The translations under genes and the position numbers were made by a program. Below, in pieces: positions 1 to 64,000 of a stretch of DNA of 64,000 bases. The notes under the pieces were generated by a model. That model did not search any database. It saw nothing but the letters and a program-made list of their open reading frames with translations, and was not told the origin of the DNA. Location: contig NZ_JAFDVD010000026.1 of assembly GCF_016887965.1 (NCBI RefSeq), positions 1 to 64,000 of the forward strand, in the 5' to 3' direction. Each line of letters starts with the position of its first letter. Position 1 is the stretch's first letter. The DNA is from Phycicoccus sonneratiae. Its GTDB lineage: Bacteria > Actinomycetota > Actinomycetes > Actinomycetales > Dermatophilaceae.

Positions 1-1
1 G

Positions 2-1549
2 CCGACCACCCCGAGCGGACAAGTCGCGGCCAAGGCACGAAGCCAGTCAGTCGGAGGGTCACACCCGAGGCGGTCGACCACAGCCCAGCACCATCAGGCT
101 GCGCTGTCGATCCTCACAGTCAGTCGGTTCAAGGAGGCACTGCACGACGAGCACAGCTCGTGGGAGGCGCTCAAGCGGGCCTGGCGCGGGGCGATCGAGC
201 CGGTCGGGGCCTCGGCGGCCACCGTCATCCTCGGCCTGCTCTGCCTCCTGCTCGCCGAGCTGCGCAGCACCTCCGGGCTCGGGCCGGTCGGTGCCCTCGG
301 CATCGCCGGTGCACTGCTGGCCTCGGTCACCTTCCTGCCCGCCGTGCTCCTGCTCTTCGGGCGCACGATCTTCTGGCCGTTCGCCCCCAAGGTCGACCAC
401 GAGCACGCCGAGGACGTCGTTGAGTCCCGGCGCGGGCTGTGGGGCCGGGTCGCGCGGACGGTCGGCACGCACCCGCGCCGTACGTGGGTGCTCACGCTCG
501 TGGCCCTGCTCGCGGCCGCCGCGTTCGTGCCGTCGTTCAAGGCGAGCGGCGCGACCATCGAGGAGACCTTCCTCACCGACGTCGACTCGATCACGGCCCA
601 GGAGGTGCTCGGGAGGCACTTCCCGGGTGGTGCAGCGCAGCCGCTCCAGCTCGTCGTGCCCGAGGCGCAGGCCGAGCAGGCGCTGGCCGTCGTCGAGGAG
701 GACCGCGGCATCGAGTCGGCCTACCTCGGGCTGACCCCGCCGCAGCAGGGGCAGCCGGCGCAGCCGCCGAAGGTTGTCGACGGGCAGGTGCTCGTCCAGG
801 CCACGACGAAGGACGCCGCCGACAGCGAGGGCGCGGAGGACACCGTGCGCCGGCTGCGCGAGGCGCTGGACGAGGTGAGCCCCGACGCCCTCGTGGGCGG
901 CAACGCCGCGACGAACCTCGACGTCCTCGACGCCAGCAGCCGCGACCTCAAGGTCATCGTGCCGACCATCCTCGCGGTGATCTTCGTCGTGCTCGCGCTG
1001 CTGCTGCGCTCGCTCCTCGCGCCCCTCGTGCTCGTCGTCGGCAACGTCGTGTCGTTCGCCGCGACGATCGGCATCTCGGCCCTGGTCTTCGACCACGTCC
1101 TCGGCTTCACCGGCGGCGACCCGTCGATCCCGTTGTACGGCTTCGTGTTCCTCGTCGCGCTCGGCATCGACTACTCGATCTTCCTCATGACGCGCGTGCG
1201 CGAGGAGGCGCTCGTCCGCGGCACGAGACCGGGCGTGCTCGTCGGGCTCGCGGTCACCGGTGGAGTCATCACGAGCGCGGGCATCGTCCTCGCGGCGACC
1301 TTCTCGGCGCTCTCGGTGCTCCCCATCCAGTTCCTCGTGCAGATCGCCTTCATCGTCGGGTTCGGTGTGCTGCTCGACACCTTCGTCGTCCGCTCCCTCC
1401 TCGTGCCGGCGCTCGCCCACGACATCGGCCCCCGGGTGTGGTGGCCCTCGCGGCTCGTCGCCGACGGCGGGCGGTCCGGTCCGGGTCACCACGCGGCGGG
1501 GGTCCACCCTCCCGCCGAGGAGCCGGCCGACGGGGGGCGCCCTGCGTGA
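2..1549 (+). CDS. MMPL/RND-family membrane exporter, 3' part only
   Basis: This is the C-terminal part of an MMPL-type (RND superfamily) transporter, a family that moves lipids or drugs across the membrane using the proton gradient. From about base 128 the protein matches the family well: an FKEALHDEHSSWEALKRAWR-type cytoplasmic loop, a pair of helices ending at FWPFAPK, an extracytoplasmic domain starting near base 540, then about five more helices from base 950, including the LGIDYSIFLMTRVREEA element. The start is missing. The frame stays open back to base 2, but the first ~126 bases use codons rare in the neighbours (TCA, AGT, ACA) and do not look like MMPL sequence. The stop overlaps the next gene's GTG in a GTGA quartet, so the two are probably translationally coupled. 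The substrate cannot be told from sequence. Confidence 0.8.
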   Translation, partial: PTTPSGQVAAKARSQSVGGSHPRRSTTAQHHQAALSILTVSRFKEALHDEHSSWEALKRAWRGAIEPVGASAATVILGLLCLLLAELRSTSGLGPVGALGIAGALLASVTFLPAVLLLFGRTIFWPFAPKVDHEHAEDVVESRRGLWGRVARTVGTHPRRTWVLTLVALLAAAAFVPSFKASGATIEETFLTDVDSITAQEVLGRHFPGGAAQPLQLVVPEAQAEQALAVVEEDRGIESAYLGLTPPQQGQPAQPPKVVDGQVLVQATTKDAADSEGAEDTVRRLREALDEVSPDALVGGNAATNLDVLDASSRDLKVIVPTILAVIFVVLALLLRSLLAPLVLVVGNVVSFAATIGISALVFDHVLGFTGGDPSIPLYGFVFLVALGIDYSIFLMTRVREEALVRGTRPGVLVGLAVTGGVITSAGIVLAATFSALSVLPIQFLVQIAFIVGFGVLLDTFVVRSLLVPALAHDIGPRVWWPSRLVADGGRSGPGHHAAGVHPPAEEPADGGRPA

Positions 1550-2577
1550 CGCGTGTCGGCCTCGCCGGGTACGGGTTCGCCGGCCGCGACATCCACACCC
1601 CGCGGCTGCTCGAGGCCGGCCTCGACGTCGTGGCGGTGTCGACCCGTGACGAGCAGCGTTCCGCCGCAGCGCGGTCCGACCTGCCCGGGGTGGAGGTGGT
1701 CGACGGGCTCGGTGAGCTCCTGATGGTCGACGGGCTCGACCTCGTCGTGCTCGCCACGCCGAGCGGCGGCCACGCCGGCCAGGTGCGGCAGGTCGTCGAC
1801 GCCGGGCTGCCGTGCGTCGTCGACAAGCCGCTGGCCCTCGACGCCCCGTCGGCCGCGGAGGTGGTGCGGTACGCGGCGGCGGCCGGCGTCCCGCTGACCG
1901 TCTTCCAGAACCGCCGGTACGACGCCGAGCAGGCGACGGTGGCTCGGGTCGTCGCCGAGGGCCTGGTCGGCGAGCCGTTCCGCTACGAGATGCGCTGGGA
2001 GAGATGGCGCCCGGTGCCGAAGGAGCGCTGGCGCGAGACCCTGCCGGCCACCGAGGGCGGAGGGCTGCTCCTCGACCTGCACACCCACCTCGTCGACGCC
2101 GCGGTGCAGCTGTTCGGTCCGGTGGGGACGGTGTTCGCGACCGTGGCGGCCCGGACGACGACGGCCGAGGACGACGCCTTCCTCGTCTGCACCCACGACG
2201 GGGGTGTGGTGTCGCACCTGGCGGCGAGCTCGGTGGCCGCGGCGCCCGGACCACGGGTCCGCCTCCTCGGGACGACGGGCGCGTACGTGCTCGCCGACTT
2301 CGAGGGGGAGGAGCACGTCTGGAGCGCGCAGGCGGATGCCGGTGCGGCACAGTCAGGCTGGCTGTACCGCGGGACCGAGCGCGAACCGGTCGCCCGGGCG
2401 GTCTCGTCGCAGGCCGACCTCTACCGCGCGGTGGCCGCCGCCCTGCGTGCGCCGGACCCGCAGGCCGCGATGCCCGTCGACCCGTGGGACGCGGTCCACA
2501 CCCTCGCGGTGGTCGACGCCGCGCGGGCCTCGGCCGCGCAGGGGCGCGTCGTCACGGTCGTCACCCCGGCGCGCTGA
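1546..2577 (+). CDS. Gfo/Idh/MocA-family NAD(P)-dependent oxidoreductase
   Basis: A 343-residue sugar- or polyol-type dehydrogenase of the Gfo/Idh/MocA family. The N-terminal Rossmann fold opens with GLAGYGFAGRD, a GxGxxG-type dinucleotide-binding loop. The family's E/DKP signature appears as VVDKPLALD near residue 93, with the lysine that contacts nicotinamide and substrate. The C-terminal alpha/beta domain carries LLDLHTHLVDAAVQLFG, holding the family's usual histidine-containing active-site helix. The length is normal. The GTG start overlaps the MMPL stop by four bases, which supports this start and an operon with the exporter. The substrate is unknown; related YdgJ-like proteins act on inositols or sugars, but nothing here decides it. 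Confidence 0.9.
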   Translation: MTRVGLAGYGFAGRDIHTPRLLEAGLDVVAVSTRDEQRSAAARSDLPGVEVVDGLGELLMVDGLDLVVLATPSGGHAGQVRQVVDAGLPCVVDKPLALDAPSAAEVVRYAAAAGVPLTVFQNRRYDAEQATVARVVAEGLVGEPFRYEMRWERWRPVPKERWRETLPATEGGGLLLDLHTHLVDAAVQLFGPVGTVFATVAARTTTAEDDAFLVCTHDGGVVSHLAASSVAAAPGPRVRLLGTTGAYVLADFEGEEHVWSAQADAGAAQSGWLYRGTEREPVARAVSSQADLYRAVAAALRAPDPQAAMPVDPWDAVHTLAVVDAARASAAQGRVVTVVTPAR

Positions 2578-2589
2578 GCCGGATCGGCC

Positions 2590-3324
2590 TCAGGGAGAGG
2601 TGAGCCGACGGGGTTCGAGCCGCTCCTCGCGGGCGCCGTCACCGTCGCGCGTGACGACGTGGGCGGCGGCGCCGTCCCGCTCGGAGACGGCTTCGACGAG
2701 CGCCGTTCCCCGGTAGACGAGGCCGACGCCGTCGTCCGTGCAGTGCGTCTCCGGCAGCGTGCCGTCGGCGACCAGTCGGTGCACGAGCGGGCGCCGCCGC
2801 GCCTCCGAGTCGTAGTGCACCCCGTTGCCGTACGGGAGCAACCCGAGCCCGTTGGTCACCGCCCGCAGCTCCGGGCCGAAGGAGTCGGTCGTGCCGCCGA
2901 GGTACCAGCAGATGGACCCGGCGGAGACGCCGGCGAGGACGACGCCGGCCTCCCAGGCGGCGCGCATCGCGGGACGCAGGTCGTGGGCGTCCCAGACGGC
3001 GAGGAGGTTGGCCACCGAGCCGCCGTTCACCCAGACGACGTCCTGCTCGAGGAGGTGCGCGGCGGGGTCCTCGAGGTTCGGCATCGGGAAGAGCGAGAGG
3101 ACGCTCGCGTCGAAGCCCGCGACGCGCCCCGCCTCGAGGGCACGGAACGAGTACGCCTCGGGGTCACCGGAGGCGGTGCCCACGACCGTGACCCGGGGTC
3201 GCCGCCCGTGCACGCCGGACAGATCGACTGCGTGATGGACGAGGGCGTCGAACTCGAGCCAGGTGCGGTGGCCGGGGCGGTAGCCGCCGGACGTGGCGAG
3301 GATCGTCGGCTGGTCGGTCGTCAC
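2590..3324 (-). CDS. Peptidase E-like (S51 / type 1 glutamine amidotransferase fold) protein
   Basis: A 244-residue protein of the peptidase S51 family, which includes Asp-dipeptidase E and cyanophycinase. It begins with ILATSGGYRPG and VVGTASGDPEAY, as these proteins do. The nucleophile elbow is GVSAGSICWY, with the serine after SAG in a Gx(S)AGS context. The later HYDSE and ETHCTDDGVGLVY segments supply the usual histidine and acidic residues. Two GTG codons are possible, at 3333 and 3324. A TAGGGT hexamer overlaps the first one and sits seven bases before the second, so 3324 is preferred as a leaderless start. It converges with the oxidoreductase and diverges from the kinase gene. It probably cleaves small peptides in the cytoplasm; the substrate is not shown. 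Confidence 0.85.
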   Translation of the reverse strand: MTTDQPTILATSGGYRPGHRTWLEFDALVHHAVDLSGVHGRRPRVTVVGTASGDPEAYSFRALEAGRVAGFDASVLSLFPMPNLEDPAAHLLEQDVVWVNGGSVANLLAVWDAHDLRPAMRAAWEAGVVLAGVSAGSICWYLGGTTDSFGPELRAVTNGLGLLPYGNGVHYDSEARRRPLVHRLVADGTLPETHCTDDGVGLVYRGTALVEAVSERDGAAAHVVTRDGDGAREERLEPRRLTSP

Positions 3325-3331
3325 GTCCGCC

Positions 3332-3337
3332 ACCCTA
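3332..3337 (-). promoter_or_regulatory. -10 element TAGGGT, peptidase E-like gene
   Basis: Seven bases before GTG 3324 and overlapping the alternative GTG 3333, so it favours the shorter, leaderless start. Confidence 0.55.
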
Positions 3338-3393
3338 CGAGGGGCTGTGGAAAACCTCGCGGCGGCCTCCGCGGTCGCGGGCAGGGTGGGGTG

Positions 3394-4890
3394 ATGGAGA
3401 CGACGAGCCCGCCGCAGGTCCCCGGTGTCGAGCTGGGGGCGCTCCTCGGGCGGGGCTCGTCGGGTGAGGTGTGGGAGGGGGTGCTCCTCGCGGGGTCGCG
3501 TCCGGTCGCCGTCAAGGTCGCCGGGGGCGACGCCGATGCCGCCGAGGCGGCCGTGCGCGAGGCGTCCGTGGCCTGCCGGGTCGCCTCCGAGCACGTGCTG
3601 GGGGTCGAGGCGTGCACCGCGCTGCCCGACGGCCGCGTCGCGCTCGTCATGCCGCTGATGCGCGGGGGCAGCCTCGCCGCGCTCGTGCGGGCCCGAGGCC
3701 ACCTCGGCCCGGGCGAGGTGGTCACGGTGCTCGCGCCGCTCGCCGGCGCACTCGGGCGGCTGCACGCGGCAGGGGTCGTCCACGGCGACGTCTCCCCGGG
3801 CAACGTCCTGCTCGACCTCGACGGGCGCCCGGTGCTCGCCGACCTCGGGGTGGGCCGGGTGCTCGGCGAGGCGCCGACTGCCGTGTGGGGCACCCCGGGG
3901 CACCTCGCCCCCGAGGTGCTCATGGGCGCCGAGCCCTCGGCGGCCTCCGACGTCTACGCGCTCGGGGCGCTCGGGTGGCTCTGCCTCGCGGGGGAGGTGC
4001 CCGGTGCCCCCGGGCTGCGGCCGGGCCTCGCGTCGGTGTGCCGCGCCGGGACGGGGTCCGAGGCGCTCGTCGCCGCGATCGAGGCGGCCGTGCACCCGCT
4101 GGCCGACGAGCGGCCCGACGCCGACGAGCTCGCCTGGCTGCTCTTCGGGGCGGCCGAGCCCGAACCGCTCCACCTCGTCGCGGGCGACGACGACGTCAGC
4201 GCGGTCACCTACCGGCTGCGCGCCGCGGCCGGCCGGCCGCCCTCCGCGCCCGTGGCCGGCGACCGCCCGGCCGGGGGCCGGCACCGTCCGCCGGCAGCCC
4301 GTCCGCGGAGACGAGCCCGGCTCGCGCAGTGGCGGCCGGTGGCCGCTGGTCTGCTGGCGACGGCGCTCGTCGTGCTGCTCGCGGTCCTCGGGTCCTCCGC
4401 GCTGCGCGACGAGCCGGCCCGTGCGGCACCGCGGCCCGCCCCGTCGTCCGCGAGCCCTCCGGTGGACGAGCCCGCCCACCAGGTCGCCGACCCACGGGCC
4501 GACCCGCAGGCGCCGGCCGAGCGGGCCGCGGAGCTGCTCGAGGTGCTCGCCGACGCCCGGGCCCGGGCCTTCCGCGAGGGCGACGTCCGTCACCTCGCCG
4601 GGGCCGAGGTCGCCGACGGTCCGCTGGCGGCGTTCGACCGCGCGGCCGTCGGCCGCCTCGCGGCCGGCGGGCTCCGGTACGCCGGCCTCGCGTACGACGT
4701 CTCGGGGGTCCGGGCGGTCACGGCCGGCAGGGACTCCGCCGTCCTGCGGGCCCGCATCGGCACCGGCGCCTATCGCGTCGAGGGGAGCGGTGCGCCCCGG
4801 ACCCGCACGGCGTCGGCGGGCGAACCGGTGCTCGTCGACCTCCGGCGCACGCCCGACGGGTGGCGGGTCTCGGGGATCCGTCCGGGGTGA
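3394..4890 (+). CDS. Membrane-anchored Ser/Thr protein kinase with atypical catalytic loop
   Basis: A 498-residue eukaryotic-type kinase. The glycine loop is GRGSSGEV (residues 19-26), the ATP-binding lysine is Lys41 in VAVKVAG, and the APE motif is HLAPEVLMG. The catalytic loop reads HGDVSPGN (His130, Asp132), so the usual arginine after histidine is glycine and the usual lysine is serine. The magnesium loop is DLG (150-152) instead of DFG. An arginine/proline-rich linker leads to one membrane helix at about 313-335. A ~150-residue outer domain follows with no PASTA repeats; it looks like a small NTF2-like or IMS-import-type fold, which is a guess. ATG 3394 directly follows a purine-rich AGGGTGGGG. 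Catalytic lysine and both aspartates are present, so activity is possible, but substrate phosphorylation is unproven. Confidence 0.85.
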   Translation: METTSPPQVPGVELGALLGRGSSGEVWEGVLLAGSRPVAVKVAGGDADAAEAAVREASVACRVASEHVLGVEACTALPDGRVALVMPLMRGGSLAALVRARGHLGPGEVVTVLAPLAGALGRLHAAGVVHGDVSPGNVLLDLDGRPVLADLGVGRVLGEAPTAVWGTPGHLAPEVLMGAEPSAASDVYALGALGWLCLAGEVPGAPGLRPGLASVCRAGTGSEALVAAIEAAVHPLADERPDADELAWLLFGAAEPEPLHLVAGDDDVSAVTYRLRAAAGRPPSAPVAGDRPAGGRHRPPAARPRRRARLAQWRPVAAGLLATALVVLLAVLGSSALRDEPARAAPRPAPSSASPPVDEPAHQVADPRADPQAPAERAAELLEVLADARARAFREGDVRHLAGAEVADGPLAAFDRAAVGRLAAGGLRYAGLAYDVSGVRAVTAGRDSAVLRARIGTGAYRVEGSGAPRTRTASAGEPVLVDLRRTPDGWRVSGIRPG

Positions 4891-4922
4891 GGGGCCCGGG
4901 CGGGACCGCCGGCAGGGTCGGG

Positions 4923-5813
4923 TCAGCCGACGACCCAGCGGGCCGCGGCGTCGAGGTCGGCGTGCACGAACGGGTAGCCGCTGTCGTGCAGGACGTGCCC
5001 GACGATGCGCTGGCTCCCGAGGATCTCGCCGGCGAACTCGCCGACGACGAGGCGCAGTGCGGGGGAGGGGGCCGGCAGCAGGGCCGGGCGGCCGAGGGCC
5101 CGGCCGACGGCGGCCGCGACGTCCTTCTGCCGCGCCGGCGCCGGGGCCGCGAGGTTCACCGGACCGGTGACCTCAGGATGGTCGAGGAGGTGCAGCAGCG
5201 CGCCGACCTCGTCGGGGAGGGTGATCCACGGCCAGAACTGGCGACCCCGGCCGAGCGGCCCACCGAGGCCGAGCCGGGCCAGGCGCAGCAGCGGGGCCAT
5301 CGCACCCCCGTCACGGGCCATGACGATGCCGGTGCGCACGAAGGCCACCGACGCCCCGGCGTCGACCGCGGGCCGGGCCGCGGCCTCCCACGCGTGCACG
5401 ACGTCGGCGAGGAAACCGGTCCCCGCCGGACTGGCCTCGGTGAGCTCTTCGTCGCCCCGGTCGCCGTAGAAGCCGACCGCCGACCCCGAGACGAGCCGCA
5501 CGGGGTGGTCGGCGGCGGCCACGGCCAGCGCCACCGCCGTCGTCGCGTCGGTACGCGACGCGAGGATCTCGCGCTTGTACGAGGGCGTCCACCGCTTGTC
5601 GCCGACCCCGGCGCCCGCGAGGTTGACGACACCGTCGACCCCGTCGAGCACGGCCGGGTCGAGGTGCCGGGACGCCGGGTCCCACCGCACCTCGTCGGCC
5701 GCCGACGGTGCCCGGCGGACGAGGCGCAGCACCTCGTCGCCGCGCTCCCGGAGCGCGGCGACGAGAGCGGTGCCGATGAGGCCGGACGAGCCGGTGACGG
5801 CGATGCGGGCCAC
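4923..5813 (-). CDS. TIGR01777-family NAD(P)-dependent epimerase (SDR39U1-like)
   Basis: A 296-residue atypical short-chain dehydrogenase of the TIGR01777 / SulA-like epimerase family. It starts with IAVTGSSGLIGTAL, the dinucleotide-binding loop, and contains the family landmarks VVNLAGAGVGDKRW, SGSAVGFYGDRGDE and TGIVMARDGGAM. The C-terminal extension (about 240-296) holds the DUF1731-type region seen in full-length members. The reaction is not established for the family. It lies 13 bases downstream of sucB on the same strand, and the equivalent order (Rv2216 next to dlaT Rv2215) is known in mycobacteria, which suggests an old association with the 2-oxoacid dehydrogenase/lipoate neighbourhood. 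Confidence 0.9.
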   Translation of the reverse strand: MARIAVTGSSGLIGTALVAALRERGDEVLRLVRRAPSAADEVRWDPASRHLDPAVLDGVDGVVNLAGAGVGDKRWTPSYKREILASRTDATTAVALAVAAADHPVRLVSGSAVGFYGDRGDEELTEASPAGTGFLADVVHAWEAAARPAVDAGASVAFVRTGIVMARDGGAMAPLLRLARLGLGGPLGRGRQFWPWITLPDEVGALLHLLDHPEVTGPVNLAAPAPARQKDVAAAVGRALGRPALLPAPSPALRLVVGEFAGEILGSQRIVGHVLHDSGYPFVHADLDAAARWVVG

Positions 5814-5826
5814 GGTGCGGGGGCCG

Positions 5827-7767
5827 TCAGAGGCCGAGGTCGGCCTCGAACGCCCCTTCCTCGAGGCGCTGCTTCATCGTCGTGAGGAACCGCGCGGCGT
5901 CGGCGCCGTCGACGATGCGGTGGTCGTAGGACAGGGCGAGGTAGACCATCGAGCGGATGGCGATCGTCTCGCCGCCGTCCTCGGCCGTCACGACGACGGG
6001 GCGCTTGACGACCGCCCCGGTGCCGAGGATCCCGACCTGCGGCTGGTTGATGATCGGCGTGTCGAAGAGCGCCCCGCGCGAGCCGGTGTTCGTGATGGTG
6101 AAGGTCCCGCCGGCGAGGTCGTCCGGCATGATCTTGTTGCTCCGCGTGCGGTCCGCGAGGTCGGCGATGCCGCGGGCCAGGCCCGCGATGTTGAGGTCGC
6201 CGGCGTTCTTGAGGACCGGGACGATGAGCCCCTTCTCGGTGTCGACCGCCATCCCGAGGTTCTCGGTGCCGTGGTAGGTGACCGCGTCGTCCTCGATGCT
6301 CGCGTTGACGGTCGGGTGGGCCTTGAGGGCCTCGACCGCGGCGAGCGCGAAGAAGGGCAGGAAGCTCAGCTTGGTGCCCTCGCGCTGCGCGAAGTCGTTC
6401 TTCGCCCGGTCGCGCAGCCGCGCGATGCGGGTGACGTCGACCTCGACGACCGTCGTCAGCTGCGCCGAGACCTGGAGCGACTCGACCATCCGGCGGGCGA
6501 TCGTCTTGCGCAGCCGCGACATCGGCTGGGTCGTGCCGCGCAGGCTGGTGTCGACCGGGGCCTTCGTGGTGGCGGCCGGGGCCGACGCCTGCGGGGCCGA
6601 GGGAGCGGCGGCCGCGGCCTGCGGCTCGGGCTCGGGGGCCTTCTGCGCCTCCGCGGCGGCGAGGACGTCCTGCTTGCGGATGCGCCCGCCGATGCCGCTG
6701 CCGGTGAGCGTGGCGAGGTCGATGCCGTGGTCGGCCGCGAGCTTGCGCACGAGCGGCGTGACGTAGGCGCTGGCGTCGTCGGACCCGCCGGCCGAGGACG
6801 AGGGGGCGGTGGACGACGAGGGCGCCGGGGCGTCGTCGGCCTGCGCGGCGGCGGCGTCGGGGACCTGCTGTGGGGCAGCCTCCTGCGCGGGGGCCGGCTC
6901 GGGCGCCTTCTCCTCGGCGGCGGGCTGCTCCGGCTCGGGCTCGGGCTCGGGGGCCTTCTCCTCGGCGGCCGGCTGCTCCGGCTCGGGCTCGGGCTGCTTC
7001 TCCTCGGCCGGGGCGGCCGGTGCGCTGCCGCCGCCGGACCCGCCGACGACCGCGAGGTCGGCGCCGACCGGCACGGTCTCGTCCTCCTGGACGAGGATCT
7101 TGCTCAGCGTGCCCGCGACGGGGGACGGGATCTCGGTGTCGACCTTGTCGGTGGAGACCTCGAGGAGGGGCTCGTCGACCGCGACCTCGTCGCCCTCGGA
7201 CTTCAGCCAGCGGGTGACCGTGCCCTCGGTGACGGACTCGCCGAGCGCCGGCATCTGCACGGTCGTGCCCTCGCCGGAGCCGCCCGAGCCACCGGAGTCG
7301 GAGTCGTCCGAGCCACCGGACTCGCCACTGCCCGAAGCGTTCTCGTCAGACGCGGAGGCGCTCGACGACTCGTCGGCCTGCGGCTCGGCGGGCTCCTGAC
7401 CGCCCTCGTCACCGGCCTCGGCGACGGCGCCGGCGTCCGCGGGGTCCTGCACCTCGTCGGCCGGGCCCTCGTCGCCGGACGACTCGGCCGGGGCGGACTC
7501 GCCGCCACCGGAGCCGCCCTCGGGGGCCGCGCCGTCACCGATGACGGCGAGGTCGGCGCCGACGGGGACGGTGTCGTCCTCCTCGACGAGGATCTCCTGG
7601 AGCACCCCGGCGACGGGGGACGGGATCTCGGTGTCGACCTTGTCCGTGGAGACCTCGAGGAGCGGCTCGTCGACCGCGACCTCGTCGCCGACACTCTTGA
7701 GCCACCGCGTCACGGTCCCCTCGGTGACGGACTCGCCGAGTGCGGGCATCTGTACACGTTCGGACAT
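5827..7767 (-). CDS. sucB: 2-oxoacid dehydrogenase E2, dihydrolipoamide acyltransferase (SucB/DlaT)
   Basis: The 646-residue E2 core of a 2-oxoacid dehydrogenase complex; in actinobacteria this gene usually encodes the E2 of pyruvate dehydrogenase and related complexes. There are two lipoyl domains, residues about 1-78 and 168-245, each with the [13 protein letters not shown] site whose lysine carries lipoate. The domains are nearly identical and are separated and followed by Glu/Pro/Ala-rich flexible linkers, with a tandem [16 protein letters not shown] unit near 270. The E1/E3-binding domain ([15 protein letters not shown]) is at about 335-370. The catalytic domain runs from about 410 and ends with [15 protein letters not shown], containing the active-site histidine. 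An AAGGAG box lies before ATG 7767. lpdA lies 39 bases upstream on the same strand, so E3 and E2 are probably one transcript. Confidence 0.96.
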
Positions 7768-7806
7768 CAGTGGTGCTCTCCTTCGTGGGCGGTGGCGGTC
7801 ATCACT

Positions 7807-9189
7807 CTAGTTGTGTGCGTGGAGCGGCTTGCCGGCGAGCGCCAGGTGGGCCTCGCCGAGCGCTTCGTTCTGGGTCGGGTGGGCGTGGACGAACGGCGAG
7901 ACGTCGTCGGGGTGCGCCTCCCAGCCGACGATCAGCTGGGCCTCGCCGACCTGCTCTCCCATCCGCGAGCCGACCATGTGGACGCCGACGACCGGGCCGT
8001 CGACGACGCGGACGAGCTTGACGAAGCCCTGCGTGCCGAGGATCTGGCTCTTGCCGTTGCCACCGAGGTTGTACTCGTAGGCCTCGACCGCGTCCCCGTG
8101 CACCTCGCGGGCCTGGTCCTCGGTGAGGCCGACGGAGGCGACCTCGGGGTCGCAGTACGTGACGCGGGGGATGGTCGCCTCGTCGACCGGCGCGGGGTCG
8201 AGCCCGGCGATGCACTCTGCGACGTAGATGCCCTGGGCGAAGCCGCGGTGGGCGAGCTGGAGCCCGGGGACGATGTCGCCGACGGCCCAGAGGTTCTCGA
8301 CGCCGGTGCGGCACGGGCCGTCGGGCACGACGAACCCGCGCTCGAGCCGGACGCCGGCCTCCTCGTAGCCGAGCCCGTCGGTGACCGGCCCGCGGCCGAC
8401 GGCGACGAGCAGGAGGTCGGCCTCGAGCTCGGTGCCGTCCTCGAGGCGCACGGTGACGGCGTCGGGACCGTCCTGCGCCGCGGCGAACCGGGCGCCCGTG
8501 CGCACCGTGATCCCGCGCTTGCGGAAGGCCCGCTCGAGCGCCGTGGACGACGCCGGGTCCTCGGCCGCCACGAGCCGCGGCAGCGCCTCGACGACGGTGA
8601 CCTCGGAGCCGAACGAGCGCAGGACGGAGGCGAACTCGACGCCGATGACCCCGCCGCCGAGCACGACGACGCGGCTCGGCACCTCGTCGAGGCCGAGCGC
8701 CTGGTCGCTGGTCATGACCCGACCGCCGACCTCGAGGCCGGGCAGCGTCCGGGCGTACGAGCCGGTGGCGAGGACGACGTGGCGCCCGACGAGCCGGCGG
8801 TCGCCGACGACGACGGTGCCGGGGCCGTCGAGCCGGCCCTCGCCCTCGACGTACTCGACCTTGCGCGCCTTGACGAGCCCCTGGAGACCCTTGTGCAGCC
8901 GCGCGACGACGCCCTCGCGGTAGGAGCGGACGCCGGGCATGTCGATGCCCTCGAGGCTGGCGCGCACGCCGAAGCGGCCCGCCTCGCGCGCCGCGTCGGC
9001 GACCTCGGCGGCGTGCAGCAGCGCCTTGGTCGGGATGCAGCCGCGGTGCAGGCAGGTCCCTCCGAGGAGGTCCTTCTCGACGAGGACGACGGAGAGGCCG
9101 AGCTCGGCGGCGCGCAGCGCACACGCGTAGCCCCCGCTCCCTCCTCCGAGGACGACGACGTCGTGGGTGGCTTCGGCGGTGGCCGGCAT
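7807..9189 (-). CDS. lpdA: Dihydrolipoyl dehydrogenase (E3)
   Basis: A 460-residue FAD-dependent disulfide oxidoreductase that reoxidises dihydrolipoamide on E2. The FAD loop is VVLGGGSGGYACALRA. The redox-active disulfide is GGTCLHRGCIPTKALL, with the CxxxxC spacing of E3 enzymes. The NAD loop is VVVLGGGVIGVEFASVL. The C-terminal interface has HAHPTQNEALGEA, holding the His-Glu pair that acts as base for the partner subunit. The GAGAGGGAG box seven to ten bases before ATG 9189 fixes the start; the frame is open further upstream but without family similarity. It is followed after 39 bases by sucB. Confidence 0.96.
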   Translation of the reverse strand: MPATAEATHDVVVLGGGSGGYACALRAAELGLSVVLVEKDLLGGTCLHRGCIPTKALLHAAEVADAAREAGRFGVRASLEGIDMPGVRSYREGVVARLHKGLQGLVKARKVEYVEGEGRLDGPGTVVVGDRRLVGRHVVLATGSYARTLPGLEVGGRVMTSDQALGLDEVPSRVVVLGGGVIGVEFASVLRSFGSEVTVVEALPRLVAAEDPASSTALERAFRKRGITVRTGARFAAAQDGPDAVTVRLEDGTELEADLLLVAVGRGPVTDGLGYEEAGVRLERGFVVPDGPCRTGVENLWAVGDIVPGLQLAHRGFAQGIYVAECIAGLDPAPVDEATIPRVTYCDPEVASVGLTEDQAREVHGDAVEAYEYNLGGNGKSQILGTQGFVKLVRVVDGPVVGVHMVGSRMGEQVGEAQLIVGWEAHPDDVSPFVHAHPTQNEALGEAHLALAGKPLHAHN

Positions 9190-9337
9190 CCGGTGCTGCT
9201 CCCTCTCGCGGTGGCGGGTCGTGCGCGGCGCACCGCGGGTGGTGGGCGCCGACGCTGCCCCGCATCCTGTCACTCCCGAGGACCCGGCACGAGGTCGCGT
9301 CGCGCGGCGGACGCCGGAGGTCCGCAGGGCGAGCCCT

Positions 9338-9343
9338 TATCGT
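9338..9343 (+). promoter_or_regulatory. -10 element TATCGT, 108-residue protein gene
   Basis: Six bases before ATG 9350; leaderless arrangement. Confidence 0.55.
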
Positions 9344-9349
9344 GTGCGC

Positions 9350-9676
9350 ATGGCGTGGTGGAGACGTGGCCGTGGCCGGAAGGCGACGCCGCACGACGGC
9401 AGCGACCTCGCGAGCGCGCGCACGCACCTGGCCGAGTTCGCGCGCAGCCGCCGGGGGGTCGAGGCCTACGTCGAGCCGGCCACCAACGTCACGGCCACGA
9501 CCGTCGTCCTCATCGCGCACGACGGCGAGTGGACCCGCCGGGCCCTGCCGTCCCGTCCCCAGGCCTTCGACGTCGCGCGCGGGCTCGACGTCCCGGTCTA
9601 CGACGTCAACCTCACCGGGTACCCGGCCCGGATGCGCGCCTGGACCACCCGCCAGCGCCGCGACGGACGCACCTGA
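9350..9676 (+). CDS. Conserved hypothetical protein, 108 residues
   Basis: A small basic protein starting MAWWRRGRGRK and containing TTVVLIAHDGEWTRRALPS and a second conserved-looking block, DVPVYDVNLTGYPARMRAW. No transmembrane segment or known catalytic motif is visible. I recall similar proteins in other actinobacteria near the lpd/pepA genes, sometimes labelled oxidoreductase without reason. The start is supported by a TATCGT hexamer six bases before the ATG, consistent with a leaderless transcript. It is divergent from lpdA. Confidence 0.75.
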   Translation: MAWWRRGRGRKATPHDGSDLASARTHLAEFARSRRGVEAYVEPATNVTATTVVLIAHDGEWTRRALPSRPQAFDVARGLDVPVYDVNLTGYPARMRAWTTRQRRDGRT

Positions 9677-9753
9677 CCGACAAAGCGGTGGCCGCCGGCC
9701 GCCGCGCGTGCGAGCGTGGGGGCACGATCCCCGCCGACGGAAGGACCGCACCC

Positions 9754-9945
9754 ATGAGCTCCAAGGACCGACCCCGCGCCGCCGTGCCCGACGACGTCAA
9801 GGCCCGGTTCAAGGCCGCGCTGGAGAAGAAGCAGGCTCACGGCGGCACCGACGTCTCCGACCAGGCCGAGCACGGCAAGGTCGACCACGCGCACGGGCCC
9901 GAGACGAGCGCCCGCCAGCAGATGTTCCGCCGCAAGAGCGGCTGA
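9754..9945 (+). CDS. DUF5302-type small hydrophilic protein, 63 residues
   Basis: A 63-residue, highly charged, lysine/histidine-rich protein (RFKAALEKKQAHGG near the middle; QQMFRRKSG at the end). The pattern is that of the small actinobacterial DUF5302 family, recalled rather than searched. It is probably cytoplasmic and may be partly disordered. A GGAAGGA ribosome site lies seven bases before ATG 9754. It ends just before a strong hairpin that it shares with the converging pepA gene. Function unknown. Confidence 0.75.
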   Translation: MSSKDRPRAAVPDDVKARFKAALEKKQAHGGTDVSDQAEHGKVDHAHGPETSARQQMFRRKSG

Positions 9946-9960
9946 GCGACCCCGCACGCG

Positions 9961-9998
9961 ACGACGGCGGGCACCCCACCCGGGGTGCCCGCCGTCGT
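9961..9998. terminator. Bidirectional hairpin terminator
   Basis: A perfect 17-bp stem (9961-9977 paired with 9982-9998) with a four-base ACCC loop. It lies 15 bases after the DUF5302 gene and 8 bases after the pepA stop on the other strand, so it can end both converging transcripts. There is no long T run, as is common in very GC-rich actinobacteria. Confidence 0.85.
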
Positions 9999-10006
9999 CT
10001 GCGCGG

Positions 10007-11536
10007 TCAGCGGCGCGGGCGGTGCCCCTCGACGAGCGTGACGAGGGTGGAGACCCCGAAACCGGTGCCGCCCTTGGGCGTCCGGCCCTTGGGGCCCTTC
10101 TCGTTGAACGACGGGCCGGCGATGTCGACGTGGGCCCACGGGATGCCCTCGCCGACGAACTCCTGGAGGAAGAGACCGGCGGTGAGCATGCCGCCGGCGC
10201 GGTCGCCCTTGTGGGCGATGTCGGCGGTGGGCGTCTCGAGCTTGGCCCGCAGCGCGACGGGGAGGGGCATCGGCCAGGCGCCCTCGCCGGCCGCGTCGGC
10301 CGCCGCGACCACGCTCGCCCGGAAGTCGTCGTCGTTGCCCATGACCCCGGCGATGTCGTCGCCGAGGGCGATCATCTGGGCGCCGGTGAGGGTGGCGATG
10401 TCGACGATCCAGTCGGGCTTCTTCTCGCTCGCGAGGCAGATCCCGTCGCCGAGCACCATCCGCCCCTCGGCATCGGTGTCGAGGATCTCGACGCTCGTGC
10501 CGTCACGCATGACGACGACGTCGCTGGGGCGCTGGGCGGTGCCGCCGGGCATGTTCTCGGCGAGGCAGAGGTAGCCGGTGACGGCGACCGGGCCCCCGAG
10601 CTCGGCGGCGGCCACGACGGCCGCGGCGACGGCGGCGGCGCCGGCCATGTCGGACTTCATCGTCACCATGCCGCTGCTCGGCTTGAGGTTGAGGCCGCCG
10701 GAGTCGAAGGTGATGCCCTTGCCGACGAGGGCGACCGAGCCCTTGGCGCCGGACGGGGAGTACGACATCGTGACGATGCGCGGCGGGTTGACCGAGCCCT
10801 GGCCGACGCCGGTGATGCCGCCGAAGCCGCCCTTGAGCAGCGCCTTCTCGTCGAGCACGGACACGGTGACCTTGGCGGGGGAGTCGGCGACCCGCTTGCG
10901 GACCGCCTCGACGAAGGACTGGGGGAAGAGCAGGTTCGGCGGGGTGTTGACGAGGTCGCGCGCCCAGTCGCGGGCGGCGCCCACGGTGGCGGCGCGGGCG
11001 ACGGCCTCCTTGACCGCGCGCGGCTGCCCGGCGCCCGAGACGACGGTGACCTTCGGGCCGGCGGCGGGCTTGGTCGCGGCGCCGCGGCCCCGGCGGCCGG
11101 CCAGCGGGGCGGCCTTGTCGTAGACGTACGTGCCCGACCACGCGCCGTCGGCGACGGCGGAGACGCTCTCGACGTCGGGGGTCGGCAGGGCCACGGCCAC
11201 GCTCTTCTTCGTGCGGACCGCGCGCAGCGCCGCGGCCGCGGCCTCGCGCAGGACGGTGTGGTCGAAGGCGGTGCGGCGGGCGTCGCCGTCGCCGAGGCCG
11301 GTGACGACGACCGAGGTGGCCTTGACCCCGGGGACGGCGACGACGCGGTGCACCTCGTCCGCGCGTCCCGTGGCCTCGAGGTCGGCGAGCACGGCCTGGA
11401 GGTGCACGACCGCCTTGCGGGGCAGCCCGTGCCCGGTGGCGAGGTCGGCACCGTCCGGGGTGCGCACCGAGCCGACGACGAGGGCGTCGACGGGCAGGTC
11501 TGCGGAGGTCTTGGTCGTCACGGTCAGTGATGTCAT
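10007..11536 (-). CDS. pepA: Leucyl aminopeptidase (M17)
   Basis: A 509-residue di-metal M17 aminopeptidase, which removes N-terminal residues from peptides in the cytoplasm and in some bacteria also handles Cys-Gly or mycothiol-related conjugates. The catalytic domain has [18 protein letters not shown] with the first lysine and aspartate ligands. The metal/bicarbonate motif reads [13 protein letters not shown]; the classic motif is NTDAEGR. The C-terminus ([14 protein letters not shown]) is typical. The ATG is preceded by TAGTCT with a six-base spacing, consistent with a leaderless transcript. The divergent gcvT promoter lies in the same 57-base gap. The pepA-gcvT pairing matches the mycobacterial Rv2213-Rv2211c order. 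Confidence 0.96.
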
Positions 11537-11542
11537 GCCGGC

Positions 11543-11548
11543 AGACTA
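11543..11548 (-). promoter_or_regulatory. -10 element TAGTCT, pepA
   Basis: Six bases before the pepA ATG. It shares a 57-base gap with the oppositely directed gcvT promoter, so the two promoters' -35 regions must overlap. Confidence 0.6.
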
Positions 11549-11580
11549 TCCGGGGCGCCGGGGGCCTCCCGGGGGCGCGG

Positions 11581-11586
11581 TAACGT
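11581..11586 (+). promoter_or_regulatory. -10 element TAACGT, gcvT
   Basis: Seven bases before ATG 11594; no glycine riboswitch fits in the 57-base gap. Confidence 0.6.
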
Positions 11587-11593
11587 GCCCACC

Positions 11594-12697
11594 ATGACCG
11601 ACCTCAAGCACTCGCCGATCCACGACCGGCACGTGGCGCTGGGCGCCAAGATGGCCGACTTCGGGGGGTGGTCGATGCCGATCGAGTACCCGGGCGGCGG
11701 GGTCGTCGCCGAGCACACGGCCGTCCGCGAGCGGGTCGGCCTCTTCGACGTCTCGCACCTCGGCAAGGCCCGGGTCTCCGGCCCCGGCGCCGCCGACTTC
11801 GTCAACGCCTGCCTCACCAACGACCTGCGCCGCATCGGTCCGGGCCAGGCCCAGTACACGATGTGCTGCACCGAGTCCGGGGGCGTCGTCGACGACCTCA
11901 TCCAGTACCTGCGCGGCGACGAGGACGTCTTCCTCATCCCCAACGCGGCCAACACCGCCCGGGTCGTCGAGCTGCTCGCGGCCGCCGCGCCCGAGGGCGT
12001 CGTCGTCGAGGACCTCCACGACTCGTACGGGGTCCTCGCCGTGCAGGGCCCGCGCTCGGACGAGGTGCTCACCCGCCTCGGCCTGCCGGTCGACCACGAC
12101 TACATGAGCTTCGTCGAGACCGAGTGGGACGGCCTGCCGGTCATCGTCTGCCGCACCGGGTACACGGGTGAGCGCGGCTACGAGATCGTGCCCGCGTGGG
12201 ACGTCACCGGCTCGGTCTGGGACGCCCTCGCCGCGGCGGTCGCCGAGGAGGGGGGCCTGCCCGCCGGGCTCGGGGCCCGCGACACGCTGCGCACCGAGAT
12301 GGGCTACCCACTGCACGGCAACGACCTGTCCCTCGACATCACGCCCGTCATGGCCGGAGCGGCCTGGGCGGTCGGCTGGGACAAGGAGGGCTTCTGGGGC
12401 AAGGAGACGCTCACGGCGCAGCGCGCGGCGAAGGAGTCGCCGCTGATGCGCGGCCTCGTCGTCACCGGGCGCGGCATCCCGCGCTCGCACTGCGCGGTGC
12501 GCGACGCCTCCGGGGCGGTCGTCGGCGAGGTCACCTCGGGCACCTTCTCGCCGACCCGCAAGCAGGGCATCGCCCTGGCCCTGCTCGACCGGTCGGTCAC
12601 CCTCGGTGACGAGGTCGTCGTCGACGTCCGCGGGCGCGACGTCCCGGCCACCGTCACCAAGCCGCCGTTCGTCGAGGCGGGGGTGCGGTCGTCGTGA
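11594..12697 (+). CDS. gcvT: Aminomethyltransferase, glycine cleavage system T protein
   Basis: A 367-residue tetrahydrofolate-dependent aminomethyltransferase, which takes the aminomethyl group from lipoylated H protein and releases ammonia, making 5,10-methylene-THF. N-terminal family sequence is clear ([28 protein letters not shown]), as are [10 protein letters not shown] and [17 protein letters not shown] in the folate-binding region and the C-terminal [15 protein letters not shown] barrel. ATG 11594 follows a TAACGT hexamer by seven bases. The stop overlaps the start of the next small gene. The P and H proteins are not in this window. Confidence 0.96.
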
Positions 12698-12909
12698 GCG
12701 AGCAGTGGACCTGGACCTTCGCCGACGCCGGCGGCGCGGAGGTCGCCGGGGAGCCGACGACGACGACGGCCTTCCCGACCCAGTCCGACGCGGAGAGCTG
12801 GTTCGGCGAGGTGTGGCACGAGCTCGCCGACGCCGGGGTCGCGTCGGTGACCCTGTATCGCGACGGCACCGTGGTCTACGGGCCGATGAGCCTCGAGGCG
12901 GCGCCCTGA
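12694..12909 (+). CDS. Small conserved hypothetical protein after gcvT, 71 residues
   Basis: A 71-residue acidic protein with [18 protein letters not shown] and [18 protein letters not shown]. It has no cysteine pairs or membrane helix. The GTG start overlaps the gcvT stop as GTGA, so it is probably translated by coupling to gcvT. Similar short proteins occur beside gcvT in other high-GC actinobacteria (recalled, not searched). Function unknown. Confidence 0.75.
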
Positions 12910-12912
12910 GGC

Positions 12913-12930
12913 GAGCCGGCGGGCCGGCTC
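12913..12930. terminator. Short hairpin between converging genes
   Basis: An 8-bp GAGCCGGC/GCCGGCTC stem with a two-base loop (or 7 bp with a four-base loop) fills the 19-base gap between the small gene after gcvT and the DUF3043 gene, overlapping the latter's stop codon. It is placed to act as a compact two-way terminator. Confidence 0.55.
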
Positions 12931-13510
12931 AGGAGGGGTACTGGCCGCGGGCGACCTGCGGCTTGGGCATCCGCTGCCGGCGCAGCTGGAAGACCCGCAT
13001 CACGGCGTAGGCGACGGCGCCGCGGGGGAGGGCGTCGGCCCCGAACTTCGCGACGATCCGCTTCTTGAGGCCACGCCACATGAGGACGCTGTCGACGACG
13101 ACGGCGAGCACCGAGGCCCAGGTGAGGGCCACGCTGATCGTGAAGATCGTCTGCTGCCGCACGAGCGAGAGCGCGAGGACGATGAGCATGATCGGCAGGA
13201 GGAACTCGCCGAGGTTGCGCCGGGCGTCGACGTAGTCGCGGATGTAGCGGCGGACCGGACCCTTGTCGCGCGGGGGCAGGCCGGCCTCGTCGCCGGTCTC
13301 GAGGGCCTTGCGCGTGCGGGCCAGCTGCTCGCGGCGCTTCTGCCGCTCGATTTGCTTGGCCTCCTTGCGGTCGGCGACGACGAGCGGCTGGCGACGGGCG
13401 GCCTGCTGGTCGCGGCGCTTGGGCGTGGGGCGGTTCTTCGCCCCCTCGCGCGCCGGGGTCAGCGCCTCGTCGGCGAGCTGGTCGTTGGTGGTCTTGCTGC
13501 GTCCGAACAC
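12929..13510 (-). CDS. DUF3043-family membrane protein
   Basis: A 193-residue protein of the actinobacterial DUF3043 family. A long basic N-terminal half (about 1-95) contains PTPKRRDQQAARRQPLV and KQIERQKRREQLARTRKAL, probably helical and nucleic-acid or membrane-surface binding by charge. Two membrane helices follow (about 103-118 and 122-142), then a basic tail with RVFQLRRQRMPKPQV. The GTG start is preceded by TACAGT at six bases, consistent with a leaderless transcript. The family is widely conserved but its role is unknown. Confidence 0.85.
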   Translation of the reverse strand: MFGRSKTTNDQLADEALTPAREGAKNRPTPKRRDQQAARRQPLVVADRKEAKQIERQKRREQLARTRKALETGDEAGLPPRDKGPVRRYIRDYVDARRNLGEFLLPIMLIVLALSLVRQQTIFTISVALTWASVLAVVVDSVLMWRGLKKRIVAKFGADALPRGAVAYAVMRVFQLRRQRMPKPQVARGQYPS

Positions 13511-13516
13511 CCTCCA

Positions 13517-13522
13517 ACTGTA
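13517..13522 (-). promoter_or_regulatory. -10 element TACAGT, DUF3043 gene
   Basis: Six bases before GTG 13510; leaderless arrangement. Confidence 0.55.
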
Positions 13523-13585
13523 GGTGCTCGCCGGCGGTGGCCCGTCGCGGCCGGAGCCCCGCCGCTGCCGGCGCTTCGCGGTCGG

Positions 13586-13591
13586 TAGGGT
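13586..13591 (+). promoter_or_regulatory. -10 element TAGGGT, M20 peptidase gene
   Basis: Eight bases before GTG 13600; transcription would start at or one to two bases ahead of the codon. Confidence 0.5.
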
Positions 13592-13599
13592 CCGGAGGC

Positions 13600-14961
13600 G
13601 TGACCGACGTGCTCTCCGACGACCAGACCGGCGCCCTGCGCGACCGCATCCACGAGCTCATGCCGCAGGTGCGGGCCGACCTCGAGGCGCTGACCCGCAT
13701 CCCCTCGGTGTCGCTCGACGCCTTCGACCAGGCGCACGTCGAGGCGAGCGCCGAGGCCACCGCGGCCCTGCTGCGCGCCGAGGGCCTCGACGTCGAGATC
13801 GTCCGCGAGGGCGGGCGCCCGGCGGTCATCGGCCACCGCGACGGCCCGCCCGGGTCGCGCACCGTGATGCTCTACGCGCACCACGACGTGCAGCCGCCCG
13901 GCGACGACGCGCTCTGGGACAGCCCGCCGTTCGAGCCGACCGAGCGCGACGGCCGGCTCTACGGTCGGGGCGCCGCCGACGACAAGGCCGGGATCATGGC
14001 CCACGTCGCCGCCCTGCGCGCCCACGGCGACGACCTGCCCGTCGGGGTCACCCTCTTCGTGGAGGGCGAGGAGGAGGTCGGCTCCGACTCGCTCGCGACC
14101 ATCCTCGAGCGGCACGGCGAGAAGCTGCGGGCCGACGCCATCGTCCTCGCCGACTCGACGAACTGGGCGGTCGGTGAGCCGGCCCTGACGACGACGCTGC
14201 GCGGGATGATCCGCGTCGTCGTCACCGTCCGCACCCTCGACCACGGCATCCACTCGGGGATGTTCGGTGGCGCGGTGCCCGACGCCATCACCGCCCTCGT
14301 GCGCCTGCTGGCGACGATGCACGACGACGCCGGCGACGTCGCCGTTGAGGGGCTGCGCTCGGGCGTCGCCGCCGACCTCGACTACCCGGAGTCGCGGCTG
14401 CGCGAGGAGTCCGGCCTGCTCGACGGGGTGTCCACGATCGGGTCGGGGTCGCTGCTGTCGCGCATCTGGACCCGGCCGTCGATCACGACGATCGGCATCG
14501 ACGCGCCGTCGGTCGCCGAGTCCTCGAACACCCTCGTCCCGAGCGCGTCGGCGAAGATCTCGATGCGTCTCGCGCCGGACGAGGACGACATGGAGGCCTA
14601 CGCGCTGCTCAAGGCCCACCTCGAGGCCCACGCGCCGTGGGGCGCGCAGGTCGAGGTGCACCTCGACGACCGCGGGCTCGGCTTCGCCGCCGACGCGCAG
14701 GGTCCGGTGTACGACCAGGCCCGGGCCGCCTTCGCCGACGCCTGGGGCGTGCCGCCGGTCGACATCGGGGTCGGCGGGTCCATCCCCTTCGTCGCGGCCT
14801 TCGCCGAGCAGTTCCCCGAGGCGGCCATCCTCGTCACCGGGGTCGAGGACCCCGACGCCCGGGCGCACGGCGCCAACGAGTCGCTGCACCTCGGCGAGTT
14901 CGAGCGCGTCTGCGTGGCCGAGGCCGTCCTGCTCGCCCGGCTCGGCGCGCTGCCCCGCTGA
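13600..14961 (+). CDS. M20-family metallo-dipeptidase
   Basis: A 453-residue zinc peptidase of the M20 dipeptidase group. Metal and catalytic motifs are in order: YAHHDVQPPG (His ligand and catalytic Asp), GRGAADDKAG (bridging Asp), EGEEEVGS (catalytic Glu and metal Glu), ADSTNW (Asp ligand) and a late histidine in GANESLHLGEF. The lid/dimerisation insert spans roughly residues 210-320. The GTG at 13600 has TAGGGT eight bases before it and also a GGAGG, so the transcript has at most a very short leader. An upstream in-frame ATG at 13537 lies inside non-conserved sequence. It probably cleaves dipeptides in the cytoplasm; specificity is unknown. Confidence 0.92.
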   Translation: MTDVLSDDQTGALRDRIHELMPQVRADLEALTRIPSVSLDAFDQAHVEASAEATAALLRAEGLDVEIVREGGRPAVIGHRDGPPGSRTVMLYAHHDVQPPGDDALWDSPPFEPTERDGRLYGRGAADDKAGIMAHVAALRAHGDDLPVGVTLFVEGEEEVGSDSLATILERHGEKLRADAIVLADSTNWAVGEPALTTTLRGMIRVVVTVRTLDHGIHSGMFGGAVPDAITALVRLLATMHDDAGDVAVEGLRSGVAADLDYPESRLREESGLLDGVSTIGSGSLLSRIWTRPSITTIGIDAPSVAESSNTLVPSASAKISMRLAPDEDDMEAYALLKAHLEAHAPWGAQVEVHLDDRGLGFAADAQGPVYDQARAAFADAWGVPPVDIGVGGSIPFVAAFAEQFPEAAILVTGVEDPDARAHGANESLHLGEFERVCVAEAVLLARLGALPR

Positions 14962-14963
14962 GG

Positions 14964-14969
14964 CAGGAT
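14964..14969 (+). promoter_or_regulatory. -10 element CAGGAT, Xi-class transferase gene
   Basis: Six bases before ATG 14976. First base departs from TANNNT, so weaker than the others. Confidence 0.4.
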
Positions 14970-14975
14970 CGGACC

Positions 14976-16016
14976 ATGGCCCAGGGAACCTACGTCGAGG
15001 CGTCGTTCGAGCGCGACACGAACTACATCGAGGACCGGATCACCGTCGCCGGTGACGGCGAGCACGAGTGGCCGGTCGAGGCCGGGCGCTACCGGCTCGT
15101 CGTGGCCCGGGCCTGTCCGTGGGCCAACCGGGCGATCATCGTCCGGCGTCTGCTCGGGCTCGAGGACGTGCTCTCGATGGGCATCTGCGGGCCGACCCAC
15201 GACTCCGACAGCTGGACCTTCGACCTCGACCCCGGTGGCGTCGACCCCGTGCTCGGCATCCCCCGGATCAAGGACGCCTACGAGAAGCGGTTCCCGGGCT
15301 ACCCGCGCGGCATCACCGTGCCCTGCGTCGTCGACGTGCCGACGGGCGAGGTCGTGACCAACGGCTTCGCCCAGCTGACCCTCGACCTGTCGACGCAGTG
15401 GCGCGAGCACCACCGCGACGGCGCGCCCGACCTCTACCCGGAGGCCCTGCGCGAGGAGATGGACGAGCTGATGCGCTTCGTCTACACCGAGGTCAACAAC
15501 GGGGTCTACCGGTGCGGGTTCGCCGGCACCCAGGAGGCGTACGACGCGGCCTACGAGCGGCTGTGGGTGGCGCTGGACCGGCTCGAGGAGCGACTCGCCG
15601 ACCGGCGCTACCTCATGGGGGAGAGCATCACCGAGGCCGACGTCCGGCTGTTCACGACCCTCGCCCGCTTCGACGCCGTCTACCACGGGCACTTCAAGTG
15701 CAACCGGCAGAAGCTCACCGAGATGCCGGTGCTGTGGGCGTACGCGCGTGACCTCTTCCAGACGCCGGGGTTCGGCGACACGACGGACTTCGTCCACGTC
15801 AAGAGCCACTACTACGAGGTCCACCGCGACATCAACCCGACCGGCGTCGTCCCCGCGGGGCCGGACCTGTCGGGATGGGCCGAGCCGCACGGGCGCGAGG
15901 ACCTCGGCGGGCGGCCGTTCGGCGACGGCACGCCGCCCGGGCCGCCCCCGGAGGGCGAGCGGGTGCCGACCGCGCACAACCCGCACGTCGGCCCGGACGG
16001 TCTCGTCCGGGTCTGA
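14976..16016 (+). CDS. Xi-class glutathione S-transferase / glutathionyl-hydroquinone reductase-like protein
   Basis: A 346-residue protein of the YqjG/ECM4 (Xi-class) family. The thioredoxin-fold domain has RACPWANRAIIVRRL, with the CPWA active-site cysteine that forms mixed disulfides in reductase members, and GITVPCVVD, with the cis-proline. The helical domain includes YTEVNNGVYRCGFAGTQEAY and VRLFTTLARFDAVYHGHFKCN, the family hallmark. A proline/glycine-rich tail of about 60 residues follows. Most actinobacteria use mycothiol instead of glutathione, so the true thiol partner is uncertain. The ATG has CAGGAT six bases upstream. It starts 14 bases after the M20 peptidase. Confidence 0.9.
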   Translation: MAQGTYVEASFERDTNYIEDRITVAGDGEHEWPVEAGRYRLVVARACPWANRAIIVRRLLGLEDVLSMGICGPTHDSDSWTFDLDPGGVDPVLGIPRIKDAYEKRFPGYPRGITVPCVVDVPTGEVVTNGFAQLTLDLSTQWREHHRDGAPDLYPEALREEMDELMRFVYTEVNNGVYRCGFAGTQEAYDAAYERLWVALDRLEERLADRRYLMGESITEADVRLFTTLARFDAVYHGHFKCNRQKLTEMPVLWAYARDLFQTPGFGDTTDFVHVKSHYYEVHRDINPTGVVPAGPDLSGWAEPHGREDLGGRPFGDGTPPGPPPEGERVPTAHNPHVGPDGLVRV

Positions 16017-16019
16017 CCC

Positions 16020-17216
16020 TCAGTCCTTGCTGGTCTCGCCGGGCAGGGCGAGCATCCGGTCGAGGGCGACCCGGGCGTGGTGCGCGACGTCGGGGTCGAC
16101 CCGGATGGCGTTGACGACCCGTCCCTCGACGAGCGACTCCAGCGCCCAGACGAGGTGGGGGAGGTCGATGCGGTTCATCGTCGAGCAGTAGCAGACGTTC
16201 TTCTCGAGGAAGACGATCCGCTGCTCGGGGAACTCGGCCGCGAGCCGCCGCACGAGGTTGAGCTCGGTGCCGACCGCCCACGCGGTGCCGGCCGGGGCCG
16301 CCGCGATCGTCTTGATGATCTTCTCGGTGGAGCCGACCTCGTCGGCGAGCTCGACGACCTCGTGGCGGCACTCAGGGTGGACGATGACCCGGACGTCGGG
16401 GACCTCGCGGCGGGCGGCCTCGACGGCCTCCACGGAGAACCGCCCGTGCACCGAGCAGTGGCCGCGCCAGAGGACCATCGTCGCGTCGCGCAGCTGGTCG
16501 GGGGTGAGGCCACCCATCGGGCGGTGCGGGTCCCAGACCACGCAGTCCTCGAGCGGGCGGCCGAGGTCGCGGGCGTAGGTGTTGCGGCCGAGGTGCTGGT
16601 CGGGCAGGAAGAGGATCTTGCCGCCCTCGCCGGCCTGCTCCAGCGCCCAGGTCAGCGCCGTCTTCGCGTTGGAGGAGGTGCAGATGGTGCCACCGTGGCG
16701 CCCGGTGAAGGCCTTGATGGCGGCCGAGGAGTTCATGTACGTGACCGGCACCGTGGCGTCGGCGACGCCGGCCTCGACGAGCTCGTCCCAGCACTCCTCG
16801 ACCTGGTCGATCGCGGCCATGTCGGCCATCGAGCAGCCGGCCGCGAGGTCGGGCAGGACGACGGTCTGGGTGTCGGCCGTGAGGATGTCGGCGGACTCGG
16901 CCATGAAATGCACGCCGCAGAAGACGACGTACTCGGCGTCGGGGCGCGCCGCGGCCTCCTTCGCGAGCTTGAAGGAGTCGCCGGTGACGTCGGCGAACTC
17001 GATGACCTCGTCGCGCTGGTAGTGGTGGCCGAGGACGAAGAGGCGGTCGCCCAGGGCGGCCTTGGCGGCCCGCGCCCGGTCGACGAGTCCGGGGTCGGAG
17101 GGCGCGGGCAGGTCGCCCGGGCACTCGACGCCGCGCTCGCTGGCGAGGTCGCGGCCCTGCCCTAGGACGAGCAGGGGGAGGGGGGCGTTGCGGGGCGCGC
17201 CGGTGGTGGTCGTCAC
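16020..17216 (-). CDS. nadA: Quinolinate synthase A (long form)
   Basis: A 398-residue 4Fe-4S enzyme that condenses iminoaspartate with dihydroxyacetone phosphate to quinolinate for NAD synthesis. Cluster-binding and active-site segments are visible: FVLGHHYQRDE, VVFCGVHFMAESAD, GCSMADMA, TICTSSNAKTAL, HPECRHEV and KNVCYCSTMN. GTG 17216 is chosen because TACGAT lies seven bases upstream and the protein has the length of the long actinobacterial form. nadB and nadC, usually adjacent, are not in the window. It converges with the glutathione transferase-like gene, with only three bases between stops. Confidence 0.95.
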   Translation of the reverse strand: MTTTTGAPRNAPLPLLVLGQGRDLASERGVECPGDLPAPSDPGLVDRARAAKAALGDRLFVLGHHYQRDEVIEFADVTGDSFKLAKEAAARPDAEYVVFCGVHFMAESADILTADTQTVVLPDLAAGCSMADMAAIDQVEECWDELVEAGVADATVPVTYMNSSAAIKAFTGRHGGTICTSSNAKTALTWALEQAGEGGKILFLPDQHLGRNTYARDLGRPLEDCVVWDPHRPMGGLTPDQLRDATMVLWRGHCSVHGRFSVEAVEAARREVPDVRVIVHPECRHEVVELADEVGSTEKIIKTIAAAPAGTAWAVGTELNLVRRLAAEFPEQRIVFLEKNVCYCSTMNRIDLPHLVWALESLVEGRVVNAIRVDPDVAHHARVALDRMLALPGETSKD

Positions 17217-17223
17217 GGCCCCG

Positions 17224-17229
17224 ATCGTA
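17224..17229 (-). promoter_or_regulatory. -10 element TACGAT, nadA
   Basis: Seven bases before GTG 17216, which supports that start over longer frames. Confidence 0.55.
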
Positions 17230-17271
17230 GGCGCACCCCGGCGTGGCACCGGCCCCTGACCGGATCGCGGC

Positions 17272-17787
17272 TCAGCCCATCGACTTCTGGCCGTCGATGC
17301 TCTCGCGGAGGATGTCGGCGTGGCCGGTGTGGTGGGCGGTCTCGGCGAGGATGTGGGCGAAGACCCGCCGGGCACTGCGCCGCTCGCCCGGCCGGAACCA
17401 CGGCGCCGGGGGCAGCTCGTGGTCGGCCGACAGGTCGGTCGTGCGGACCAGCTCGTCGGTGTGCGCGGCGACCTCGCGGTAGAGGGCGAGGACCTCCTCG
17501 AGCGTCTCGTCCTCGAGGAGGCGGAACTCGCGCTCGCGGGCCGCGTAGTCGGCGTCCTCTCCACCGGCCATCGCGCCGCTCTCGACGAAGTCGGTCCAGC
17601 CGCGCTCGGTGAGGGCGACGTGCTTGACGAGCCCGCCGAGGCAGAGCTCGCTGACCGTCGGCGTGAGCCGGGCCTGGTCGTCGGTGAGTCCCTCGACGGT
17701 GTGGAGGAGGAAGTACCGCTGCTGGGCGAGCGCCTCGAGGAGGGAGGTGCGCTCGGGGTCGAGGTCGGTACCGGTGGGCTCGGACAT
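17272..17787 (-). CDS. DinB-family (DUF664-type) metal-binding four-helix protein
   Basis: A 171-residue DinB-like protein; this superfamily includes mycothiol-dependent enzymes and many uncharacterised stress proteins. The three metal-binding histidines are recognisable in LVKHVALTERGW and in ILAETAHHTGHADILRE. No other domain is present. Two ATGs are close together. GAGAGGG is six bases before ATG 17787 but directly abuts ATG 17793, so 17787 is preferred. It is separated from nadA by 55 bases on the same strand. Confidence 0.85.
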   Translation of the reverse strand: MSEPTGTDLDPERTSLLEALAQQRYFLLHTVEGLTDDQARLTPTVSELCLGGLVKHVALTERGWTDFVESGAMAGGEDADYAAREREFRLLEDETLEEVLALYREVAAHTDELVRTTDLSADHELPPAPWFRPGERRSARRVFAHILAETAHHTGHADILRESIDGQKSMG

Positions 17788-18093
17788 GGGCATCCCTCTC
17801 GTCGGGCCGGCCGCCGCCGACCGGTACGGCCGACGCTAGCGCCGGGCACCGACACGACGTCGTGGCTGACGGCCTGTCTCGCGTGGCCGGCCGACCGTGC
17901 GGGGGTGGGGGTGCGGGGACTCTCGGTTGCTTCGCATGCTGACTCACCCGAGAAGACCCGCAGACACACCCCGGGCCGGGCCTCCAGCCACCCCGGGCCG
18001 GTCCCGCGCCCTCCGGGGGTCGCGGCCCGCCGCCACAGCCGCGCGGCCCCGGCGGGCAGGACCCGTACGACCCCATCCCGCTACCCTCGCAGC
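17788..18093. other. Intergenic region without a recognised gene
   Basis: About 300 bases between two divergent genes. The right end holds the glycerate kinase -10 element. A 13-base direct repeat (CACCCCGGGCCGG) occurs twice around 17968-18000, and a short TCTCGG/CCGAGA inverted pair flanks about 19 bases near 17920-17950. No convincing coding frame, tRNA or riboswitch was seen. Confidence 0.6.
18082..18087 (+). promoter_or_regulatory. -10 element TACCCT, glycerate kinase gene
   Basis: Six bases before GTG 18094; there is no purine-rich ribosome site, so a leaderless start is needed. Confidence 0.6.
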
Positions 18094-19260
18094 GTGCGCG
18101 TGCTCCTCGCCCCGGACACCTTCGGCACCACGCTGGCGGCCACCCAGGTGGCGGCCGCGATGGCCGAGGGCTGGGCCGAGGGCGCCCCCCACGACGAGGT
18201 CCGCCAGCTGCCCCTCTCGGACGGCGGCCCGGGCTTCCTCGACGTCATCGAACGCGCCGTCGGCGGGACGACCGTCGCGACGACCGTCAGCGACCCTCTC
18301 GGCCGCGAGGTGCCCGCCGCGGTCCTCCTGCACGACGAGGGTGAGCGCCGCACGGCGTGGGTCGAGGCCGCCCAGGCCACCGGGCTGCACCTCCTCGCGG
18401 CCGACGAGCGCGACCCGCGCGTCACGAGCACCTGGGGGGTCGGCCAGCTGCTCGCCACCGCCCTCGCCGAGGGCGCGACGCGCATCGTCGTCGGGGTCGG
18501 GGGAGGCGCGACGAACGACGCCGGCGCCGGGATGCTCGCGGCCCTCGGCGCGGGACCGGCGACGGCGCTGGCCCGCGGCGGGCTGGCCCTCGGGGACGTC
18601 CCGGAGGACGCCCTCGCCGACCTGGCCGAGGTCCTCGACCGGTTCGCCGGCGTCGAGCTCGTCCTCGCCACGGACGACACCACCCCGCTGCTCGGGCTGG
18701 CCGGCACCAGTGCCGTCGAGTCCCCGCGCAAGGGCGCGGCGCCCGAGCACGCCCAGGCGCTCGAGGGGGCCCTCGGCCGTTTCACCGACCTCCTGGTCCG
18801 CGCCCTCCCGCGCCCGCCGATCGACCTGCTCACCGGCGCCCCACGCCGCCTCGACCGCGAGCCCGGCGCCGGCGCCGCGGGTGGGCTGGGCCTGGCTCTC
18901 CTCGCCCTCGGCGCGCGCTGCACCGGCGCGGTGGCCGAGGCGCTGCACGTCACCGGCTTCGAGGTCGCCGCGGCCGGCAGCGACCTCGTCGTCACCGCCA
19001 CCGACCGGCTCGACTGGACCTCGCTGCGCGGGTCGGTCGTCTCCGGGGTCGCCGAGGCCGGGACGGCGGCGGCCCGGCCGGTCGTCTGCGTGGCGGGCGA
19101 GGTCCTCGTCGGGCGCCGCGAGACGATGACCACCGGCCTGGCCGGCTGCTACGCCGTCGCCGACCACCCGTCCGAGGTCGAGGGGATGCTCGCCGACCCC
19201 GTCGGCACGCTGCGGACCCGCACCGCGCGGGTGGCCCGCACCTGGTCGCCCGGCCGCTGA
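18094..19260 (+). CDS. glxK: Glycerate kinase (GlxK/GarK family)
   Basis: A 388-residue glycerate kinase of the bacterial GckA/GlxK type, which phosphorylates D-glycerate using ATP. Family features include LLAPDTFGTTLAATQVAAAM at the start, the LPLSDGGPGFLDV motif, a VVGVGGGATNDAGAGML glycine-rich segment and GAGAAGGLGLALLALGA in the C-terminal part. The GTG start is preceded by TACCCT with six bases between, consistent with a leaderless transcript. Next on the strand is the Fe-S carrier gene; Rv2205c-Rv2204c in M. tuberculosis have the same order. The middle, with GTSAVESPRKGAAPEH, is typical of the family. Confidence 0.92.
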   Translation: MRVLLAPDTFGTTLAATQVAAAMAEGWAEGAPHDEVRQLPLSDGGPGFLDVIERAVGGTTVATTVSDPLGREVPAAVLLHDEGERRTAWVEAAQATGLHLLAADERDPRVTSTWGVGQLLATALAEGATRIVVGVGGGATNDAGAGMLAALGAGPATALARGGLALGDVPEDALADLAEVLDRFAGVELVLATDDTTPLLGLAGTSAVESPRKGAAPEHAQALEGALGRFTDLLVRALPRPPIDLLTGAPRRLDREPGAGAAGGLGLALLALGARCTGAVAEALHVTGFEVAAAGSDLVVTATDRLDWTSLRGSVVSGVAEAGTAAARPVVCVAGEVLVGRRETMTTGLAGCYAVADHPSEVEGMLADPVGTLRTRTARVARTWSPGR

Positions 19261-19414
19261 CCGGACCCCGCCGAGCCCTTGCACGGGGCGCCGACCCGGG
19301 ACGTCACCCCGGCGACGTATCCTGAACGGGTCCGGGAACACCCGGGGCCCCCCACGGGTTGCACCCCGTGACCGGGCCACCGGCCCCTCCACGACCGCAC
19401 GAGGAGACACCTCC

Positions 19415-19786
19415 ATGAGCGACCAGCTCCAGACCACCGAGGCCACCCCCGAGGTCGCCGCGCACGGCGTGGTCCTCACCGACGTCGCCGCGTCCAAGGT
19501 CGCGTCGCTGCTCTCGCAGGAGGGTCGCGACGACCTCCGCCTGCGCGTCGGCGTCCAGCCGGGCGGCTGCTCGGGCCTGATCTACCAGCTCTACTTCGAC
19601 GAGCGCACCCTCGACGGCGACCTCGTCCGCGACTTCGACGGTGTCGAGGTCGTCGTCGACCGGATGAGCGCCCCGTACCTCGAGGGCGCCACCATCGACT
19701 TCTCCGACACCATCGAGAAGCAGGGCTTCACCATCGACAACCCCAACGCGGGCAGCTCCTGCGCCTGCGGCGACAGCTTCAGCTGA
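19415..19786 (+). CDS. erpA: ErpA/HesB-type iron-sulfur cluster carrier
   Basis: A 123-residue A-type carrier that passes Fe-S clusters to target apoproteins. The three cluster cysteines are present in GGCSGLIYQL and the C-terminal SSCACGDSFS (CxC). The core (VLTDVAASKVASLL and IDFSDTIEKQGFTIDNPNA) is standard. An N-terminal extension of about 20 residues is typical of actinobacterial members. A CGAGGAG box lies eight to ten bases before the ATG, and the 154-base leader region is not leaderless. Likely clients nearby are NadA and the Rieske protein, by general knowledge only. Confidence 0.94.
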   Translation: MSDQLQTTEATPEVAAHGVVLTDVAASKVASLLSQEGRDDLRLRVGVQPGGCSGLIYQLYFDERTLDGDLVRDFDGVEVVVDRMSAPYLEGATIDFSDTIEKQGFTIDNPNAGSSCACGDSFS

Positions 19787-19794
19787 CGCAGCCC

Positions 19795-19834
19795 GGACGG
19801 GCCTGGACCCCCGCGGTGGGGTCCGGGCCCGTCC
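19795..19834 (+). terminator. Hairpin terminator after erpA
   Basis: Arms 19795-19811 and 19818-19834 pair over 17 positions with a single mismatch, with a six-base loop. The hairpin begins nine bases after the erpA stop and ends before the promoter of the next gene, separating the two transcripts. Confidence 0.8.
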
Positions 19835-19851
19835 GCGTCCCCGGGTACGGG

Positions 19852-19857
19852 TAGGTT
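19852..19857 (+). promoter_or_regulatory. -10 element TAGGTT, adoK
   Basis: Six bases before GTG 19864, just after the erpA terminator hairpin. Confidence 0.6.
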
Positions 19858-19863
19858 GCTCGG

Positions 19864-20847
19864 GTGCAGATCGCCGTCGCCGGGTCCATCGCCACCGACC
19901 ACCTCATGACCTTCCGCGGGAGGTTCGCCGACTCCCTCGTCGTCGAGCAGCTCGACAAGATCTCGGTCAGCTTCCTCGCCGACCGCCTCGAGATCCGGCG
20001 GGGCGGGGTCGCCGGCAACATCTGCTTCGGGATGGCCGTCCTCGGCGCCCGGCCGCTGCTCATCGGCGCGGCGGGGGAGGACTTCGGCGACTACCGCAGC
20101 TGGCTGACCCGCCACGGCGTCGTCACCGACCACGTCCACGTCTCCGACACCCAGCACACGGCCCGCTTCGTCTGCACCACCGACGACGACATGGCCCAGA
20201 TCGCCACCTTCTACGCGGGGGCGATGTCCGAGGCCCGGATGATCGAGCTCGGTCCGATCCACGAGAAGTGGGACCTCGACCTCGTGCTCATCGGCGCCGA
20301 CGACCCCCAGGCGATGCTCCGCCACACCGAGGAGTGCCGGTCCCGGGGCATCCCGTTCATCGCCGACCCCTCCCAGCAGCTGGCCTTCGCCGACGGCCCG
20401 TTCATCCGCAAGCTCGTCGACGGCGCCGACTACCTCATCACCAACGAGTACGAGTCGCACCTGACGTCGACCAAGACCGGCTGGAGCCAGGAGGAGATCG
20501 ACGACCGCGTGACGACGCGGGTCATCACCCTCGGCAAGGACGGCGCCGAGATCCGCACCAAGGGGCAGGAGCCCGTGCACGTGCCGGTCGCCGGCGACGT
20601 CGAGCGGGTCGACCCCACGGGCGTCGGCGACGCCTTCCGGGCCGGGTTCCTCGTCGGCCTCGCCGGCGGGCTCAGCCACGAGCGGTGCGCCCAGATCGGG
20701 TCGGTCCTCGCCGCCCACGTCCTCGAGACGGTCGGCACGCAGGAGTACCAGGTCGGCCGGACGAGCTTCCTCGAGCGGGTCACGAGCGCCTACGGCGCCG
20801 ACGCGGCCGCCGAGATCGCCCCCTTCGTCCGCACGGTCCGCGACTGA
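19864..20847 (+). CDS. adoK: PfkB-family sugar/adenosine kinase (AdoK/CbhK type)
   Basis: A 327-residue ribokinase-superfamily kinase. The N-terminal signature is GGVAGNICFGMAVLGARPLL, and the C-terminal PfkB motif is DPTGVGDAFRAGFLVGL, with the catalytic aspartate in GVGDAF. The position between erpA and the ctaC region matches Rv2202c, shown in M. tuberculosis to be an adenosine kinase, though annotated for years as a carbohydrate kinase. Substrate by homology is therefore adenosine, but sugar is not excluded. The GTG start has TAGGTT six bases upstream. Confidence 0.88.
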   Translation: MQIAVAGSIATDHLMTFRGRFADSLVVEQLDKISVSFLADRLEIRRGGVAGNICFGMAVLGARPLLIGAAGEDFGDYRSWLTRHGVVTDHVHVSDTQHTARFVCTTDDDMAQIATFYAGAMSEARMIELGPIHEKWDLDLVLIGADDPQAMLRHTEECRSRGIPFIADPSQQLAFADGPFIRKLVDGADYLITNEYESHLTSTKTGWSQEEIDDRVTTRVITLGKDGAEIRTKGQEPVHVPVAGDVERVDPTGVGDAFRAGFLVGLAGGLSHERCAQIGSVLAAHVLETVGTQEYQVGRTSFLERVTSAYGADAAAEIAPFVRTVRD

Positions 20848-20858
20848 CGCGAGGGGTC

Positions 20859-21578
20859 GTGCCCTTCCCGCCCGTCGAGCCGCCGGAGACCCCGTGGCAG
20901 CTCGACGCGGCCCGCGCCACCCCCGGTGACGACCTCGTCGCCGCCGGCGCCGACCTCGAGCCGGGCACCCTGCTCGCCGCCTACCGGCTCGGGCTCTTCC
21001 CGATGGGCCTGGGGCGCGACGGCCACGGCACGGTCGGCTGGTGGTCGCCGGACCCGCGGGGGGTCGTGCCGGTCGGCGCGCTGCGGGTGCGCCCGTCGCT
21101 GCGCAAGGTGCTCGGCCGCTTCGAGGTGAGCGTCGACACCGCGTTCCGCGAGGTCGTCGAGGCCTGCGCCGACCCCTCGCGCGAGGGCCGCTGGATCACC
21201 CCGGAGTTCGTCGACGCCTACACCCGCCTCCACGAGCTGGGCTGGGCGCACAGCGTCGAGGTGCGTCAGGACGGCGAGCTCGTCGGCGGCCTCTACGGGG
21301 TGTCGGTCGGGGGGCTCTTCGCGGGGGAGTCGATGTTCCACCGGGCGCGCGACGCCTCGAAGGTCGCGCTCGTCGAGCTCGTCCGGCGGGCGCACGCCGA
21401 CGGCGACCCGCGACGGCTCGTCGACGTCCAGTGGGCGACCGACCACCTGCGCCGGATGGGTGCCCAGGAGTGGCCGCGGGCGCAGTACCTCGAGGGGCTC
21501 GCGCGAGCGCTCGAGGCGCCTCAGGTCGACCTCGCCGCCGACCTCGCCGCCGACCTCCCGCCGACGCGCACGGTGTAG
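20859..21578 (+). CDS. aat: Leucyl/phenylalanyl-tRNA-protein transferase
   Basis: A 239-residue L/F-transferase, which adds Leu or Phe to the N-terminus of proteins ending in Arg or Lys and so marks them for ClpS/ClpAP-type degradation. Family motifs are present: GTLLAAYRLGLFPMG, WWSPDPRGVVPVGALRV, GLYGVSVGGLFAGESMF and a late VDVQWATDHLRRMGAQEWPR. A GAGGGG box lies only two bases before GTG 20859, which is tight. The 3' end overlaps the converging TusA-like gene by 58 bases. The tail repeats LAADLAADL and looks unconserved. Confidence 0.92.
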   Translation: MPFPPVEPPETPWQLDAARATPGDDLVAAGADLEPGTLLAAYRLGLFPMGLGRDGHGTVGWWSPDPRGVVPVGALRVRPSLRKVLGRFEVSVDTAFREVVEACADPSREGRWITPEFVDAYTRLHELGWAHSVEVRQDGELVGGLYGVSVGGLFAGESMFHRARDASKVALVELVRRAHADGDPRRLVDVQWATDHLRRMGAQEWPRAQYLEGLARALEAPQVDLAADLAADLPPTRTV

Positions 21579-21781
21579 CGCGTCCAGCCGTCCTCGTCCT
21601 CGACGTCGACCGCGTGCCCGCGCATCCGGGCCCAGGCCGGCACGTCGGAACGGGCCGCGACGTCGTCGGCGAGCAGCACGACGACGGCGCCGGGTGCGAG
21701 GTCCCGGGCCGCCCGCGCGACCCGCACCACCGGCACGGGGCACCGGGTGCCACGGGCGTCGACGAGCGGGGGAGCGCTCAC
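21521..21781 (-). CDS. TusA-like sulfurtransferase
   Basis: An 86-residue TusA-family sulfur carrier. The key motif is DARGTRCPVPVVRVARAA, with the Cys-Pro-x-Pro at the start of helix 1 that carries persulfide. The fold continues with VVVLLADDVAARSDVPAWAR and a TRYTVRV strand. The GTG start overlaps the desulfurase stop (GTGA), so it is translated with it. In Streptomyces I recall the same two modules fused in one polypeptide, which supports a working pair. The last ~10 residues (SAARSAARST) run antisense over the end of aat and are probably not conserved. Confidence 0.85.
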   Translation of the reverse strand: MSAPPLVDARGTRCPVPVVRVARAARDLAPGAVVVLLADDVAARSDVPAWARMRGHAVDVEDEDGWTRYTVRVGGRSAARSAARST

Positions 21782-22941
21782 AGGTCCTCGGTCCCCATCC
21801 GGCGCCGGACGGTCCGCACGACGTCGGGCAGCAGCGCGCAGAACCGCTCGACGTCGTCCGCCCGGCCGGGGGAGACCGCGGCGAGCGGCAGGACGACCCG
21901 GAGGTTGCCGTGGGTGAGGACGCCCATCGCGGCGAGGACGTGGCTGGGCCGCAGGACGCTCGCGGTGCACGCCGACCCCGACGTCACGGCGAGGCCGTGC
22001 CGGGCCAGCTCGTCGACGAGCGCCTCGCCGTCGGCGAGCAGCGCGCTGAGCGTGACGACGTGGGGGAGGCGGTCGTCCGGGTCGCCGACGACCTCGACGT
22101 CCGGCACCGTGGCCGCGGCGGCCCGGACGTGCTGCACCAGGGCCCGGGCCTCCTCGGCGTCGGTCGACGCGGCGGCCTCGCCCTGGCGCCAGGCCTCGGC
22201 GGCGGCGAGGGCGAGCGGCACCCACGGCGCGGCGAGGGCCCGCCCCTGCTCGGCCTCGCGGCGCGGGCCCGGGAGCGACCAGCGGGTCCCCGCGCGCACC
22301 GCCAGCAGCCCGAGCGGCGGGCCGCCGAACGACGCGGCGTCGGCGACCACGACCGACCCCGCCGCGGGCAGGGGGTCGCGGCCCAGCGAGGCCGTGGCGT
22401 CGAGGAGGAGCGGGACCCCGGCGGCCCGGGCGGCCGCGTCGAGGGTCGCCAGCGGCTGGCGTGTCCCGACCTCGCCGTTCGCGCTCTGGAGGACGGCCGC
22501 GGCCACCCCGGGCTCGCCGAGCGCCGCGGCGAAGGCGTCCTCGTCGACCCGGCCGGAGGCGTCGACCGGCACCGGCTCGGCGTCGCGTGCCCCGAGGAGC
22601 AGGACCGAGCGCTCGACGGCCGAGAGCACGACCCGCTCACCGACCCGCCGCCGGGCGTGCAGCAGACCGCGCAGGCCGACGTCGAGGGCGTCCTCGGCGC
22701 TGGGGTGGAGGGACAGCTCGGCGGGGGCGACGCCGAGCGCCCCGGCGAGGACGGCGCGGGCCGTGTCGAGGTGCGCACGGGCGGCGCGGCCGGGGGCGTG
22801 GCGGGCGGCGGGGTCGCCCCAGACCGCCCCGACGGCGGCCTCGAGGGTGCGTGCGGCGAGCGGGTGCAGGGGCCCCCGGGAGGCGTCGAGGACACCCTCG
22901 GGCGGAGGGGTCGGAGAAGGTTCGACGGTGGTGTGCGCCAC
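21778..22941 (-). CDS. Cysteine desulfurase-like (aminotransferase class V) protein lacking the PLP lysine
   Basis: A 387-residue NifS/IscS-fold protein. It has the expected fold landmarks: VLQSANGEVGTRQPLA (cofactor-contacting region), LLLDATASLGRDP (the aspartate that pairs with the PLP ring), VVTLSALLADGEAL, and a mobile loop TSGSACTASVLRPSHV with the persulfide cysteine. Where the family has SAHKxGGP, with lysine holding PLP, this protein reads DAASFGGPP, with Ser204 in the lysine position. It may be catalytically altered or only a sulfur-acceptor partner. The GTG start has TACCGT six bases upstream; it diverges from ctaC and is coupled to the TusA-like gene. Confidence 0.85.
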   Translation of the reverse strand: MAHTTVEPSPTPPPEGVLDASRGPLHPLAARTLEAAVGAVWGDPAARHAPGRAARAHLDTARAVLAGALGVAPAELSLHPSAEDALDVGLRGLLHARRRVGERVVLSAVERSVLLLGARDAEPVPVDASGRVDEDAFAAALGEPGVAAAVLQSANGEVGTRQPLATLDAAARAAGVPLLLDATASLGRDPLPAAGSVVVADAASFGGPPLGLLAVRAGTRWSLPGPRREAEQGRALAAPWVPLALAAAEAWRQGEAAASTDAEEARALVQHVRAAAATVPDVEVVGDPDDRLPHVVTLSALLADGEALVDELARHGLAVTSGSACTASVLRPSHVLAAMGVLTHGNLRVVLPLAAVSPGRADDVERFCALLPDVVRTVRRRMGTEDL

Positions 22942-22947
22942 GGCTGC

Positions 22948-22953
22948 ACGGTA
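22948..22953 (-). promoter_or_regulatory. -10 element TACCGT, desulfurase-like gene
   Basis: Six bases before GTG 22941, back to back with the ctaC promoter. Confidence 0.6.
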
Positions 22954-22987
22954 GCCCCCCTGCATGCCCCGGAAGGTACCCGTGCAG

Positions 22988-22993
22988 TAGGGT
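22988..22993 (+). promoter_or_regulatory. Putative -10 element TAGGGT, ctaC-ctaD-ctaF
   Basis: Would start transcription near base 23000, leaving a leader of about 35 bases with an AAGGG ribosome site before GTG 23035. Unlike most neighbours, this operon is not leaderless. Confidence 0.5.
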
Positions 22994-23034
22994 TTGCACC
23001 GATCGTCAGTCCCCCGACCCGAAGGGTTGCAGCG

Positions 23035-23919
23035 GTGCGTCAGCAGGACCTCTCCACACCCCGCCGCCGGCTCGGCACCCTGGTGCTCCTCGGCGCGGTG
23101 GGGACCCTCGCGCTCGGTGGGTGCGCCAGCGGCGACCTCCGTGGCGACCACACCACCGGATGGCTCCCGCACGCCGTCACCGAGGGTGGCGAGCGCGTCA
23201 CCTCGCTCTGGATCGGCGCCTGGATCGCGGCCATCGCGGTCGGCCTGCTCGTCATCGGCCTCATCGTCTGGTGCATCGCCGCCTACCGCCGCGCGCACGA
23301 CGACACCGAGCTGCCCGTGCAGCTGCGCTACAACATCCCGATCGAGATCCTCTACACCGTCGTCCCGATGCTCATGGTCGTCGTGCTCTTCTACTACACG
23401 GCGCGTGACGAGGCCTACCTCGTCGACACCTCGAAGAAGCCCGACCTCACCGTCAACGTCGTCGGCAAGCAGTGGAGCTGGGACTTCAACTACGTCGAGG
23501 ACGACACCCACGAGGTCGGCACGCAGGCGATCCTCACCGGGAAGCCGGGGGCCGAGGAGACCATCCCGACCCTCTACCTCCCCGTCGGCGAGCGGGTCGA
23601 GTTCGTCCTCACCGCCCGCGACGTCATCCACTCGTTCTGGGTGCCGGCGTTCCTCCAGAAGATGGACATGATCCCGGGGCGGGTCAACCGCTTCCAGGTC
23701 GTGCCCACCCAGGAGGGCCAGTTCAAGGGCAAGTGCGCCGAGCTCTGCGGTGCCTACCACTCCCAGATGCTGTTCAACGTCAAGGTCGTCTCCCGCGAGG
23801 AGTACGACGCCCACATGGCCGACCTGCGGGCCGCCGACCAGACCGGCCTGCTCAACAACACGCTCAACCGTGAGCAGCTGATGGAGGGCCAGGACGCCCC
23901 GACCGGTGGAGGGAACTGA
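23035..23919 (+). CDS. ctaC: Cytochrome c oxidase subunit II
   Basis: The 294-residue CuA-bearing subunit of the aa3 oxidase. The N-terminus is a lipoprotein signal: [10 protein letters not shown] hydrophobic stretch and LALGGCAS lipobox with Cys30. Two membrane helices follow (about 60-85 and 105-125). The outer cupredoxin domain has [11 protein letters not shown], the aromatic electron-entry region, and the CuA site [12 protein letters not shown] (Cys234, Cys238, His, Met). AAGGG before GTG 23035 gives a normal ribosome site. It overlaps ctaD by one base (TGATG). The promoter is probably the TAGGGT at 22988. Confidence 0.97.
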
Positions 23920-25700
23920 TGAGCGCCGCCAGCGACAGCCCGATGTTCCGCGAGGCCAGTGGTGCCCACGCGCGCAGCTACCGCCTCGCCCCGGGGTCCA
24001 CGGTCGTCAAGTGGGTCACGACCACCGACCACAAGGTCATCGGCAACCTCTACTTCATCACCGCGTTCATCTGGTTCCTCCTCGGCGGGGTGATGGCCCT
24101 CGTCATCCGCGCCGAGCTCGCCGAGCCGGGCCTGCAGATCGTCGACAACCCGGACCAGTACAACCAGCTGTTCACGATGCACGGCACGATCATGCTGCTG
24201 CTCTTCGCGACCCCGCTGTTCGCCGGGTTCGCCAACGCCCTCATGCCGCTGCAGATCGGCGCCCCCGACGTCTCGTTCCCGCGCCTCAACATGTTCGCCT
24301 ACTGGCTGTACCTGTTCGGCGGCATCATCGCCGGCGCGGGCTTCCTCACCCCGGGTGGTGCGGCGGCCTTCGGGTGGTTCGCCTACGCCCCGCTGTCCGA
24401 CAACACCTACAGCCCCGGCATCGGCGGTGACCTCTGGGTCTTCGGCCTCGCGCTCGGTGGCTTCGGCACCATCCTCGGTGCCGTCAACTTCATCACGACG
24501 ATCCTCACGATGCGTGCGCCCGGCATGACGATGTTCCGGATGCCGATCTTCACGTGGACGGTCCTCGTCACCTCGATCCTCGTGCTCCTGATCTTCCCGG
24601 CCCTGGCCGCCGCGCTCTTCGCGCTCGGCGCCGACCGACGGTTCGGGGCGCAGGTCTTCGAACCGGCCAGCGGTGGCGCCATCATGTGGCAGCACATCTT
24701 CTGGTTCTTCGGCCACCCCGAGGTCTACGTCATCGCCCTGCCGTTCTTCGGGTTGATCTCCGAGATCCTCCCGGTGTTCTCGCGCAAGCCGATCTTCGGC
24801 TACAAGACCCTCGTCTACGCGACCATCGCCATCGCGGCCCTGTCGGTCAGCGTCTGGGCGCACCACATGTACGTCACCGGCCAGGTGCTCCTGCCGTTCT
24901 TCGCGATCATGACGATGCTGATCGCGGTCCCGACCGGAGTGAAGTTCTTCAACTGGATCGGCACGATGTGGGGCGGCAAGCTCGACTTCTCGACGCCGAT
25001 GCTCTGGGCGCTCGGCTTCCTCGTCACCTTCCTCTTCGGTGGCCTGACCGGCATCATCCTCGCCAGCCCGGCCCTCGACTTCCAGCTGTCCGACAGCTAC
25101 TTCGTCGTCGCGCACTTCCACTACGTCGTCTTCGGCACCGTGGTGTTCGCGATGTTCGCCGGGTTCTACTTCTGGTGGCCCAAGCTCACCGGGCGGATGC
25201 TCGACGAGAAGCTCGGCAAGATCCACTTCTGGATGCTGCTCATCGGCTTCCACACGACCTTCTTCGTCCAGCACCTGCTCGGCATCCAGGGCATGCCCCG
25301 GCGGTACGCCGACTACATGCCCGAGGACGGGTTCACCCTCGGCAACCAGATCTCCACCGCCGGGGCCTTCCTGCTCGGCGCCTCGATGCTGCCGTTCATG
25401 TACAACGTCTGGAAGACCTGGCGCACCGCCCCGCTCGTCGAGACCGACGACCCGTGGGGCTACGGCGCCTCGCTCGAGTGGGCCACCTCGTGCCCGCCGC
25501 CGCGGCACAACTTCGACCGCATCCCCCGCATCCGCTCCGAGCGCCCCGCGTTCGACCTGCACCACCCGGAGGCGGCCCCGGCCGGCACGCACGACGCCGG
25601 GCACACCAAGGACAGCTCCCTCGTCTCGGCGCTCGGCCCGGCTGACCTCGAGGACAACGCGTTCGTCGAGGAGCACGACCGCACGGACAAGGAGCTCTGA
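23919..25700 (+). CDS. ctaD: Cytochrome c oxidase subunit I
   Basis: The 593-residue catalytic subunit with haem a, haem a3 and CuB, and about twelve membrane helices. Recognisable family parts are [19 protein letters not shown] (haem a histidine), [17 protein letters not shown] (CuB ligand and His-Tyr crosslink region), [10 protein letters not shown] (CuB histidines) and [17 protein letters not shown] (haem ligands). The hydrophilic C-terminal tail of about 60 residues is typical for actinobacteria. The ATG overlaps the last base of the ctaC stop, and ctaF follows after three bases. Confidence 0.98.
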
Positions 25701-25703
25701 CCC

Positions 25704-26117
25704 ATGCGAGCGATGGAGCGCATCGGCATCCTCGTCGGGGTGTTCGCCTTCCTCATGGCGGGCATCTACGGCTACTGGACGAGCACGACCGACCTCGGCA
25801 TGGAGTCGGTCGGCGTCACCGGCCTGATCCTCGGTGGCCTGCTCGGGTTCATGATCGCCTGGTACCTCTGGATGACCCGGCGCAAGCTCGACCGCGACCC
25901 CGCCGACGACCCGCTGGGCGACATCGACGAGATCCAGGGCGAGTACGGCTTCTTCAGCCCGCATTCGTGGCAGCCGTTGTTCCTCGCGGCCGCCGCGGCG
26001 ACCTGCTTCCTCGGCCTGGCCGTCGGGTGGTGGCTGTTCATCATCGGCGCGTTCTTCGCCATCCCGGCCCTCGTCGGCTGGACGTTCGAGTACTGGAAGG
26101 GCGAGCACGCCCTCTGA
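25704..26117 (+). CDS. ctaF: Cytochrome c oxidase subunit IV (actinobacterial type)
   Basis: A 137-residue actinobacterial subunit IV of the aa3 oxidase. It has four hydrophobic segments: about 6-25, 33-53, 92-108 and 110-125. The conserved central stretch is DEIQGEYGFFSPHSWQPL. It lies three bases after ctaD and ends the ctaC-D-F transcript nine bases before the end of the converging zincin gene. It corresponds to Rv2199c. Confidence 0.95.
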   Translation: MRAMERIGILVGVFAFLMAGIYGYWTSTTDLGMESVGVTGLILGGLLGFMIAWYLWMTRRKLDRDPADDPLGDIDEIQGEYGFFSPHSWQPLFLAAAAATCFLGLAVGWWLFIIGAFFAIPALVGWTFEYWKGEHAL

Positions 26118-26126
26118 CCCGGTGGG

Positions 26127-26480
26127 TCATCCCCAGCCGAGCTCGTGCAGCGCGTCGTCGTCGATGCCGAAGTGGTGGGCGATCTCGTGGACGACGGTCA
26201 CCGCGATCTCGTCGGTCAGCTCCTCGAGGTCGGCGCACATCCGGGTGAGCGGCCCGCGGAAGAGGACGATGCGGTCGGGGAGGGTGCCGGAGGCCCAAGG
26301 GTCGCCGCGCTCGGTGAGCGGCACCCCGTCGTAGACCCCGAGCAGCTCGGGGTCCTCGGCCGGGGGCTCGTCCTCGACGAGGAAGACGACGTTGTCGAGC
26401 ATCGCCATGAGCTCCTCGGGCACCTCGTCGAGGGCGTCCTCGACGATGCCGTCGAACGCCTCGGGGGAGAGTGGTTCCAC
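26127..26480 (-). CDS. Small zincin-like metallopeptidase-family protein
   Basis: A 117-residue protein of the PF06262-type zincin family. The metal site is VVHEIAHHFGIDDDALHELGW: HExxH followed by GxxD, the 'HExxHxxGxxD' pattern of these minimal metalloproteases. Preceding segments (ILFRGPLTRMCADLEELTDEI) are characteristic. It starts with GTG 26480, eight bases after the beta-lactamase-fold gene's stop, so the two are likely co-transcribed. No peptidase activity is established for the family as far as I know. Confidence 0.88.
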   Translation of the reverse strand: MEPLSPEAFDGIVEDALDEVPEELMAMLDNVVFLVEDEPPAEDPELLGVYDGVPLTERGDPWASGTLPDRIVLFRGPLTRMCADLEELTDEIAVTVVHEIAHHFGIDDDALHELGWG

Positions 26481-26488
26481 CGGCCCGG

Positions 26489-27916
26489 TCAGCCGGCGTC
26501 GGCCGGCGAGGGCCGGAGGACCCCGAGCACCGGGGTGGTGAGCGGCTGGCCGTTCCAGGACGCCGTCACGGCGTCCCCGGAGCACCGGAGGGTCAGCACG
26601 TGCGGCGTCCGCAGGGCGCAGAGACGGGCCTGGAAGACGTCCGGGGCGGTCCAGGCCGCGGCACCGACGAACGGGGCGTCGTCGGCCGCGGGCCACCGGC
26701 CGTCGCCGCACGGGACCTCGGTGACCCGCTCGCCCTCGGTGAGGGTCACGGCCCACCCGTCCGCGCCACGCGCGACGTCGACGCGGGTCAGGGCGGTCAC
26801 GTCGGCGGTCGGCTCGTGTGCGAAGCTCCACGGACCGGCGCCGGGGTCCACGTCGGGGGCAGGGGAGGGGTGCGGCACCTCTGCGGCCGCCAGGTGGCCC
26901 GTGAGGGCCTCCTGGGCGGCCTCGTCGGCCGGGAGGGCGTCGTCGGTCAGGGTGGGCAGCAGGACCTCGCGGATGGCGGTCAGCGTGTCCTGGGCGTGGT
27001 CCGTGCACTCGGTGAGGGCGACGACGAGGTCGGCCTCGGGCACGACGACGGAGAACTGCCCGAAGGCGCCGTCGAGGCGGACCCCGCCCATGACGTTGTG
27101 CCACATCTGGTAGCCGTAGCCCTGCTGCCAGTCCAGCGTCCCCGGATCGGTCGTCGTGTCGGTCCAGTTCGTCGTCATCCGCCCGATCCAGCCCTCCGGG
27201 ACGACCCGCCGGCCCTGCCAGACGCCGTCGCGCAGCACGAGCTCGCCGACCCGGCCCAGCGCGGTCGTGCTGACGTGCAGACCGGAGAAGCCCTGGTCGA
27301 TGCCGTGGTCGTTCAGCCACGCGGCGTCCTCGATGCCGAGCGGGTCGAGGAGGCGGGGGCGCAGGTAGTCGAGAAGGCGCTGCCCGCTGCGACGCTGCAC
27401 CGCCATGCCGGCGAGGAGGGTCGCGCCGTTGTGGTAGACGAACGACCCCGGCTCCTCCTCGGGCTCCGTCGCGAGGAAGCTCTCGGGGAAGTCGGCCGGG
27501 CGCGCGACCCGGTGGACGAGGGTGTCGGTGCGGTGCCCGGTCCGCATCGCGAGGAGGTCGTGGAGGGTGAGGACGGCCGCCCGCGGGCCGGCGACGTGCG
27601 CGGCCTCCGGGAAGAGGTCGACGACCCGGTCTTCGGGGCGGAGCAGCCCCTCACCGACGGCGAGGCCGACGGCCAGGGCCGTGAAGGTCTTGCTCACCGA
27701 GTACATCAGGGCGATGCCGTCGCGCGCGTACGGCGCCCAGTAGCCCTCGGCGACGACGTGCCCGTGCCGCTGGACGACGACGCTGTGCGGCTCGACGCCC
27801 AGCTCCTCCCAGCGCCGCACCATCGCGAGGACCGCGCCGGAGGGGACGCCCTGCTCCTCGGGGGTGCTGCGGGGGAGGCCGTCGGTGGTCGGGGGGAGCG
27901 TGTCGGCGTCGGTCAC
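26489..27916 (-). CDS. Serine beta-lactamase-fold hydrolase (class C/esterase type)
   Basis: A 475-residue penicillin-binding-fold protein of the beta-lactamase/D-aminopeptidase/esterase group (PF00144). The nucleophile motif SVSK is in ALMYSVSKTFTALAV (near residue 73). A Tyr-x-Asn-type motif is probably FVYHNGATLLAG. The catalytic domain ends near residue 360, and a C-terminal beta-rich extension follows. There is no signal peptide, which argues against a classical secreted beta-lactamase and for a cytoplasmic esterase or amidase. GTG 27916 follows TAGGCT by six bases. Confidence 0.85.
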   Translation of the reverse strand: MTDADTLPPTTDGLPRSTPEEQGVPSGAVLAMVRRWEELGVEPHSVVVQRHGHVVAEGYWAPYARDGIALMYSVSKTFTALAVGLAVGEGLLRPEDRVVDLFPEAAHVAGPRAAVLTLHDLLAMRTGHRTDTLVHRVARPADFPESFLATEPEEEPGSFVYHNGATLLAGMAVQRRSGQRLLDYLRPRLLDPLGIEDAAWLNDHGIDQGFSGLHVSTTALGRVGELVLRDGVWQGRRVVPEGWIGRMTTNWTDTTTDPGTLDWQQGYGYQMWHNVMGGVRLDGAFGQFSVVVPEADLVVALTECTDHAQDTLTAIREVLLPTLTDDALPADEAAQEALTGHLAAAEVPHPSPAPDVDPGAGPWSFAHEPTADVTALTRVDVARGADGWAVTLTEGERVTEVPCGDGRWPAADDAPFVGAAAWTAPDVFQARLCALRTPHVLTLRCSGDAVTASWNGQPLTTPVLGVLRPSPADAG

Positions 27917-27922
27917 TGCCTC

Positions 27923-27928
27923 AGCCTA
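27923..27928 (-). promoter_or_regulatory. -10 element TAGGCT, beta-lactamase-fold gene
   Basis: Six bases before GTG 27916, directly after the qcr operon's terminator. Confidence 0.6.
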
Positions 27929-27947
27929 GGACCACCCGGGACGCGAC

Positions 27948-27977
27948 GAGGGCCGCACCCGGTGGGGTGCGGCCCTC
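27948..27977 (-). terminator. Hairpin terminator of the qcrB-qcrA-qcrC-ctaE operon
   Basis: A perfect 13-bp stem (27948-27960 with 27965-27977) and a four-base loop, 20 bases past the qcrB stop on the minus strand. It lies just upstream of the beta-lactamase-fold gene's promoter and so insulates that gene from the operon. Confidence 0.8.
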
Positions 27978-27996
27978 GCGTCGTCGTCGGGACGGG

Positions 27997-29745
27997 TCAC
28001 TCGATCCGGCGGACGAGGTCGTCGTCGCGCGACCCCGTCTCGATCTCTGCGGCGTGCGTGCCCTCGATGGCCTCGGTCTCGTGGCCGTGGTGGTGCGCCG
28101 CGGCAAGCTCGGCCGGCGTGACCGGGTTGACCGCGTCGGAGAAGTAGAACCGCGACAGGGCGGCCCGGACCTTGTCCTTGCGGTGCGCTGGACGGGCCAC
28201 GCCGTGCTCGTCGACCTCGGCCTCGAGCTGCAGCGGGGAGACGGCGTCGTGCTGCACGAGGACCCACTGCTCCTCGGGGAGGCCGGCCTCGTGCCGCTCG
28301 AAGAAGCGGCCGCCGGGCGTGCGGATGATCGTGCCGGACTCGCGGCCGTGGAGGACCGTGTCGCGGTCGCGGCGCTGCAACGAGAGGCAGATCCGCTTGG
28401 TCACCCAGAAGGCGATGGGCGGCAGGACGAACAACCCGATCCGGAAGAACCAGGTGATGTCGTTGATCGACATCCCGAGCTTGATGGCCATGATGTCGTT
28501 GCCCGCGGCGAACATGAACACCGTGTACGCCGTGATGCCGGCCATGCCGATCGCGGTGCGGGTGGGCGCGTTGCGCGGCCGGTCGAGCAGGTGGTGCTCG
28601 CGCTCGTCACCGGTGACCCACCGCTCGACGAAGGGGTAGATGCCGAGCACGGTGTAGACGAGCGGCAGCAGCACGAGGGCGCCGAGGGCGATGTTCAGCG
28701 ACAGGGTGAAGCCCCAGAAGTGGAACTCCAGCCAGCCCGGCAGCAGCCGGAGGGCGCCGTCGGCGAAGCCCATGTACCAGTCGGGCTGGGAGCCCGCGGT
28801 GACCGGCGACGGGTCGTACGGGCCGTAGGCCCAGACCGGGTTGATCTGCACGAGCGCCGAGATGAGCGCGATGACGCCGAAGACGATGAAGAAGAACCCG
28901 CCGGCCTTGGCCGCGTAGACCGGCATGACCGGGTAGCCGACGACGTTCTCGTTGGTGCGGCCCGGGCCGGGGAACTGGGTGTGCTTCTGGACGAAGACGA
29001 GCCCGATGTGGGCCGTGAAGAGCCCGATGAGGATCGCCGGGATGAGGAGCACGTGGGCGGAGTAGAGCCGGGGGATGATCATCTCGCCGGGGAACGGGCC
29101 ACCGAAGATGCCGTAGACGAGGTAGGACCCGATGACCGGCGCGGTCTGGACGAAGCCGGCCATCGCGCGGATGCCGGTGCCGGAGAGCAGGTCGTCGGGG
29201 AGGGAGTAGCCGGCGAAGCCCTCGATGATCGCGAGGAGGGCGAGGACCGATCCGATGACCCAGTTGATCTCGCGCGGCTTGCGGAAGGCGCCGGTGAAGA
29301 AGACCCGGAACATGTGGACGGTCAGCGCGACGATGAACATCAGCGCGGCCCAGTGGTGGATCTGGCGGATGACGAGTCCGCCCTTGATGTCGAACGAGAT
29401 GTCGAGGGTGGACTTGTACGCCTCGGACATCGCGACGCCGCGCAGCGGCACGTACGACCCGTCGTAGATCGTGTGGCCGGCGCTCGGGACGAACCAGAAG
29501 GTGAGGAAGGCCCCCGTGATCAGGCAGATGATCATCGAGTACATGGCGATCTCGCCGAGCATGAAGGACCAGTGGTCGGGGAAGACCTTCTTCATGAGGT
29601 AGCCGACCGGCTTGGCGGCGCCGGTGCGGTCGTCGACCCAGCCGGCGACGCCACCGATCTTCTTGGCGGCGGCCGAGGGCGGCGCCTGGGGTGCGCTGTC
29701 GCCGTCGCGGAGCGCGTCGGCGGGGCGTGCGGTGGAGGTACTCAC
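27997..29745 (-). CDS. qcrB: Cytochrome bc1 complex cytochrome b subunit
   Basis: The 582-residue cytochrome b of the actinobacterial bcc complex. Haem-ligating histidines are in RQIHHWAALMFIVALTVHMF and YSAHVLLIPAILIGLFTAHI. The quinol-site motif reads SQPDWYMGF, the PDWY variant usual in actinobacteria where others have PEWY. Eight or more membrane helices are visible, followed by a soluble C-terminal extension of about 120 residues rich in Glu and His (AAAHHHGHETEAIEGTHAAE). GTG 29745 overlaps the qcrA stop by four bases. It is the last gene of the operon. Confidence 0.97.
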   Translation of the reverse strand: MSTSTARPADALRDGDSAPQAPPSAAAKKIGGVAGWVDDRTGAAKPVGYLMKKVFPDHWSFMLGEIAMYSMIICLITGAFLTFWFVPSAGHTIYDGSYVPLRGVAMSEAYKSTLDISFDIKGGLVIRQIHHWAALMFIVALTVHMFRVFFTGAFRKPREINWVIGSVLALLAIIEGFAGYSLPDDLLSGTGIRAMAGFVQTAPVIGSYLVYGIFGGPFPGEMIIPRLYSAHVLLIPAILIGLFTAHIGLVFVQKHTQFPGPGRTNENVVGYPVMPVYAAKAGGFFFIVFGVIALISALVQINPVWAYGPYDPSPVTAGSQPDWYMGFADGALRLLPGWLEFHFWGFTLSLNIALGALVLLPLVYTVLGIYPFVERWVTGDEREHHLLDRPRNAPTRTAIGMAGITAYTVFMFAAGNDIMAIKLGMSINDITWFFRIGLFVLPPIAFWVTKRICLSLQRRDRDTVLHGRESGTIIRTPGGRFFERHEAGLPEEQWVLVQHDAVSPLQLEAEVDEHGVARPAHRKDKVRAALSRFYFSDAVNPVTPAELAAAHHHGHETEAIEGTHAAEIETGSRDDDLVRRIE

Positions 29746-30890
29746 TGGCCACGCTCCCAGAAGCTCGGGCCGACCGCTTCGCGGAACGGCTGGGTGGAGA
29801 CGAGGTAGCCCTCGTCGTCGACGGTGATCTTCAATTGTGGCAGCGGACGCTTCGCGGGGCCGAAGATGACCTTGCAGTCCTGGGTGACGTCGAAGGTTGA
29901 CTGGTGGCACGGGCACAGCAGGTGGTGCGTCTGCTGCTCGTAGAGACCGACCGGGCAGCCGACGTGGGTGCAGATCTTCGAGTACGCGACGATGCCCTGG
30001 TAGCCCCAGTCGAGCTCCTTCTGGGACTTGATCTGGCTCGGGTCGAGGCGCATGAGGAGCACCGCGGCCTTGGCCTTCTCCTCGAGGAGGTGCTCGGCGC
30101 CACCCTCCTGGGTCTTCGGGTCGGGGAGCAGCCCCTCGGGCATGACGTGCACGACCGAGCCGATGGTGATGTCGGAGGCCTTGATCGGCTGGTTCTCGGG
30201 GTCCTTCATGAGCCGCAGCGGCTTGAACTCGGGGATCTCGCCGGGGCCGCTCGGGCCACCGTTCCACCACGTGAGCGACAGGCTCTTCTGCGGCAGCTTG
30301 CCGAGCGAGCCACCGACCTGGAAGACGAGGCCGAGGGGGAAGAGGGCCAACGCGCCGCCGAGCGTGTACTTGATGAGCGGTCGGCGGGTGATCTGCGAGC
30401 TGGCGCCGCCCTCCGAGAGCACCTGGACCACGCGCGAGCGGTCGGCGTCGGTGGCGCGCATCGGGTGGCGCTCCTCGACGACCTCGGTGTCGGGCATGAG
30501 GGTCTTGGCCCAGTGGACCGCGCCGAAGCCGATGCCGAGCAGGCTCATCGCGAGGGTGACGCCGAGCCCGACGTTCGCGGCGCTCGTCGCGCCGATGCCC
30601 GGGACGTAGACGGTCTCGTTCACGTCGACGAGGAAGTACAGGACGAGGAAGAGCAGGGTGCCGAGGATGGAGATGCCGAAGAGGGTGGCGACCTGCTTCT
30701 CGGCCCGCTGGGCGGCGGCCTCGTCGAGGTCGGCCATCCGCGGGACGTGGTGGGGGAGTCCGGGGTTGGTGAACCGCTCGGGGATGCCGCCCTGCCCCAC
30801 GACGTGGCCCTCGTCGAGGCGCACGGCCTGGCCGTGCCCGTCGCCCGTGGCCACCTCGGAACCGGTGGTGGGGGTGTCCTGCTCGTTCAT
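29742..30890 (-). CDS. qcrA: Cytochrome bc1 complex Rieske iron-sulfur subunit
   Basis: A 382-residue actinobacterial Rieske protein. Three membrane helices are in the first half: FGISILGTLLFLVLYFLV, VGLGVTLAMSLLGIGFGAV and a third near residue 175 (TLGGALALFPLGLVFQVG). The 2Fe-2S cluster motifs are CTHVGC and CPCHQSTFD, with Cys and His ligands in both. The sequence ends with a GPAKRPLPQL proline loop and beta strands, as in the family. ATG 30890 has only a weak ribosome site. It sits between qcrC (48 bases upstream) and qcrB. Confidence 0.97.
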   Translation of the reverse strand: MNEQDTPTTGSEVATGDGHGQAVRLDEGHVVGQGGIPERFTNPGLPHHVPRMADLDEAAAQRAEKQVATLFGISILGTLLFLVLYFLVDVNETVYVPGIGATSAANVGLGVTLAMSLLGIGFGAVHWAKTLMPDTEVVEERHPMRATDADRSRVVQVLSEGGASSQITRRPLIKYTLGGALALFPLGLVFQVGGSLGKLPQKSLSLTWWNGGPSGPGEIPEFKPLRLMKDPENQPIKASDITIGSVVHVMPEGLLPDPKTQEGGAEHLLEEKAKAAVLLMRLDPSQIKSQKELDWGYQGIVAYSKICTHVGCPVGLYEQQTHHLLCPCHQSTFDVTQDCKVIFGPAKRPLPQLKITVDDEGYLVSTQPFREAVGPSFWERGQ

Positions 30891-30938
30891 CGGGATACCG
30901 ATCTGTCGTCGACGAAAGGTGGTGGACGGTGGCGGCCG

Positions 30939-31748
30939 CTACGCGGCCTTGGAGCCGAGCCAGACGGCGCAGCCGACGAGGATGCCGAGGCCGAAGACCC
31001 ACGCGAAGAGGCCCTCGGTGACCGGGCCGAGCGAGCCGAGGGTCAGCCCGCCCGGGCTCTCCTGGCGGTCGACGGTGTCGAGGAAGGCGATGATGTCGCG
31101 CTTGTTCTCGGGGGTGACGTTGGCGTCGTTGAACACCGGCATGCTCTGCGGGCCGGTGGCCATCGCCTCGTAGATGTGCTTGGCGGAGACGTCCTTGAGG
31201 GCCGGGGCGTACTTGCCGCGGGTCAGGGCGCCGCCGGAGCCGGCGAAGTTGTGGCACATCGCGCAGTTGACGCGGAACAGCTCGCCGCCGAGGGCGGGGT
31301 CGCCCTTGGAGGCGTCGACGGCCTCGTCCGAGGGGACGGCCGGGCCGGGGGAGAGCGAGGCGACGTACGCGCCGAGGGCGGCGATCTGGTCCTCGTCGAA
31401 CTTGACGGTGCCCTTCTGGGCCTGCACGCCGGGCTGGGCCATCGGCATGCGGCCGGTGCCGACCTGGAAGTCGACCGCGGCGGCGCCGACGCCGGCCAGC
31501 GGGGGACCGGCGACCTTGTCGCCCTGGCCGGTGGCGCGGCCCTCGGCGTTGAGGCCGTGGCAGGTGGCGCAGTTGGCCCGGAACAGGGCCTTGCCCTCCT
31601 CGACCGACTGCGCGGGCAGCGCCTTGGTCGTGGCGTCGGCGGGCTCCGGGGCGACGGCGGCGTAGACCGCGCCGGTGAGGAACAGGCCGATCATGAGGAG
31701 GACGGCGATCGCCGCCGGGTGCCGGCGGCGGGCTGCCAGTGCGTTCAC
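30939..31748 (-). CDS. qcrC: Cytochrome bc1 complex di-haem cytochrome c subunit
   Basis: A 269-residue membrane-anchored cytochrome c with two haem-binding CxxCH sites: NCATCHGLNAEG (Cys60-His64) and NCAMCHNFAGSGG (near residue 160). The two domains replace separate cytochrome c1 and c, so electrons pass directly to oxidase in a supercomplex. Distal ligand methionines are likely in GRMPMAQPG and GPQSMPVF. An N-terminal signal anchor (IAVLLMIGLFLTGAVYA) and a C-terminal helix (FGLGILVGCAVWLG) anchor it. AGGAAG precedes the GTG. Confidence 0.97.
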   Translation of the reverse strand: MNALAARRRHPAAIAVLLMIGLFLTGAVYAAVAPEPADATTKALPAQSVEEGKALFRANCATCHGLNAEGRATGQGDKVAGPPLAGVGAAAVDFQVGTGRMPMAQPGVQAQKGTVKFDEDQIAALGAYVASLSPGPAVPSDEAVDASKGDPALGGELFRVNCAMCHNFAGSGGALTRGKYAPALKDVSAKHIYEAMATGPQSMPVFNDANVTPENKRDIIAFLDTVDRQESPGGLTLGSLGPVTEGLFAWVFGLGILVGCAVWLGSKAA

Positions 31749-31800
31749 GGTGCTTCCTGTCGTCTGCTGCGGTCGGTGGCGTGTCGGCGTGCGGGAGAGG

Positions 31801-32469
31801 TCACTTCAGGACGTAGATCATGAGGAACAGCGCGATCCAGACGACGTCGACGAAGTGCCAGTAGTACGACGTGACGACCGCGCCGGTGGCCTGCGCGTGG
31901 GAGTAGCGGCGTGTCGTGAAGGTGCGCCCGAGGATGAGGAGGAAGGCGATGAGGCCACCGGTGACGTGCATGCCGTGGAAGCCGGTGGCGAGGTAGAAGA
32001 TCGACCCGTAGGAGTCGGAGGAGAGCGTGACGCCCTCGATGATCAGGTGGGCGTACTCGTAGACCTGGCCGGCGACGAAGACGGCGCCGAAGATGTAGGT
32101 GAGGACGTACCACTCGCGCATGCCCCAGGCGCTGATGCGCGTGAGCCGGGTGCCGACGGGGCGGGCGACGACCCCGCGCTCGGCCTGGAGGACGCCGAGC
32201 TGGCACCACACCGAGGAGATGACGAGGATGAGCGTGTTCGCCGAGGCGAAGGGCACGTTGAGCATCGCGGTGCGCTCGTCCCAGAGGTCGGGCAGGTGGC
32301 CCCGCAGGGTGAAGTAGAACGCGAACAGCGCCGCGAAGAACATCAGCTCGCTGGAGAGCCAGACCATGGTGCCGACGGCGACCATGTTCGGCCGCGTCGC
32401 GGGGCCCGAGCCCGGGATGGACGGGACCGGTCCGGAGTGCTTGACCGAAGCTGCTGCAGAAGTCGCCAC
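31801..32469 (-). CDS. ctaE: Cytochrome c oxidase subunit III
   Basis: A 222-residue, five-helix subunit III of the aa3 oxidase ([78 protein letters not shown]). The frame can also start with ATG 32478, but a CATAAT -10 hexamer covers that codon, so transcription should begin near 32469, giving a leaderless GTG start. First gene of the qcr operon on the minus strand, 52 bases before qcrC. It diverges from the pseudo-receiver gene. Confidence 0.95.
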
Positions 32470-32476
32470 GACCCGC

Positions 32477-32482
32477 ATTATG
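32477..32482 (-). promoter_or_regulatory. -10 element CATAAT, ctaE-qcrC-qcrA-qcrB
   Basis: Covers the ATG at 32478 and lies seven bases before GTG 32469, so it decides the ctaE start and is the probable promoter of the qcr operon. Confidence 0.6.
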
Positions 32483-32594
32483 CCGACACCGGAGGGGGTG
32501 TGACGAGGCGACCCCCCGAAAGGCTCGACAACGCCCCGGAACGGCGCGGTGTTCCCGGTGAGCGGGCGTGTCGGAGCGGCCCGTGACCCCTCGC

Positions 32595-32600
32595 TACGAT
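32595..32600 (+). promoter_or_regulatory. -10 element TACGAT, pseudo-receiver/trpD
   Basis: Six bases before ATG 32607; divergent from the qcr promoter about 115 bases away. Confidence 0.6.
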
Positions 32601-32606
32601 GCCTGC

Positions 32607-33053
32607 ATGACCGATGCGCACGCCCCCGCGGGCCCGTCCACGCAGGCCACCGACGGCATCCACCGCGTCCGGGTCCTCCTGTACAGCGACGACATCACCA
32701 CCCGCGACGCCGTGCGCGCCGCGGCCGGTCGCCGGCCGGCCCGGGACGTCGAGGTCGTGTCGTGGCACGAGTGCGCGACGGCCGAGGCGGTCATCGAGGC
32801 GATGGACGCCGGGGGCGTCGACGTCGCGGTCCTCGACGGCGAGGCCGCGCCCACCGGGGGCCTCGGGCTGTGCCGCCAGCTGAAGAACGAGATCTTCCGC
32901 TGCCCGCCGGTCCTCGTGCTCACCGGGCGCCCGCAGGACGCGTGGCTGGCCGGCTGGTCGCTCGCCGACGACGCCGTCCCGCACCCGCTCGACCCGATCG
33001 CGGTCGCCGAGGCCCTCGCCCGCCTCGCGCGCGAGCGGGTCTCCGTCGGCTGA
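32607..33053 (+). CDS. Stand-alone receiver-like domain protein, degenerate
   Basis: A 148-residue protein with the beta/alpha pattern of a response-regulator receiver: [48 protein letters not shown] and [17 protein letters not shown]. The acidic pair (SDD), candidate phospho-acceptor Asp77 and switch threonine are present. The conserved lysine before the proline near the end is missing (HPLDP in place of xKPF). It has no output domain. It is therefore probably a pseudo-receiver that signals by protein contact. TACGAT lies six bases before ATG 32607. It is divergent from ctaE and six bases ahead of trpD. Confidence 0.8.
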
Positions 33054-33058
33054 CGCGC

Positions 33059-34132
33059 GTGGCGTCCACCGCGTCCGCAGGGCTCACCTGGCCGGACCTC
33101 CTCACGGCGCTGCTGCGCGGCGAGGACCTCTCCACCGACACCGCGCGCTGGGCGATGGACCAGGTGATGAGCGGCGAGGCCACCCCCGTGCAGCTCGCGG
33201 GCTTCCTCGTCGCGCTGCGCGCCAAGGGCGAGACCGTCGAGGAGCTGCGCGGGCTCGCCGACATGATGCTCGAGCACGCGCACCGCATCGAGGTCGAGGG
33301 CCCGAGCACCGACATCGTCGGCACCGGCGGCGACCGGATGCACTCGGTGAACATCTCGACGATGGCCTCGGTCGTCGTCGCCTCCACCGGGCTGCGGGTC
33401 GTCAAGCACGGCAACCGCGCCGCCTCCTCGTCCTCCGGGTCGGCCGACGTCCTCGAGGAGCTGGGGGTCGACCTCACCCTCGCGCCCGAGCAGGTCGCCG
33501 AAGTCGCGCGCCGGGCCGGCATCACCTTCTGCTTCGCGGCCGCCTTCCACCCCTCGATGCGGCACGCGGCCGCGGCCCGCTCCGGGCTGGGGGTGGGGAC
33601 GGCCTTCAACGCCCTCGGTCCGCTGACCAACCCGGGGCAGCCGACCTACGCGGCGGTCGGGGTCGCCGACGCCCGGCTGGCGCCCCTGCTCGCGGGGGTG
33701 TTCGCCGGTCGCGGGCGCGCGGCGGCCGTCTTCCGCGGTGACGACGGGCTCGACGAGCTGACCCTGGCCACGACGTCCACCGTCTGGTGGGTGCGGGACG
33801 GCGAGGTCGCCGAGCTGTCGGTCGGCCCCGAGGCCGTCGGGCTGCCCACCGCGCCCGTCGAGGCGCTGCGCGGGGGCGATCCCGCGTTCAACGCCGACGT
33901 CGCCCGCCGGCTCTTCGCCGGGGAGGCCGGTCCGGTGCGCGACGCGGTCGTCCTCAACGCGGGGATGGCGCTGGCCGTGGCCGCCGGGCTCGAGGGCGCG
34001 CCCTCGGACGCGGCCCTCGCCGACGCCCTCGGGGCCGGGGTGCGCCGCGCGCAGGAGGCGCTGGACTCCGGCGCCGCGGCCGGGCTGCTCGAGCGCTGGG
34101 TCGCGACGACCCGCGAGCTGGCCGGCCGCTGA
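33059..34132 (+). CDS. trpD: Anthranilate phosphoribosyltransferase
   Basis: A 357-residue enzyme that joins anthranilate and PRPP in tryptophan synthesis. Motifs: [17 protein letters not shown] (PRPP and metal loop), [36 protein letters not shown], and [10 protein letters not shown]. The stretch [16 protein letters not shown] carries the second metal-binding DE pair. GTG 33059 follows the receiver-like gene by five bases, so they are probably one transcript. The trpD position beside the qcr operon is the same as Rv2192c beside ctaE in M. tuberculosis; no other trp gene is in the window. Confidence 0.95.
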
Positions 34133-34163
34133 GGCGGGCGTCACCACCACCCCCACTCGGCCC

Positions 34164-34412
34164 CCAGGAAGCCTTCCTGGTGGCGTGCTGGGGGTGATCA
34201 CCCCACTTCTGCTGCCAGGAAGCCTTCCTGGTGCCGTGCTGGGGGTGATCGCCCCGCGTCTGCCGCCAAGGTGGCCTTCCTGGTGGCGTACTGGGGTTGG
34301 GCCAGCGGCACTGCCACCCCCATCCGGTCGCCAGGAAGCCTTCCTGGTGGCGTACCGGGGGTGATCGCCCCGCTTCTGCTACCAGGTGGGCTTCCTGGTG
34401 GCGTGCTGGGGG
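34164..34412. repeat. Five-copy palindromic intergenic repeat array, 51-base period
   Basis: Five units begin at 34164, 34215, 34266, 34331 and 34382. Four steps are 51, 51, 65 and 51 bases. The core is CCAGGAAGCCTTCCTGG, two 8-base arms around one base, followed in each unit by TGGCGTGCTGGGGGTGATC-like sequence. Copies 1, 2 and 4 keep the palindrome; copies 3 (CCAAGGTGG...) and 5 (CCAGGTGGG...) have a changed left arm. It fills the 300-base gap between the converging trpD and RAM-domain genes. It resembles small palindromic elements scattered in other actinobacteria; an RNA hairpin/terminator role is possible. Confidence 0.9.
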
Positions 34413-34432
34413 GTGCTCGCCGGCGGGGCGGC

Positions 34433-34714
34433 TCAGTCCTCGATGCCGAGGCTGAAGGCCGACTCGAGGTCGTGGGAGGAGTAGGTGCGGAACGCGATGT
34501 GCGTGTTCGTGCCGGTGACGCCCTCGACCTTGTTGAGCCGGTCGGCGATGACGTCGGCCAGCGCCTCGTGCCGGCGGACCCGGACCATCGCCACGAGGTC
34601 GGCGTCGCCGGCGACCGAGTAGACCTCGGTGACGCCCTCGAGCTCGGCGATCTCCTGGGCGACCTCGGGGATGCGGTCGACGTCGGCGGTGATGAGGACG
34701 ATGGCGGTGATCAC
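34433..34714 (-). CDS. Stand-alone Lrp/AsnC ligand-binding (RAM) domain protein
   Basis: A 93-residue protein made only of the RAM/ACT-like ligand domain of Lrp/AsnC regulators, without a helix-turn-helix. The fold is visible as AIVLITADVDRIPEVAQEIA, VTEVYSVAGDADLVAMVRV and a last strand IAFRTYS. The VAGDADLVAMV loop is where amino-acid effectors bind in full-length Lrp proteins. Stand-alone RAM proteins form decamers or modulate other regulators; its partner is unknown. The GTG start has TAGGCT six bases upstream. Confidence 0.9.
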   Translation of the reverse strand: MITAIVLITADVDRIPEVAQEIAELEGVTEVYSVAGDADLVAMVRVRRHEALADVIADRLNKVEGVTGTNTHIAFRTYSSHDLESAFSLGIED

Positions 34715-34720
34715 CCGGCC

Positions 34721-34726
34721 AGCCTA
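34721..34726 (-). promoter_or_regulatory. -10 element TAGGCT, RAM-domain gene
   Basis: Six bases before GTG 34714; it lies at the very end of the upstream hydrolase gene, giving the RAM gene its own promoter. Confidence 0.5.
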
Positions 34727-35494
34727 GCCATCCGCCGCGGGGCCCCCGAGGCGGCGCGAGAGCAGGGCCTCGAGCTCGCGGAAGTGACGCTCGGCGCCGG
34801 CCTCCTGGTACATCGCGGTGTCGGCCATCGAGTAGCCGTGCGGGGCGTCCGGGTAGACCGCGTTCGTCGCCGGGAGGCCGGCCTCCTCGAGGGCGGCGCC
34901 GAGGGCGGTGACGGCCTCCGGGGGCATCGAGCGGTCCCGGTCGGCGTGGCCGAGGACGACCTCCGCGCGGGCGGTGGCGAGGGAGAGGTGCGGGCTGTCC
35001 GGCTCGTCGGTGACGAGGCCTCCGCCGTGGAACCCGCCGCACGCCGCGACGACGTCGGAGTGGTCGCCGGCGGCGCGCAGGGCGATGCGCGCGCCCATGC
35101 AGTAGCCGACGACCGCGACCGGGCCGGCGTCGGTCGCGTCGAGACCGCGGAGGTGGTCGAGGACGGCGACGACGTCGGGGCGCGAGAGGTCGCTCGTGAG
35201 CCGCCGGACGCGGGGCATCGCCTCGGCCATCACGGCGTCCCGTCCCTCGGGGGTGCGCAGGTCGCCGGTCGGCAGCAGCTCGGCGACCGTGCCCTCGCGG
35301 TGGAAGACGTTGGGCGCGAGGACGACGTACCCCCACGAGGCGATCCGGTCGGCCATCGCGGCGATCTGCGGGCGCAGCCCGATCGCGTCCATGACGAGCA
35401 GGACGCCCGGTCCGTGGCCGTCCGGCGGCAGGGAGAGGTGGGCCTCGGCGGACCCGCCGGGGACGGGGACGTCGACGAGGTGGAGGTCGCTCAC
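34724..35494 (-). CDS. Dienelactone hydrolase-family alpha/beta hydrolase
   Basis: A 256-residue DLH-family enzyme. The nucleophile elbow is VGYCMGARIALR, a Gx(C)xG with cysteine as in dienelactone hydrolase. The catalytic histidine is in YPDAPHGYSM, and an aspartate from VLGHADRDRSMPPE completes the triad. HLSLPPDGHGPGVLLVMDA is the typical first strand region. It is nine bases downstream of the start of the RAM gene's neighbour region and has its own TAGCCT element seven bases before GTG 35494. Cytoplasmic; substrate unknown. Confidence 0.9.
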   Translation of the reverse strand: MSDLHLVDVPVPGGSAEAHLSLPPDGHGPGVLLVMDAIGLRPQIAAMADRIASWGYVVLAPNVFHREGTVAELLPTGDLRTPEGRDAVMAEAMPRVRRLTSDLSRPDVVAVLDHLRGLDATDAGPVAVVGYCMGARIALRAAGDHSDVVAACGGFHGGGLVTDEPDSPHLSLATARAEVVLGHADRDRSMPPEAVTALGAALEEAGLPATNAVYPDAPHGYSMADTAMYQEAGAERHFRELEALLSRRLGGPAADG

Positions 35495-35501
35495 CCGCGC
35501 G

Positions 35502-35507
35502 AGGCTA
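35502..35507 (-). promoter_or_regulatory. -10 element TAGCCT, dienelactone hydrolase gene
   Basis: Seven bases before GTG 35494. Confidence 0.5.
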
Positions 35508-35523
35508 CGCGGCGGACCGGCGC

Positions 35524-35925
35524 TCAGCCCCGGACGAGGCAGAACGGGTGGCCGGCGGGGTCGAGGTAGACCCGGAAGCCGCCGTTCTCCGAGGGCTGGT
35601 GCTCGTGGACGCTCGCACCGGCGGCGAGGACGGCGGGCTCGGCCGCGGCGATGTCGGGCACCGCGAGGTCGAGGTGGAACTGCTGCGGGTGGCGACCGCC
35701 CGGCCAGGTGGGGGCGACCCAGTCCTCGATGCGCTGGAAGGCCAGCGAGGTGCGGCCGTCGCGGCGCTCGGGGGTGACCCCGCCACCCGGCGGCACGAGG
35801 GTGGTCCAGTCGGCGTCGGAGTCGTCCTCGAGCTCCCAGCCGAGGACCTCGGCGTAGAAGCGGCCGAGGGCCAGGGCGTCGGGGCAGTCGAGGACGACGA
35901 GGTCGAGGAGGGGAGTGGCGCTCAT
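35524..35925 (-). CDS. VOC-superfamily (glyoxalase/bleomycin-resistance fold) protein
   Basis: A 133-residue vicinal-oxygen-chelate protein with two beta-alpha-beta-beta-beta modules: LLDLVVLDCPDALALGRFYAEVLGW-type opening and a second module around QQFHLDLAVPDIAAAEPAV. Metal-site candidates include the histidine in FHLDL and a late glutamate/aspartate in FRVYLDPAGHPFCLV. Members range from dioxygenases to antibiotic-binding proteins; no substrate can be assigned. TACCGT lies six bases before ATG 35925. Confidence 0.85.
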   Translation of the reverse strand: MSATPLLDLVVLDCPDALALGRFYAEVLGWELEDDSDADWTTLVPPGGGVTPERRDGRTSLAFQRIEDWVAPTWPGGRHPQQFHLDLAVPDIAAAEPAVLAAGASVHEHQPSENGGFRVYLDPAGHPFCLVRG

Positions 35926-35931
35926 GGCCCG

Positions 35932-35937
35932 ACGGTA
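35932..35937 (-). promoter_or_regulatory. -10 element TACCGT, VOC gene
   Basis: Six bases before ATG 35925. Confidence 0.55.
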
Positions 35938-35979
35938 CGGGTCGTTGCGGACGGTCCGCGTCCGGAAGCGTGGGGAGGG

Positions 35980-37698
35980 TCAGCGCACGCCCGCGAAGCC
36001 GGCCGTGCGGCGACGGGAGGCCTCGAGGGGCTCGAGCTCCTCACGGACGGCCGCCGCCCCCGCGACCGGGCAGGTCCACGGACCGTCGACCTCGACGACC
36101 CGCACGCCGGGGGACTCGAGCCAGCGCAGCACCTTCTCGCTCTCCTCGGCGGTGGCCGCCGTCGCCGGGGCGACGGGGGCGGCGACGACCTCGGCACTGG
36201 CCCGCAGCGCGGCGATGTACGGCATCGGGTCGGCGCCGCGGGGTGAGGTGGTGCTGCCGGCGAGCCGGCCGTGGCGCACGCAGACCACCTCCCAGCCGCC
36301 GGTGACCGAGCGGCGCGCGGCGACGAGCTCGGGGATGCGGGCGAGGGGGTCGAGGCGCTGGGAGCGGGTGGCGCCCCGCACGAGCGCCACGAGCCGGTCG
36401 CGGACGACCTGGGCGTCCTCGAAGCGCTGGCCGGCCGACAGCTCGGCCATCCGCTCCTGGAGGGCGACGAGCAGGTCGCGGGTGCCGCCGGCGAGGAGCT
36501 CGGCGGCGCGCTCGACGACCTCGGCGTACTCGTCGACCCCCTGGGCGCCGGTGCACGGGGCGCCGCAGCGGCCCATCTCGGCGAGGGCGCAGGCCGAGCG
36601 CGGCCGGGTGGGGGAGAGCCGCTCGACGCACTGGCGCAGCGGCAGCACCTCGTGGACTGCGGCGACGGCGGCCTCGGCGGACTGCCGCGACCCGAACGGG
36701 CCGAGGTAGCGCGCGCCGTCGTCGGCGACCGTGCGCACGACCGAGAGCCGGGGGAAGGGCTCGACGGTGAGCTTGACCCAGAGCGCCTTCTCGGGGTGAC
36801 GCGAGCGCCGGTTGTAGCGCGGCTTGTGCTCGGCGATCAACCGCAGCTCGCGGACCTCGGCCTCGAGGGTGGTGGCGCAGACGACGGGGCTGACCGACTC
36901 GGCGAGGCGCACCATCTCGCCCATCCGGCGCCGGTGCTCGGAGGCGGTGAAGTACGAGCGGACCCGGGTGCGGATGGACACCGACGTGCCGACGTAGAGG
37001 ACGCGGCCGTCGCCGTCCTTGAAGAGGTAGACGCCCGGCTGGTCGGGGAGGTCGTCGGCGAGGTGGCGCTTGCGGCGGCGCGCGGGGGAGACCCGCGCCG
37101 TGTAGTCGAGGAGCTCCTCGAGGGAGTGCACGCCGAGGTTGCCGACCCGCTCGATGAGCCCGTGGAGGACGTCGACGGTGGCCCGCGCGTCGTGCAGCGC
37201 CCGGTGGTCGGGGGTCGTCGTCGAGCGGAACAGCCGTGCGAGGGAGGCGAGCCGGTGGTTCGGCACCTCGTCGCGACGGACCAGCTGGCGGGCCAGGTGC
37301 ACGGTGTCGAGGACGGGGAAGCGCGGCCACTCGTGGTCGGTGCGCCGCGCGGCCGCCTTGAGGAAGGAGATGTCGAAGCCGGCGTTGTGGGCGACGAGGA
37401 CCGAGCCCGCGGCGAACTCGAGGAAGGCCGGGAGCGCCGACTCGATGCGCGGGGCGTCGGCGACCATCGCGTCGGTGATGCCGGTGAGGACGGCGATGAA
37501 GGCCGGGATGGCCTCGCCGGGGTTGACGAGGGTCTGGAACTCGCCGACGACCTCGCCGCCGCGCACGCGCACCGCGCCGATCTCGGTGATGCCGCACTCG
37601 GCCGGGCTGCCCCCGGTGGTCTCGAGGTCGACGACGACGAAGCTGACGCTCGCCAGCGGCGTGCCCAGGTCGTCGAACGTGCCCTGGACCATCGTCAT
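35980..37698 (-). CDS. DEDD exonuclease fused to UvrC-like GIY-YIG domain (Rv2191 type)
   Basis: A 572-residue fusion. Residues about 10-180 form a DnaQ-like 3'-5' exonuclease: VVDLETTGG (DxE), VAHNAGFDISFL, and HRALHDARATVDVL (HxxxxD), so all four acidic residues are present. Residues about 210-300 form a UvrC-type GIY-YIG nuclease: QPGVYLFKDGDGRVLYVGTS. A cysteine-containing region resembling UvrC's CALAEMGRCGAPCTG and a UVR-like coiled-coil (LQERMAELSAGQRFEDAQVV) follow. It is the Rv2191-type protein, thought to work in DNA repair. ATG 37698 has TACGGT seven bases upstream. Divergent from the giant surface protein. Confidence 0.92.
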   Translation of the reverse strand: MTMVQGTFDDLGTPLASVSFVVVDLETTGGSPAECGITEIGAVRVRGGEVVGEFQTLVNPGEAIPAFIAVLTGITDAMVADAPRIESALPAFLEFAAGSVLVAHNAGFDISFLKAAARRTDHEWPRFPVLDTVHLARQLVRRDEVPNHRLASLARLFRSTTTPDHRALHDARATVDVLHGLIERVGNLGVHSLEELLDYTARVSPARRRKRHLADDLPDQPGVYLFKDGDGRVLYVGTSVSIRTRVRSYFTASEHRRRMGEMVRLAESVSPVVCATTLEAEVRELRLIAEHKPRYNRRSRHPEKALWVKLTVEPFPRLSVVRTVADDGARYLGPFGSRQSAEAAVAAVHEVLPLRQCVERLSPTRPRSACALAEMGRCGAPCTGAQGVDEYAEVVERAAELLAGGTRDLLVALQERMAELSAGQRFEDAQVVRDRLVALVRGATRSQRLDPLARIPELVAARRSVTGGWEVVCVRHGRLAGSTTSPRGADPMPYIAALRASAEVVAAPVAPATAATAEESEKVLRWLESPGVRVVEVDGPWTCPVAGAAAVREELEPLEASRRRTAGFAGVR

Positions 37699-37705
37699 GC
37701 CCGGA

Positions 37706-37711
37706 ACCGTA
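37706..37711 (-). promoter_or_regulatory. -10 element TACGGT, DEDD exonuclease fusion gene
   Basis: Seven bases before ATG 37698. Confidence 0.55.
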
Positions 37712-37887
37712 GATCGCGGGGCCGACAGCCCGGCCGAGGCGCGCGGGCACGCGGGGGGAGTGCTCCCCATCCGGATGTCGGCCCGGTGGGGGCGAAGCGT
37801 GCTCGGGAGCCCCGTCGCGAGGTTAGGGTGTGCAGGTCACGGCGCCGGCGGGGACCCGGCGCCGACCGGGGTCCGAGGAGGAGAGTC

Positions 37888-40800
37888 GTGGCTCGACGCG
37901 CGTCAGCCCGTGCCGCCTCGCGGGCCCGTCGGCGGCTCGCGAGCCTGCTCGCGGTGGTCGTCGTGGCCTCCGGGCTGGGGTACGCGGCGATGGCGAGCGA
38001 CGGCACCACCGTCCACGAGAGCGACCTCAACGACGCGGGGGTGTGGGTCAGCTCGGCGCAGCAGGCGAAGTTCGCCAAGGCCAACGTGCCGATCGGCCAG
38101 CTCGACACCGGTGTCGCCACCGACGCCACGGCCGGCAGCGGCCTCGACGTCCTCCAGGACGGCGCCGTCGTCCTCGGGCTGAACACGGGCACCGGCGAGC
38201 TCTTCTCGATCGACGTGCGCACCTCGGCGGCCGGCGACCCCGTCGCCACGGTCGCCGCCGCGCCCGCGGGTGCCGACGGCCGGTTCGTCCCGCGCGCCGT
38301 CGACCTGCGCGGTGGCACCCTCGCCCTGCTCGACCCCGCGAGCGGCAAGGTCTACGCGCAGCGGGTCGACCCCAAGGCCGGGACGGAGTCCTTCCCCGGG
38401 GTCGCGGTCGGCGCCAAGCCGGTCGCCACGGTGGGGAAGAACGCCGCCATCGCCGTCGACACCGACGGGGTCGTCCACGCCGTCTCCGGGGCCGACGGCA
38501 AGGTCACCACCGTCGCGCCCACGGCCGCGGGGTTCGGCACACCGGTGGTCGTCCCGACCCGGCTGCGCTCCTCGGCCCCCGACGTCACCGCCGTCGGGCG
38601 CGACTGGGTCGCCTACGACCCCGCCACGGACGTCGTCTACACCGCAGCCGACCCCGACGGCCTCGACGCGCAGGTGACGGTCGACGGCGAGCGGGTCGCG
38701 GCGCTCCAGCAGCCCGGCCCGGAGGCGCCCACCGTGGTCGTCGAGTCGGTCGGCCGCGCGGTGCAGGTGCCGCTCGACGGCGGGGTCTCCCCGGGTGGGG
38801 TCGTCGTCGGCGAGCGGGTCAACCGGGTGCCCGGGGCCACGCTGGTCACGCGTCCGGTCGTCCTCGACGGCTGCGTCCACGCGGCGTGGGCCGAGGAGGG
38901 ACGGGTCTTCTACGGCGCGAACTGCGGTCGTACCGGCGACGAGCCGACGGCCACGCTCCCGGCCGACGGTGCCCAGCCGACGCGCGACGGGGTGGCGTTC
39001 CGCGTCAACCGCGGGCTCGTCGTCCTCAACGACCTCGACAACGGCGGAGTGTGGGACCTCGAGGACAAGCCGACGAAGATCGACAACTGGGACGCGCTGA
39101 CCCCTCCGGTCAAGCAGGACGACAAGAACAAGAAGAAGGACGAGAACCTCGTCGACGAGACCGCCGCGCAGCAGCCCCCCACGGCCAAGCCGGACGCCGA
39201 GTCGGTCCGCCCCGGGCGCACGAGCAAGCTGCACGTCCTCGACAACGACACCGACGTCGCGGGGTCGGTGCTCGCCATCGACCAGCGCGACGTCACCCGC
39301 CCGGGCCTCGAGGGCGTGTCGGCCACGGTGTCGGCGGACGGGCAGTCGATCGACGTCGCCGTCCCCGAGGGCACCGAGGGGCGGACCTTCGACTTCTCGT
39401 ACAAGGTCAACAACGGCAAGACGACCTCGAAGGCCGCCGCGAAGGTGTCCGTGCGCGTGGTGCCCGAGGAGGTCAACGGCCCCCCGCGGCTGCGCGCCGG
39501 TGCCCGCCTCTCGCAGCAGCCGTACCCCGTCATCGCCGGCAAGCGGCTGTCGGTTCCGGTGCTCGCCGACTGGCGCGACCCCGAGAACGACGTCCTCGCG
39601 GCCCGCGCCGACGTCGAGGGCGGCGTCGTCGACGGTCAGGGCCGGGTCACCCTCACCGCCCCGGTCGAGGAGGGCCGCCAGCCGGTCGGCTACGTCGTCA
39701 CCGACGGCCGCGGCGGCACGACGAAGGGCAGCGTCGACGCGCAGGTCATCAGCCCGAGCGGCGACAGCAAGTTCATGGCACCGCGCACCCAGCCGGACGC
39801 CGTCCGCGGCGTCGTCGGCAAGCCGCTGCAGGTCGAGCCGCTCGGCAACGACATCGCCGGCGCCGACCCGGGGGAGCCGGACGCCACGCTCCGGCTGCGG
39901 TCCGAGGTGCGCCCGGTCGGCCCGCTCCAGGTCGACACCGACCTCGCCACCGGCCAGGTCACCGTCACCGGCAGTGCGCCCGGCACCTACGAGCTGAGCT
40001 ACTCGGCGACCACGGGCGCCGGCGCCGCGCCGGGTCGCATCCGGGTCGACCTCACGCCGCCGCCCGAGGGGGCGCCGCCGGTCTCGGTGCCCGACACCGC
40101 GACCCTGCACGACCAGGCGCCCACGGTCGTCGACGTCCTCGCCAACGACTACTCGCCCCGGGGCGACGTCCTCGTCACCGCGGCCGTGTCGTCCAGCGGC
40201 GACTCGTCCTGGATCCGGCCCTCGATCTACCAGGGCCGCTGGGTGCGGCTCGAGGCCACGGAGCCGGCCCCGCTCGACGCCGACGCCGGCGGTCGCCGCG
40301 GCACGGTCACGTACACGGTGAGCGACGGCACGCAGCGGGTCACCGGGCAGGTCTCGGTGCTCCAGCAGCCGCCGGTCGAGGACGCCGTCCCGCTCGTGCA
40401 GGACGACACCGCGACGGTCCGCGAGGGCGACACGGTCTCGATCCCGGTCCTCGACAACGACACGATGGCCGACGGCATCCCGCTGCGCCTCGACCCCGCG
40501 AGCGTCAAGGTCATCAGCAAGGGCGACGCCCCGCAGGCCTTCGCCTCGGGCAACGTCATCCGGTACGTCCCGGAGGCGCGGGGGCTGCGGGCCGAGAAGT
40601 TCGTCACCGTCGAGTACGCCGCGTACGCCGACGGCATGCGCTCCCGGGCCCAGACCGGGCGGGTCCGCATCCAGGTCACGCCGCTGCCGAACGCGCAGCG
40701 GGTCAACCAGACGCCCGTGGCGCGCAGCTTCACGGCGACGGTGACCGCCGGCGACCCGATCACGATGACGGTGCCGACCTTCGGCGTCGACCCCGACGGC

Positions 40801-43800
40801 GACAGCGTCACCGTCACCGGCGTCGTCGGCGCCGACGGCGGACCGGTCGACCTCGCCCTCGGCCGGGTGGTCGCCATCGGCCCCTCGACCATCCGGTACG
40901 AGTCCTTCCCGCTCGCGGCCGGCACCGAGGTCATCACCTACGAGGTCCGCGACCGGTTCGGGGCCACGAGCCGGGCCCGGGTGCGGGTCGGGGTCGTGCA
41001 GCCCGGCGACGCCCAGCCGCCGGTGGCGGTGCCCGACGAGGTGTTCGCCGCGCCCGGGAAGACGGTCACGGTCAAGCCGCTGACGAACGACCTCATCGCG
41101 CGTGGCGACGTCGTCGACGTCGAGACCGAGAGCCTCAACCCCGCGGAGCGGCTCAAGGAGTGGCGGGTCGACGCGGACAACACCGTGCAGACGAAGGTCC
41201 CGGCGGACACCACCGCGGTCCACCAGCTCGTCTACTCGATCAGCGACGGCCTCTTCGACCCCAGCCGGGCCTCCATCCTCGTCCGCGCGGTCAAGGGCTA
41301 CCTCAACCCGCCGGTCGCCAACGACGACGTCGCCGCCCCCAAGCCCGGGGAGACGAGCACCCTCGTCGACGTCCTCGCCAACGACACCGACGTCGACTCC
41401 GACCCGGCGACCCTCAAGATCGTCGACGTCCTCTCGAACGACGCGACGATCGAGGACGGCCGGGTCCGGGTCAAGGTCCTCGACCACCCGTACGCCGCTC
41501 CCTACGTCATCGAGGACGAGGACGGCCTGCGCGCGATGGCCGTCGTCAACGTCCCCACCGGCGCCAACGGCCAGCCGTTCGTCGTCGCCGGCAAGGTCAT
41601 CGAGATGGACCCCGACTCCTCGAGGACGGTGGCGCTCGGCGACTACGTGAAGTCGCCGCGCGACCGGGTCGTCTCGGTGACCACCGCCGACACGCTCAGC
41701 GCCTCGCCCGCGCAGGACCTGGCCGCCTCGCTGACCGACAACCGCACCCTGCAGCTCACCTCGTCGAACGGGTACGTCGGGCCGGCGGCCGTCATGGTCG
41801 AGGTCACCGACCAGGACGCGGTGGGGCAGAAGGACTTCGGTACGGCCTACGTCTCCATCCCCGTGCAGATCGGTCCCAAGGTGCCGCTGCTGCGCTGCCC
41901 GGACGGCGACGTCACGGTGCTCGCCGGCGGGCTCGACCGACGGGTCGACATCCCCACCTACTGCCACGCCTGGCTGCCGGTGGGCATGACGATGGACCGG
42001 GTCGAGTTCAGCACCCGCTGGGAGACCGAGGCCGACGCCGACCTGTCCGTCGGCGGCCCGGGCAACCGCACGCTCACCCTCCACGCCGACACCGACGCCC
42101 GCAGCTCGCGCGGCCGGCTGACCGTCTCGTCGCCCGGGACGACCAGCCCGTCGACCATCGCGGTCCGGGTCATCGGCGCCGACGACCCGGCCTTCGGCGG
42201 CGCGGCGGGCACCGACCCCGACGACCCGCTGCCGCCGCCCACGGTCCGACCGATCACGGTCGCCGGCCTCAAGGAGGGGGAGTCGCGCACGGTCGACATC
42301 TCGCCCTACCTCGACTCGCCCCTCCCGCGACCCTCGTGCACGGTGTCGGCCGCCGCCGTCGAGCGCGGCACGGGCATCACGGCCGCGGCGTCGGGCTGCT
42401 CGGTCACGCTGAAGGTCGGGACCCAGCCCTCCCCGACGGCCACCATCGGGCTCACCGTCAGCGACGGCCCGAAGCGCACCGCCAAGGGCCGCATCTCGGT
42501 GACGATGCTCGGCAAGCCCGGGGTGCCGCGGCAGGCCCAGGCGGTCGCCGACCGCGACGCCGGTGGCCAGGCGCGCGTCTCCTGGCTCGCCCCGACCTAC
42601 GACGGCGGCTCGGTCGTCGGCTCCTACGTCGTGCGCTGGACGGGGGGCTCGTCCGGCACGACGACCTGCTCGGCGAGCCCGTGCACGGTCACCGGCCTGA
42701 CCAACGGCCGCGACTACCGGTTCACCGTCGCCGCCGTCAACGGGGTCGGGGAGGGCCCGCAGTCCCCGCCCACGGCCGCGGTGCGTCCCGACACCCTCCC
42801 GAAGGCGGTCACCGGGGTGCGGATGGTCTCGCGCGGCGACCACACGCTGGCGATCGCCTGGGACCAGCCGGAGAACCAGGGCAGCGACCTGCGCCGCTAC
42901 GTGGTGCGGCTCATCTCCTCGACCGGGCAGACGAAGACGCAGACGGTCGCCGCCCCGACGCGGCAGACCACGGTCGCCGGCCTCGACAACATGGCCGAGC
43001 AGTCGGTGCAGGTCCAGGCGTGGAACGAGCTCGGGGCCGGACCCTTCGGCCCCGCCGTCACGATGCAGTCGGCCGGGACGCCGGCCGCCCTGCCGGCCCC
43101 GGCCATCGCCGCCAGCGGTCCCGGCCCGGCGCAGGACAGCGCGACGCTCACGGTGTCGTGGCAGCAGGGCTCGCCCAACGGGCCACCCACGACGCGGTAC
43201 TCGCTCTACCAGCGCGTCGGTGGCGGCGGCTGGACCAAGGTCACCGACACCTCGCCCTCGGTGCGCACCGCCAACGTCGTCATCCCCTACGACGGGCGCA
43301 CCTACGAGTACACCGCGACCCTCACCAACGGCGCCGACCTCGAGTCGCCGAAGGCCAACGCCTCGACGTTCACCTCGATCGGGCAGCCCTCGACGCCCAC
43401 GGTCAAGGCCGCGACGCCGGCCAGCAACAAGCGGATCGAGCTGACCGTCGGTGTCGGCAAGCCGCGGGCCGGCTCGTTCACGACCATCCGCTGGTCCGGT
43501 GGCGGCCTCTCCGGCTCGCACGCCTGCGGGTGCGCGCCGGGCTCGCAGGTGACCTTCCCCGTCGGCCCCTTCGACACCAGCCCGACCCGTGCCCGGACGA
43601 TCACCGTCTGGACCGTGAACTCCGGCGGGCAGGAGTCGACGAAGGTGTCCGACACCGCGACGCCATACGGCGACACGCTCACGCCGACCGGGCTGCGCAG
43701 CACCCGCAGCGGCAACACCATCACGTGGAGCTGGAACCTGCCGGAGAACGGCCGGAACATCACCGACGTGCAGGTGCGGGGGGCCGTCGACGCCACCTAC

Positions 43801-44208
43801 GGCGGCAACCGGACCCAGGTGAGCTTCACCGGCTCGCCGGGCAACACCTACCGCCTCGAGGTGCGCCAGAGGTCCGCGGCCGGGTGGTCGGCCTGGGCCG
43901 GGCCGGACGCGCAGTCGATCCCCGACCCCAAGACCGTCACCGTCCTCAAGGGCAGCACGTGCGGACAACGGTCGTGCAACACGGGCAACGGCTCCTGCAC
44001 CTCCTCGGGCTGCCGGTGGATCGCCGTGCGCACGTCCGGCTTCTCCGGCGGCGTCAGCTGCTCGTTCCAGCTCGACGGCCGCGGGGTCAGCGGCTGGTCC
44101 GGGATGTCGATGGGCGGCAACGCCACGAAGGAGAGCGACAACTTCTACGGCGGCACCGGGAGGGTGACGGCGACCTGCGACGGGGTCTCGGACTCGCTCA
44201 ACTGGTAG
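37888..44208 (+). CDS. Giant surface protein with Ig-like and fibronectin type III repeats
   Basis: A 2,106-residue predicted surface protein. Order: basic N-terminus and one signal anchor (about 17-36); a 380-residue beta-rich, propeller-like segment (VLQDGAVVLGLN, GGTLALLDPASGKVYAQR); a lysine-rich linker (KQDDKNKKKDEN, about 410-425); at least six Ig/cadherin-like (PF17963-type) units marked by VLDNDTD, LANDYSP, VLDNDTMAD, LTNDLIARGD and VLANDTDVDSD; from about 1544 several fibronectin III domains (VVGSYVVRW, SPCTVTGLTNGRDYRFTVAAV); and a cysteine-rich end from about 2021 (TCGQRSCNTGNGSC). GAGGAGGAG precedes GTG 37888. In many actinobacteria the homologous gene heads a MoxR-ATPase/DUF58/transglutaminase operon; those genes are not here. 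Confidence 0.9.
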   Translation: MARRASARAASRARRRLASLLAVVVVASGLGYAAMASDGTTVHESDLNDAGVWVSSAQQAKFAKANVPIGQLDTGVATDATAGSGLDVLQDGAVVLGLNTGTGELFSIDVRTSAAGDPVATVAAAPAGADGRFVPRAVDLRGGTLALLDPASGKVYAQRVDPKAGTESFPGVAVGAKPVATVGKNAAIAVDTDGVVHAVSGADGKVTTVAPTAAGFGTPVVVPTRLRSSAPDVTAVGRDWVAYDPATDVVYTAADPDGLDAQVTVDGERVAALQQPGPEAPTVVVESVGRAVQVPLDGGVSPGGVVVGERVNRVPGATLVTRPVVLDGCVHAAWAEEGRVFYGANCGRTGDEPTATLPADGAQPTRDGVAFRVNRGLVVLNDLDNGGVWDLEDKPTKIDNWDALTPPVKQDDKNKKKDENLVDETAAQQPPTAKPDAESVRPGRTSKLHVLDNDTDVAGSVLAIDQRDVTRPGLEGVSATVSADGQSIDVAVPEGTEGRTFDFSYKVNNGKTTSKAAAKVSVRVVPEEVNGPPRLRAGARLSQQPYPVIAGKRLSVPVLADWRDPENDVLAARADVEGGVVDGQGRVTLTAPVEEGRQPVGYVVTDGRGGTTKGSVDAQVISPSGDSKFMAPRTQPDAVRGVVGKPLQVEPLGNDIAGADPGEPDATLRLRSEVRPVGPLQVDTDLATGQVTVTGSAPGTYELSYSATTGAGAAPGRIRVDLTPPPEGAPPVSVPDTATLHDQAPTVVDVLANDYSPRGDVLVTAAVSSSGDSSWIRPSIYQGRWVRLEATEPAPLDADAGGRRGTVTYTVSDGTQRVTGQVSVLQQPPVEDAVPLVQDDTATVREGDTVSIPVLDNDTMADGIPLRLDPASVKVISKGDAPQAFASGNVIRYVPEARGLRAEKFVTVEYAAYADGMRSRAQTGRVRIQVTPLPNAQRVNQTPVARSFTATVTAGDPITMTVPTFGVDPDGDSVTVTGVVGADGGPVDLALGRVVAIGPSTIRYESFPLAAGTEVITYEVRDRFGATSRARVRVGVVQPGDAQPPVAVPDEVFAAPGKTVTVKPLTNDLIARGDVVDVETESLNPAERLKEWRVDADNTVQTKVPADTTAVHQLVYSISDGLFDPSRASILVRAVKGYLNPPVANDDVAAPKPGETSTLVDVLANDTDVDSDPATLKIVDVLSNDATIEDGRVRVKVLDHPYAAPYVIEDEDGLRAMAVVNVPTGANGQPFVVAGKVIEMDPDSSRTVALGDYVKSPRDRVVSVTTADTLSASPAQDLAASLTDNRTLQLTSSNGYVGPAAVMVEVTDQDAVGQKDFGTAYVSIPVQIGPKVPLLRCPDGDVTVLAGGLDRRVDIPTYCHAWLPVGMTMDRVEFSTRWETEADADLSVGGPGNRTLTLHADTDARSSRGRLTVSSPGTTSPSTIAVRVIGADDPAFGGAAGTDPDDPLPPPTVRPITVAGLKEGESRTVDISPYLDSPLPRPSCTVSAAAVERGTGITAAASGCSVTLKVGTQPSPTATIGLTVSDGPKRTAKGRISVTMLGKPGVPRQAQAVADRDAGGQARVSWLAPTYDGGSVVGSYVVRWTGGSSGTTTCSASPCTVTGLTNGRDYRFTVAAVNGVGEGPQSPPTAAVRPDTLPKAVTGVRMVSRGDHTLAIAWDQPENQGSDLRRYVVRLISSTGQTKTQTVAAPTRQTTVAGLDNMAEQSVQVQAWNELGAGPFGPAVTMQSAGTPAALPAPAIAASGPGPAQDSATLTVSWQQGSPNGPPTTRYSLYQRVGGGGWTKVTDTSPSVRTANVVIPYDGRTYEYTATLTNGADLESPKANASTFTSIGQPSTPTVKAATPASNKRIELTVGVGKPRAGSFTTIRWSGGGLSGSHACGCAPGSQVTFPVGPFDTSPTRARTITVWTVNSGGQESTKVSDTATPYGDTLTPTGLRSTRSGNTITWSWNLPENGRNITDVQVRGAVDATYGGNRTQVSFTGSPGNTYRLEVRQRSAAGWSAWAGPDAQSIPDPKTVTVLKGSTCGQRSCNTGNGSCTSSGCRWIAVRTSGFSGGVSCSFQLDGRGVSGWSGMSMGGNATKESDNFYGGTGRVTATCDGVSDSLNW

Positions 44209-44298
44209 CGCCCGAGCGCCGGGGGTGAGCCCTGTCCGGGGGCGGTGTCGGTGCTCCCCCCTAGCGTCGTGGGCAACACCTGGAAAGGGGTGAGCCGC

Positions 44299-44556
44299 AT
44301 GACCCGACCCGACGTCATGACCGTCGACTGCCGCACGTGCCCCGTGCGCGAGCTGCACTGTGACGACTGCATGGTGCCCGTGTTCCTCTCGCTCACCGAG
44401 CCGGGCACCCGGTCCGAGACCTCCCTCGACCCCGAGGAGCGGGCGGCCGTCACCCGCCTCGTGCGGGCCGGCCTCGTCGACGCCGAGACCGCGGCCCGGG
44501 CCCGCGCCCGGCTCGAGCCGGGGGTCGCCGGGGGGAGCGGGCGCGCCGTCGGCTGA
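44299..44556 (+). CDS. Small four-cysteine protein, 85 residues
   Basis: An 85-residue protein with a compact cysteine cluster near the start, VDCRTCPVRELHCDDCMVPV (CxxC-x6-CxxC), which looks like a zinc knuckle or iron-sulfur site. The rest is an acidic segment followed by AAVTRLVRAGLVDAETAARARA, likely helical. GGAAAGGGG sits eight bases before ATG 44299. I recall similar proteins in other actinobacteria without known function. It lies 90 bases after the giant surface protein. Confidence 0.75.
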   Translation: MTRPDVMTVDCRTCPVRELHCDDCMVPVFLSLTEPGTRSETSLDPEERAAVTRLVRAGLVDAETAARARARLEPGVAGGSGRAVG

Positions 44557-44590
44557 CCCACGGTCCGCCGCCCCGCGCAGGTCGGCTCCC

Positions 44591-44596
44591 TACGAT
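44591..44596 (+). promoter_or_regulatory. -10 element TACGAT, lipoprotein peptidase gene
   Basis: Six bases before GTG 44603; it makes GTG 44597 an unlikely start. Confidence 0.6.
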
Positions 44597-44602
44597 GTGC
44601 CG

Positions 44603-45883
44603 GTGCCCGGCCGACCCCCGACCCGCCGCGGTCCGCGCGTCCGGCTCGTCGGCGCGCTGGCCGTCGGCCTCCTGCTCGCGGGCTGCACGGGCTCCGAGGG
44701 GCCCGGTGCCCCACCGGCCACGACCCGTCCCCCCACGACGGCCACCACCTCGACCCCCGACCCCTCCGCGGTGGCCTCGGCCGTCGACGCGCTCCTGAGC
44801 CGGCGCGAGGCGGCCGTCCTCGCCGGTGACGCCGCCGCCTTCACGGCCACCGTCCTCGGCCCCGCCGCCGACGACGGCCGGCGCCAGGTCGAGGGGCTGG
44901 CGGCGGCCCGGGCCCTGGGCGTCGAGCGCCTCACGCACGACGTCCTCGCTCCGGTCGACGACCCCGCGGCCGTCGAGGTCACCCTCCGCTACCGTCTCGC
45001 CGGCACCGACCGGGGCGAGCGCACGGCCCGCGTCCGCTACGCCGTCGCCGGGGTCGGCAGCGGTTGGCGGGTGGCCGCCGAGCGCCCGGTCGACGGCGAG
45101 CCCGCGCCGCCCTGGGTCGCGATGCCGGGGCTCGCCGTCCGCCGCACCGCCCACGCCGTCGTCGCGGGAACGGCCGGCGACGCGGCCCTCGACGAGGCGG
45201 CCCGCACCGTCGAGCGGGCCGTGCCGTCACTGACGCGGTCCTGGCCCGGCGCGCCCGGCCGGGTGCTCGTCCTCGTCCCCGACACCGTGGCCGAGGCGGC
45301 CGCGCTGGGCGGCGGCGTCGGCGACGGACCGGGACGCGTCGCCGCGACGACCGACGGCCCGCTCGGACCCGACGGCCGGGCGGTCGCCGACCGCGTGGTC
45401 CTCGACCCGCAGGCCCGGCGCCGGCTCACCCCCTCCGGCCGCGACGTCGTGCTCACCCACGAGCTGACCCACGTCGCGGTCCGGGCGAGCGTGCCCGGGG
45501 CGGCGCCCCCCTGGCTGGCCGAGGGGTACGCCGACCACGTGGGGTACGCCCGGGCCGACGTGCCCCGCTCGGCGCTGCTGGCGCCGCTCACGGCCGCCGT
45601 CCGCGACGGCACCGGCCCCACCCGGCTGCCGGACGCGAGCTCGCTCGACCCCGCGGTGGGTGACATCGAGGTGGGCTACCTCGCGGCGTGGCAGGCCGCC
45701 GAGCTCGTCGCCGAGCGCCACGGCGAGGCGGCGCTGCGCCGGTTGGTCCGCGCGTGCTCCGGCACCGGGTCCGTCGAGGCGACCGAACGCACCTGCGACG
45801 CCGCGATGCCCGAGGTGCTGGGCACCGACCGCGCCGGGTTCACCGGGCAGTGGCGGCAGCGGCTGGGCGCCCTCGCCGGCTGA
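44603..45883 (+). CDS. Lipoprotein zinc metallopeptidase-like (HExxH gluzincin) protein
   Basis: A 426-residue predicted lipoprotein. The signal has RRGPRVRLVGALAVGLLLAGC with the lipobox cysteine at Cys28. A Thr/Pro-rich spacer and an NTF2-like region (about 50-165) follow. The zinc site is LTHELTHVAV (His286, Glu287, His290) with a downstream glutamate in PPWLAEGYADHVGY, the pattern of gluzincin 'peptidase MA-like' enzymes. GTG 44603 lies six bases after TACGAT, which suggests a leaderless transcript; GTG 44597 is inside that spacing and less likely. Its last 44 bases overlap the converging polytopic protein gene. Confidence 0.85.
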   Translation: MPGRPPTRRGPRVRLVGALAVGLLLAGCTGSEGPGAPPATTRPPTTATTSTPDPSAVASAVDALLSRREAAVLAGDAAAFTATVLGPAADDGRRQVEGLAAARALGVERLTHDVLAPVDDPAAVEVTLRYRLAGTDRGERTARVRYAVAGVGSGWRVAAERPVDGEPAPPWVAMPGLAVRRTAHAVVAGTAGDAALDEAARTVERAVPSLTRSWPGAPGRVLVLVPDTVAEAAALGGGVGDGPGRVAATTDGPLGPDGRAVADRVVLDPQARRRLTPSGRDVVLTHELTHVAVRASVPGAAPPWLAEGYADHVGYARADVPRSALLAPLTAAVRDGTGPTRLPDASSLDPAVGDIEVGYLAAWQAAELVAERHGEAALRRLVRACSGTGSVEATERTCDAAMPEVLGTDRAGFTGQWRQRLGALAG

Positions 45884-47198
45884 CGTCGCCGGGCGGGTCG
45901 TCGTCGCCCGGGCGCAGGGCCGGCACGACGAGCGAGGCCGCGACGAGGGCGCCGGTGAGCCAGAACTGGTTGTAGAAGGCCTGCTTGTTGACGAGGTTGG
46001 CGACGGCGAGCACGAGGGCCAGCCAGCGCAGCACCTCGTCGACCGGTGGCTGCCGCCGCCACACGGCGAGGACCGCCGCTCCGACCCCGGCGACCATCGC
46101 GGCCCCGGTGACCGCGAACGGCAGGGTCACCCCGTGCTCGTTGAGGAAGTACAGGTACCAGGTGTTGGCGAACCGGATCGGGTGGAAGGTCAGCAGGGTC
46201 GTCACCGTGTCGCCGAGGAACGCCCCGGCGTCGGCGACCACCCACGGCAGGACGAGCAGCCCGGTGAGGCCCCCGGTGGCGAGCGTGCGCCGCCACCCGA
46301 AGGGCTGCCACACGAGGAGCACGGGGGCGAGCAGGGCGAGGTGCTGCTTGCTCGCGCAGGCCAGGGCGAGCGGCAGCACCGCCCACCAGGCGTGGCCGCG
46401 CCGGACCAGCGCCGCCCACCAGACGAGCAGGGCGGCGAGCACCGGCTCGGTCCAGGCCTGGTCGACCTGGGTCAGCGTGCCCGGCGCGAGGACGAGGACC
46501 GCGGCCACGGCGGCGGCCCGGGCCGTGCGCGCCCGGTCGGTGCCGGCGAGCGCCCAGAGGCCGGCGAGGAGGACGAGGGTCCAGACGAGCAGCATCCACC
46601 GGACGTCGCCGGCCACCCAGCGGCCCGGCGCCGTGAGCACCGCCATCCACGGGAGGTAGGGGAAGAAGTCCTGGACGCCGGGGGAGTCGGTCCACTGCTG
46701 GGTGTAGACGTTCTCACCGCGCGCGATGGCGTCCGCACCCTGCTGGAGCACGACCCACACGTCGATGCGCGGCGCCTTGTCACCGACGATCGTCACGGCC
46801 GCGAGCGCCGTGTGCGTCAGGGCGGCCGCCCCGAGGGCAGCGGCGGGTGCCCACCGTGTGGGGACGAGCAGCAGTGCGGCGCAGGCGATCCCACCGACCG
46901 TGGGCACGGTCAGGGCCGCCGTGAGCCAACCTCCGCGCAGGTAGGAGAAGAGGGGGACCACGAGGGTGAGGGCCACCGAGACGAGGACGACGGCCGGCGC
47001 CAGCCACCGGGGCAGCACCACCGCGGTGCGCCGCACGAGCCACCACGCGAGCAGCGCCGTGCAGGCCGTCAGGGTGAGCAGGATGGGCACGCGGAACCGG
47101 ACGACGCTCCACTGGAGCACCCCGAACCACGCGAGCCACGCGGCGCCGAGGACGAGCGCCGGGGCCGCCACCGGCCGCCCGCGGAGGGCGTCAGCCAC
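45840..47198 (-). CDS. Polytopic membrane protein, GT87 (DUF2029)-like glycosyltransferase candidate
   Basis: A 452-residue protein with about twelve hydrophobic segments. It resembles GT-C polyprenol-phosphate-dependent glycosyltransferases of family 87: an early cytoplasm/periplasm loop with GENVYTQQWTDSPGVQDFFPYLPWMAV, and WTEPVLAALLVWWAALVRRG and CASKQHLALLAPVLLVW in the middle. In mycobacteria, Rv2181 is a GT87 mannosyltransferase in the same chromosomal neighbourhood, which supports a role in lipoglycan mannosylation, but the catalytic acidic pair is not certain here. GTG 47198 overlaps the acyl-CoA synthetase stop by eight bases. Confidence 0.7.
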   Translation of the reverse strand: MADALRGRPVAAPALVLGAAWLAWFGVLQWSVVRFRVPILLTLTACTALLAWWLVRRTAVVLPRWLAPAVVLVSVALTLVVPLFSYLRGGWLTAALTVPTVGGIACAALLLVPTRWAPAAALGAAALTHTALAAVTIVGDKAPRIDVWVVLQQGADAIARGENVYTQQWTDSPGVQDFFPYLPWMAVLTAPGRWVAGDVRWMLLVWTLVLLAGLWALAGTDRARTARAAAVAAVLVLAPGTLTQVDQAWTEPVLAALLVWWAALVRRGHAWWAVLPLALACASKQHLALLAPVLLVWQPFGWRRTLATGGLTGLLVLPWVVADAGAFLGDTVTTLLTFHPIRFANTWYLYFLNEHGVTLPFAVTGAAMVAGVGAAVLAVWRRQPPVDEVLRWLALVLAVANLVNKQAFYNQFWLTGALVAASLVVPALRPGDDDPPGDVSRRGRPAAAATAR

Positions 47199-48981
47199 CG
47201 TAGAGGGCGTCGACCTCGTCGCCGAAGTCGCGCATCACGACGTTGCGCTTGAGCTTGAGCGACGGGGTGAGGTGGCCCGACTCCTCGGTGAAGTCGGCGT
47301 CGAGGATGACGAACTTGCGGATCGACTCGGCCTTGGAGACGGCGGTGTTCGCGTCGTCGACGGCCTTCTGGACCTCGGCGAGGATGCGCTCGTCGTCCTT
47401 GGCCTTCGCGAAGGGGACGCCGTCGAGGCCGTGGTTCGAGGCCCAGCCCGGGTACATCTCCTCGTCGAGGGTGACGAGGGCGGCGATGAACGGCTTGCCG
47501 TCGCCGACGACGATGCACTGGCTGATGAGCGGGTGCGCGCGCAGGCGGTCCTCGAGGACCGCAGGGGCGACGTTCTTGCCGCCGGCGGTGACGAGGATCT
47601 CCTTCTTGCGTCCGGTGATCCGCAGGTAGCCGGCGTCGTCGAGCTCGCCGATGTCACCGGTGTGGAACCAGCCGTCCTTGACCGAGTCGTGGGTGGCCTG
47701 CTCGTTGCCGCGGTAGGCCCGGAAGACGTTGACGCCCTTGATGCAGATCTCGCCGTCGTCGGCGATGCGGATGTCGACGCCGGGCAGCGGCGGGCCGACG
47801 GTGCCGATGCGCATCGCGTCGGGGAGGTTGACGGTGGCCGGCGCGGTGGTCTCGGTGAGGCCGTAGCCCTCGAGGATGGAGACGCCGATGCCGCGGAAGA
47901 AGTGGCCGAGCCGCGTGCCGAGCGGGGCCCCGCCGGAGACCGCGTACTGCACGCGGCCGCCCATCGCCTCGCGGAGCTTGGCGTAGACGAGCTTGTCGAA
48001 GACGGCGTGCCGCAGCCGGAGGCCGAGCGGCACGGCGCCGGCGTCGAGGGCCTCCGACCACGCGATGGCGGTGGCGGCCGCGCCGGCGAAGATCTTGCCC
48101 TTGCCGCCGGCCTCGGCCTTGGCCTCGGCGGAGTTGTAGACCTTCTCGAAGACGCGCGGCACCGCGAGGATGAAGGTCGGCTTGAAGGACGCGAAGTCGT
48201 CCATGAGCGTCTTGAGGTCGGAGGAGTGGCCCATCCGGACCCCGGCCGTGACGGCGAGCACCTCGATGAAGCGGGCGAAGACGTGCGCGAGCGGGAGGAA
48301 GAGCAGCGTCGAGGCGCCGTCACCCTTGACGACCGCGGCGATCTGCTCGGCGGTGTTCTCGGCGAGGGTGAGGAAGTTGCCGTGGCTCAGCTCGACCCCC
48401 TTGGGCCGACCGGTCGTGCCGGAGGTGTAGATGACCGTGGCGAGGCTGTCGCGGGTCAGCCCGTCGCGGCGGGCCGCGAGCTCGGCGTCGTCGACGTCGG
48501 CGCCGTCGCGGCTCAGGGAGTCGACGTCGCCGTGGTCGATGACCCAGGTGTGCCGCAGCCCGGGCAGGCGGTCGCGGACTCGGTCGACCGCCGCGAGGTG
48601 GCCCTCGGTCTCGACGACGATGCCGACGGCGCCGGAGTCGGAGAGGATCCACTCGACCTGGTCCGGGGAGGAGGTCTCGTAGATCGGCACGGGCACCGCC
48701 CCGGCGGCCCAGAGCGCGAAGTCGGCGAGGGTCCACTCGTACCGGGTGCGGCTCATGATGCCGACGACGTCGCCCACCCCGACGCCCGCGGCGACGAGGC
48801 CCTTGGCGAGGGCGTCGACCTCGGCGGCGAAGGTCGCGCTCGTGACGGCCGTCCAGCCGCCCCCGGAGCGGACCGAGAAGGTCACGCGTCCCGGGTCCTG
48901 CCCGGCGAGCCGGGCGGGGAGGTCACCGAGGGTGCCATCGCTCGTCGTGGGCAGGACGAGCGGCGTGGACGTCTCGTGCAC
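47191..48981 (-). CDS. Long-chain fatty-acid-CoA ligase (FadD15 type)
   Basis: A 596-residue adenylate-forming enzyme that makes acyl-CoA from long-chain fatty acids with ATP. Motifs: ATVIYTSGTTGRPKGVELSH (phosphate loop), ILEGYGLTETTAPATVN (adenine binding), DGWFHTGDIGELD and GRKKEILVTAGGKNV (hinge and catalytic lysine region). AAGGAG before GTG 48981 supports the start; the frame is open upstream but overlaps the divergent promoter. It sits next to an SRPBCC gene, as FadD15 (Rv2187) and Rv2185c do. Confidence 0.95.
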   Translation of the reverse strand: MHETSTPLVLPTTSDGTLGDLPARLAGQDPGRVTFSVRSGGGWTAVTSATFAAEVDALAKGLVAAGVGVGDVVGIMSRTRYEWTLADFALWAAGAVPVPIYETSSPDQVEWILSDSGAVGIVVETEGHLAAVDRVRDRLPGLRHTWVIDHGDVDSLSRDGADVDDAELAARRDGLTRDSLATVIYTSGTTGRPKGVELSHGNFLTLAENTAEQIAAVVKGDGASTLLFLPLAHVFARFIEVLAVTAGVRMGHSSDLKTLMDDFASFKPTFILAVPRVFEKVYNSAEAKAEAGGKGKIFAGAAATAIAWSEALDAGAVPLGLRLRHAVFDKLVYAKLREAMGGRVQYAVSGGAPLGTRLGHFFRGIGVSILEGYGLTETTAPATVNLPDAMRIGTVGPPLPGVDIRIADDGEICIKGVNVFRAYRGNEQATHDSVKDGWFHTGDIGELDDAGYLRITGRKKEILVTAGGKNVAPAVLEDRLRAHPLISQCIVVGDGKPFIAALVTLDEEMYPGWASNHGLDGVPFAKAKDDERILAEVQKAVDDANTAVSKAESIRKFVILDADFTEESGHLTPSLKLKRNVVMRDFGDEVDALYGG

Positions 48982-49041
48982 CGTCGGACTCCTTCGTGCG
49001 CGGGTGGGCAGACCCCTCAACTCTAGGCCCCGGGGGACGGG

Positions 49042-49047
49042 TAGCCT
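49042..49047 (+). promoter_or_regulatory. -10 element TAGCCT, SRPBCC-glk operon
   Basis: Eight bases before ATG 49056. Confidence 0.5.
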
Positions 49048-49055
49048 GCGGTGCC

Positions 49056-49499
49056 ATGGCCGACCGCACCCGATCCACGATCGACATCGCCGCCGCACCC
49101 GGCGAGGTCCTCGACGTCATCGCGGCGTTCGAGTCCTACCCCGAGTGGGCGGAGCAGGTGAAGGAGTGCAGCGTCCTCACCGAGGACGGCGACGGCTGGG
49201 CCGACCAGGTCGAGTTCACCCTCGACGCCGGCGCCATCAAGGACCAGTACGTCCTCGAGTACGACTGGGACGTCGCCGAGGACGGCACCGGCGTCGTGTC
49301 GTGGCACCTCGTGCGCGCCTCGCTGCTCAAGGGCCTCACCGGCAGCTACACCCTCGCCGAGGCCGGGTCCGGCACGCGGGTCAGCTACGACCTCGAGGTC
49401 GACCTGACCATCCCGATGATCGGGATGCTCAAGCGCAAGGCCGAGAAGCTCATCATCGACGCGGCGCTCAGCGAGCTGAAGAAGCGCGTCGAGGGCTGA
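49056..49499 (+). CDS. SRPBCC-family (polyketide cyclase/dehydrase-like) protein
   Basis: A 147-residue START-like lipid- or ligand-binding domain: STIDIAAAPGEVLDVIAAF, YPEWAEQVKECSV and a long C-terminal helix with KRKAEKLIIDAALSELKKRV. No catalytic residues can be assigned. TAGCCT lies eight bases before ATG 49056. Conserved beside the fadD15-type gene in actinobacteria, so a role in lipid handling is plausible but unproven. Confidence 0.9.
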   Translation: MADRTRSTIDIAAAPGEVLDVIAAFESYPEWAEQVKECSVLTEDGDGWADQVEFTLDAGAIKDQYVLEYDWDVAEDGTGVVSWHLVRASLLKGLTGSYTLAEAGSGTRVSYDLEVDLTIPMIGMLKRKAEKLIIDAALSELKKRVEG

Positions 49500-49507
49500 G
49501 CGGCACG

Positions 49508-49858
49508 ATGACGGCGGAGGGCTGGCACGACGAGGTGGGGAGCGTCGCCGAGGAGGCCGGGCGCCTCCTCGAGAGCCTGCGCCGTGGCCAGGGCGCGGGC
49601 GACGGCCCGCCCGCCGGAGGACGGGACACCGGCGGCGCCGGCCCGCGCGAGGAGCGCACGGAGCCGGGCGGCTTCTCGTGCGACGACCCCGTGTGCCAGT
49701 GGTGCCCCGTCTGCCGCACCTCGGCGTTCGTGCGCCAGCTGAGCCCCGAGACCCTGAGCGGCCTCGCCGAGCTCGCCGGTTTCGCCGCGTCGGTGCTCGG
49801 CGACCTCGCGGCGTCACGGGCCCGCCAGGACCGACCGCGGGAGGACGACGATGCCTGA
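49508..49858 (+). CDS. Conserved hypothetical protein upstream of glucokinase
   Basis: A 116-residue acidic, Gly-rich protein. The recognisable block is CDDPVCQWCPVCRTSAFVRQL: three or four cysteines that could bind zinc, followed by a helix (LSGLAELAGFAASVLGDL). It resembles small actinobacterial proteins encoded next to glkA (DUF5304-like, from memory). It begins nine bases after the SRPBCC gene and overlaps glk by eight bases, so the three genes look like one operon. Confidence 0.75.
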   Translation: MTAEGWHDEVGSVAEEAGRLLESLRRGQGAGDGPPAGGRDTGGAGPREERTEPGGFSCDDPVCQWCPVCRTSAFVRQLSPETLSGLAELAGFAASVLGDLAASRARQDRPREDDDA

Positions 49859-50876
49859 CGGCCCGCTCGCCATCGGCGTCGACATCGGGGGCACGAAGGT
49901 GGCCGCCGGGGTCGTCGACGCCTCGGGGAGCGTCCTGCACCGCACGCGGCGCGACACCCCGCACCGCTCGACGAGCCCCCGGGTGGTCGAGGACACCATC
50001 GTCTCCGCCGTCGAGGAGCTGCTCGGGCACGGTGACGAGGTCGTCGCGGTCGGCATCGGCGCCGCCGGGTTCGTCGCCGCCGACCGGGCCACCGTCGTCT
50101 TCGCCCCGCACCTGTCGTGGCGCAACGAGCCGCTGCGGGCCTCGCTCGGCGAGCGGCTCGCGCTGCCGATCTTCGTCGACAACGACGCCAACGCCGGTAT
50201 CTGGGCCGAGCACCGCTTCGGCGCGGGACGCGGCGAGAGCCACCTCGTCATGGTCAACCTCGGCACGGGCATCGGCGGCGGCATCGTCATCGACGGCCGC
50301 GTGCTGCGGGGCCGGTTCGGCATCGCGGGGGAGTTCGGCCACATGCAGGTCGTCCCCGACGGCATCCGCTGCGAGTGCGGCAACCGGGGCTGCTGGGAGC
50401 AGTACGCCTCCGGCAACGCCCTCGTGCGGGAGGCCCGGTCGCTGATGTCGGCCGGCAGCCCGGTCGTCTCCGACCTCTTCGAGCGCGTCGGTGGCGACCC
50501 CGGCGAGCTCACCGGGCCGCTCGTCACGGAGGCCGCGCGCGACGGCGACCCGCTGGCCCGCGAGCTGCTCGGCGAGATCGGGCGCTGGCTCGGTGTCGGC
50601 ATCGCGAACCTCGCCGCCGCCCTCGACCCCGGCACCTTCGTCATCGGCGGGGGGGTCAGTGCGGCCGGCGACCTCCTGCTCGAGCCCGCCCGGGTCGCCT
50701 TCCGCCGCCAGCTCACCGGTCGCGGGTACCGGCCCGAGGCGTCCATCGTCGCCGCCCAGCTCGGGAACGAGGCGGGCCTCGTCGGGGCGGCCGACCTGGC
50801 CCGGGTCGGGGCCGCCGACCTCGCGTGGGCCGAGGCCGCCGACCGGGCGGACCGCGCCGAGCACGCCGACGGCTGA
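49851..50876 (+). CDS. glk: ROK-family glucokinase
   Basis: A 341-residue ROK kinase, probably glucokinase, phosphorylating glucose with ATP or polyphosphate. The phosphate loop is IGVDIGGTKVAAGVVD. The sugar-binding and catalytic aspartate is in IFVDNDANAGIWAEHRFG. The ROK zinc signature is EFGHMQVVP with CECGNRGCWEQYASG, holding histidine and three cysteines. The position after the small cysteine-containing protein is the same as in Streptomyces glkA. ATG 49851 overlaps the previous gene. An Ala/Asp-rich tail of about 25 residues is probably unconserved. Confidence 0.93.
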   Translation: MPDGPLAIGVDIGGTKVAAGVVDASGSVLHRTRRDTPHRSTSPRVVEDTIVSAVEELLGHGDEVVAVGIGAAGFVAADRATVVFAPHLSWRNEPLRASLGERLALPIFVDNDANAGIWAEHRFGAGRGESHLVMVNLGTGIGGGIVIDGRVLRGRFGIAGEFGHMQVVPDGIRCECGNRGCWEQYASGNALVREARSLMSAGSPVVSDLFERVGGDPGELTGPLVTEAARDGDPLARELLGEIGRWLGVGIANLAAALDPGTFVIGGGVSAAGDLLLEPARVAFRRQLTGRGYRPEASIVAAQLGNEAGLVGAADLARVGAADLAWAEAADRADRAEHADG

Positions 50877-50883
50877 GGTCCCG

Positions 50884-51564
50884 GTGACCGCCGAGCGGTT
50901 CCGCGTCGCGTCGTACAACACCCGCGACTTCCTCGACGACCACCGCCTCGCCGCACGGGTCGTGCGCGCCGTCGACCCGGACGTGCTCTGCCTCCAGGAG
51001 GTGCCGCGCCGGCTCCTCGCCGGGTGGCGCACGGCCCGGTTCGCCCGGGCCTGCGGGATGCGGTGGACCGGCCGGCACCGCGGCAGCGGCGGCACGACCG
51101 TCTTCACGTCGTCGCGGGTGCGGGCCCTCGCGGCCGATCACGTGCGGCTGCCGGTGCGCTGGCCGGACCGGACCCGTGGCTACGCCGTGGTGCGGGTGGC
51201 CGTCGGGCACGCCGAGGTCACCGCGGTGTCGGTGCACCTGAGCCTGCGGCCGCCGGAGCGGGTCGCCCACACCGAGCGCATCCTGGCGCGCATCGCGGAC
51301 GCCGGCCCGCTCGTCCTCGCCGGCGACCTCAACGAGGACGACACGGGCGGCGCCTGGCGCCTCATCGACGTGCCGGACCGGCTGCACCTCGTGTCGCCGG
51401 CGACCCCGACCTTCCCGGCGGCCCGGCCGCGGCGCCGGCTCGACGTCGTCTTCGCCTCGCCCGGACTGCGGGTGCTGCCGCACCGCGAGGTGCTGCTGCC
51501 GGACACCGTGTGGGCCGCGGCCAGCGACCACCGCCCGACCTGGGTCGACCTCGAGATCCCCTGA
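50884..51564 (+). CDS. Endonuclease/exonuclease/phosphatase-fold protein
   Basis: A 226-residue EEP-superfamily hydrolase. Metal-site and catalytic motifs: SYNTRDF (Asn), VLCLQEVPRR (Glu), VSVHLSLRPP (His), LVLAGDLNEDD (Asp-x-Asn) and a final AASDHRPTWVDLEI (Asp-His). It is compact, lacks a signal peptide, and starts with GTG 50884 seven bases after glk. Nucleic acid, phospholipid or sugar-phosphate could be substrates. Confidence 0.88.
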   Translation: MTAERFRVASYNTRDFLDDHRLAARVVRAVDPDVLCLQEVPRRLLAGWRTARFARACGMRWTGRHRGSGGTTVFTSSRVRALAADHVRLPVRWPDRTRGYAVVRVAVGHAEVTAVSVHLSLRPPERVAHTERILARIADAGPLVLAGDLNEDDTGGAWRLIDVPDRLHLVSPATPTFPAARPRRRLDVVFASPGLRVLPHREVLLPDTVWAAASDHRPTWVDLEIP

Positions 51565-51594
51565 GCGACAGCCCGGTTCGCGCAGGCCCGAGCG

Positions 51595-52143
51595 TCAGAC
51601 GCGGGCGCCGTCGTCGGTGTCGTCGCGGTGCCGGGGCTGGCGCAGCACGAGGAGCGCGAAGCCGGCGAGGGAGAGGAACAGTCCCGCGAGGAACCACCGC
51701 GTGCTGTGGAACGGGCGGGCCATCGCGACGTAGACGAGGCACAGGGGCCCGGCGACGAGCCCGAGCACGGCGCCCCAGAAGTGGAGGTCCTCCTGCGGGG
51801 GCAGGTGCACGGCCGGGGGCTCAAAGTGCTCGTCGTCCTCGTCGGTGGCGGGCTTCGCGGCGTCCGCCGCCGGCGACTCGGCGACCCGCCAGGAGGAGGC
51901 GGGCACGACGATGTCGAGGGGGGAGGGGTTGACCCACGGAGGACGCGCCGCGGGGGGCTCGTCGGCGTCGTCGCCCAGGTCGGCGGCGTCGGGGTCGGCG
52001 GGCTCCGGACCGTCCTCGGCGTCGGCCTCCGGCGACGGGCCGGACGGTGCCGCGGCGGGCTTGGGGCCGTCCCACGCCGCGACGATGGACGCGAAGCGCT
52101 CGTCGACGTCGCGCTCGTCCATCTCACCGGGGCGGTCGGTCAC
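51595..52143 (-). CDS. Two-helix membrane protein with acidic disordered N-terminus
   Basis: A 182-residue protein. The first ~110 residues are Asp/Glu/Pro/Ala-rich with a conserved-looking start (ERDVDERFASIVAAWDG) and WVNPSPLDIVVPASSWR. Two membrane helices follow: HFWGAVLGLVAGPLCLVYVA and WFLAGLFLSLAGFALLVL. AGGAG lies five bases ahead of GTG 52143. Similar proteins are found before plsC-type genes in actinobacteria (recalled). Function unknown. It is divergent from the acyltransferase. Confidence 0.8.
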   Translation of the reverse strand: MTDRPGEMDERDVDERFASIVAAWDGPKPAAAPSGPSPEADAEDGPEPADPDAADLGDDADEPPAARPPWVNPSPLDIVVPASSWRVAESPAADAAKPATDEDDEHFEPPAVHLPPQEDLHFWGAVLGLVAGPLCLVYVAMARPFHSTRWFLAGLFLSLAGFALLVLRQPRHRDDTDDGARV

Positions 52144-52271
52144 GATCACTCCTCGCGGTCGGGGGCCGCGACGATCTTCGCACGTCCGGCTGGGTGCCTC
52201 CGGGTCGTGGGACGCCCCCGGTGACCTGGGGGCAACACCGCGAGGGTGCACTAGGCTTCCCGCGAGACGCG

Positions 52272-53117
52272 ATGAAGGGTGGTCCGTTGTTCTACTGGGT
52301 GCTGAAGACGGTCGTCCTCGGGCCGGTCCTCCGCCTCCTCTTCCGACCCTGGATCGAGGGTGAGGAGAACATCCCCGAGGACGGCGCCGCGATCTTCGCG
52401 AGCAACCACCTCTCGTTCTCCGACTCGATCTTCCTGCCGCTGCTCGTGCCCCGGCGGATGACCTTCCTCGCCAAGTCCGACTACTTCACCGGCGTGGGGC
52501 TCAAGGGCCGGCTCACGGCCGCGTTCTTCAAGGGCGTCGGCCAGCTGCCCATCGACCGCTCGGGCGGGCGGGCCAGCGAGGCCGCGCTCAGCTCGGGCCT
52601 GAAGGTCCTGCGCCGCGGCGAGCTGCTCGGCCTCTACCCCGAGGGCACCCGCAGCCCCGACGGCCGGCTCTACAAGGGCCGCACCGGTGTCGCCCGGATG
52701 GCCCTCGAGGCGGGCGTGCCGGTCGTCCCGGTCGCGATGATCAACACCGACAAGGCCCAGCCCACCGGCACGAAGATCCCGAAGCTCGTCCGCATCGGCG
52801 TCCGGGTCGGCGAGCCGCTCGACTTCTCCCGGTACGAGGGGATGGAGGGCGACCGCTTCGTCCTGCGCTCGGTCACCGACGAGATCATGTACGCGCTCAT
52901 GGAGCTCTCCGGCCAGGAGTACGTCGACATGTACGCGACGGCGATGAAGGACCGCATCGCCCGCGACAAGAAGAACAAGGCCAAGGAGGCCGCCGAGGCC
53001 GCCCGGCCGGGTCGGGCCGCCGACGAGCTCGAGGACGCCCTCGACGGCGAAGGCCTCGACGAGGGCGGGTCCGCCGCCGACCGGCGCGACGCCGGCCCGG
53101 AGCGGCGCGCGAGCTGA
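52272..53117 (+). CDS. 1-acyl-sn-glycerol-3-phosphate acyltransferase-family protein (PlsC)
   Basis: A 281-residue acyltransferase with the four PlsC blocks: SNHLSFSDSIFLP (HxxxxD catalytic pair), QLPIDRSGGRASE, LGLYPEGTRSPDGRLYKG and VPVVPVAMINTD. One hydrophobic helix at the N-terminus tethers it to the membrane. The last 60 residues (KKNKAKEAAEAARPGR) form a charged low-complexity tail. Corresponds in position to Rv2182c. ATG 52272 lies 15 bases after TAGGCT at 52252, so the leader is very short. Confidence 0.92.
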   Translation: MKGGPLFYWVLKTVVLGPVLRLLFRPWIEGEENIPEDGAAIFASNHLSFSDSIFLPLLVPRRMTFLAKSDYFTGVGLKGRLTAAFFKGVGQLPIDRSGGRASEAALSSGLKVLRRGELLGLYPEGTRSPDGRLYKGRTGVARMALEAGVPVVPVAMINTDKAQPTGTKIPKLVRIGVRVGEPLDFSRYEGMEGDRFVLRSVTDEIMYALMELSGQEYVDMYATAMKDRIARDKKNKAKEAAEAARPGRAADELEDALDGEGLDEGGSAADRRDAGPERRAS

Positions 53118-53125
53118 GGGGCGAC

Positions 53126-54307
53126 GTGGGGGTCCTCGGGCCGCGCTCCCCCCGCACGGGGCGCCGCGAGCCGGTCGTCGTCGAGGCCTTCCACCGCGGC
53201 CTCGACGTCTTCCGCCCGCTCGCCACCGCCTACGCGGCCGTCCTCGCGTGGGAGCGCCGCACCGAGATGGTCCGGCCCTGGGTCGCGGTCCTCGTCCTCG
53301 CGGTGATGGCCGCGTGGTCGCTCGGGCTGCTGCTCTATCGCCGCCGCGGGCGCACGGTCCTCGTCGTCGAGGTCGTCATCGCCACCGCCGCGGTGCTCGC
53401 CACCCCGCTCGCCGACGGGATGGCGGCGGTCACCGCCGGGCAGTTCACGCTGCCGACCGTCTGGGCCGCCGGGTCGGTGGCGGGGGCGGCCGTCGTCGCG
53501 GGCGCGCGCGGCGGTCTGGTCGCGGCCGGCGTCATCGCGGTGGCCGACCTCGTCGAGATCGCCGGCCGCCCGACGCAGGGCACCGTGCACAACATCGTCA
53601 TCCTCGTCCTGCTCGGTGGCCTCATCGGGCTGGCCGTCGACCTCGCCCGCTCCGGCCTCGAGCGCGAGGAGCAGGTCCTCCTCGAGCGCGAGCGGCTGCG
53701 CGAGCGCGAGCGGATCGCGCGCGTCGTCCACGACGGCGTGCTCCAGTCGCTCGCCCTCATCCACCGCCGCGGGGCCGAGCTCGGGGGAGAGGCCGACGAG
53801 CTCGCCACGCTCGCCGCCGACCAGGAGCGGGCGCTGCGCCGGTTCGTCTCCGGCGCCGGGGCGCCCGGTGGGTCGGCCGTCGACCTGCACGGCGTCGAGG
53901 GCTCCGAGGTCGACCTGCGCCTCGCCGTCACGGCGCACGAGCGGCCGGGGGTCACCGTGTCCGTCCCCGGTGACCCGCTGCTCGTCGACCCGCAGGTGGC
54001 CCGCGAGCTCGACGCCGCCCTCACCGCGGTGCTCGACAACGTCGAGCGGCACGCGGGCGAGGGGGCCCGGGCCTGGGTGCTCCTCGAGGGCGACGCGGCC
54101 GGCGTCGAGCTCACCGTGCGCGACGACGGCGTCGGCGCCGACCCGGCCGAGGTGCAGGCCGCCGCCGCCCGCGGCCGGATGGGCGTCAGCTCCTCGATCC
54201 GCGGGCGCGTCGAGGACCTCGGTGGTTCGGCCACGTGGAGCACCCGTCCCGGGGCAGGATGCACGGTGCGCATCATCGTCCCGCGCACGAGGGGGAACCA
54301 GCCATGA
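53126..54307 (+). CDS. Sensor histidine kinase (MacS/NarL-type partner)
   Basis: A 393-residue HisKA_3 kinase. Five or six N-terminal membrane helices (about 28-190) form an MASE-like sensor. The dimerisation/phosphorylation site is RERERIARVVHDGVLQSLAL with His202. The ATPase domain has DNVERHAGEGA (N box) and VRDDGVGADPAE (G1). The stop overlaps the response regulator's ATG (ATGA), proving an operon pair. The plsC gene ends eight bases earlier. The pair resembles the MacRS system of actinobacteria (PspC-less), but the signal is unknown. Confidence 0.92.
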   Translation: MGVLGPRSPRTGRREPVVVEAFHRGLDVFRPLATAYAAVLAWERRTEMVRPWVAVLVLAVMAAWSLGLLLYRRRGRTVLVVEVVIATAAVLATPLADGMAAVTAGQFTLPTVWAAGSVAGAAVVAGARGGLVAAGVIAVADLVEIAGRPTQGTVHNIVILVLLGGLIGLAVDLARSGLEREEQVLLERERLRERERIARVVHDGVLQSLALIHRRGAELGGEADELATLAADQERALRRFVSGAGAPGGSAVDLHGVEGSEVDLRLAVTAHERPGVTVSVPGDPLLVDPQVARELDAALTAVLDNVERHAGEGARAWVLLEGDAAGVELTVRDDGVGADPAEVQAAAARGRMGVSSSIRGRVEDLGGSATWSTRPGAGCTVRIIVPRTRGNQP

Positions 54308-55023
54308 CCGACGCCGAGCCGACGCCGCCGGGCACCGACTCCCCCCGCGTGCTCGTCGCCGACGACCACCCGCTGTGGCTCACGGCGCTCGAGCGCGACC
54401 TCGTGGCCCGCGGGGTCGAGGTCGTCGGCACCGCCTCCGACGGCCCCTCGGCCGTGCGACGCACCCGCGCCACCCGGCCCGACGTGCTCGTCCTCGACCT
54501 CAACCTGCCGGGGATGCGCGGCGACGAGGTGTGCCGCGCGCTCGGCGACCTGCCGACCCGCGTCCTCATCCTCTCGGCGAGCGGCGAGCAGCAGGACGTC
54601 CTCGCGGCCATCAAGGCCGGCGCCACCGGCTACCTCGTGAAGTCGGCCTCGCCCACCGAGATCCTCGAGGCCGTGCTCGCGACCGGGCGCGGCGAGGCGG
54701 TGTTCACGCCCGGGCTGGCGGGCCTCGTGCTCGGCGAGTTCCGCCGCCTGGGTGGCGCGGCGGGCACCACGGAGCCGGCGGCGCCCGCCGACCCCGAGCG
54801 CCCCATCCCGCAGCTGACCGCCCGCGAGACCGAGGTGCTGCGGCTCGTCGCCACGGGGATGTCGAGCAAGGAGATCGCGGCCCAGCTCTTCCTCTCGCAC
54901 CGCACGGTGCAGAACCACGTGCAGAACACCCTCGGCAAGCTGCACCTGCACAACCGCGTCGAGCTCGTGCGCTTCGCGCTGGCCCACGGGCTCGAGGACG
55001 AGGACCCCGCGCCGAGCGCGTGA
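54304..55023 (+). CDS. NarL/LuxR-family response regulator
   Basis: A 239-residue regulator. The receiver (about 15-135) has VLVADDHPLW (acidic pair), phospho-acceptor Asp65 in VLVLDLNLPG, switch residues in RVLILSASGE and Lys in GYLVKSASPTE. The LuxR-type DNA-binding domain is near 171-235: LTARETEVLRLVATGMSSKE and the recognition helix SHRTVQNHVQNTLGKLH. It is the cognate partner of the overlapping histidine kinase. Confidence 0.95.
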   Translation: MTDAEPTPPGTDSPRVLVADDHPLWLTALERDLVARGVEVVGTASDGPSAVRRTRATRPDVLVLDLNLPGMRGDEVCRALGDLPTRVLILSASGEQQDVLAAIKAGATGYLVKSASPTEILEAVLATGRGEAVFTPGLAGLVLGEFRRLGGAAGTTEPAAPADPERPIPQLTARETEVLRLVATGMSSKEIAAQLFLSHRTVQNHVQNTLGKLHLHNRVELVRFALAHGLEDEDPAPSA

Positions 55024-55064
55024 CCGGGATGCGGGCCCGCTGTCCCGGATGCCGGACGCCCACC

Positions 55065-55070
55065 TACCAT
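55065..55070 (+). promoter_or_regulatory. -10 element TACCAT, aroG
   Basis: Eight bases before GTG 55079; no Trp/Phe attenuator space exists between it and the gene. Confidence 0.55.
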
Positions 55071-55078
55071 TGACGCTC

Positions 55079-56431
55079 GTGAGCACGACCACGTCCCCGG
55101 ACCCCCTCCAGCGGCTCGCCGCCGGTGCCGACCTCCCGGCTGCCCAGCAGCCGGTCTGGCCCGACCGCGCCGCCCTCGACGAGGCCGTCGGGACGCTCGC
55201 CACCTATCCGCCGCTCGTGTTCGCGGGCGAGTGCGACGTGCTCAAGGACCGGATGGCCGCGGTGGCCCGCGGCGAGGCCTTCGTGCTCCAGGGCGGCGAC
55301 TGCGCCGAGACCTTCGTCTCGGCCACCGCCGACAACATCCGCGACCGGGTCAAGACCATCCTCCAGATGGCCGCGGTCCTCACGTACGGCGCGTCGATGC
55401 CGGTCGTCAAGGTCGGGCGGATGGCCGGGCAGTACGCCAAGCCGCGCTCGAGCGACGACGAGACCCGCGAGGGCGTCACGCTGCCGGCCTACCGCGGCGA
55501 CATGGTCAACGACTACGACTTCACGCCGGAGTCTCGCCGCCCGGACCCGATGCGGCTGGTGCGCGGGTACCACGCGAGCAGCGCCACGCTCAACCTCGTG
55601 CGGGCCTTCACCACCGGTGGCTTCGCCGACCTGCGCCACGTCCACGACTGGAACAAGGGCTTCGTCGCCAACGCGGCGAACGCCCGCTACGAGCGCCTCG
55701 CCCGCGACATCGACAAGGCGATGCGGTTCATGGCCGCGTGCGGCGCCGACTTCGACGCCATGCGCACGACGGAGTTCTTCTCCGCGCACGAGGCGCTGCT
55801 CCTCGACTACGAGCGGCCGATGACCCGCGTCGACTCGCGCACCGGGCAGCTGTACGACACCTCGGGCCACTTCATCTGGGTCGGGGAGCGCACCCGCGAC
55901 CTCGACGGCGCGCACATCGACTTCGTCTCACGTGTGCGGAACCCGGTGGGCGTCAAGGTGTCCGCGAACGCCGACGTCGACGACCTGCTGCGGATGATCG
56001 ACGTCGTCGACCCCGACCGCGAGCCCGGCCGGCTGACGTTCATCACCCGGATGGGCGCGGGACGGGTGCGCGAGGCGCTGCCGGCGATCGTCGAGAAGGT
56101 CACCGCGTCGGGGGCGCTCGTCACCTGGGTCTGCGACCCGATGCACGGCAACACCTTCTCGTCGGCCTCGGGCTTCAAGACCCGCGACTTCGACGACGTC
56201 GTCGCCGAGGTGCGCGGCTTCTTCGAGGTGCACCAGGGCCTCGGCACGCACCCGGGCGGCATCCACGTCGAGCTCACCGGCAACGACGTCACCGAGTGCA
56301 TCGGGGGCTCGGAGAAGATCCTCGACGCCGACCTCGGCACCCGGTACGAGTCGGTGTGCGACCCGCGGCTCAACCACCAGCAGAGCCTCGAGCTGGCCTT
56401 CCTCGTCGCCGAGATGCTGGCCCAGGACTGA
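55079..56431 (+). CDS. aroG: Class II 3-deoxy-7-phosphoheptulonate (DAHP) synthase
   Basis: The 450-residue plant-type (class II) DAHP synthase, first enzyme of the shikimate pathway, joining PEP and erythrose-4-phosphate. Family blocks: FVLQGGDCAETF (metal Cys), KVGRMAGQYAKPRS (PEP-binding Arg), GDMVNDYDF, TDFEAM-like region with TTEFFSAHEALLLDYE, GERTRDLDGAHI and VCDPMHGNTF (metal His). The start GTG 55079 has TACCAT eight bases upstream, and no ribosome site is needed. Threonine aldolase follows nine bases later. Corresponds to Rv2178c. Feedback control by aromatic amino acids is known for the family. Confidence 0.97.
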   Translation: MSTTTSPDPLQRLAAGADLPAAQQPVWPDRAALDEAVGTLATYPPLVFAGECDVLKDRMAAVARGEAFVLQGGDCAETFVSATADNIRDRVKTILQMAAVLTYGASMPVVKVGRMAGQYAKPRSSDDETREGVTLPAYRGDMVNDYDFTPESRRPDPMRLVRGYHASSATLNLVRAFTTGGFADLRHVHDWNKGFVANAANARYERLARDIDKAMRFMAACGADFDAMRTTEFFSAHEALLLDYERPMTRVDSRTGQLYDTSGHFIWVGERTRDLDGAHIDFVSRVRNPVGVKVSANADVDDLLRMIDVVDPDREPGRLTFITRMGAGRVREALPAIVEKVTASGALVTWVCDPMHGNTFSSASGFKTRDFDDVVAEVRGFFEVHQGLGTHPGGIHVELTGNDVTECIGGSEKILDADLGTRYESVCDPRLNHQQSLELAFLVAEMLAQD

Positions 56432-56439
56432 TCCGGCCC

Positions 56440-57486
56440 ATGGCTTCCTTCGTCGCGGACCTGTTGTCCGACACCCTGACCCGCCCGACCGACGCGATGC
56501 GCGAGGCGATGGCCCGCGCCGACGTCGGCGACGACGTGTTCGGCGAGGACCCCACGGTCGCCGCGCTCGAGGAGCGGGTCGCGGCCCTGCTCGGCCACGA
56601 GGCCGCCCTCTTCGCGCCGACGGGGTCGATGGCCAACCAGCTCGGGCTGCGGCTGCACGTCGCTCCCGGCCAGGAGATGGTCGCCGACCAGCAGGCGCAC
56701 GTGGTGCGCGCCGAGCTCGGTGCGGCGGCGGCCTTCTCGGGCATCACGTCACGCACCTGGCCGTCAGTGCGCGGTCTGCTCGACCCGGCCGGGCCGATGT
56801 CGCTCGTCACGACCGGCGTCGGGCCGTACCAGGTCGAGACCGCGCTCGTCGTCGTCGAGAACACGCACAACTTCGGTGGCGGCACGGTGCAGCCCATCGA
56901 GGCCATCCGCGAGGTCCGTTCCGCGACACGGCCGTCGGGCGTCGCGATGCACCTCGACGGCGCGCGGCTGTGGAACGCGCACGTGGCGTCCGGGGTGTCG
57001 CTGGCCGAGTACGGGTCGCAGTTCGACACGGTGTCGGTGTGCCTGTCCAAGGGCCTCGGGGCACCGGTCGGCTCGGTGCTCGTCGGCTCCGCGGAGGCGA
57101 TGGCCGAGGCGCGCATCTGGCGCAAGCGGTACGGCGGCGGGATGCGCCAGGTGGGCATCCTCGCGGCGGCCGGCCTGCACGCCCTCGAGCACCACGTCGA
57201 GCGGCTGGCCGACGACCACGCCCGGGCCCGGCGCTTCGCCGACGCCTGCGCCGAGGCCGCGCCGGGCACCGTCGACCCCGCCACCGTCGAGACGAACATC
57301 GTCGTACTCGACGTCGGTGCCGCCGGGCTCACGGCCGCGCAGTTCGTCGACGCCCTGCTCGGGCACGGCGTGCGCACCTACGCCGTCGGGCCGCGGGCCG
57401 TCCGCCTCGTCTGGCACCTCGACGTCGACGACGCCGGCACCGACGCGGCCGTCGCCGCCGCCCGCGAGGTCCTCTCCGCCTCCTGA
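56440..57486 (+). CDS. ltaE: Low-specificity L-threonine aldolase
   Basis: A 348-residue PLP enzyme that splits threonine and allo-threonine into glycine and acetaldehyde. Typical beginning: LLSDTLTRPTDAMREAM and VGDDVFGEDPTVAALEE. PLP contacts are in MHLDGARLWNAHVA (Asp under the ring, Arg) and the Schiff-base lysine in SVCLSKGLGAPVGSVLVG. It lies nine bases after aroG, so is probably co-transcribed. It could also supply glycine for the gcvT pathway. Confidence 0.93.
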   Translation: MASFVADLLSDTLTRPTDAMREAMARADVGDDVFGEDPTVAALEERVAALLGHEAALFAPTGSMANQLGLRLHVAPGQEMVADQQAHVVRAELGAAAAFSGITSRTWPSVRGLLDPAGPMSLVTTGVGPYQVETALVVVENTHNFGGGTVQPIEAIREVRSATRPSGVAMHLDGARLWNAHVASGVSLAEYGSQFDTVSVCLSKGLGAPVGSVLVGSAEAMAEARIWRKRYGGGMRQVGILAAAGLHALEHHVERLADDHARARRFADACAEAAPGTVDPATVETNIVVLDVGAAGLTAAQFVDALLGHGVRTYAVGPRAVRLVWHLDVDDAGTDAAVAAAREVLSAS

Positions 57487-57506
57487 GCACGGCGGGAGGA
57501 AGTCGG

Positions 57507-57536
57507 TTGTCGACGGGCTCGACCCGCTGCCACGCT
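57507..57536 (+). promoter_or_regulatory. -35/-10 pair TTGTCG-18-CACGCT
   Basis: Ends six bases before ATG 57543; one of the few sites here where a -35-like hexamer is also visible. Confidence 0.45.
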
Positions 57537-57542
57537 CGCGTC

Positions 57543-57875
57543 ATGCGTCCCGTGCCGACCCACCCGCCGTACGACCAGCTCCTCACGACCGCCGAGTGGG
57601 TCGCCGACGCCCGACCCGAGGTCGACCGGGAGATGGCCCGCGAGGTCTTCGCCGAGGCCGCGACCCTGCTCCACGACGGCCTCGTCCTCGACGACCTCGA
57701 CGACCACGACGCGTGCGCGGTGGTCACCGGCCTGTGCCTCGACCTCGTCTCGCCCGACCCGGGCGCGGCGATCCGCGAGCGCGCCGGCGCCCTCGCCGAC
57801 GACCCCGGTGACCTCCACGACGCCGCGTCGGTCGCCCGCTGCTATGAGATCTGCCTGCGCCTCTTCCAGCTCTGA
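57543..57875 (+). CDS. Hypothetical protein, 110 residues
   Basis: A 110-residue acidic, mostly helical protein: AEWVADARPEVDREMAREVF, DHDACAVVTGLCLDLVSPDP and YEICLRLFQL at the end. No domain recognised; no membrane helix. The start is supported by a plausible promoter, TTGTCG at 57507 and CACGCT at 57531 (18-base spacing), with the ATG six bases after the -10. Codon use matches the neighbours. Confidence 0.65.
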   Translation: MRPVPTHPPYDQLLTTAEWVADARPEVDREMAREVFAEAATLLHDGLVLDDLDDHDACAVVTGLCLDLVSPDPGAAIRERAGALADDPGDLHDAASVARCYEICLRLFQL

Positions 57876-57880
57876 CCTCC

Positions 57881-57928
57881 GCGTGGTGATGCAGGGGGCG
57901 GCGGATTCCCCGCGTTCTGCACCACCGC
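57881..57928. repeat. Imperfect inverted repeat
   Basis: The arms GCGTGGTGATGCAG (57881-57894) and CTGCACCACCGC (57917-57928) are related, with one indel/mismatch region, around a GC-rich centre containing GATTCC. It fills the 62-base gap between two converging hypothetical genes. It may be a terminator or a dispersed repeat. Confidence 0.5.
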
Positions 57929-57937
57929 AGGCGACGG

Positions 57938-58564
57938 TCAGCGCTCTTCCGGAGCCCGCACGATGGCGAAGGGGTCGTCGTCGAAGGTCTCGTCCTCGTC
58001 TCCGTCGTGGGTGATGACCGTCGTGGCAAAGCGCCGCTGCAGGAGGCCGGGAGACTCGTCGAGGCGATGGACGACGTCCCCGTGCATGATCTCTTCGACC
58101 GCGGTGCGGACGTCCTGCACGCGGAATCCGGCGTCGTCCTCGGTGTCGTCCGTCCAGTGGGCAAGGTAGCTCTCGCGCCCGGCCTCCATCACCGCGGCCG
58201 CGTCGGTGACGAGGTAGTCCCACCGGCCCACGACGGTGACCACCGTGCCGCCCTCGGCGAAGGGGTCGCCGTCCTCGCCCCAGTCCTCGTCGTCCTCATC
58301 GTCGTCGTCCCACGTCTCGAGGCCGAGCGGGGCGGTCCCGGTGAGGTCGAACGCCGCGTCGTCGAACGCGGCAGCCGCGCTCCGCAGTGCATCGTTGGCC
58401 GTGAAGAGATCGGGGAGCTCACGCTGGCGGCCGGACAGCCGCTCCACCAGCTCGACGTGCTCGTCGACAGCGGAACGCAGCTGCGCGGCACGGGCCAGCA
58501 GGACCTCCCGGGCCGCGGCACTCCACTGGTCGGGTCCGTCGTGCTCGTCGGTCTCGTCATGCAT
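57938..58564 (-). CDS. Hypothetical acidic protein, 208 residues
   Basis: A 208-residue, Asp/Glu-rich protein with a very acidic stretch in the middle (WDDDDEDDEDWGEDGD). Before it is a helical segment (VLLARAAQLRSAVDEHVELV); after it are likely beta strands (GGTVVTVVGRWDYLVTDAAA). No signal peptide or known motif. TAGGGT lies six bases before ATG 58564. The base composition is slightly less GC-rich than its neighbours. Function unknown. Confidence 0.75.
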   Translation of the reverse strand: MHDETDEHDGPDQWSAAAREVLLARAAQLRSAVDEHVELVERLSGRQRELPDLFTANDALRSAAAAFDDAAFDLTGTAPLGLETWDDDDEDDEDWGEDGDPFAEGGTVVTVVGRWDYLVTDAAAVMEAGRESYLAHWTDDTEDDAGFRVQDVRTAVEEIMHGDVVHRLDESPGLLQRRFATTVITHDGDEDETFDDDPFAIVRAPEER

Positions 58565-58570
58565 GCGCCG

Positions 58571-58576
58571 ACCCTA
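58571..58576 (-). promoter_or_regulatory. -10 element TAGGGT, acidic hypothetical gene
   Basis: Six bases before ATG 58564. Confidence 0.55.
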
Positions 58577-58600
58577 GGCGCACCTTCGGTCACGCGGTCG

Positions 58601-58660
58601 TCGAGATTGCGCGACATGCCGACGGTTCGACCCCCGCATCGGCATGTCGCGCGACCTCGA
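58601..58660. repeat. Long inverted repeat between EamA and hypothetical genes
   Basis: A perfect 14-base inverted repeat (GCGCGACATGCCGA at 58609-58622 with TCGGCATGTCGCGC at 58639-58652), with a 16-base loop. After a three-base mismatch it extends by five further pairs (TCGAG/CTCGA), giving 22-base arms. It follows the EamA stop on the minus strand, so may terminate that transcript. It also lies upstream of the acidic protein's promoter. Confidence 0.75.
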
Positions 58661-58672
58661 CCGAGACGGGGC

Positions 58673-59602
58673 TCAGACGTCGTGGTGGAGGGCCTCGACG
58701 GGCGGGTCCTCGGCCGCCGAGGCACCGGCCCGGCGGCGCCGGGCCAGCAGGCCGCGCAGCTCGACGAGGTACATCGACGCGAGGACGAGCGCCCCGCCGA
58801 GCAGCAGCCGCGCGGTCGCCGACTCGCCGCCGAGCAGCACCGCGAACAGGGCCGCGAACACCGGCTCCATCGCCATGACGATGGCCGCGCGGGTCGCCGT
58901 CAGGTGCGCTTGGGCCCAGGTCTGCGCCCAGAGCGCCGCCGCGCCCGCGACGAGGGCCATGTAGAGCATCGAGGCCCACTGACCGCCACCGGACGGCAGC
59001 GTCAGGCCGTCCGGGACCGCCCCGACCGCGCAGACCAGCGCGATGACCCCCGCCTGCACCGTGGCCAGCCCGACCGCCGCCGACGGCCGCGACCAGCGCC
59101 CGAGGGCGACGATGTGGCCCGCGTAGAGCACGGCCGAGGCCAGGGTCACGCCCTCGCCGTACCCGAGCGCGAACCCGCGCAGCGAGAGCACGGCGAGGCC
59201 CGCGGTCGTCAGCAGCACCGCGCCCCACGTCACGGCGTCGACCCGCTCGCGCAGCAGCAGCGCCCCGAGCAGCGGGGTGAGGACGACGTAGGTCCCGGTG
59301 ACGAACCCGGACACCGAGGCGTCGGTGTGCTGGAGCCCGACGGTCTGGAGCAGCTGGGCGACCCCGTAGAGCACCCCGAGGACGGCACCCGTGCGGACCT
59401 CCCGCCGCGACAGCGCCAGGGTCTGGCGCCGGAACACGAGGAACATCACGACCGCGGCGATGGCGAACCGCACGGCGAGGAAGTCGGCGGGCGGGACGGT
59501 CTCGACGAGGTCGCGGATGAGGAAGAAGGTCGAGCCCCACACCGCGGTGACGAGCAGGAGCAGCAGGGTCGCCACGCGGGCGAGCCGGACGTCGGGGTTC
59601 AC
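58673..59602 (-). CDS. EamA/DMT-family transporter
   Basis: A 309-residue drug/metabolite transporter with ten hydrophobic helices in two EamA halves. Landmarks: LLLLVTAVWGSTFFLIRDL, ADFLAVRFAIAAVVMFLV (first half) and LWAQTWAQAHLTATRAAIVMAMEPVFAAL (second half, with the conserved EPVF). GTG 59602 lies seven bases after the stop of the PASTA kinase gene, so the two are co-transcribed on the minus strand. Substrate unknown; amino acids or metabolites are common in the family. Confidence 0.9.
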   Translation of the reverse strand: MNPDVRLARVATLLLLLVTAVWGSTFFLIRDLVETVPPADFLAVRFAIAAVVMFLVFRRQTLALSRREVRTGAVLGVLYGVAQLLQTVGLQHTDASVSGFVTGTYVVLTPLLGALLLRERVDAVTWGAVLLTTAGLAVLSLRGFALGYGEGVTLASAVLYAGHIVALGRWSRPSAAVGLATVQAGVIALVCAVGAVPDGLTLPSGGGQWASMLYMALVAGAAALWAQTWAQAHLTATRAAIVMAMEPVFAALFAVLLGGESATARLLLGGALVLASMYLVELRGLLARRRRAGASAAEDPPVEALHHDV

Positions 59603-59609
59603 CGGCGGG

Positions 59610-61577
59610 TCAGATGACCAGGAGGACGATCGTGCTGCCCTTCGGCTGCTTGCCACTCGAGGGTCGCTGAGCAAGAACCGGGCCCGTGCTGCCCCCGAGG
59701 CCGGAGCGGACGTCGACCCGGAACCCGGCGCCCTCGAGGATGCGGCGCGCCTCGTCGACCTGCTTCCCGACGACGTTCGGCACGTCGACGAGCACCGGGC
59801 CCTTGGACACGACGAGGGTGACCGTGTCGCCCTTGAAGAGCGTCCCGTCGCGGGGCGACTGGCTGATGACGTCGCCCTTCTTCACCGTGTCGCTGTTCTC
59901 CTGCTTCGCCGCGTCGACCGTCAGCCCGAGGTCGGAGAGCTGCTTCTCGGCGTCCTGGGCGCTCTTCCCGGTGAAGTCCGGGACCTTGATCGGCTGGCGG
60001 CCCTTGGAGACGACGAGGGCGACGGCGGCGTCGCGCTTGACGCTCGCGCCCGCCTTCGGCGAGGACGAGACGACCTGGCCCTCGGGGACCTTCTCGGAGA
60101 AGGCCTCGGTGACCTTGCCGAGCGCGAGATTCGTGGCGGCGAGCTGGCGCTTGGCCTCCGCGAGGCTCGACCCCGCGAGGGTGGGCACGGCGTAGCGCTC
60201 CGGTCCCTTCGACACCGTGAGGACGACCTCGGACCCGCGGCGCACCGTGGCCCCGACCTGCGGGTCGGCGCCCATGACCGTGCCCTTGGGGACGTCCTCG
60301 GAGAAGGCCTCGGAGACGGTCGGGTCGAGGTGGGCGGCCTGCACGGCCGTCACCGCCTGGTCCTGCGGCCGGTCGAGGACGGAGGGCACGGTGGCGGTGG
60401 CCCCCGGGCCGAGGAAGAAGAACCAGGCCGTCGCGGCGGCGAGGAGCATCGAGGCGAACGCGGCCGGCCACCAGTTGCGGCCGCGTCGGCCGCCCCCGGC
60501 GACGACGACGCCCTCGAGCGGCTCGCGGGGGAGGGCGATGGCGGTCGTGCGGGCGCTCGCGCCCGAGCCGCCCCGACCCCCGGACCCACCGGGTGCCGCC
60601 ACGGGCGCGACGGCCGACCGGTCGCGGACGGGCAGCGCCGCCGTCGACGTGGGCACCGAGGCCGCCGCGAGCGCCGCCGCGCCGTCGGGGCGGGCGTCGA
60701 GGACGGCCGGGGTGAGCGTCGCGCGGGTGCGGCGCACGAGGGTGAGGAAGTCGGCGGCGTCGGTGGGTCGCTCGTCGGGGTCGCGGGAGGTGGCCACGGC
60801 GACCAGCTCGTCGAGGGCCGGCGGCAGGCCGGGCACGCGGTCGGAGGGCATCGGGACGCCGCCGTGCACGTGCTGGTAGGCGACGTGGATGGGTGTCTCG
60901 CCGGTGAAGGCCTTGGTGCCGGTGAGCATCTCGAAGAGCATGAGCCCGGCGGCGTACACGTCGGACCGGGCGTCGGCGACGCCGCGCTCGACCTGCTCGG
61001 GGGAGAGGTAGGCGACGGTGCCGAGGAGCACGCCGGACGAGCTGGTCATCGTCTGGCTCGAGACCGCCCGGGCCAGCCCGAAGTCGGCGACCTTGACGGT
61101 GCCGTTGTCGTTGATGATGACGTTCTCGGGCTTGACGTCGCGGTGGATCAGGCCCTTGCCGTGCGCCTCCGCGAGCGCGAGCAGCACCGCCTCGAGGACG
61201 TCGAGGGCGGCGCGCGGCGACAGCGTCCCCTCCTCGCGCAGGACGTCGCGCAGGGTGAGGCCGGGGACGTACTCCATCGCGAGGAAGACTGAGCCGTCGT
61301 CCTGGCCCTGGTCGTAGACCGCGACGACGTTGGGGTGCGAGAGCGCGGCGGCCGAGCGGGCCTCGCGGCGGAACCGGCTGACGAAGGTCTCGTCGTGGAC
61401 GAGGTGGGGCCGCATGACCTTGAGGGCGACCTCGCGCTCGAGCCGCTCGTCGACGGCGAGGTAGACGGTGGCCATCCCGCCGTCGGCGATGCGCGACAGC
61501 ACGCGGTAGCGGCCGTCGAGGGTGCGCCCGATGAGGGCGTCGCCTTGGGGAGACACCGTAGGAGTGTACGTAGTCAC
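59610..61577 (-). CDS. pknL: Ser/Thr protein kinase with four PASTA domains (PknL type)
   Basis: A 655-residue transmembrane kinase. The kinase domain spans about 24-285 with ADGGMATVYLAV, Lys53 (VALKVMRP), HRDVKPENVIINDNG, VADFGLARA and LGTVAYLSPEQ, all canonical. A Gly/Ser/Ala-rich juxtamembrane segment precedes the single helix (about 366-392, SMLLAAATAWFFFLG). Four PASTA repeats follow, each opening with a VPSVLDRP / VPTLAGSS / VPDFTGKS / VPNVVGKQ type strand; these bind peptidoglycan fragments in related kinases. GGGGGAAGG before GTG 61577. A LysM transglycosylase gene ends 30 bases upstream, and the Rv2175c-type substrate gene is nearby, as around PknL (Rv2176). Confidence 0.93.
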   Translation of the reverse strand: MTTYTPTVSPQGDALIGRTLDGRYRVLSRIADGGMATVYLAVDERLEREVALKVMRPHLVHDETFVSRFRREARSAAALSHPNVVAVYDQGQDDGSVFLAMEYVPGLTLRDVLREEGTLSPRAALDVLEAVLLALAEAHGKGLIHRDVKPENVIINDNGTVKVADFGLARAVSSQTMTSSSGVLLGTVAYLSPEQVERGVADARSDVYAAGLMLFEMLTGTKAFTGETPIHVAYQHVHGGVPMPSDRVPGLPPALDELVAVATSRDPDERPTDAADFLTLVRRTRATLTPAVLDARPDGAAALAAASVPTSTAALPVRDRSAVAPVAAPGGSGGRGGSGASARTTAIALPREPLEGVVVAGGGRRGRNWWPAAFASMLLAAATAWFFFLGPGATATVPSVLDRPQDQAVTAVQAAHLDPTVSEAFSEDVPKGTVMGADPQVGATVRRGSEVVLTVSKGPERYAVPTLAGSSLAEAKRQLAATNLALGKVTEAFSEKVPEGQVVSSSPKAGASVKRDAAVALVVSKGRQPIKVPDFTGKSAQDAEKQLSDLGLTVDAAKQENSDTVKKGDVISQSPRDGTLFKGDTVTLVVSKGPVLVDVPNVVGKQVDEARRILEGAGFRVDVRSGLGGSTGPVLAQRPSSGKQPKGSTIVLLVI

Positions 61578-61606
61578 GGCCCTTCCCCCGCTCTCGGTCC
61601 GGCGCG

Positions 61607-62725
61607 TCACATGGTGGCGCGGAGCCGCATGATCGTCTTCACGTACTGCTTCGTGTCGCTGTACATCCCGTGCTTCTGCACCGACGCCAGGCCCTGGTAG
61701 TACCCGCCCACGGCCTGCTCGGTGTTCTTCGCCGAGCGGCCGAGCGCCCGGAGCATGACGACCCCCGCGGTGATGTTGTCGCGGGCGTCGAGCAGGTCGA
61801 GCCGGCGACCGACGAGGCTGGAGGCCCAGTCGCCACCGGAGGGGATGACCTGCATGACGCCGACGGCGTTCGCGGGGGAGACCGCCCGCTGGTTCCAGCC
61901 GGACTCCATCGAGCCGACGGCCAGGGCCAGCCGCGGGTCGACCCCGTGCCGCCGGGCGGTCTGGACGATGATCGCGCGCACCTCGCTGCGGCTCGGGACC
62001 GAGCGCTTGGCGAGGATCGCGTGGTTGCGGCGGGCGGCGGCGACGACCGAGCTCGGGTACTTCACGCCGTTGAAGGTGTCGGAGACCGCGTGGGCCGCCG
62101 AGACGGGGATGCGCAGCTTCTGGCCGACCCGCAGCAGCGACCCGCTGGAGATGCGGCTGGCGCGGGCGATGTCGCCGACGGTCGTGTCGTAGCGGGCCGC
62201 GAGGCCGCTCAGGGTGTCGCCCGAGCGCACCGTGTGGGTGCGGGAGGTGGCCGCCGGACGCCCCGCCGCCGCCTTGGCCGACGACGAGCCCGCCGACCCC
62301 GCGCCCCGGACGGTGATCCGGTCGCCGGGGTGGATGAGGCTGCGCGACGACAGGTGGTTGGCCTTGAGCAGGCTCGCGAGGGAGACGCGGTAGCGCGCGG
62401 CGATGCCGCTCATCGTCTCGCCGTCGCGTACGACGTGCACCCGGCCGGCGGCCGCGGCCTTGGCCTTCGCGGCCTGGGCCGCCTGAGCGGCGGTGCGCGG
62501 CACGCTCAGCCGGTCACCCGGGTGGATGAGGCCGGGGGTGCGCACGTGGTTGCGGGCCACGAGCGCCCCGACCGTCGTCCGGTGGCGGGCCGCGATGCCG
62601 TCGAGCGTGTCGCCGTCCCTGACCGTGTAGGTGGTCCACCCGTGCGGCGCGGTGCGCGAGGGCGCGACGAGCGCGGTGACGGGCTCGAGGACGGGGGTGG
62701 CGGGCGGCGGTGCAGCGACGACCAT
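61607..62725 (-). CDS. Triple LysM plus lytic transglycosylase-fold cell-wall protein
   Basis: A 372-residue peptidoglycan-binding protein. Three LysM domains lie at about 31-76 (YTVRDGDTLDGIAARHRTT), 95-140 (HVVRDGETMSGIAARYRVS) and 160-206 (HTVRSGDTLSGLAARYDTT). A C-terminal SLT/lysozyme-like domain (about 235-372) carries the likely catalytic glutamate in LAVGSMESGWNQRA and AVGVMQVIP. No clear signal peptide follows ATG 62725 (MVVAAPPPATPV...), although such proteins are normally exported; GTG 62773 upstream would add only a short non-hydrophobic stretch. GAAGGA lies before the ATG. Confidence 0.9.
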   Translation of the reverse strand: MVVAAPPPATPVLEPVTALVAPSRTAPHGWTTYTVRDGDTLDGIAARHRTTVGALVARNHVRTPGLIHPGDRLSVPRTAAQAAQAAKAKAAAAGRVHVVRDGETMSGIAARYRVSLASLLKANHLSSRSLIHPGDRITVRGAGSAGSSSAKAAAGRPAATSRTHTVRSGDTLSGLAARYDTTVGDIARASRISSGSLLRVGQKLRIPVSAAHAVSDTFNGVKYPSSVVAAARRNHAILAKRSVPSRSEVRAIIVQTARRHGVDPRLALAVGSMESGWNQRAVSPANAVGVMQVIPSGGDWASSLVGRRLDLLDARDNITAGVVMLRALGRSAKNTEQAVGGYYQGLASVQKHGMYSDTKQYVKTIMRLRATM

Positions 62726-62751
62726 GACGCGGGGTCCTTCGGCTGAGTGGG

Positions 62752-62771
62752 GGTCACCCCGTGGGGTGACC
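62752..62771. repeat. Short palindrome in LysM gene leader
   Basis: GGTCACCCC and GGGGTGACC (9-base arms, two-base centre), 27 bases upstream of the LysM protein's ATG and close to its likely transcription start. The size and symmetry fit a repressor operator or a small RNA hairpin; no regulator can be named. Confidence 0.5.
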
Positions 62772-62862
62772 ACTGTGACGTTTGGGGCCCACGGTACCGG
62801 AGTGACGGGTGATGCGCAGCGCCTCCGGCGAACGAGGTGCCGACGCGCCTCGCGGCCTGTGG

Positions 62863-62868
62863 CACGCT
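62863..62868 (+). promoter_or_regulatory. -10-like element CACGCT, Rv2175c-type gene
   Basis: Six bases before GTG 62875; same hexamer and spacing as upstream of the 110-residue protein at 57543. Confidence 0.4.
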
Positions 62869-62874
62869 GGCCGG

Positions 62875-63258
62875 GTGAGCGACACCGCACCCGATCCCGC
62901 GACGGACCTCGAGGCCCTCGTCCCGGACTGGCTGACCGTCCCCGACCTCGCCGAGCGGCTCGGCCTGCGCCTCTCCGACGTCCGCCGGCTCATCGAGGAG
63001 CGTGAGCTGCTCGCCGTCCGCGTCGGCGAGCGCCGCGTGGTCGCGGTCCCGGCCGGCTTCGTCGACGACGACGGGCCGCTCCCGGCGCTGCGCGGCACCT
63101 TCACCGTGCTCGCCGACGGCGGGATGGACGACGCCGAGGTCATCCGCTGGCTGCACACCCCCGACGACACCCTGCCGGTGCCGGGCGCGCCGCTCGACGC
63201 CATCCGCGCCGGATTCAAGACCGAGGTCCGCAAGCGCGCCATGGAGGAGGCGTTCTGA
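62875..63258 (+). CDS. Rv2175c-type winged-helix DNA-binding protein
   Basis: A 127-residue protein of the Rv2175c family, whose mycobacterial member binds DNA and is a substrate of PknL. A helix-turn-helix/wing is visible: WLTVPDLAERLGLRLSDVRR and LIEERELLAVRVGERRVVAVP. C-terminal half: PALRGTFTVLADGGMDDAEV and an amphipathic end (FKTEVRKRAMEEAF). GTG 62875 has CACGCT six bases upstream. Divergent from the LysM gene; its stop overlaps the presumed start of the GH13 gene. Confidence 0.9.
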   Translation: MSDTAPDPATDLEALVPDWLTVPDLAERLGLRLSDVRRLIEERELLAVRVGERRVVAVPAGFVDDDGPLPALRGTFTVLADGGMDDAEVIRWLHTPDDTLPVPGAPLDAIRAGFKTEVRKRAMEEAF

Positions 63259-64000
63259 CCCCCGAGCCGGCCTGGGTCGAGCACGCCGTCTGGTGGCGCG
63301 TCTACCCGCTCGGTGCGGTCGGTGCGGTGCCCGAGCCCCCGTCCGGGCCGGCGCGCCCCGACGAGCACCGCCTGCTGCGGCTGCTGCCGTGGCTCGACCA
63401 CGTCGTCGCGCTCGGGGCCAACGGCGTCGCGCTCGGGCCGGTCTTCGCCTCCGAGCACCACGGGTACGACACCCTCGACCACCGGCGCCTCGACCCCCGC
63501 CTCGGCGAGGAGGCCGACCTCGACCGCTTCGTCGAGGAGGCGCACGCGCGCGGCCTGCGGGTCCAGCTCGACGGCGTCTTCAACCACGTCGGGCGCGGCC
63601 ACCGGCTCGTCGCCGACGCGCTGCGCGACGGCCCGGACTCACCGGCCGGACGGATGGTGCGCCACGAGCCCGACGGCTCCGGGAGCCTGCGCCCGGCCAC
63701 GTGGGAGGGGCACGACGAGCTCGTCGCGCTCGACCACGACGCGCCGGAGGTGGCCGATCTCGTCGTCGGCGTGATGCGGCACTGGCTCGACCGCGGGGCC
63801 GACGCCTGGCGGCTCGACGTCGGGTACGCCGTGCCGCCGGCGTTCTGGGCGCGGGTGCTGCCCGAGGTCCGCCGGACCCATCCGGACGCCTGGTTCGAGG
63901 CCGAGGTCATCCACGGCGACTACGCGCAGTTCGTCCGCGACTCGACCGTCGACACCGTCACCCAGTACGAGCTGTGGAAGGCGGTGTGGTCGAGCCTGCA
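63255..64000 (+). CDS. GH13 alpha-amylase-family glycosidase, 5' part
   Basis: The first 248 residues of a GH13 (alpha-amylase superfamily) enzyme, cut off by the window end. Conserved regions are clear: AVWWRVYPLG (strand 1), GVALGPVFASEHHGYDT, LRVQLDGVFNHVG (region I, Asp and Asn-His), DAWRLDVGYAVPPAFW (region II with the nucleophile aspartate) and DAWFEAEVIHGD (region III, acid/base glutamate). No ATG, GTG or TTG is available upstream of strand 1. A CTG at 63255 overlaps the previous stop as CTGA, the place where GTGA would be expected, so a CTG start is inferred. Probably acts on alpha-glucans or trehalose-type sugars. Confidence 0.88.
   Translation, partial: MTPEPAWVEHAVWWRVYPLGAVGAVPEPPSGPARPDEHRLLRLLPWLDHVVALGANGVALGPVFASEHHGYDTLDHRRLDPRLGEEADLDRFVEEAHARGLRVQLDGVFNHVGRGHRLVADALRDGPDSPAGRMVRHEPDGSGSLRPATWEGHDELVALDHDAPEVADLVVGVMRHWLDRGADAWRLDVGYAVPPAFWARVLPEVRRTHPDAWFEAEVIHGDYAQFVRDSTVDTVTQYELWKAVWSSL

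Follow-up and report, generated by a model that had tools for sequence, protein, structure and literature searches.

A locus of Phycicoccus sonneratiae in which the gene for a cell wall hydrolase adjoins that for a pknL-type PASTA kinase bears on what such kinases sense and control. The window analyzed is a stretch of 64,000 nucleotides (contig NZ_JAFDVD010000026.1, positions 1 to 64,000). In M. tuberculosis, the PknL gene adjoins the Rv2175c gene, and PknL of that species is not known to carry PASTA repeats. A sequence-only reading of the window had placed a LysM transglycosylase gene between a pknL-type kinase gene and the gene of its Rv2175c-type substrate, and had proposed that the three might form a wall-damage signaling unit. 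The data below suggest a coupling of wall cutting to the sensing of the wall, the pairing of hydrolase and kinase recurring in many related families. No account of such a pair was found in the part of the literature that was searched, that on PknL and LysM included.

Organization of the Locus

The features discussed are as follows (window coordinates).

55049..56431, plus strand: class-II DAHP synthase (PF01474, 668.2 bits)
59610..61577, minus strand: PASTA Ser/Thr kinase in the pknL position, with a kinase domain, a single hydrophobic stretch compatible with a transmembrane helix, and four PASTA domains
61607..62725, minus strand: lytic transglycosylase-like gene with three LysM repeats and an SLT domain (Pfam domains)
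61643-61966, minus strand: SLT domain of this hydrolase gene (Pfam)
62498-62629, 62309-62437, and 62105-62236, minus strand: its LysM repeats (Pfam)
62765..62779, minus strand: direct repeat GTCACAGTGGTCACC upstream of the LysM/SLT gene, 9-bp period, one mismatch to GTCACA-N3-GTCACA
62791..62796, minus strand: TACCGT, a -10-like element, the putative promoter of the LysM/SLT-kinase operon
62875..63258, plus strand: Rv2175c-like winged helix-turn-helix (wHTH) protein of 127 aa, GTG start (Pfam domains and fold match)

The three consecutive genes, the Rv2175c-like one on the opposite strand, are thus present as first described, with refined start codons. The longest kinase ORF opens at 61610; the GTG at 61577, which yields 655 aa, lies 29 bp from the LysM/SLT stop, and is preceded by GGGGGAAGG, is the likelier start. 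Scanning of the 666-aa ORF detected Pkinase (163.8 bits) and four PASTA domains, and the score against NF033483 was 708.8 bits (cut-off 450). The pknL-type identity of the kinase, for which orthology is judged by gene order, is supported by its neighborhood. On one side, beyond the intervening LysM/SLT gene, lies the divergently oriented Rv2175c-like gene; on the other is a class-II DAHP synthase, as in other members of the class. This synthase recurs in at least 27 of 60 regions class-wide, a lower bound, as many regions end before its position. The kinase is distinct from the second PASTA kinase of the genome, which is probably PknB and is encoded on another contig (C30), where three PASTA domains were detected in searches of ~3.7 kb stretches.

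The Rv2175c-like protein scores above the curated cut-offs of PF18367 (65.8 bits against 26.4) and PF21531 (38.3 bits against 27.1), together covering the wHTH and the Rv2175c C-terminal domain, and matches 2kfs, the NMR structure of Rv2175c, by sequence and by fold (E-value 4.6e-07). The locus resembles PknL/Rv2175c of M. tuberculosis in that a kinase gene neighbors an Rv2175c wHTH gene and 2kfs is the closest fold; it differs in having four PASTA domains, an intervening LysM transglycosylase gene, and a variable Thr-bearing N-terminal tail. A PASTA kinase of pknL type is also found in C. glutamicum (cg2388), for which five PASTA domains are described; that gene lies upstream of cg2389/cg2390, encoding hypothetical membrane proteins, and the available part of the report mentions no hydrolase neighbor (PMC2784874).

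Conservation of the Hydrolase-Kinase Pair

The order Rv2175c/SLT/kinase is kept in 66 of the best 80 relatives, so the three-gene arrangement is not due to chance. In nine of these 80 the kinase is present and the SLT gene is missing. The remaining five comprise two that end at a contig edge (L088, L115), two that show neither SLT gene nor kinase in the 3.4 and 6 kb of upstream sequence covered (L062, L081), and one in which the SLT gene is present and no kinase was detected (L090). The SLT gene was also seen in 22/30 loci of a separate sample with 1.5-kb flanks, which overlaps the 80 named relatives. Class-wide, the kinase is held in 54 of 60 sampled regions, and in 27 of these 54 loci a LysM-hydrolase gene precedes it on the same strand, the other 27 having no LysM gene. 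The expected conservation of the LysM gene between kinase and Rv2175c is thus upheld, and the transglycosylase gene is no local insertion.

This order could nevertheless be an ancient one that is slowly decaying, with hydrolase and kinase sharing a promoter and not a pathway, in keeping with the loci, named and class-wide, where the hydrolase is missing beside the kinase. Against this stands the tight spacing of the two genes: SLT and kinase domains are ≤245 bp apart in 59 of the 66 loci with the full order, and the class-wide distance from LysM-hydrolase to kinase is ≤145 bp in 26/27 loci (1.8 kb in L177). The pair is also kept in distant families from which Rv2175c has moved away (kinase ~3-7 kb from Rv2175c in L146-L149, L156-L159, and L167), and is therefore the tighter unit. 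Moreover, in five genomes of one family (f16, L131-L135) the C-terminal domain encoded by the LysM gene is of another kind, and a five-sequence profile of it matches the muramidase structures 8b2h (E-value 2.7e-11) and 8b2e (1.9e-10), assigned to GH184 in the available text (PMC10394673). The AlphaFold model of this domain is middling (pLDDT 74), and its muramidase assignment is based on the profile match. Two enzyme families, SLT and muramidase-like, thus appear to occupy one position beside the kinase, which supports a functional link and, together with the invariant catalytic residue described below, argues against mere shared neighborhood, an explanation we regard as rather unlikely.

Four PASTA domains are retained in 24 of the 27 class-wide kinase loci without a LysM gene. 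The PASTA complement is therefore independent of the hydrolase, and the kinase can work without the enzyme. Loss of PASTA domains tracking loss of the hydrolase was not seen, save in three loci (f18) that have neither.

The LysM/SLT Hydrolase and its Export

The LysM/SLT protein of the window has 372 aa, with three LysM repeats (147.1 bits) and an SLT domain (62.7 bits) that contains the ESGW motif of the catalytic Glu as well as GVMQ and YYQG motifs. The catalytic Glu is invariant in 91/91 loci (57 in the family set of the window and 34 others), and from its domains the enzyme would cleave the glycan strands of peptidoglycan. On reading its sequence, no recognizable signal peptide was found in the window's protein, and by a rule-based criterion an export signal is present in 5 of 57 loci of the family set vs. 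30 of 34 relatives outside it. The missing signal peptide in the family set is an obstacle to action of the hydrolase outside the cell, and because of it the extracellular muropeptide-making step is not established in the source organism. A wrong start codon was rejected as the cause, as the upstream frame holds no convincing signal; the hydrolase ATG is preceded by a GAAGGAC-type sequence in the window and in most of its genus. Cysteine content was uninformative as a test of compartment, the kinase catalytic domains at the same loci also being almost cysteine-free.

The adjoining genes and the loss of the signal in one clade would also fit a hydrolase that is a substrate of the kinase. The kinase would then govern export of the hydrolase or, in the family without the signal, hold it as a cytoplasmic regulator. 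Precedents exist for PASTA kinases working with hydrolase-type proteins: in C. difficile the hydrolase CwlA is a phosphorylation target of PrkC, which reportedly reduces its export (PMC8262956), and M. tuberculosis CwlM, according to the accessible text, is phosphorylated by PknB in the cytoplasm and has no predicted membrane anchor (PMC6180346). In these systems, however, the enzyme classes differ (NlpC/P60 and amidase, as described). CwlA itself is reported to carry a signal peptide (PMC8262956), and the invariance of the catalytic Glu in the signal-less set (57/57) favors catalysis on wall material. Regulation of the hydrolase as such a client is, on this balance, unlikely.

The Rv2175c-like Protein and Phospho-Signaling

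In the signaling unit as originally proposed, and extended to its full consequence, the transglycosylase would free muropeptides, the PASTA domains would sense them, and the kinase would phosphorylate the Rv2175c-like protein, switching its target genes. PASTA proteins are described as recognizing muropeptides in the text available (PMC6448482), and in M. tuberculosis PknL is reported to phosphorylate Rv2175c at Thr9, DNA binding being abolished by a Thr9-to-Asp change (PMC4601284). Yet Thr9 sits in an N-terminal extension described there as unique to M. tuberculosis (PMC4601284), and tail Thr residues are missing in 24 to 54 of 121 homologs, depending on the start codon chosen; the M. tuberculosis phosphorylation is therefore not transferable here. 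The window's protein has T4 and T10, and its phosphorylation is possible. The conserved neighborhood of the proposed unit stands, whereas the PASTA repeats persist without the enzyme, the hydrolase of the family set lacks a recognizable signal peptide, the Thr-bearing tail is variable, and the promoter array described below is not specific to Rv2175c. Direct signaling between kinase, hydrolase, and Rv2175c-like protein would thus be doubtful as a complete loop.

The Promoter Region and its GTCACA Repeats

The hydrolase promoter region carries a GTCACA-N3 direct repeat of the form (GTCACANNN)3, which is strand-specific and has a 9-bp period. Within the window's family set, 35 of 56 intergenic regions contain the array, against a mean of 2.5 in shuffled sequences (maximum 4); among the other loci it is 19 of 24 (mean 0.7, maximum 3), with none on the opposite strand in these 56 and 24 regions. 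Near the window it is weak (≤2 mismatches in 3 of the seven nearest named loci, L039-L045); all seven have a CACTCCGGTACCGT-type block around TACCGT, found in 0/73 other intergenic regions. The repeat was discovered and tested on the same intergenic sequences, so the genome-wide search alone is independent: in 148 genomes, the triple repeat gave 332 matches vs. 29 for the reversed pattern.

The array stays with the hydrolase even where Rv2175c is kilobases away, and in 43 genomes without Rv2175c the triple repeat has 74 sites (11 for the reversed control). Because it is found in Rv2175c-less genomes, this operator-like array, at 62.7-62.9 kb in the window, is not specific to Rv2175c, and an Rv2175c operator was rejected as its main reading. 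The palindrome GTCACCCC-GT-GGGGTGAC (62753-62770) was likewise rejected as such an operator, as it occurs in the window only among 30 loci (12 of the same genus). Among 19 ORFs downstream of the repeat that were scanned with Pfam, six belong to the envelope (NlpC/P60, two LytR-CpsA-Psr, VanY, Amidase_2, LGFP), seven show no obvious connection with it (DUF1684, CoA transferase, alpha/beta hydrolase, HU, MerR, HTH_17, bPH_2), and six have no family.

Two known regulators were considered as binders. MtrA of mycobacteria has a motif, GTCACAgcg, with the same GTCACA half-site, but the spacing given for MtrA in the published excerpts is an 11-bp period (9-nt repeats, 2-nt spacing) and the main period here is 9 bp. 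The 11-bp period is in mild excess, in 8/56 (shuffle mean 1.8) and 4/24 (0.8) regions; in 12 genomes picked partly for already showing the 9-bp array, exact 9-bp pairs numbered 28 (4 in the reversed control) and exact 11-bp pairs 7 (0 in the reversed control). Conversely, a 9-bp direct-repeat period with variable copy number is the binding mode of BldC as outlined in the available text, but its consensus, AATT(N3-4)(C/G), is not that found here. Both candidates were set aside.

A Proposed Role for the Hydrolase-Kinase Operon

That the transglycosylase of the Dermatophilaceae/Intrasporangiaceae, having lost its signal clade-wide and kept its Glu, became a phospho-controlled client of the kinase (released on demand, or intracellular as CwlM), within a so far undescribed, envelope-rich regulon of 9-bp GTCACA repeats, is quite improbable.

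The reading we favor, and consider somewhat probable, is that of a conserved hydrolase-PASTA kinase operon at the pknL locus, whose two genes share a promoter of envelope type, with kinase output following hydrolase activity. The locus would represent the hydrolase-containing form of the actinobacterial pknL locus, in which a LysM enzyme that cleaves glycan strands is encoded immediately upstream of a membrane kinase, probably in a single operon, and the gene for the small, DNA-binding Rv2175c-like protein points the other way. The four PASTA domains of the kinase would be wall-binding repeats on the outside of the cell. Transcription would probably start from the promoter with the GTCACA repeats, also seen upstream of some other wall enzymes, which may be co-regulated by one factor. 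Most likely, wall cutter and wall sensor would be produced together, so that kinase output tracks the hydrolase during wall remodeling.

These findings bear on what pknL-type PASTA kinases sense and control, since a conserved partner enzyme with two alternative catalytic domains offers, in harmless soil bacteria, a direct genetic handle on the kinase. A regulator common to some envelope genes is suggested by the repeat array, and the clade without the signal provides a natural experiment on the export or repurposing of a wall hydrolase.

Gene Organization and Identity of the Kinase

Three genes lie in a row at 59.6–63.3 kb of the window, on the strands that a sequence-only reading had assigned them, with the Rv2175c-like gene on the plus strand and the other two on the minus strand. 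The features concerned are as follows.

55049–56431: class-II DAHP synthase, near the kinase
59610–61577, minus: Ser/Thr kinase with four PASTA repeats, 655 aa (domain scan)
61607–62725, minus: predicted hydrolase, three LysM domains plus one SLT domain, 372 aa (domain scan)
62765–62779, minus (hydrolase strand): match to the GTCACA-N3 array, one mismatch
62875–63258, plus: Rv2175c-family protein, 127 aa (domain scan)

The hydrolase gene is separated by 29 bp from the kinase gene downstream of it, both on the minus strand. An AlphaFold model of the 127-aa protein (pLDDT 91) best matches the Rv2175c NMR structure (2kfs, E 4.6e-07), the sole match with E ≤ 0.001. Gene order, namely the divergent Rv2175c-like gene and the nearby DAHP synthase, argues for the kinase being PknL; the synthase lies near the kinase in at least 27 of the 60 regions sampled across the class, many of which stop short of that gene. 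Among eight kinase-domain matches in the window's genome, PASTA repeats were found in two (in the stretches examined around each), so that a separate PknB-like kinase is probably present. PknL of M. tuberculosis is not known to have PASTA domains. PknL of C. glutamicum is described as having five (PMC2784874).

Conservation of the Hydrolase beside the Kinase

A scan for Rv2175c relatives confirmed 394, the best 80 of which were kept as named loci; the closest of these are from Phycicoccus. An SLT gene lies between Rv2175c and the kinase in 66 of the 80, while nine have the kinase without an SLT gene, two an SLT gene but no detected kinase (one ending at a contig end), and three neither (one ending after 0.9 kb). 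PF18367 was matched in 105 of the 148 genomes of the class-wide sample, from which 60 regions were chosen for spread over families. Rv2175c was found in 59 of these regions and the kinase in 54; 22 of the 54 kinase loci carry an SLT gene and 27 any LysM gene. The predicted conservation of the LysM gene at this place thus holds. The LysM gene is always on the kinase's strand (27/27) and lies no more than 145 bp from the kinase domain in 26/27, the exception being locus L177 (1.8 kb). In several families Rv2175c lies some 3–7 kb from the kinase, yet hydrolase and kinase still adjoin.

The kinase does not require the enzyme, since four PASTA repeats are kept in 24 of the 27 class-wide kinase loci without a LysM gene (the other three, L140, L143, and L144, have no PASTA), and two SLT loci have no detected PASTA in the kinase frame (L100, L106). 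In L101, most PASTA repeats are in an ORF apart from the kinase frame. We read these last three loci as gene decay or assembly errors.

In one bacterial family (f16, L131–L135), the LysM gene has a non-SLT C-terminal domain in 5/5 genomes. A Pfam scan of two of these proteins matched no catalytic family; a profile of the domain matches structures of GH184 muramidases, a family described in PMC10394673. What speaks most strongly for a functional link, as opposed to a mere decaying gene order (which we regard as unlikely), is this occurrence of two unlike, predicted glycan-cleaving domains at one position.

The SLT catalytic Glu is kept in 57/57 hydrolases inside the window's family set and 34/34 outside, indicating that the predicted enzyme is under selection. 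A signal-peptide rule (basic residues, then a 10-residue hydrophobic core) was met by 30/34 hydrolases outside this family set, a division of our own, vs. 5/57 inside. The rule errs both ways: the L097 match looks spurious, L120 was missed despite a visible signal, and two of the five matches inside (L051, L054) lie upstream of the likely start. Hydrophobic starts without basic residues occur in L115 (outside) and in a few loci inside, such as L089 and L137. The window's hydrolase begins MVVAAPPPATPVLEP, with no recognizable signal peptide; elsewhere in the class, basic residues and a distinct hydrophobic segment are usual at this N-terminus.

A Repeat Array in the Putative Hydrolase Promoter

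The region between the divergent genes was searched for a GTCACA-N3 direct repeat, allowing two mismatches in twelve, and compared with shuffles. A 9-bp-period array lies on the hydrolase strand in 35/56 family-set regions (shuffle maximum 4) and 19/24 others (shuffle maximum 3), with none on the opposite strand of these 56 and 24 regions. Other periods were near background, with a mild excess at 11 and 15–17. On the hydrolase strand, the 600 bp upstream of Rv2175c contain a match in 55/91 loci with an SLT gene, 7/41 with the kinase but no SLT gene, and 1/7 with neither. The remainder of the loci has 0.02–0.06 matches per 600 bp. The seven matching kinase loci without an SLT gene comprise four of f16, with the other enzyme, two of the window's family without hydrolase (L046, L071), and L176. 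In L146, L147, L149, L152, and L156–L159 the array precedes the hydrolase 1.4–6 kb from Rv2175c; L148 and L167 have none at the same threshold. Among the seven nearest named loci (L039–L045), three carry it at ≤2 mismatches.

Genome-wide, a triple repeat gave 332 matches vs. 29 for the reversed pattern (148 genomes, overlapping matches counted): 258 vs. 18 in 105 genomes with Rv2175c and 74 vs. 11 in 43 without. From this last excess, Rv2175c alone cannot be the predicted binder. The mycobacterial MtrA motif GTCACAgcg shares the half-site (PMC4285127, PMC2945938). According to PMC6265350, however, the 9-nt repeats of MtrA motifs have 2 nt between them, whereas the array period is 9 bp. BldC is reported to bind a variable number of 9-bp direct repeats, consensus AATT-N4-C (PMC5859096).

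Nine of 41 array sites inspected are hydrolase promoters of the pknL-type locus itself. Behind 19 further sites, picked by us, downstream ORFs encode envelope-type products (NlpC/P60, two LytR-CpsA-Psr, VanY, Amidase_2, LGFP) and others (MerR regulator, BldC-like HTH_17, CoA transferase, DUF1684, HU, bPH_2, alpha/beta hydrolase); six have no family, one being read in a wrong frame. The wHTH of the BldC-like product (L197:1559–1780, array just upstream) also scores on the Rv2175c_wHTH profile. Two membrane-protein-like genes behind the array (L213:464–1501, L235:325–1269), one from the window's own genome (G000:C5), have similar N-termini (WxRRxxxLxxTRSVExFSxAMRxL type) and matched no Pfam family. 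The MerR-family gene, also from this genome (L223:839–1420, G000:C23), follows an exact GTCACA pair. Its product presumably resembles FtsR-type regulators.

A perfect palindrome with 8-bp arms, GTCACCCC-GT-GGGGTGAC (62753–62770, divergent promoter), occurred only in the window itself when 30 loci were scanned. A further intergenic block, AATTACATCGATGTAAG, resembles a palindrome and lies upstream of the hydrolase promoter; it is exact or nearly so in 14 loci, including L063, L064, L067, L073, L078, L085, L136, and MAGs of Kineosporiaceae (L101) and Micrococcaceae (L106); its AATT fits a BldC-type half-site.

Proposed Signaling between Hydrolase, Kinase, and Rv2175c

The known PknL site of Rv2175c, Thr9, lies in an N-terminal extension that PMC4601284 calls unique to M. 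tuberculosis. The tail could be read in 121 homologues and not in 18 more; of the 121, it has no Thr in 54 with the nearest start codon, 37 with a start nine or more residues ahead of the conserved Trp, and 24 with the farthest start within 45 residues; the predicted tail is thus variable, and the count depends on the start chosen. In the window's protein, phosphorylation at T4 or T10 is possible.

The proposed mechanism, in which the transglycosylase makes muropeptides, the PASTA kinase senses them, and the Rv2175c-like protein is its substrate, stands in part: the hydrolase–kinase pairing is conserved, but the kinase can do without the enzyme, and the array binder would not be Rv2175c alone. 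We give this full loop little probability, and as little to a kinase-client model, in which the hydrolase would itself be a substrate of the kinase, although both are live mechanistic rivals; our estimates for these, the null, and the preferred reading are not mutually exclusive, so that they need not add up to one. CwlA (PMC8262956) and CwlM (PMC6180346) are described precedents for a hydrolase-type protein working with a PASTA kinase. The reading we prefer, with some confidence, is that hydrolase and PASTA kinase form a co-expressed operon.
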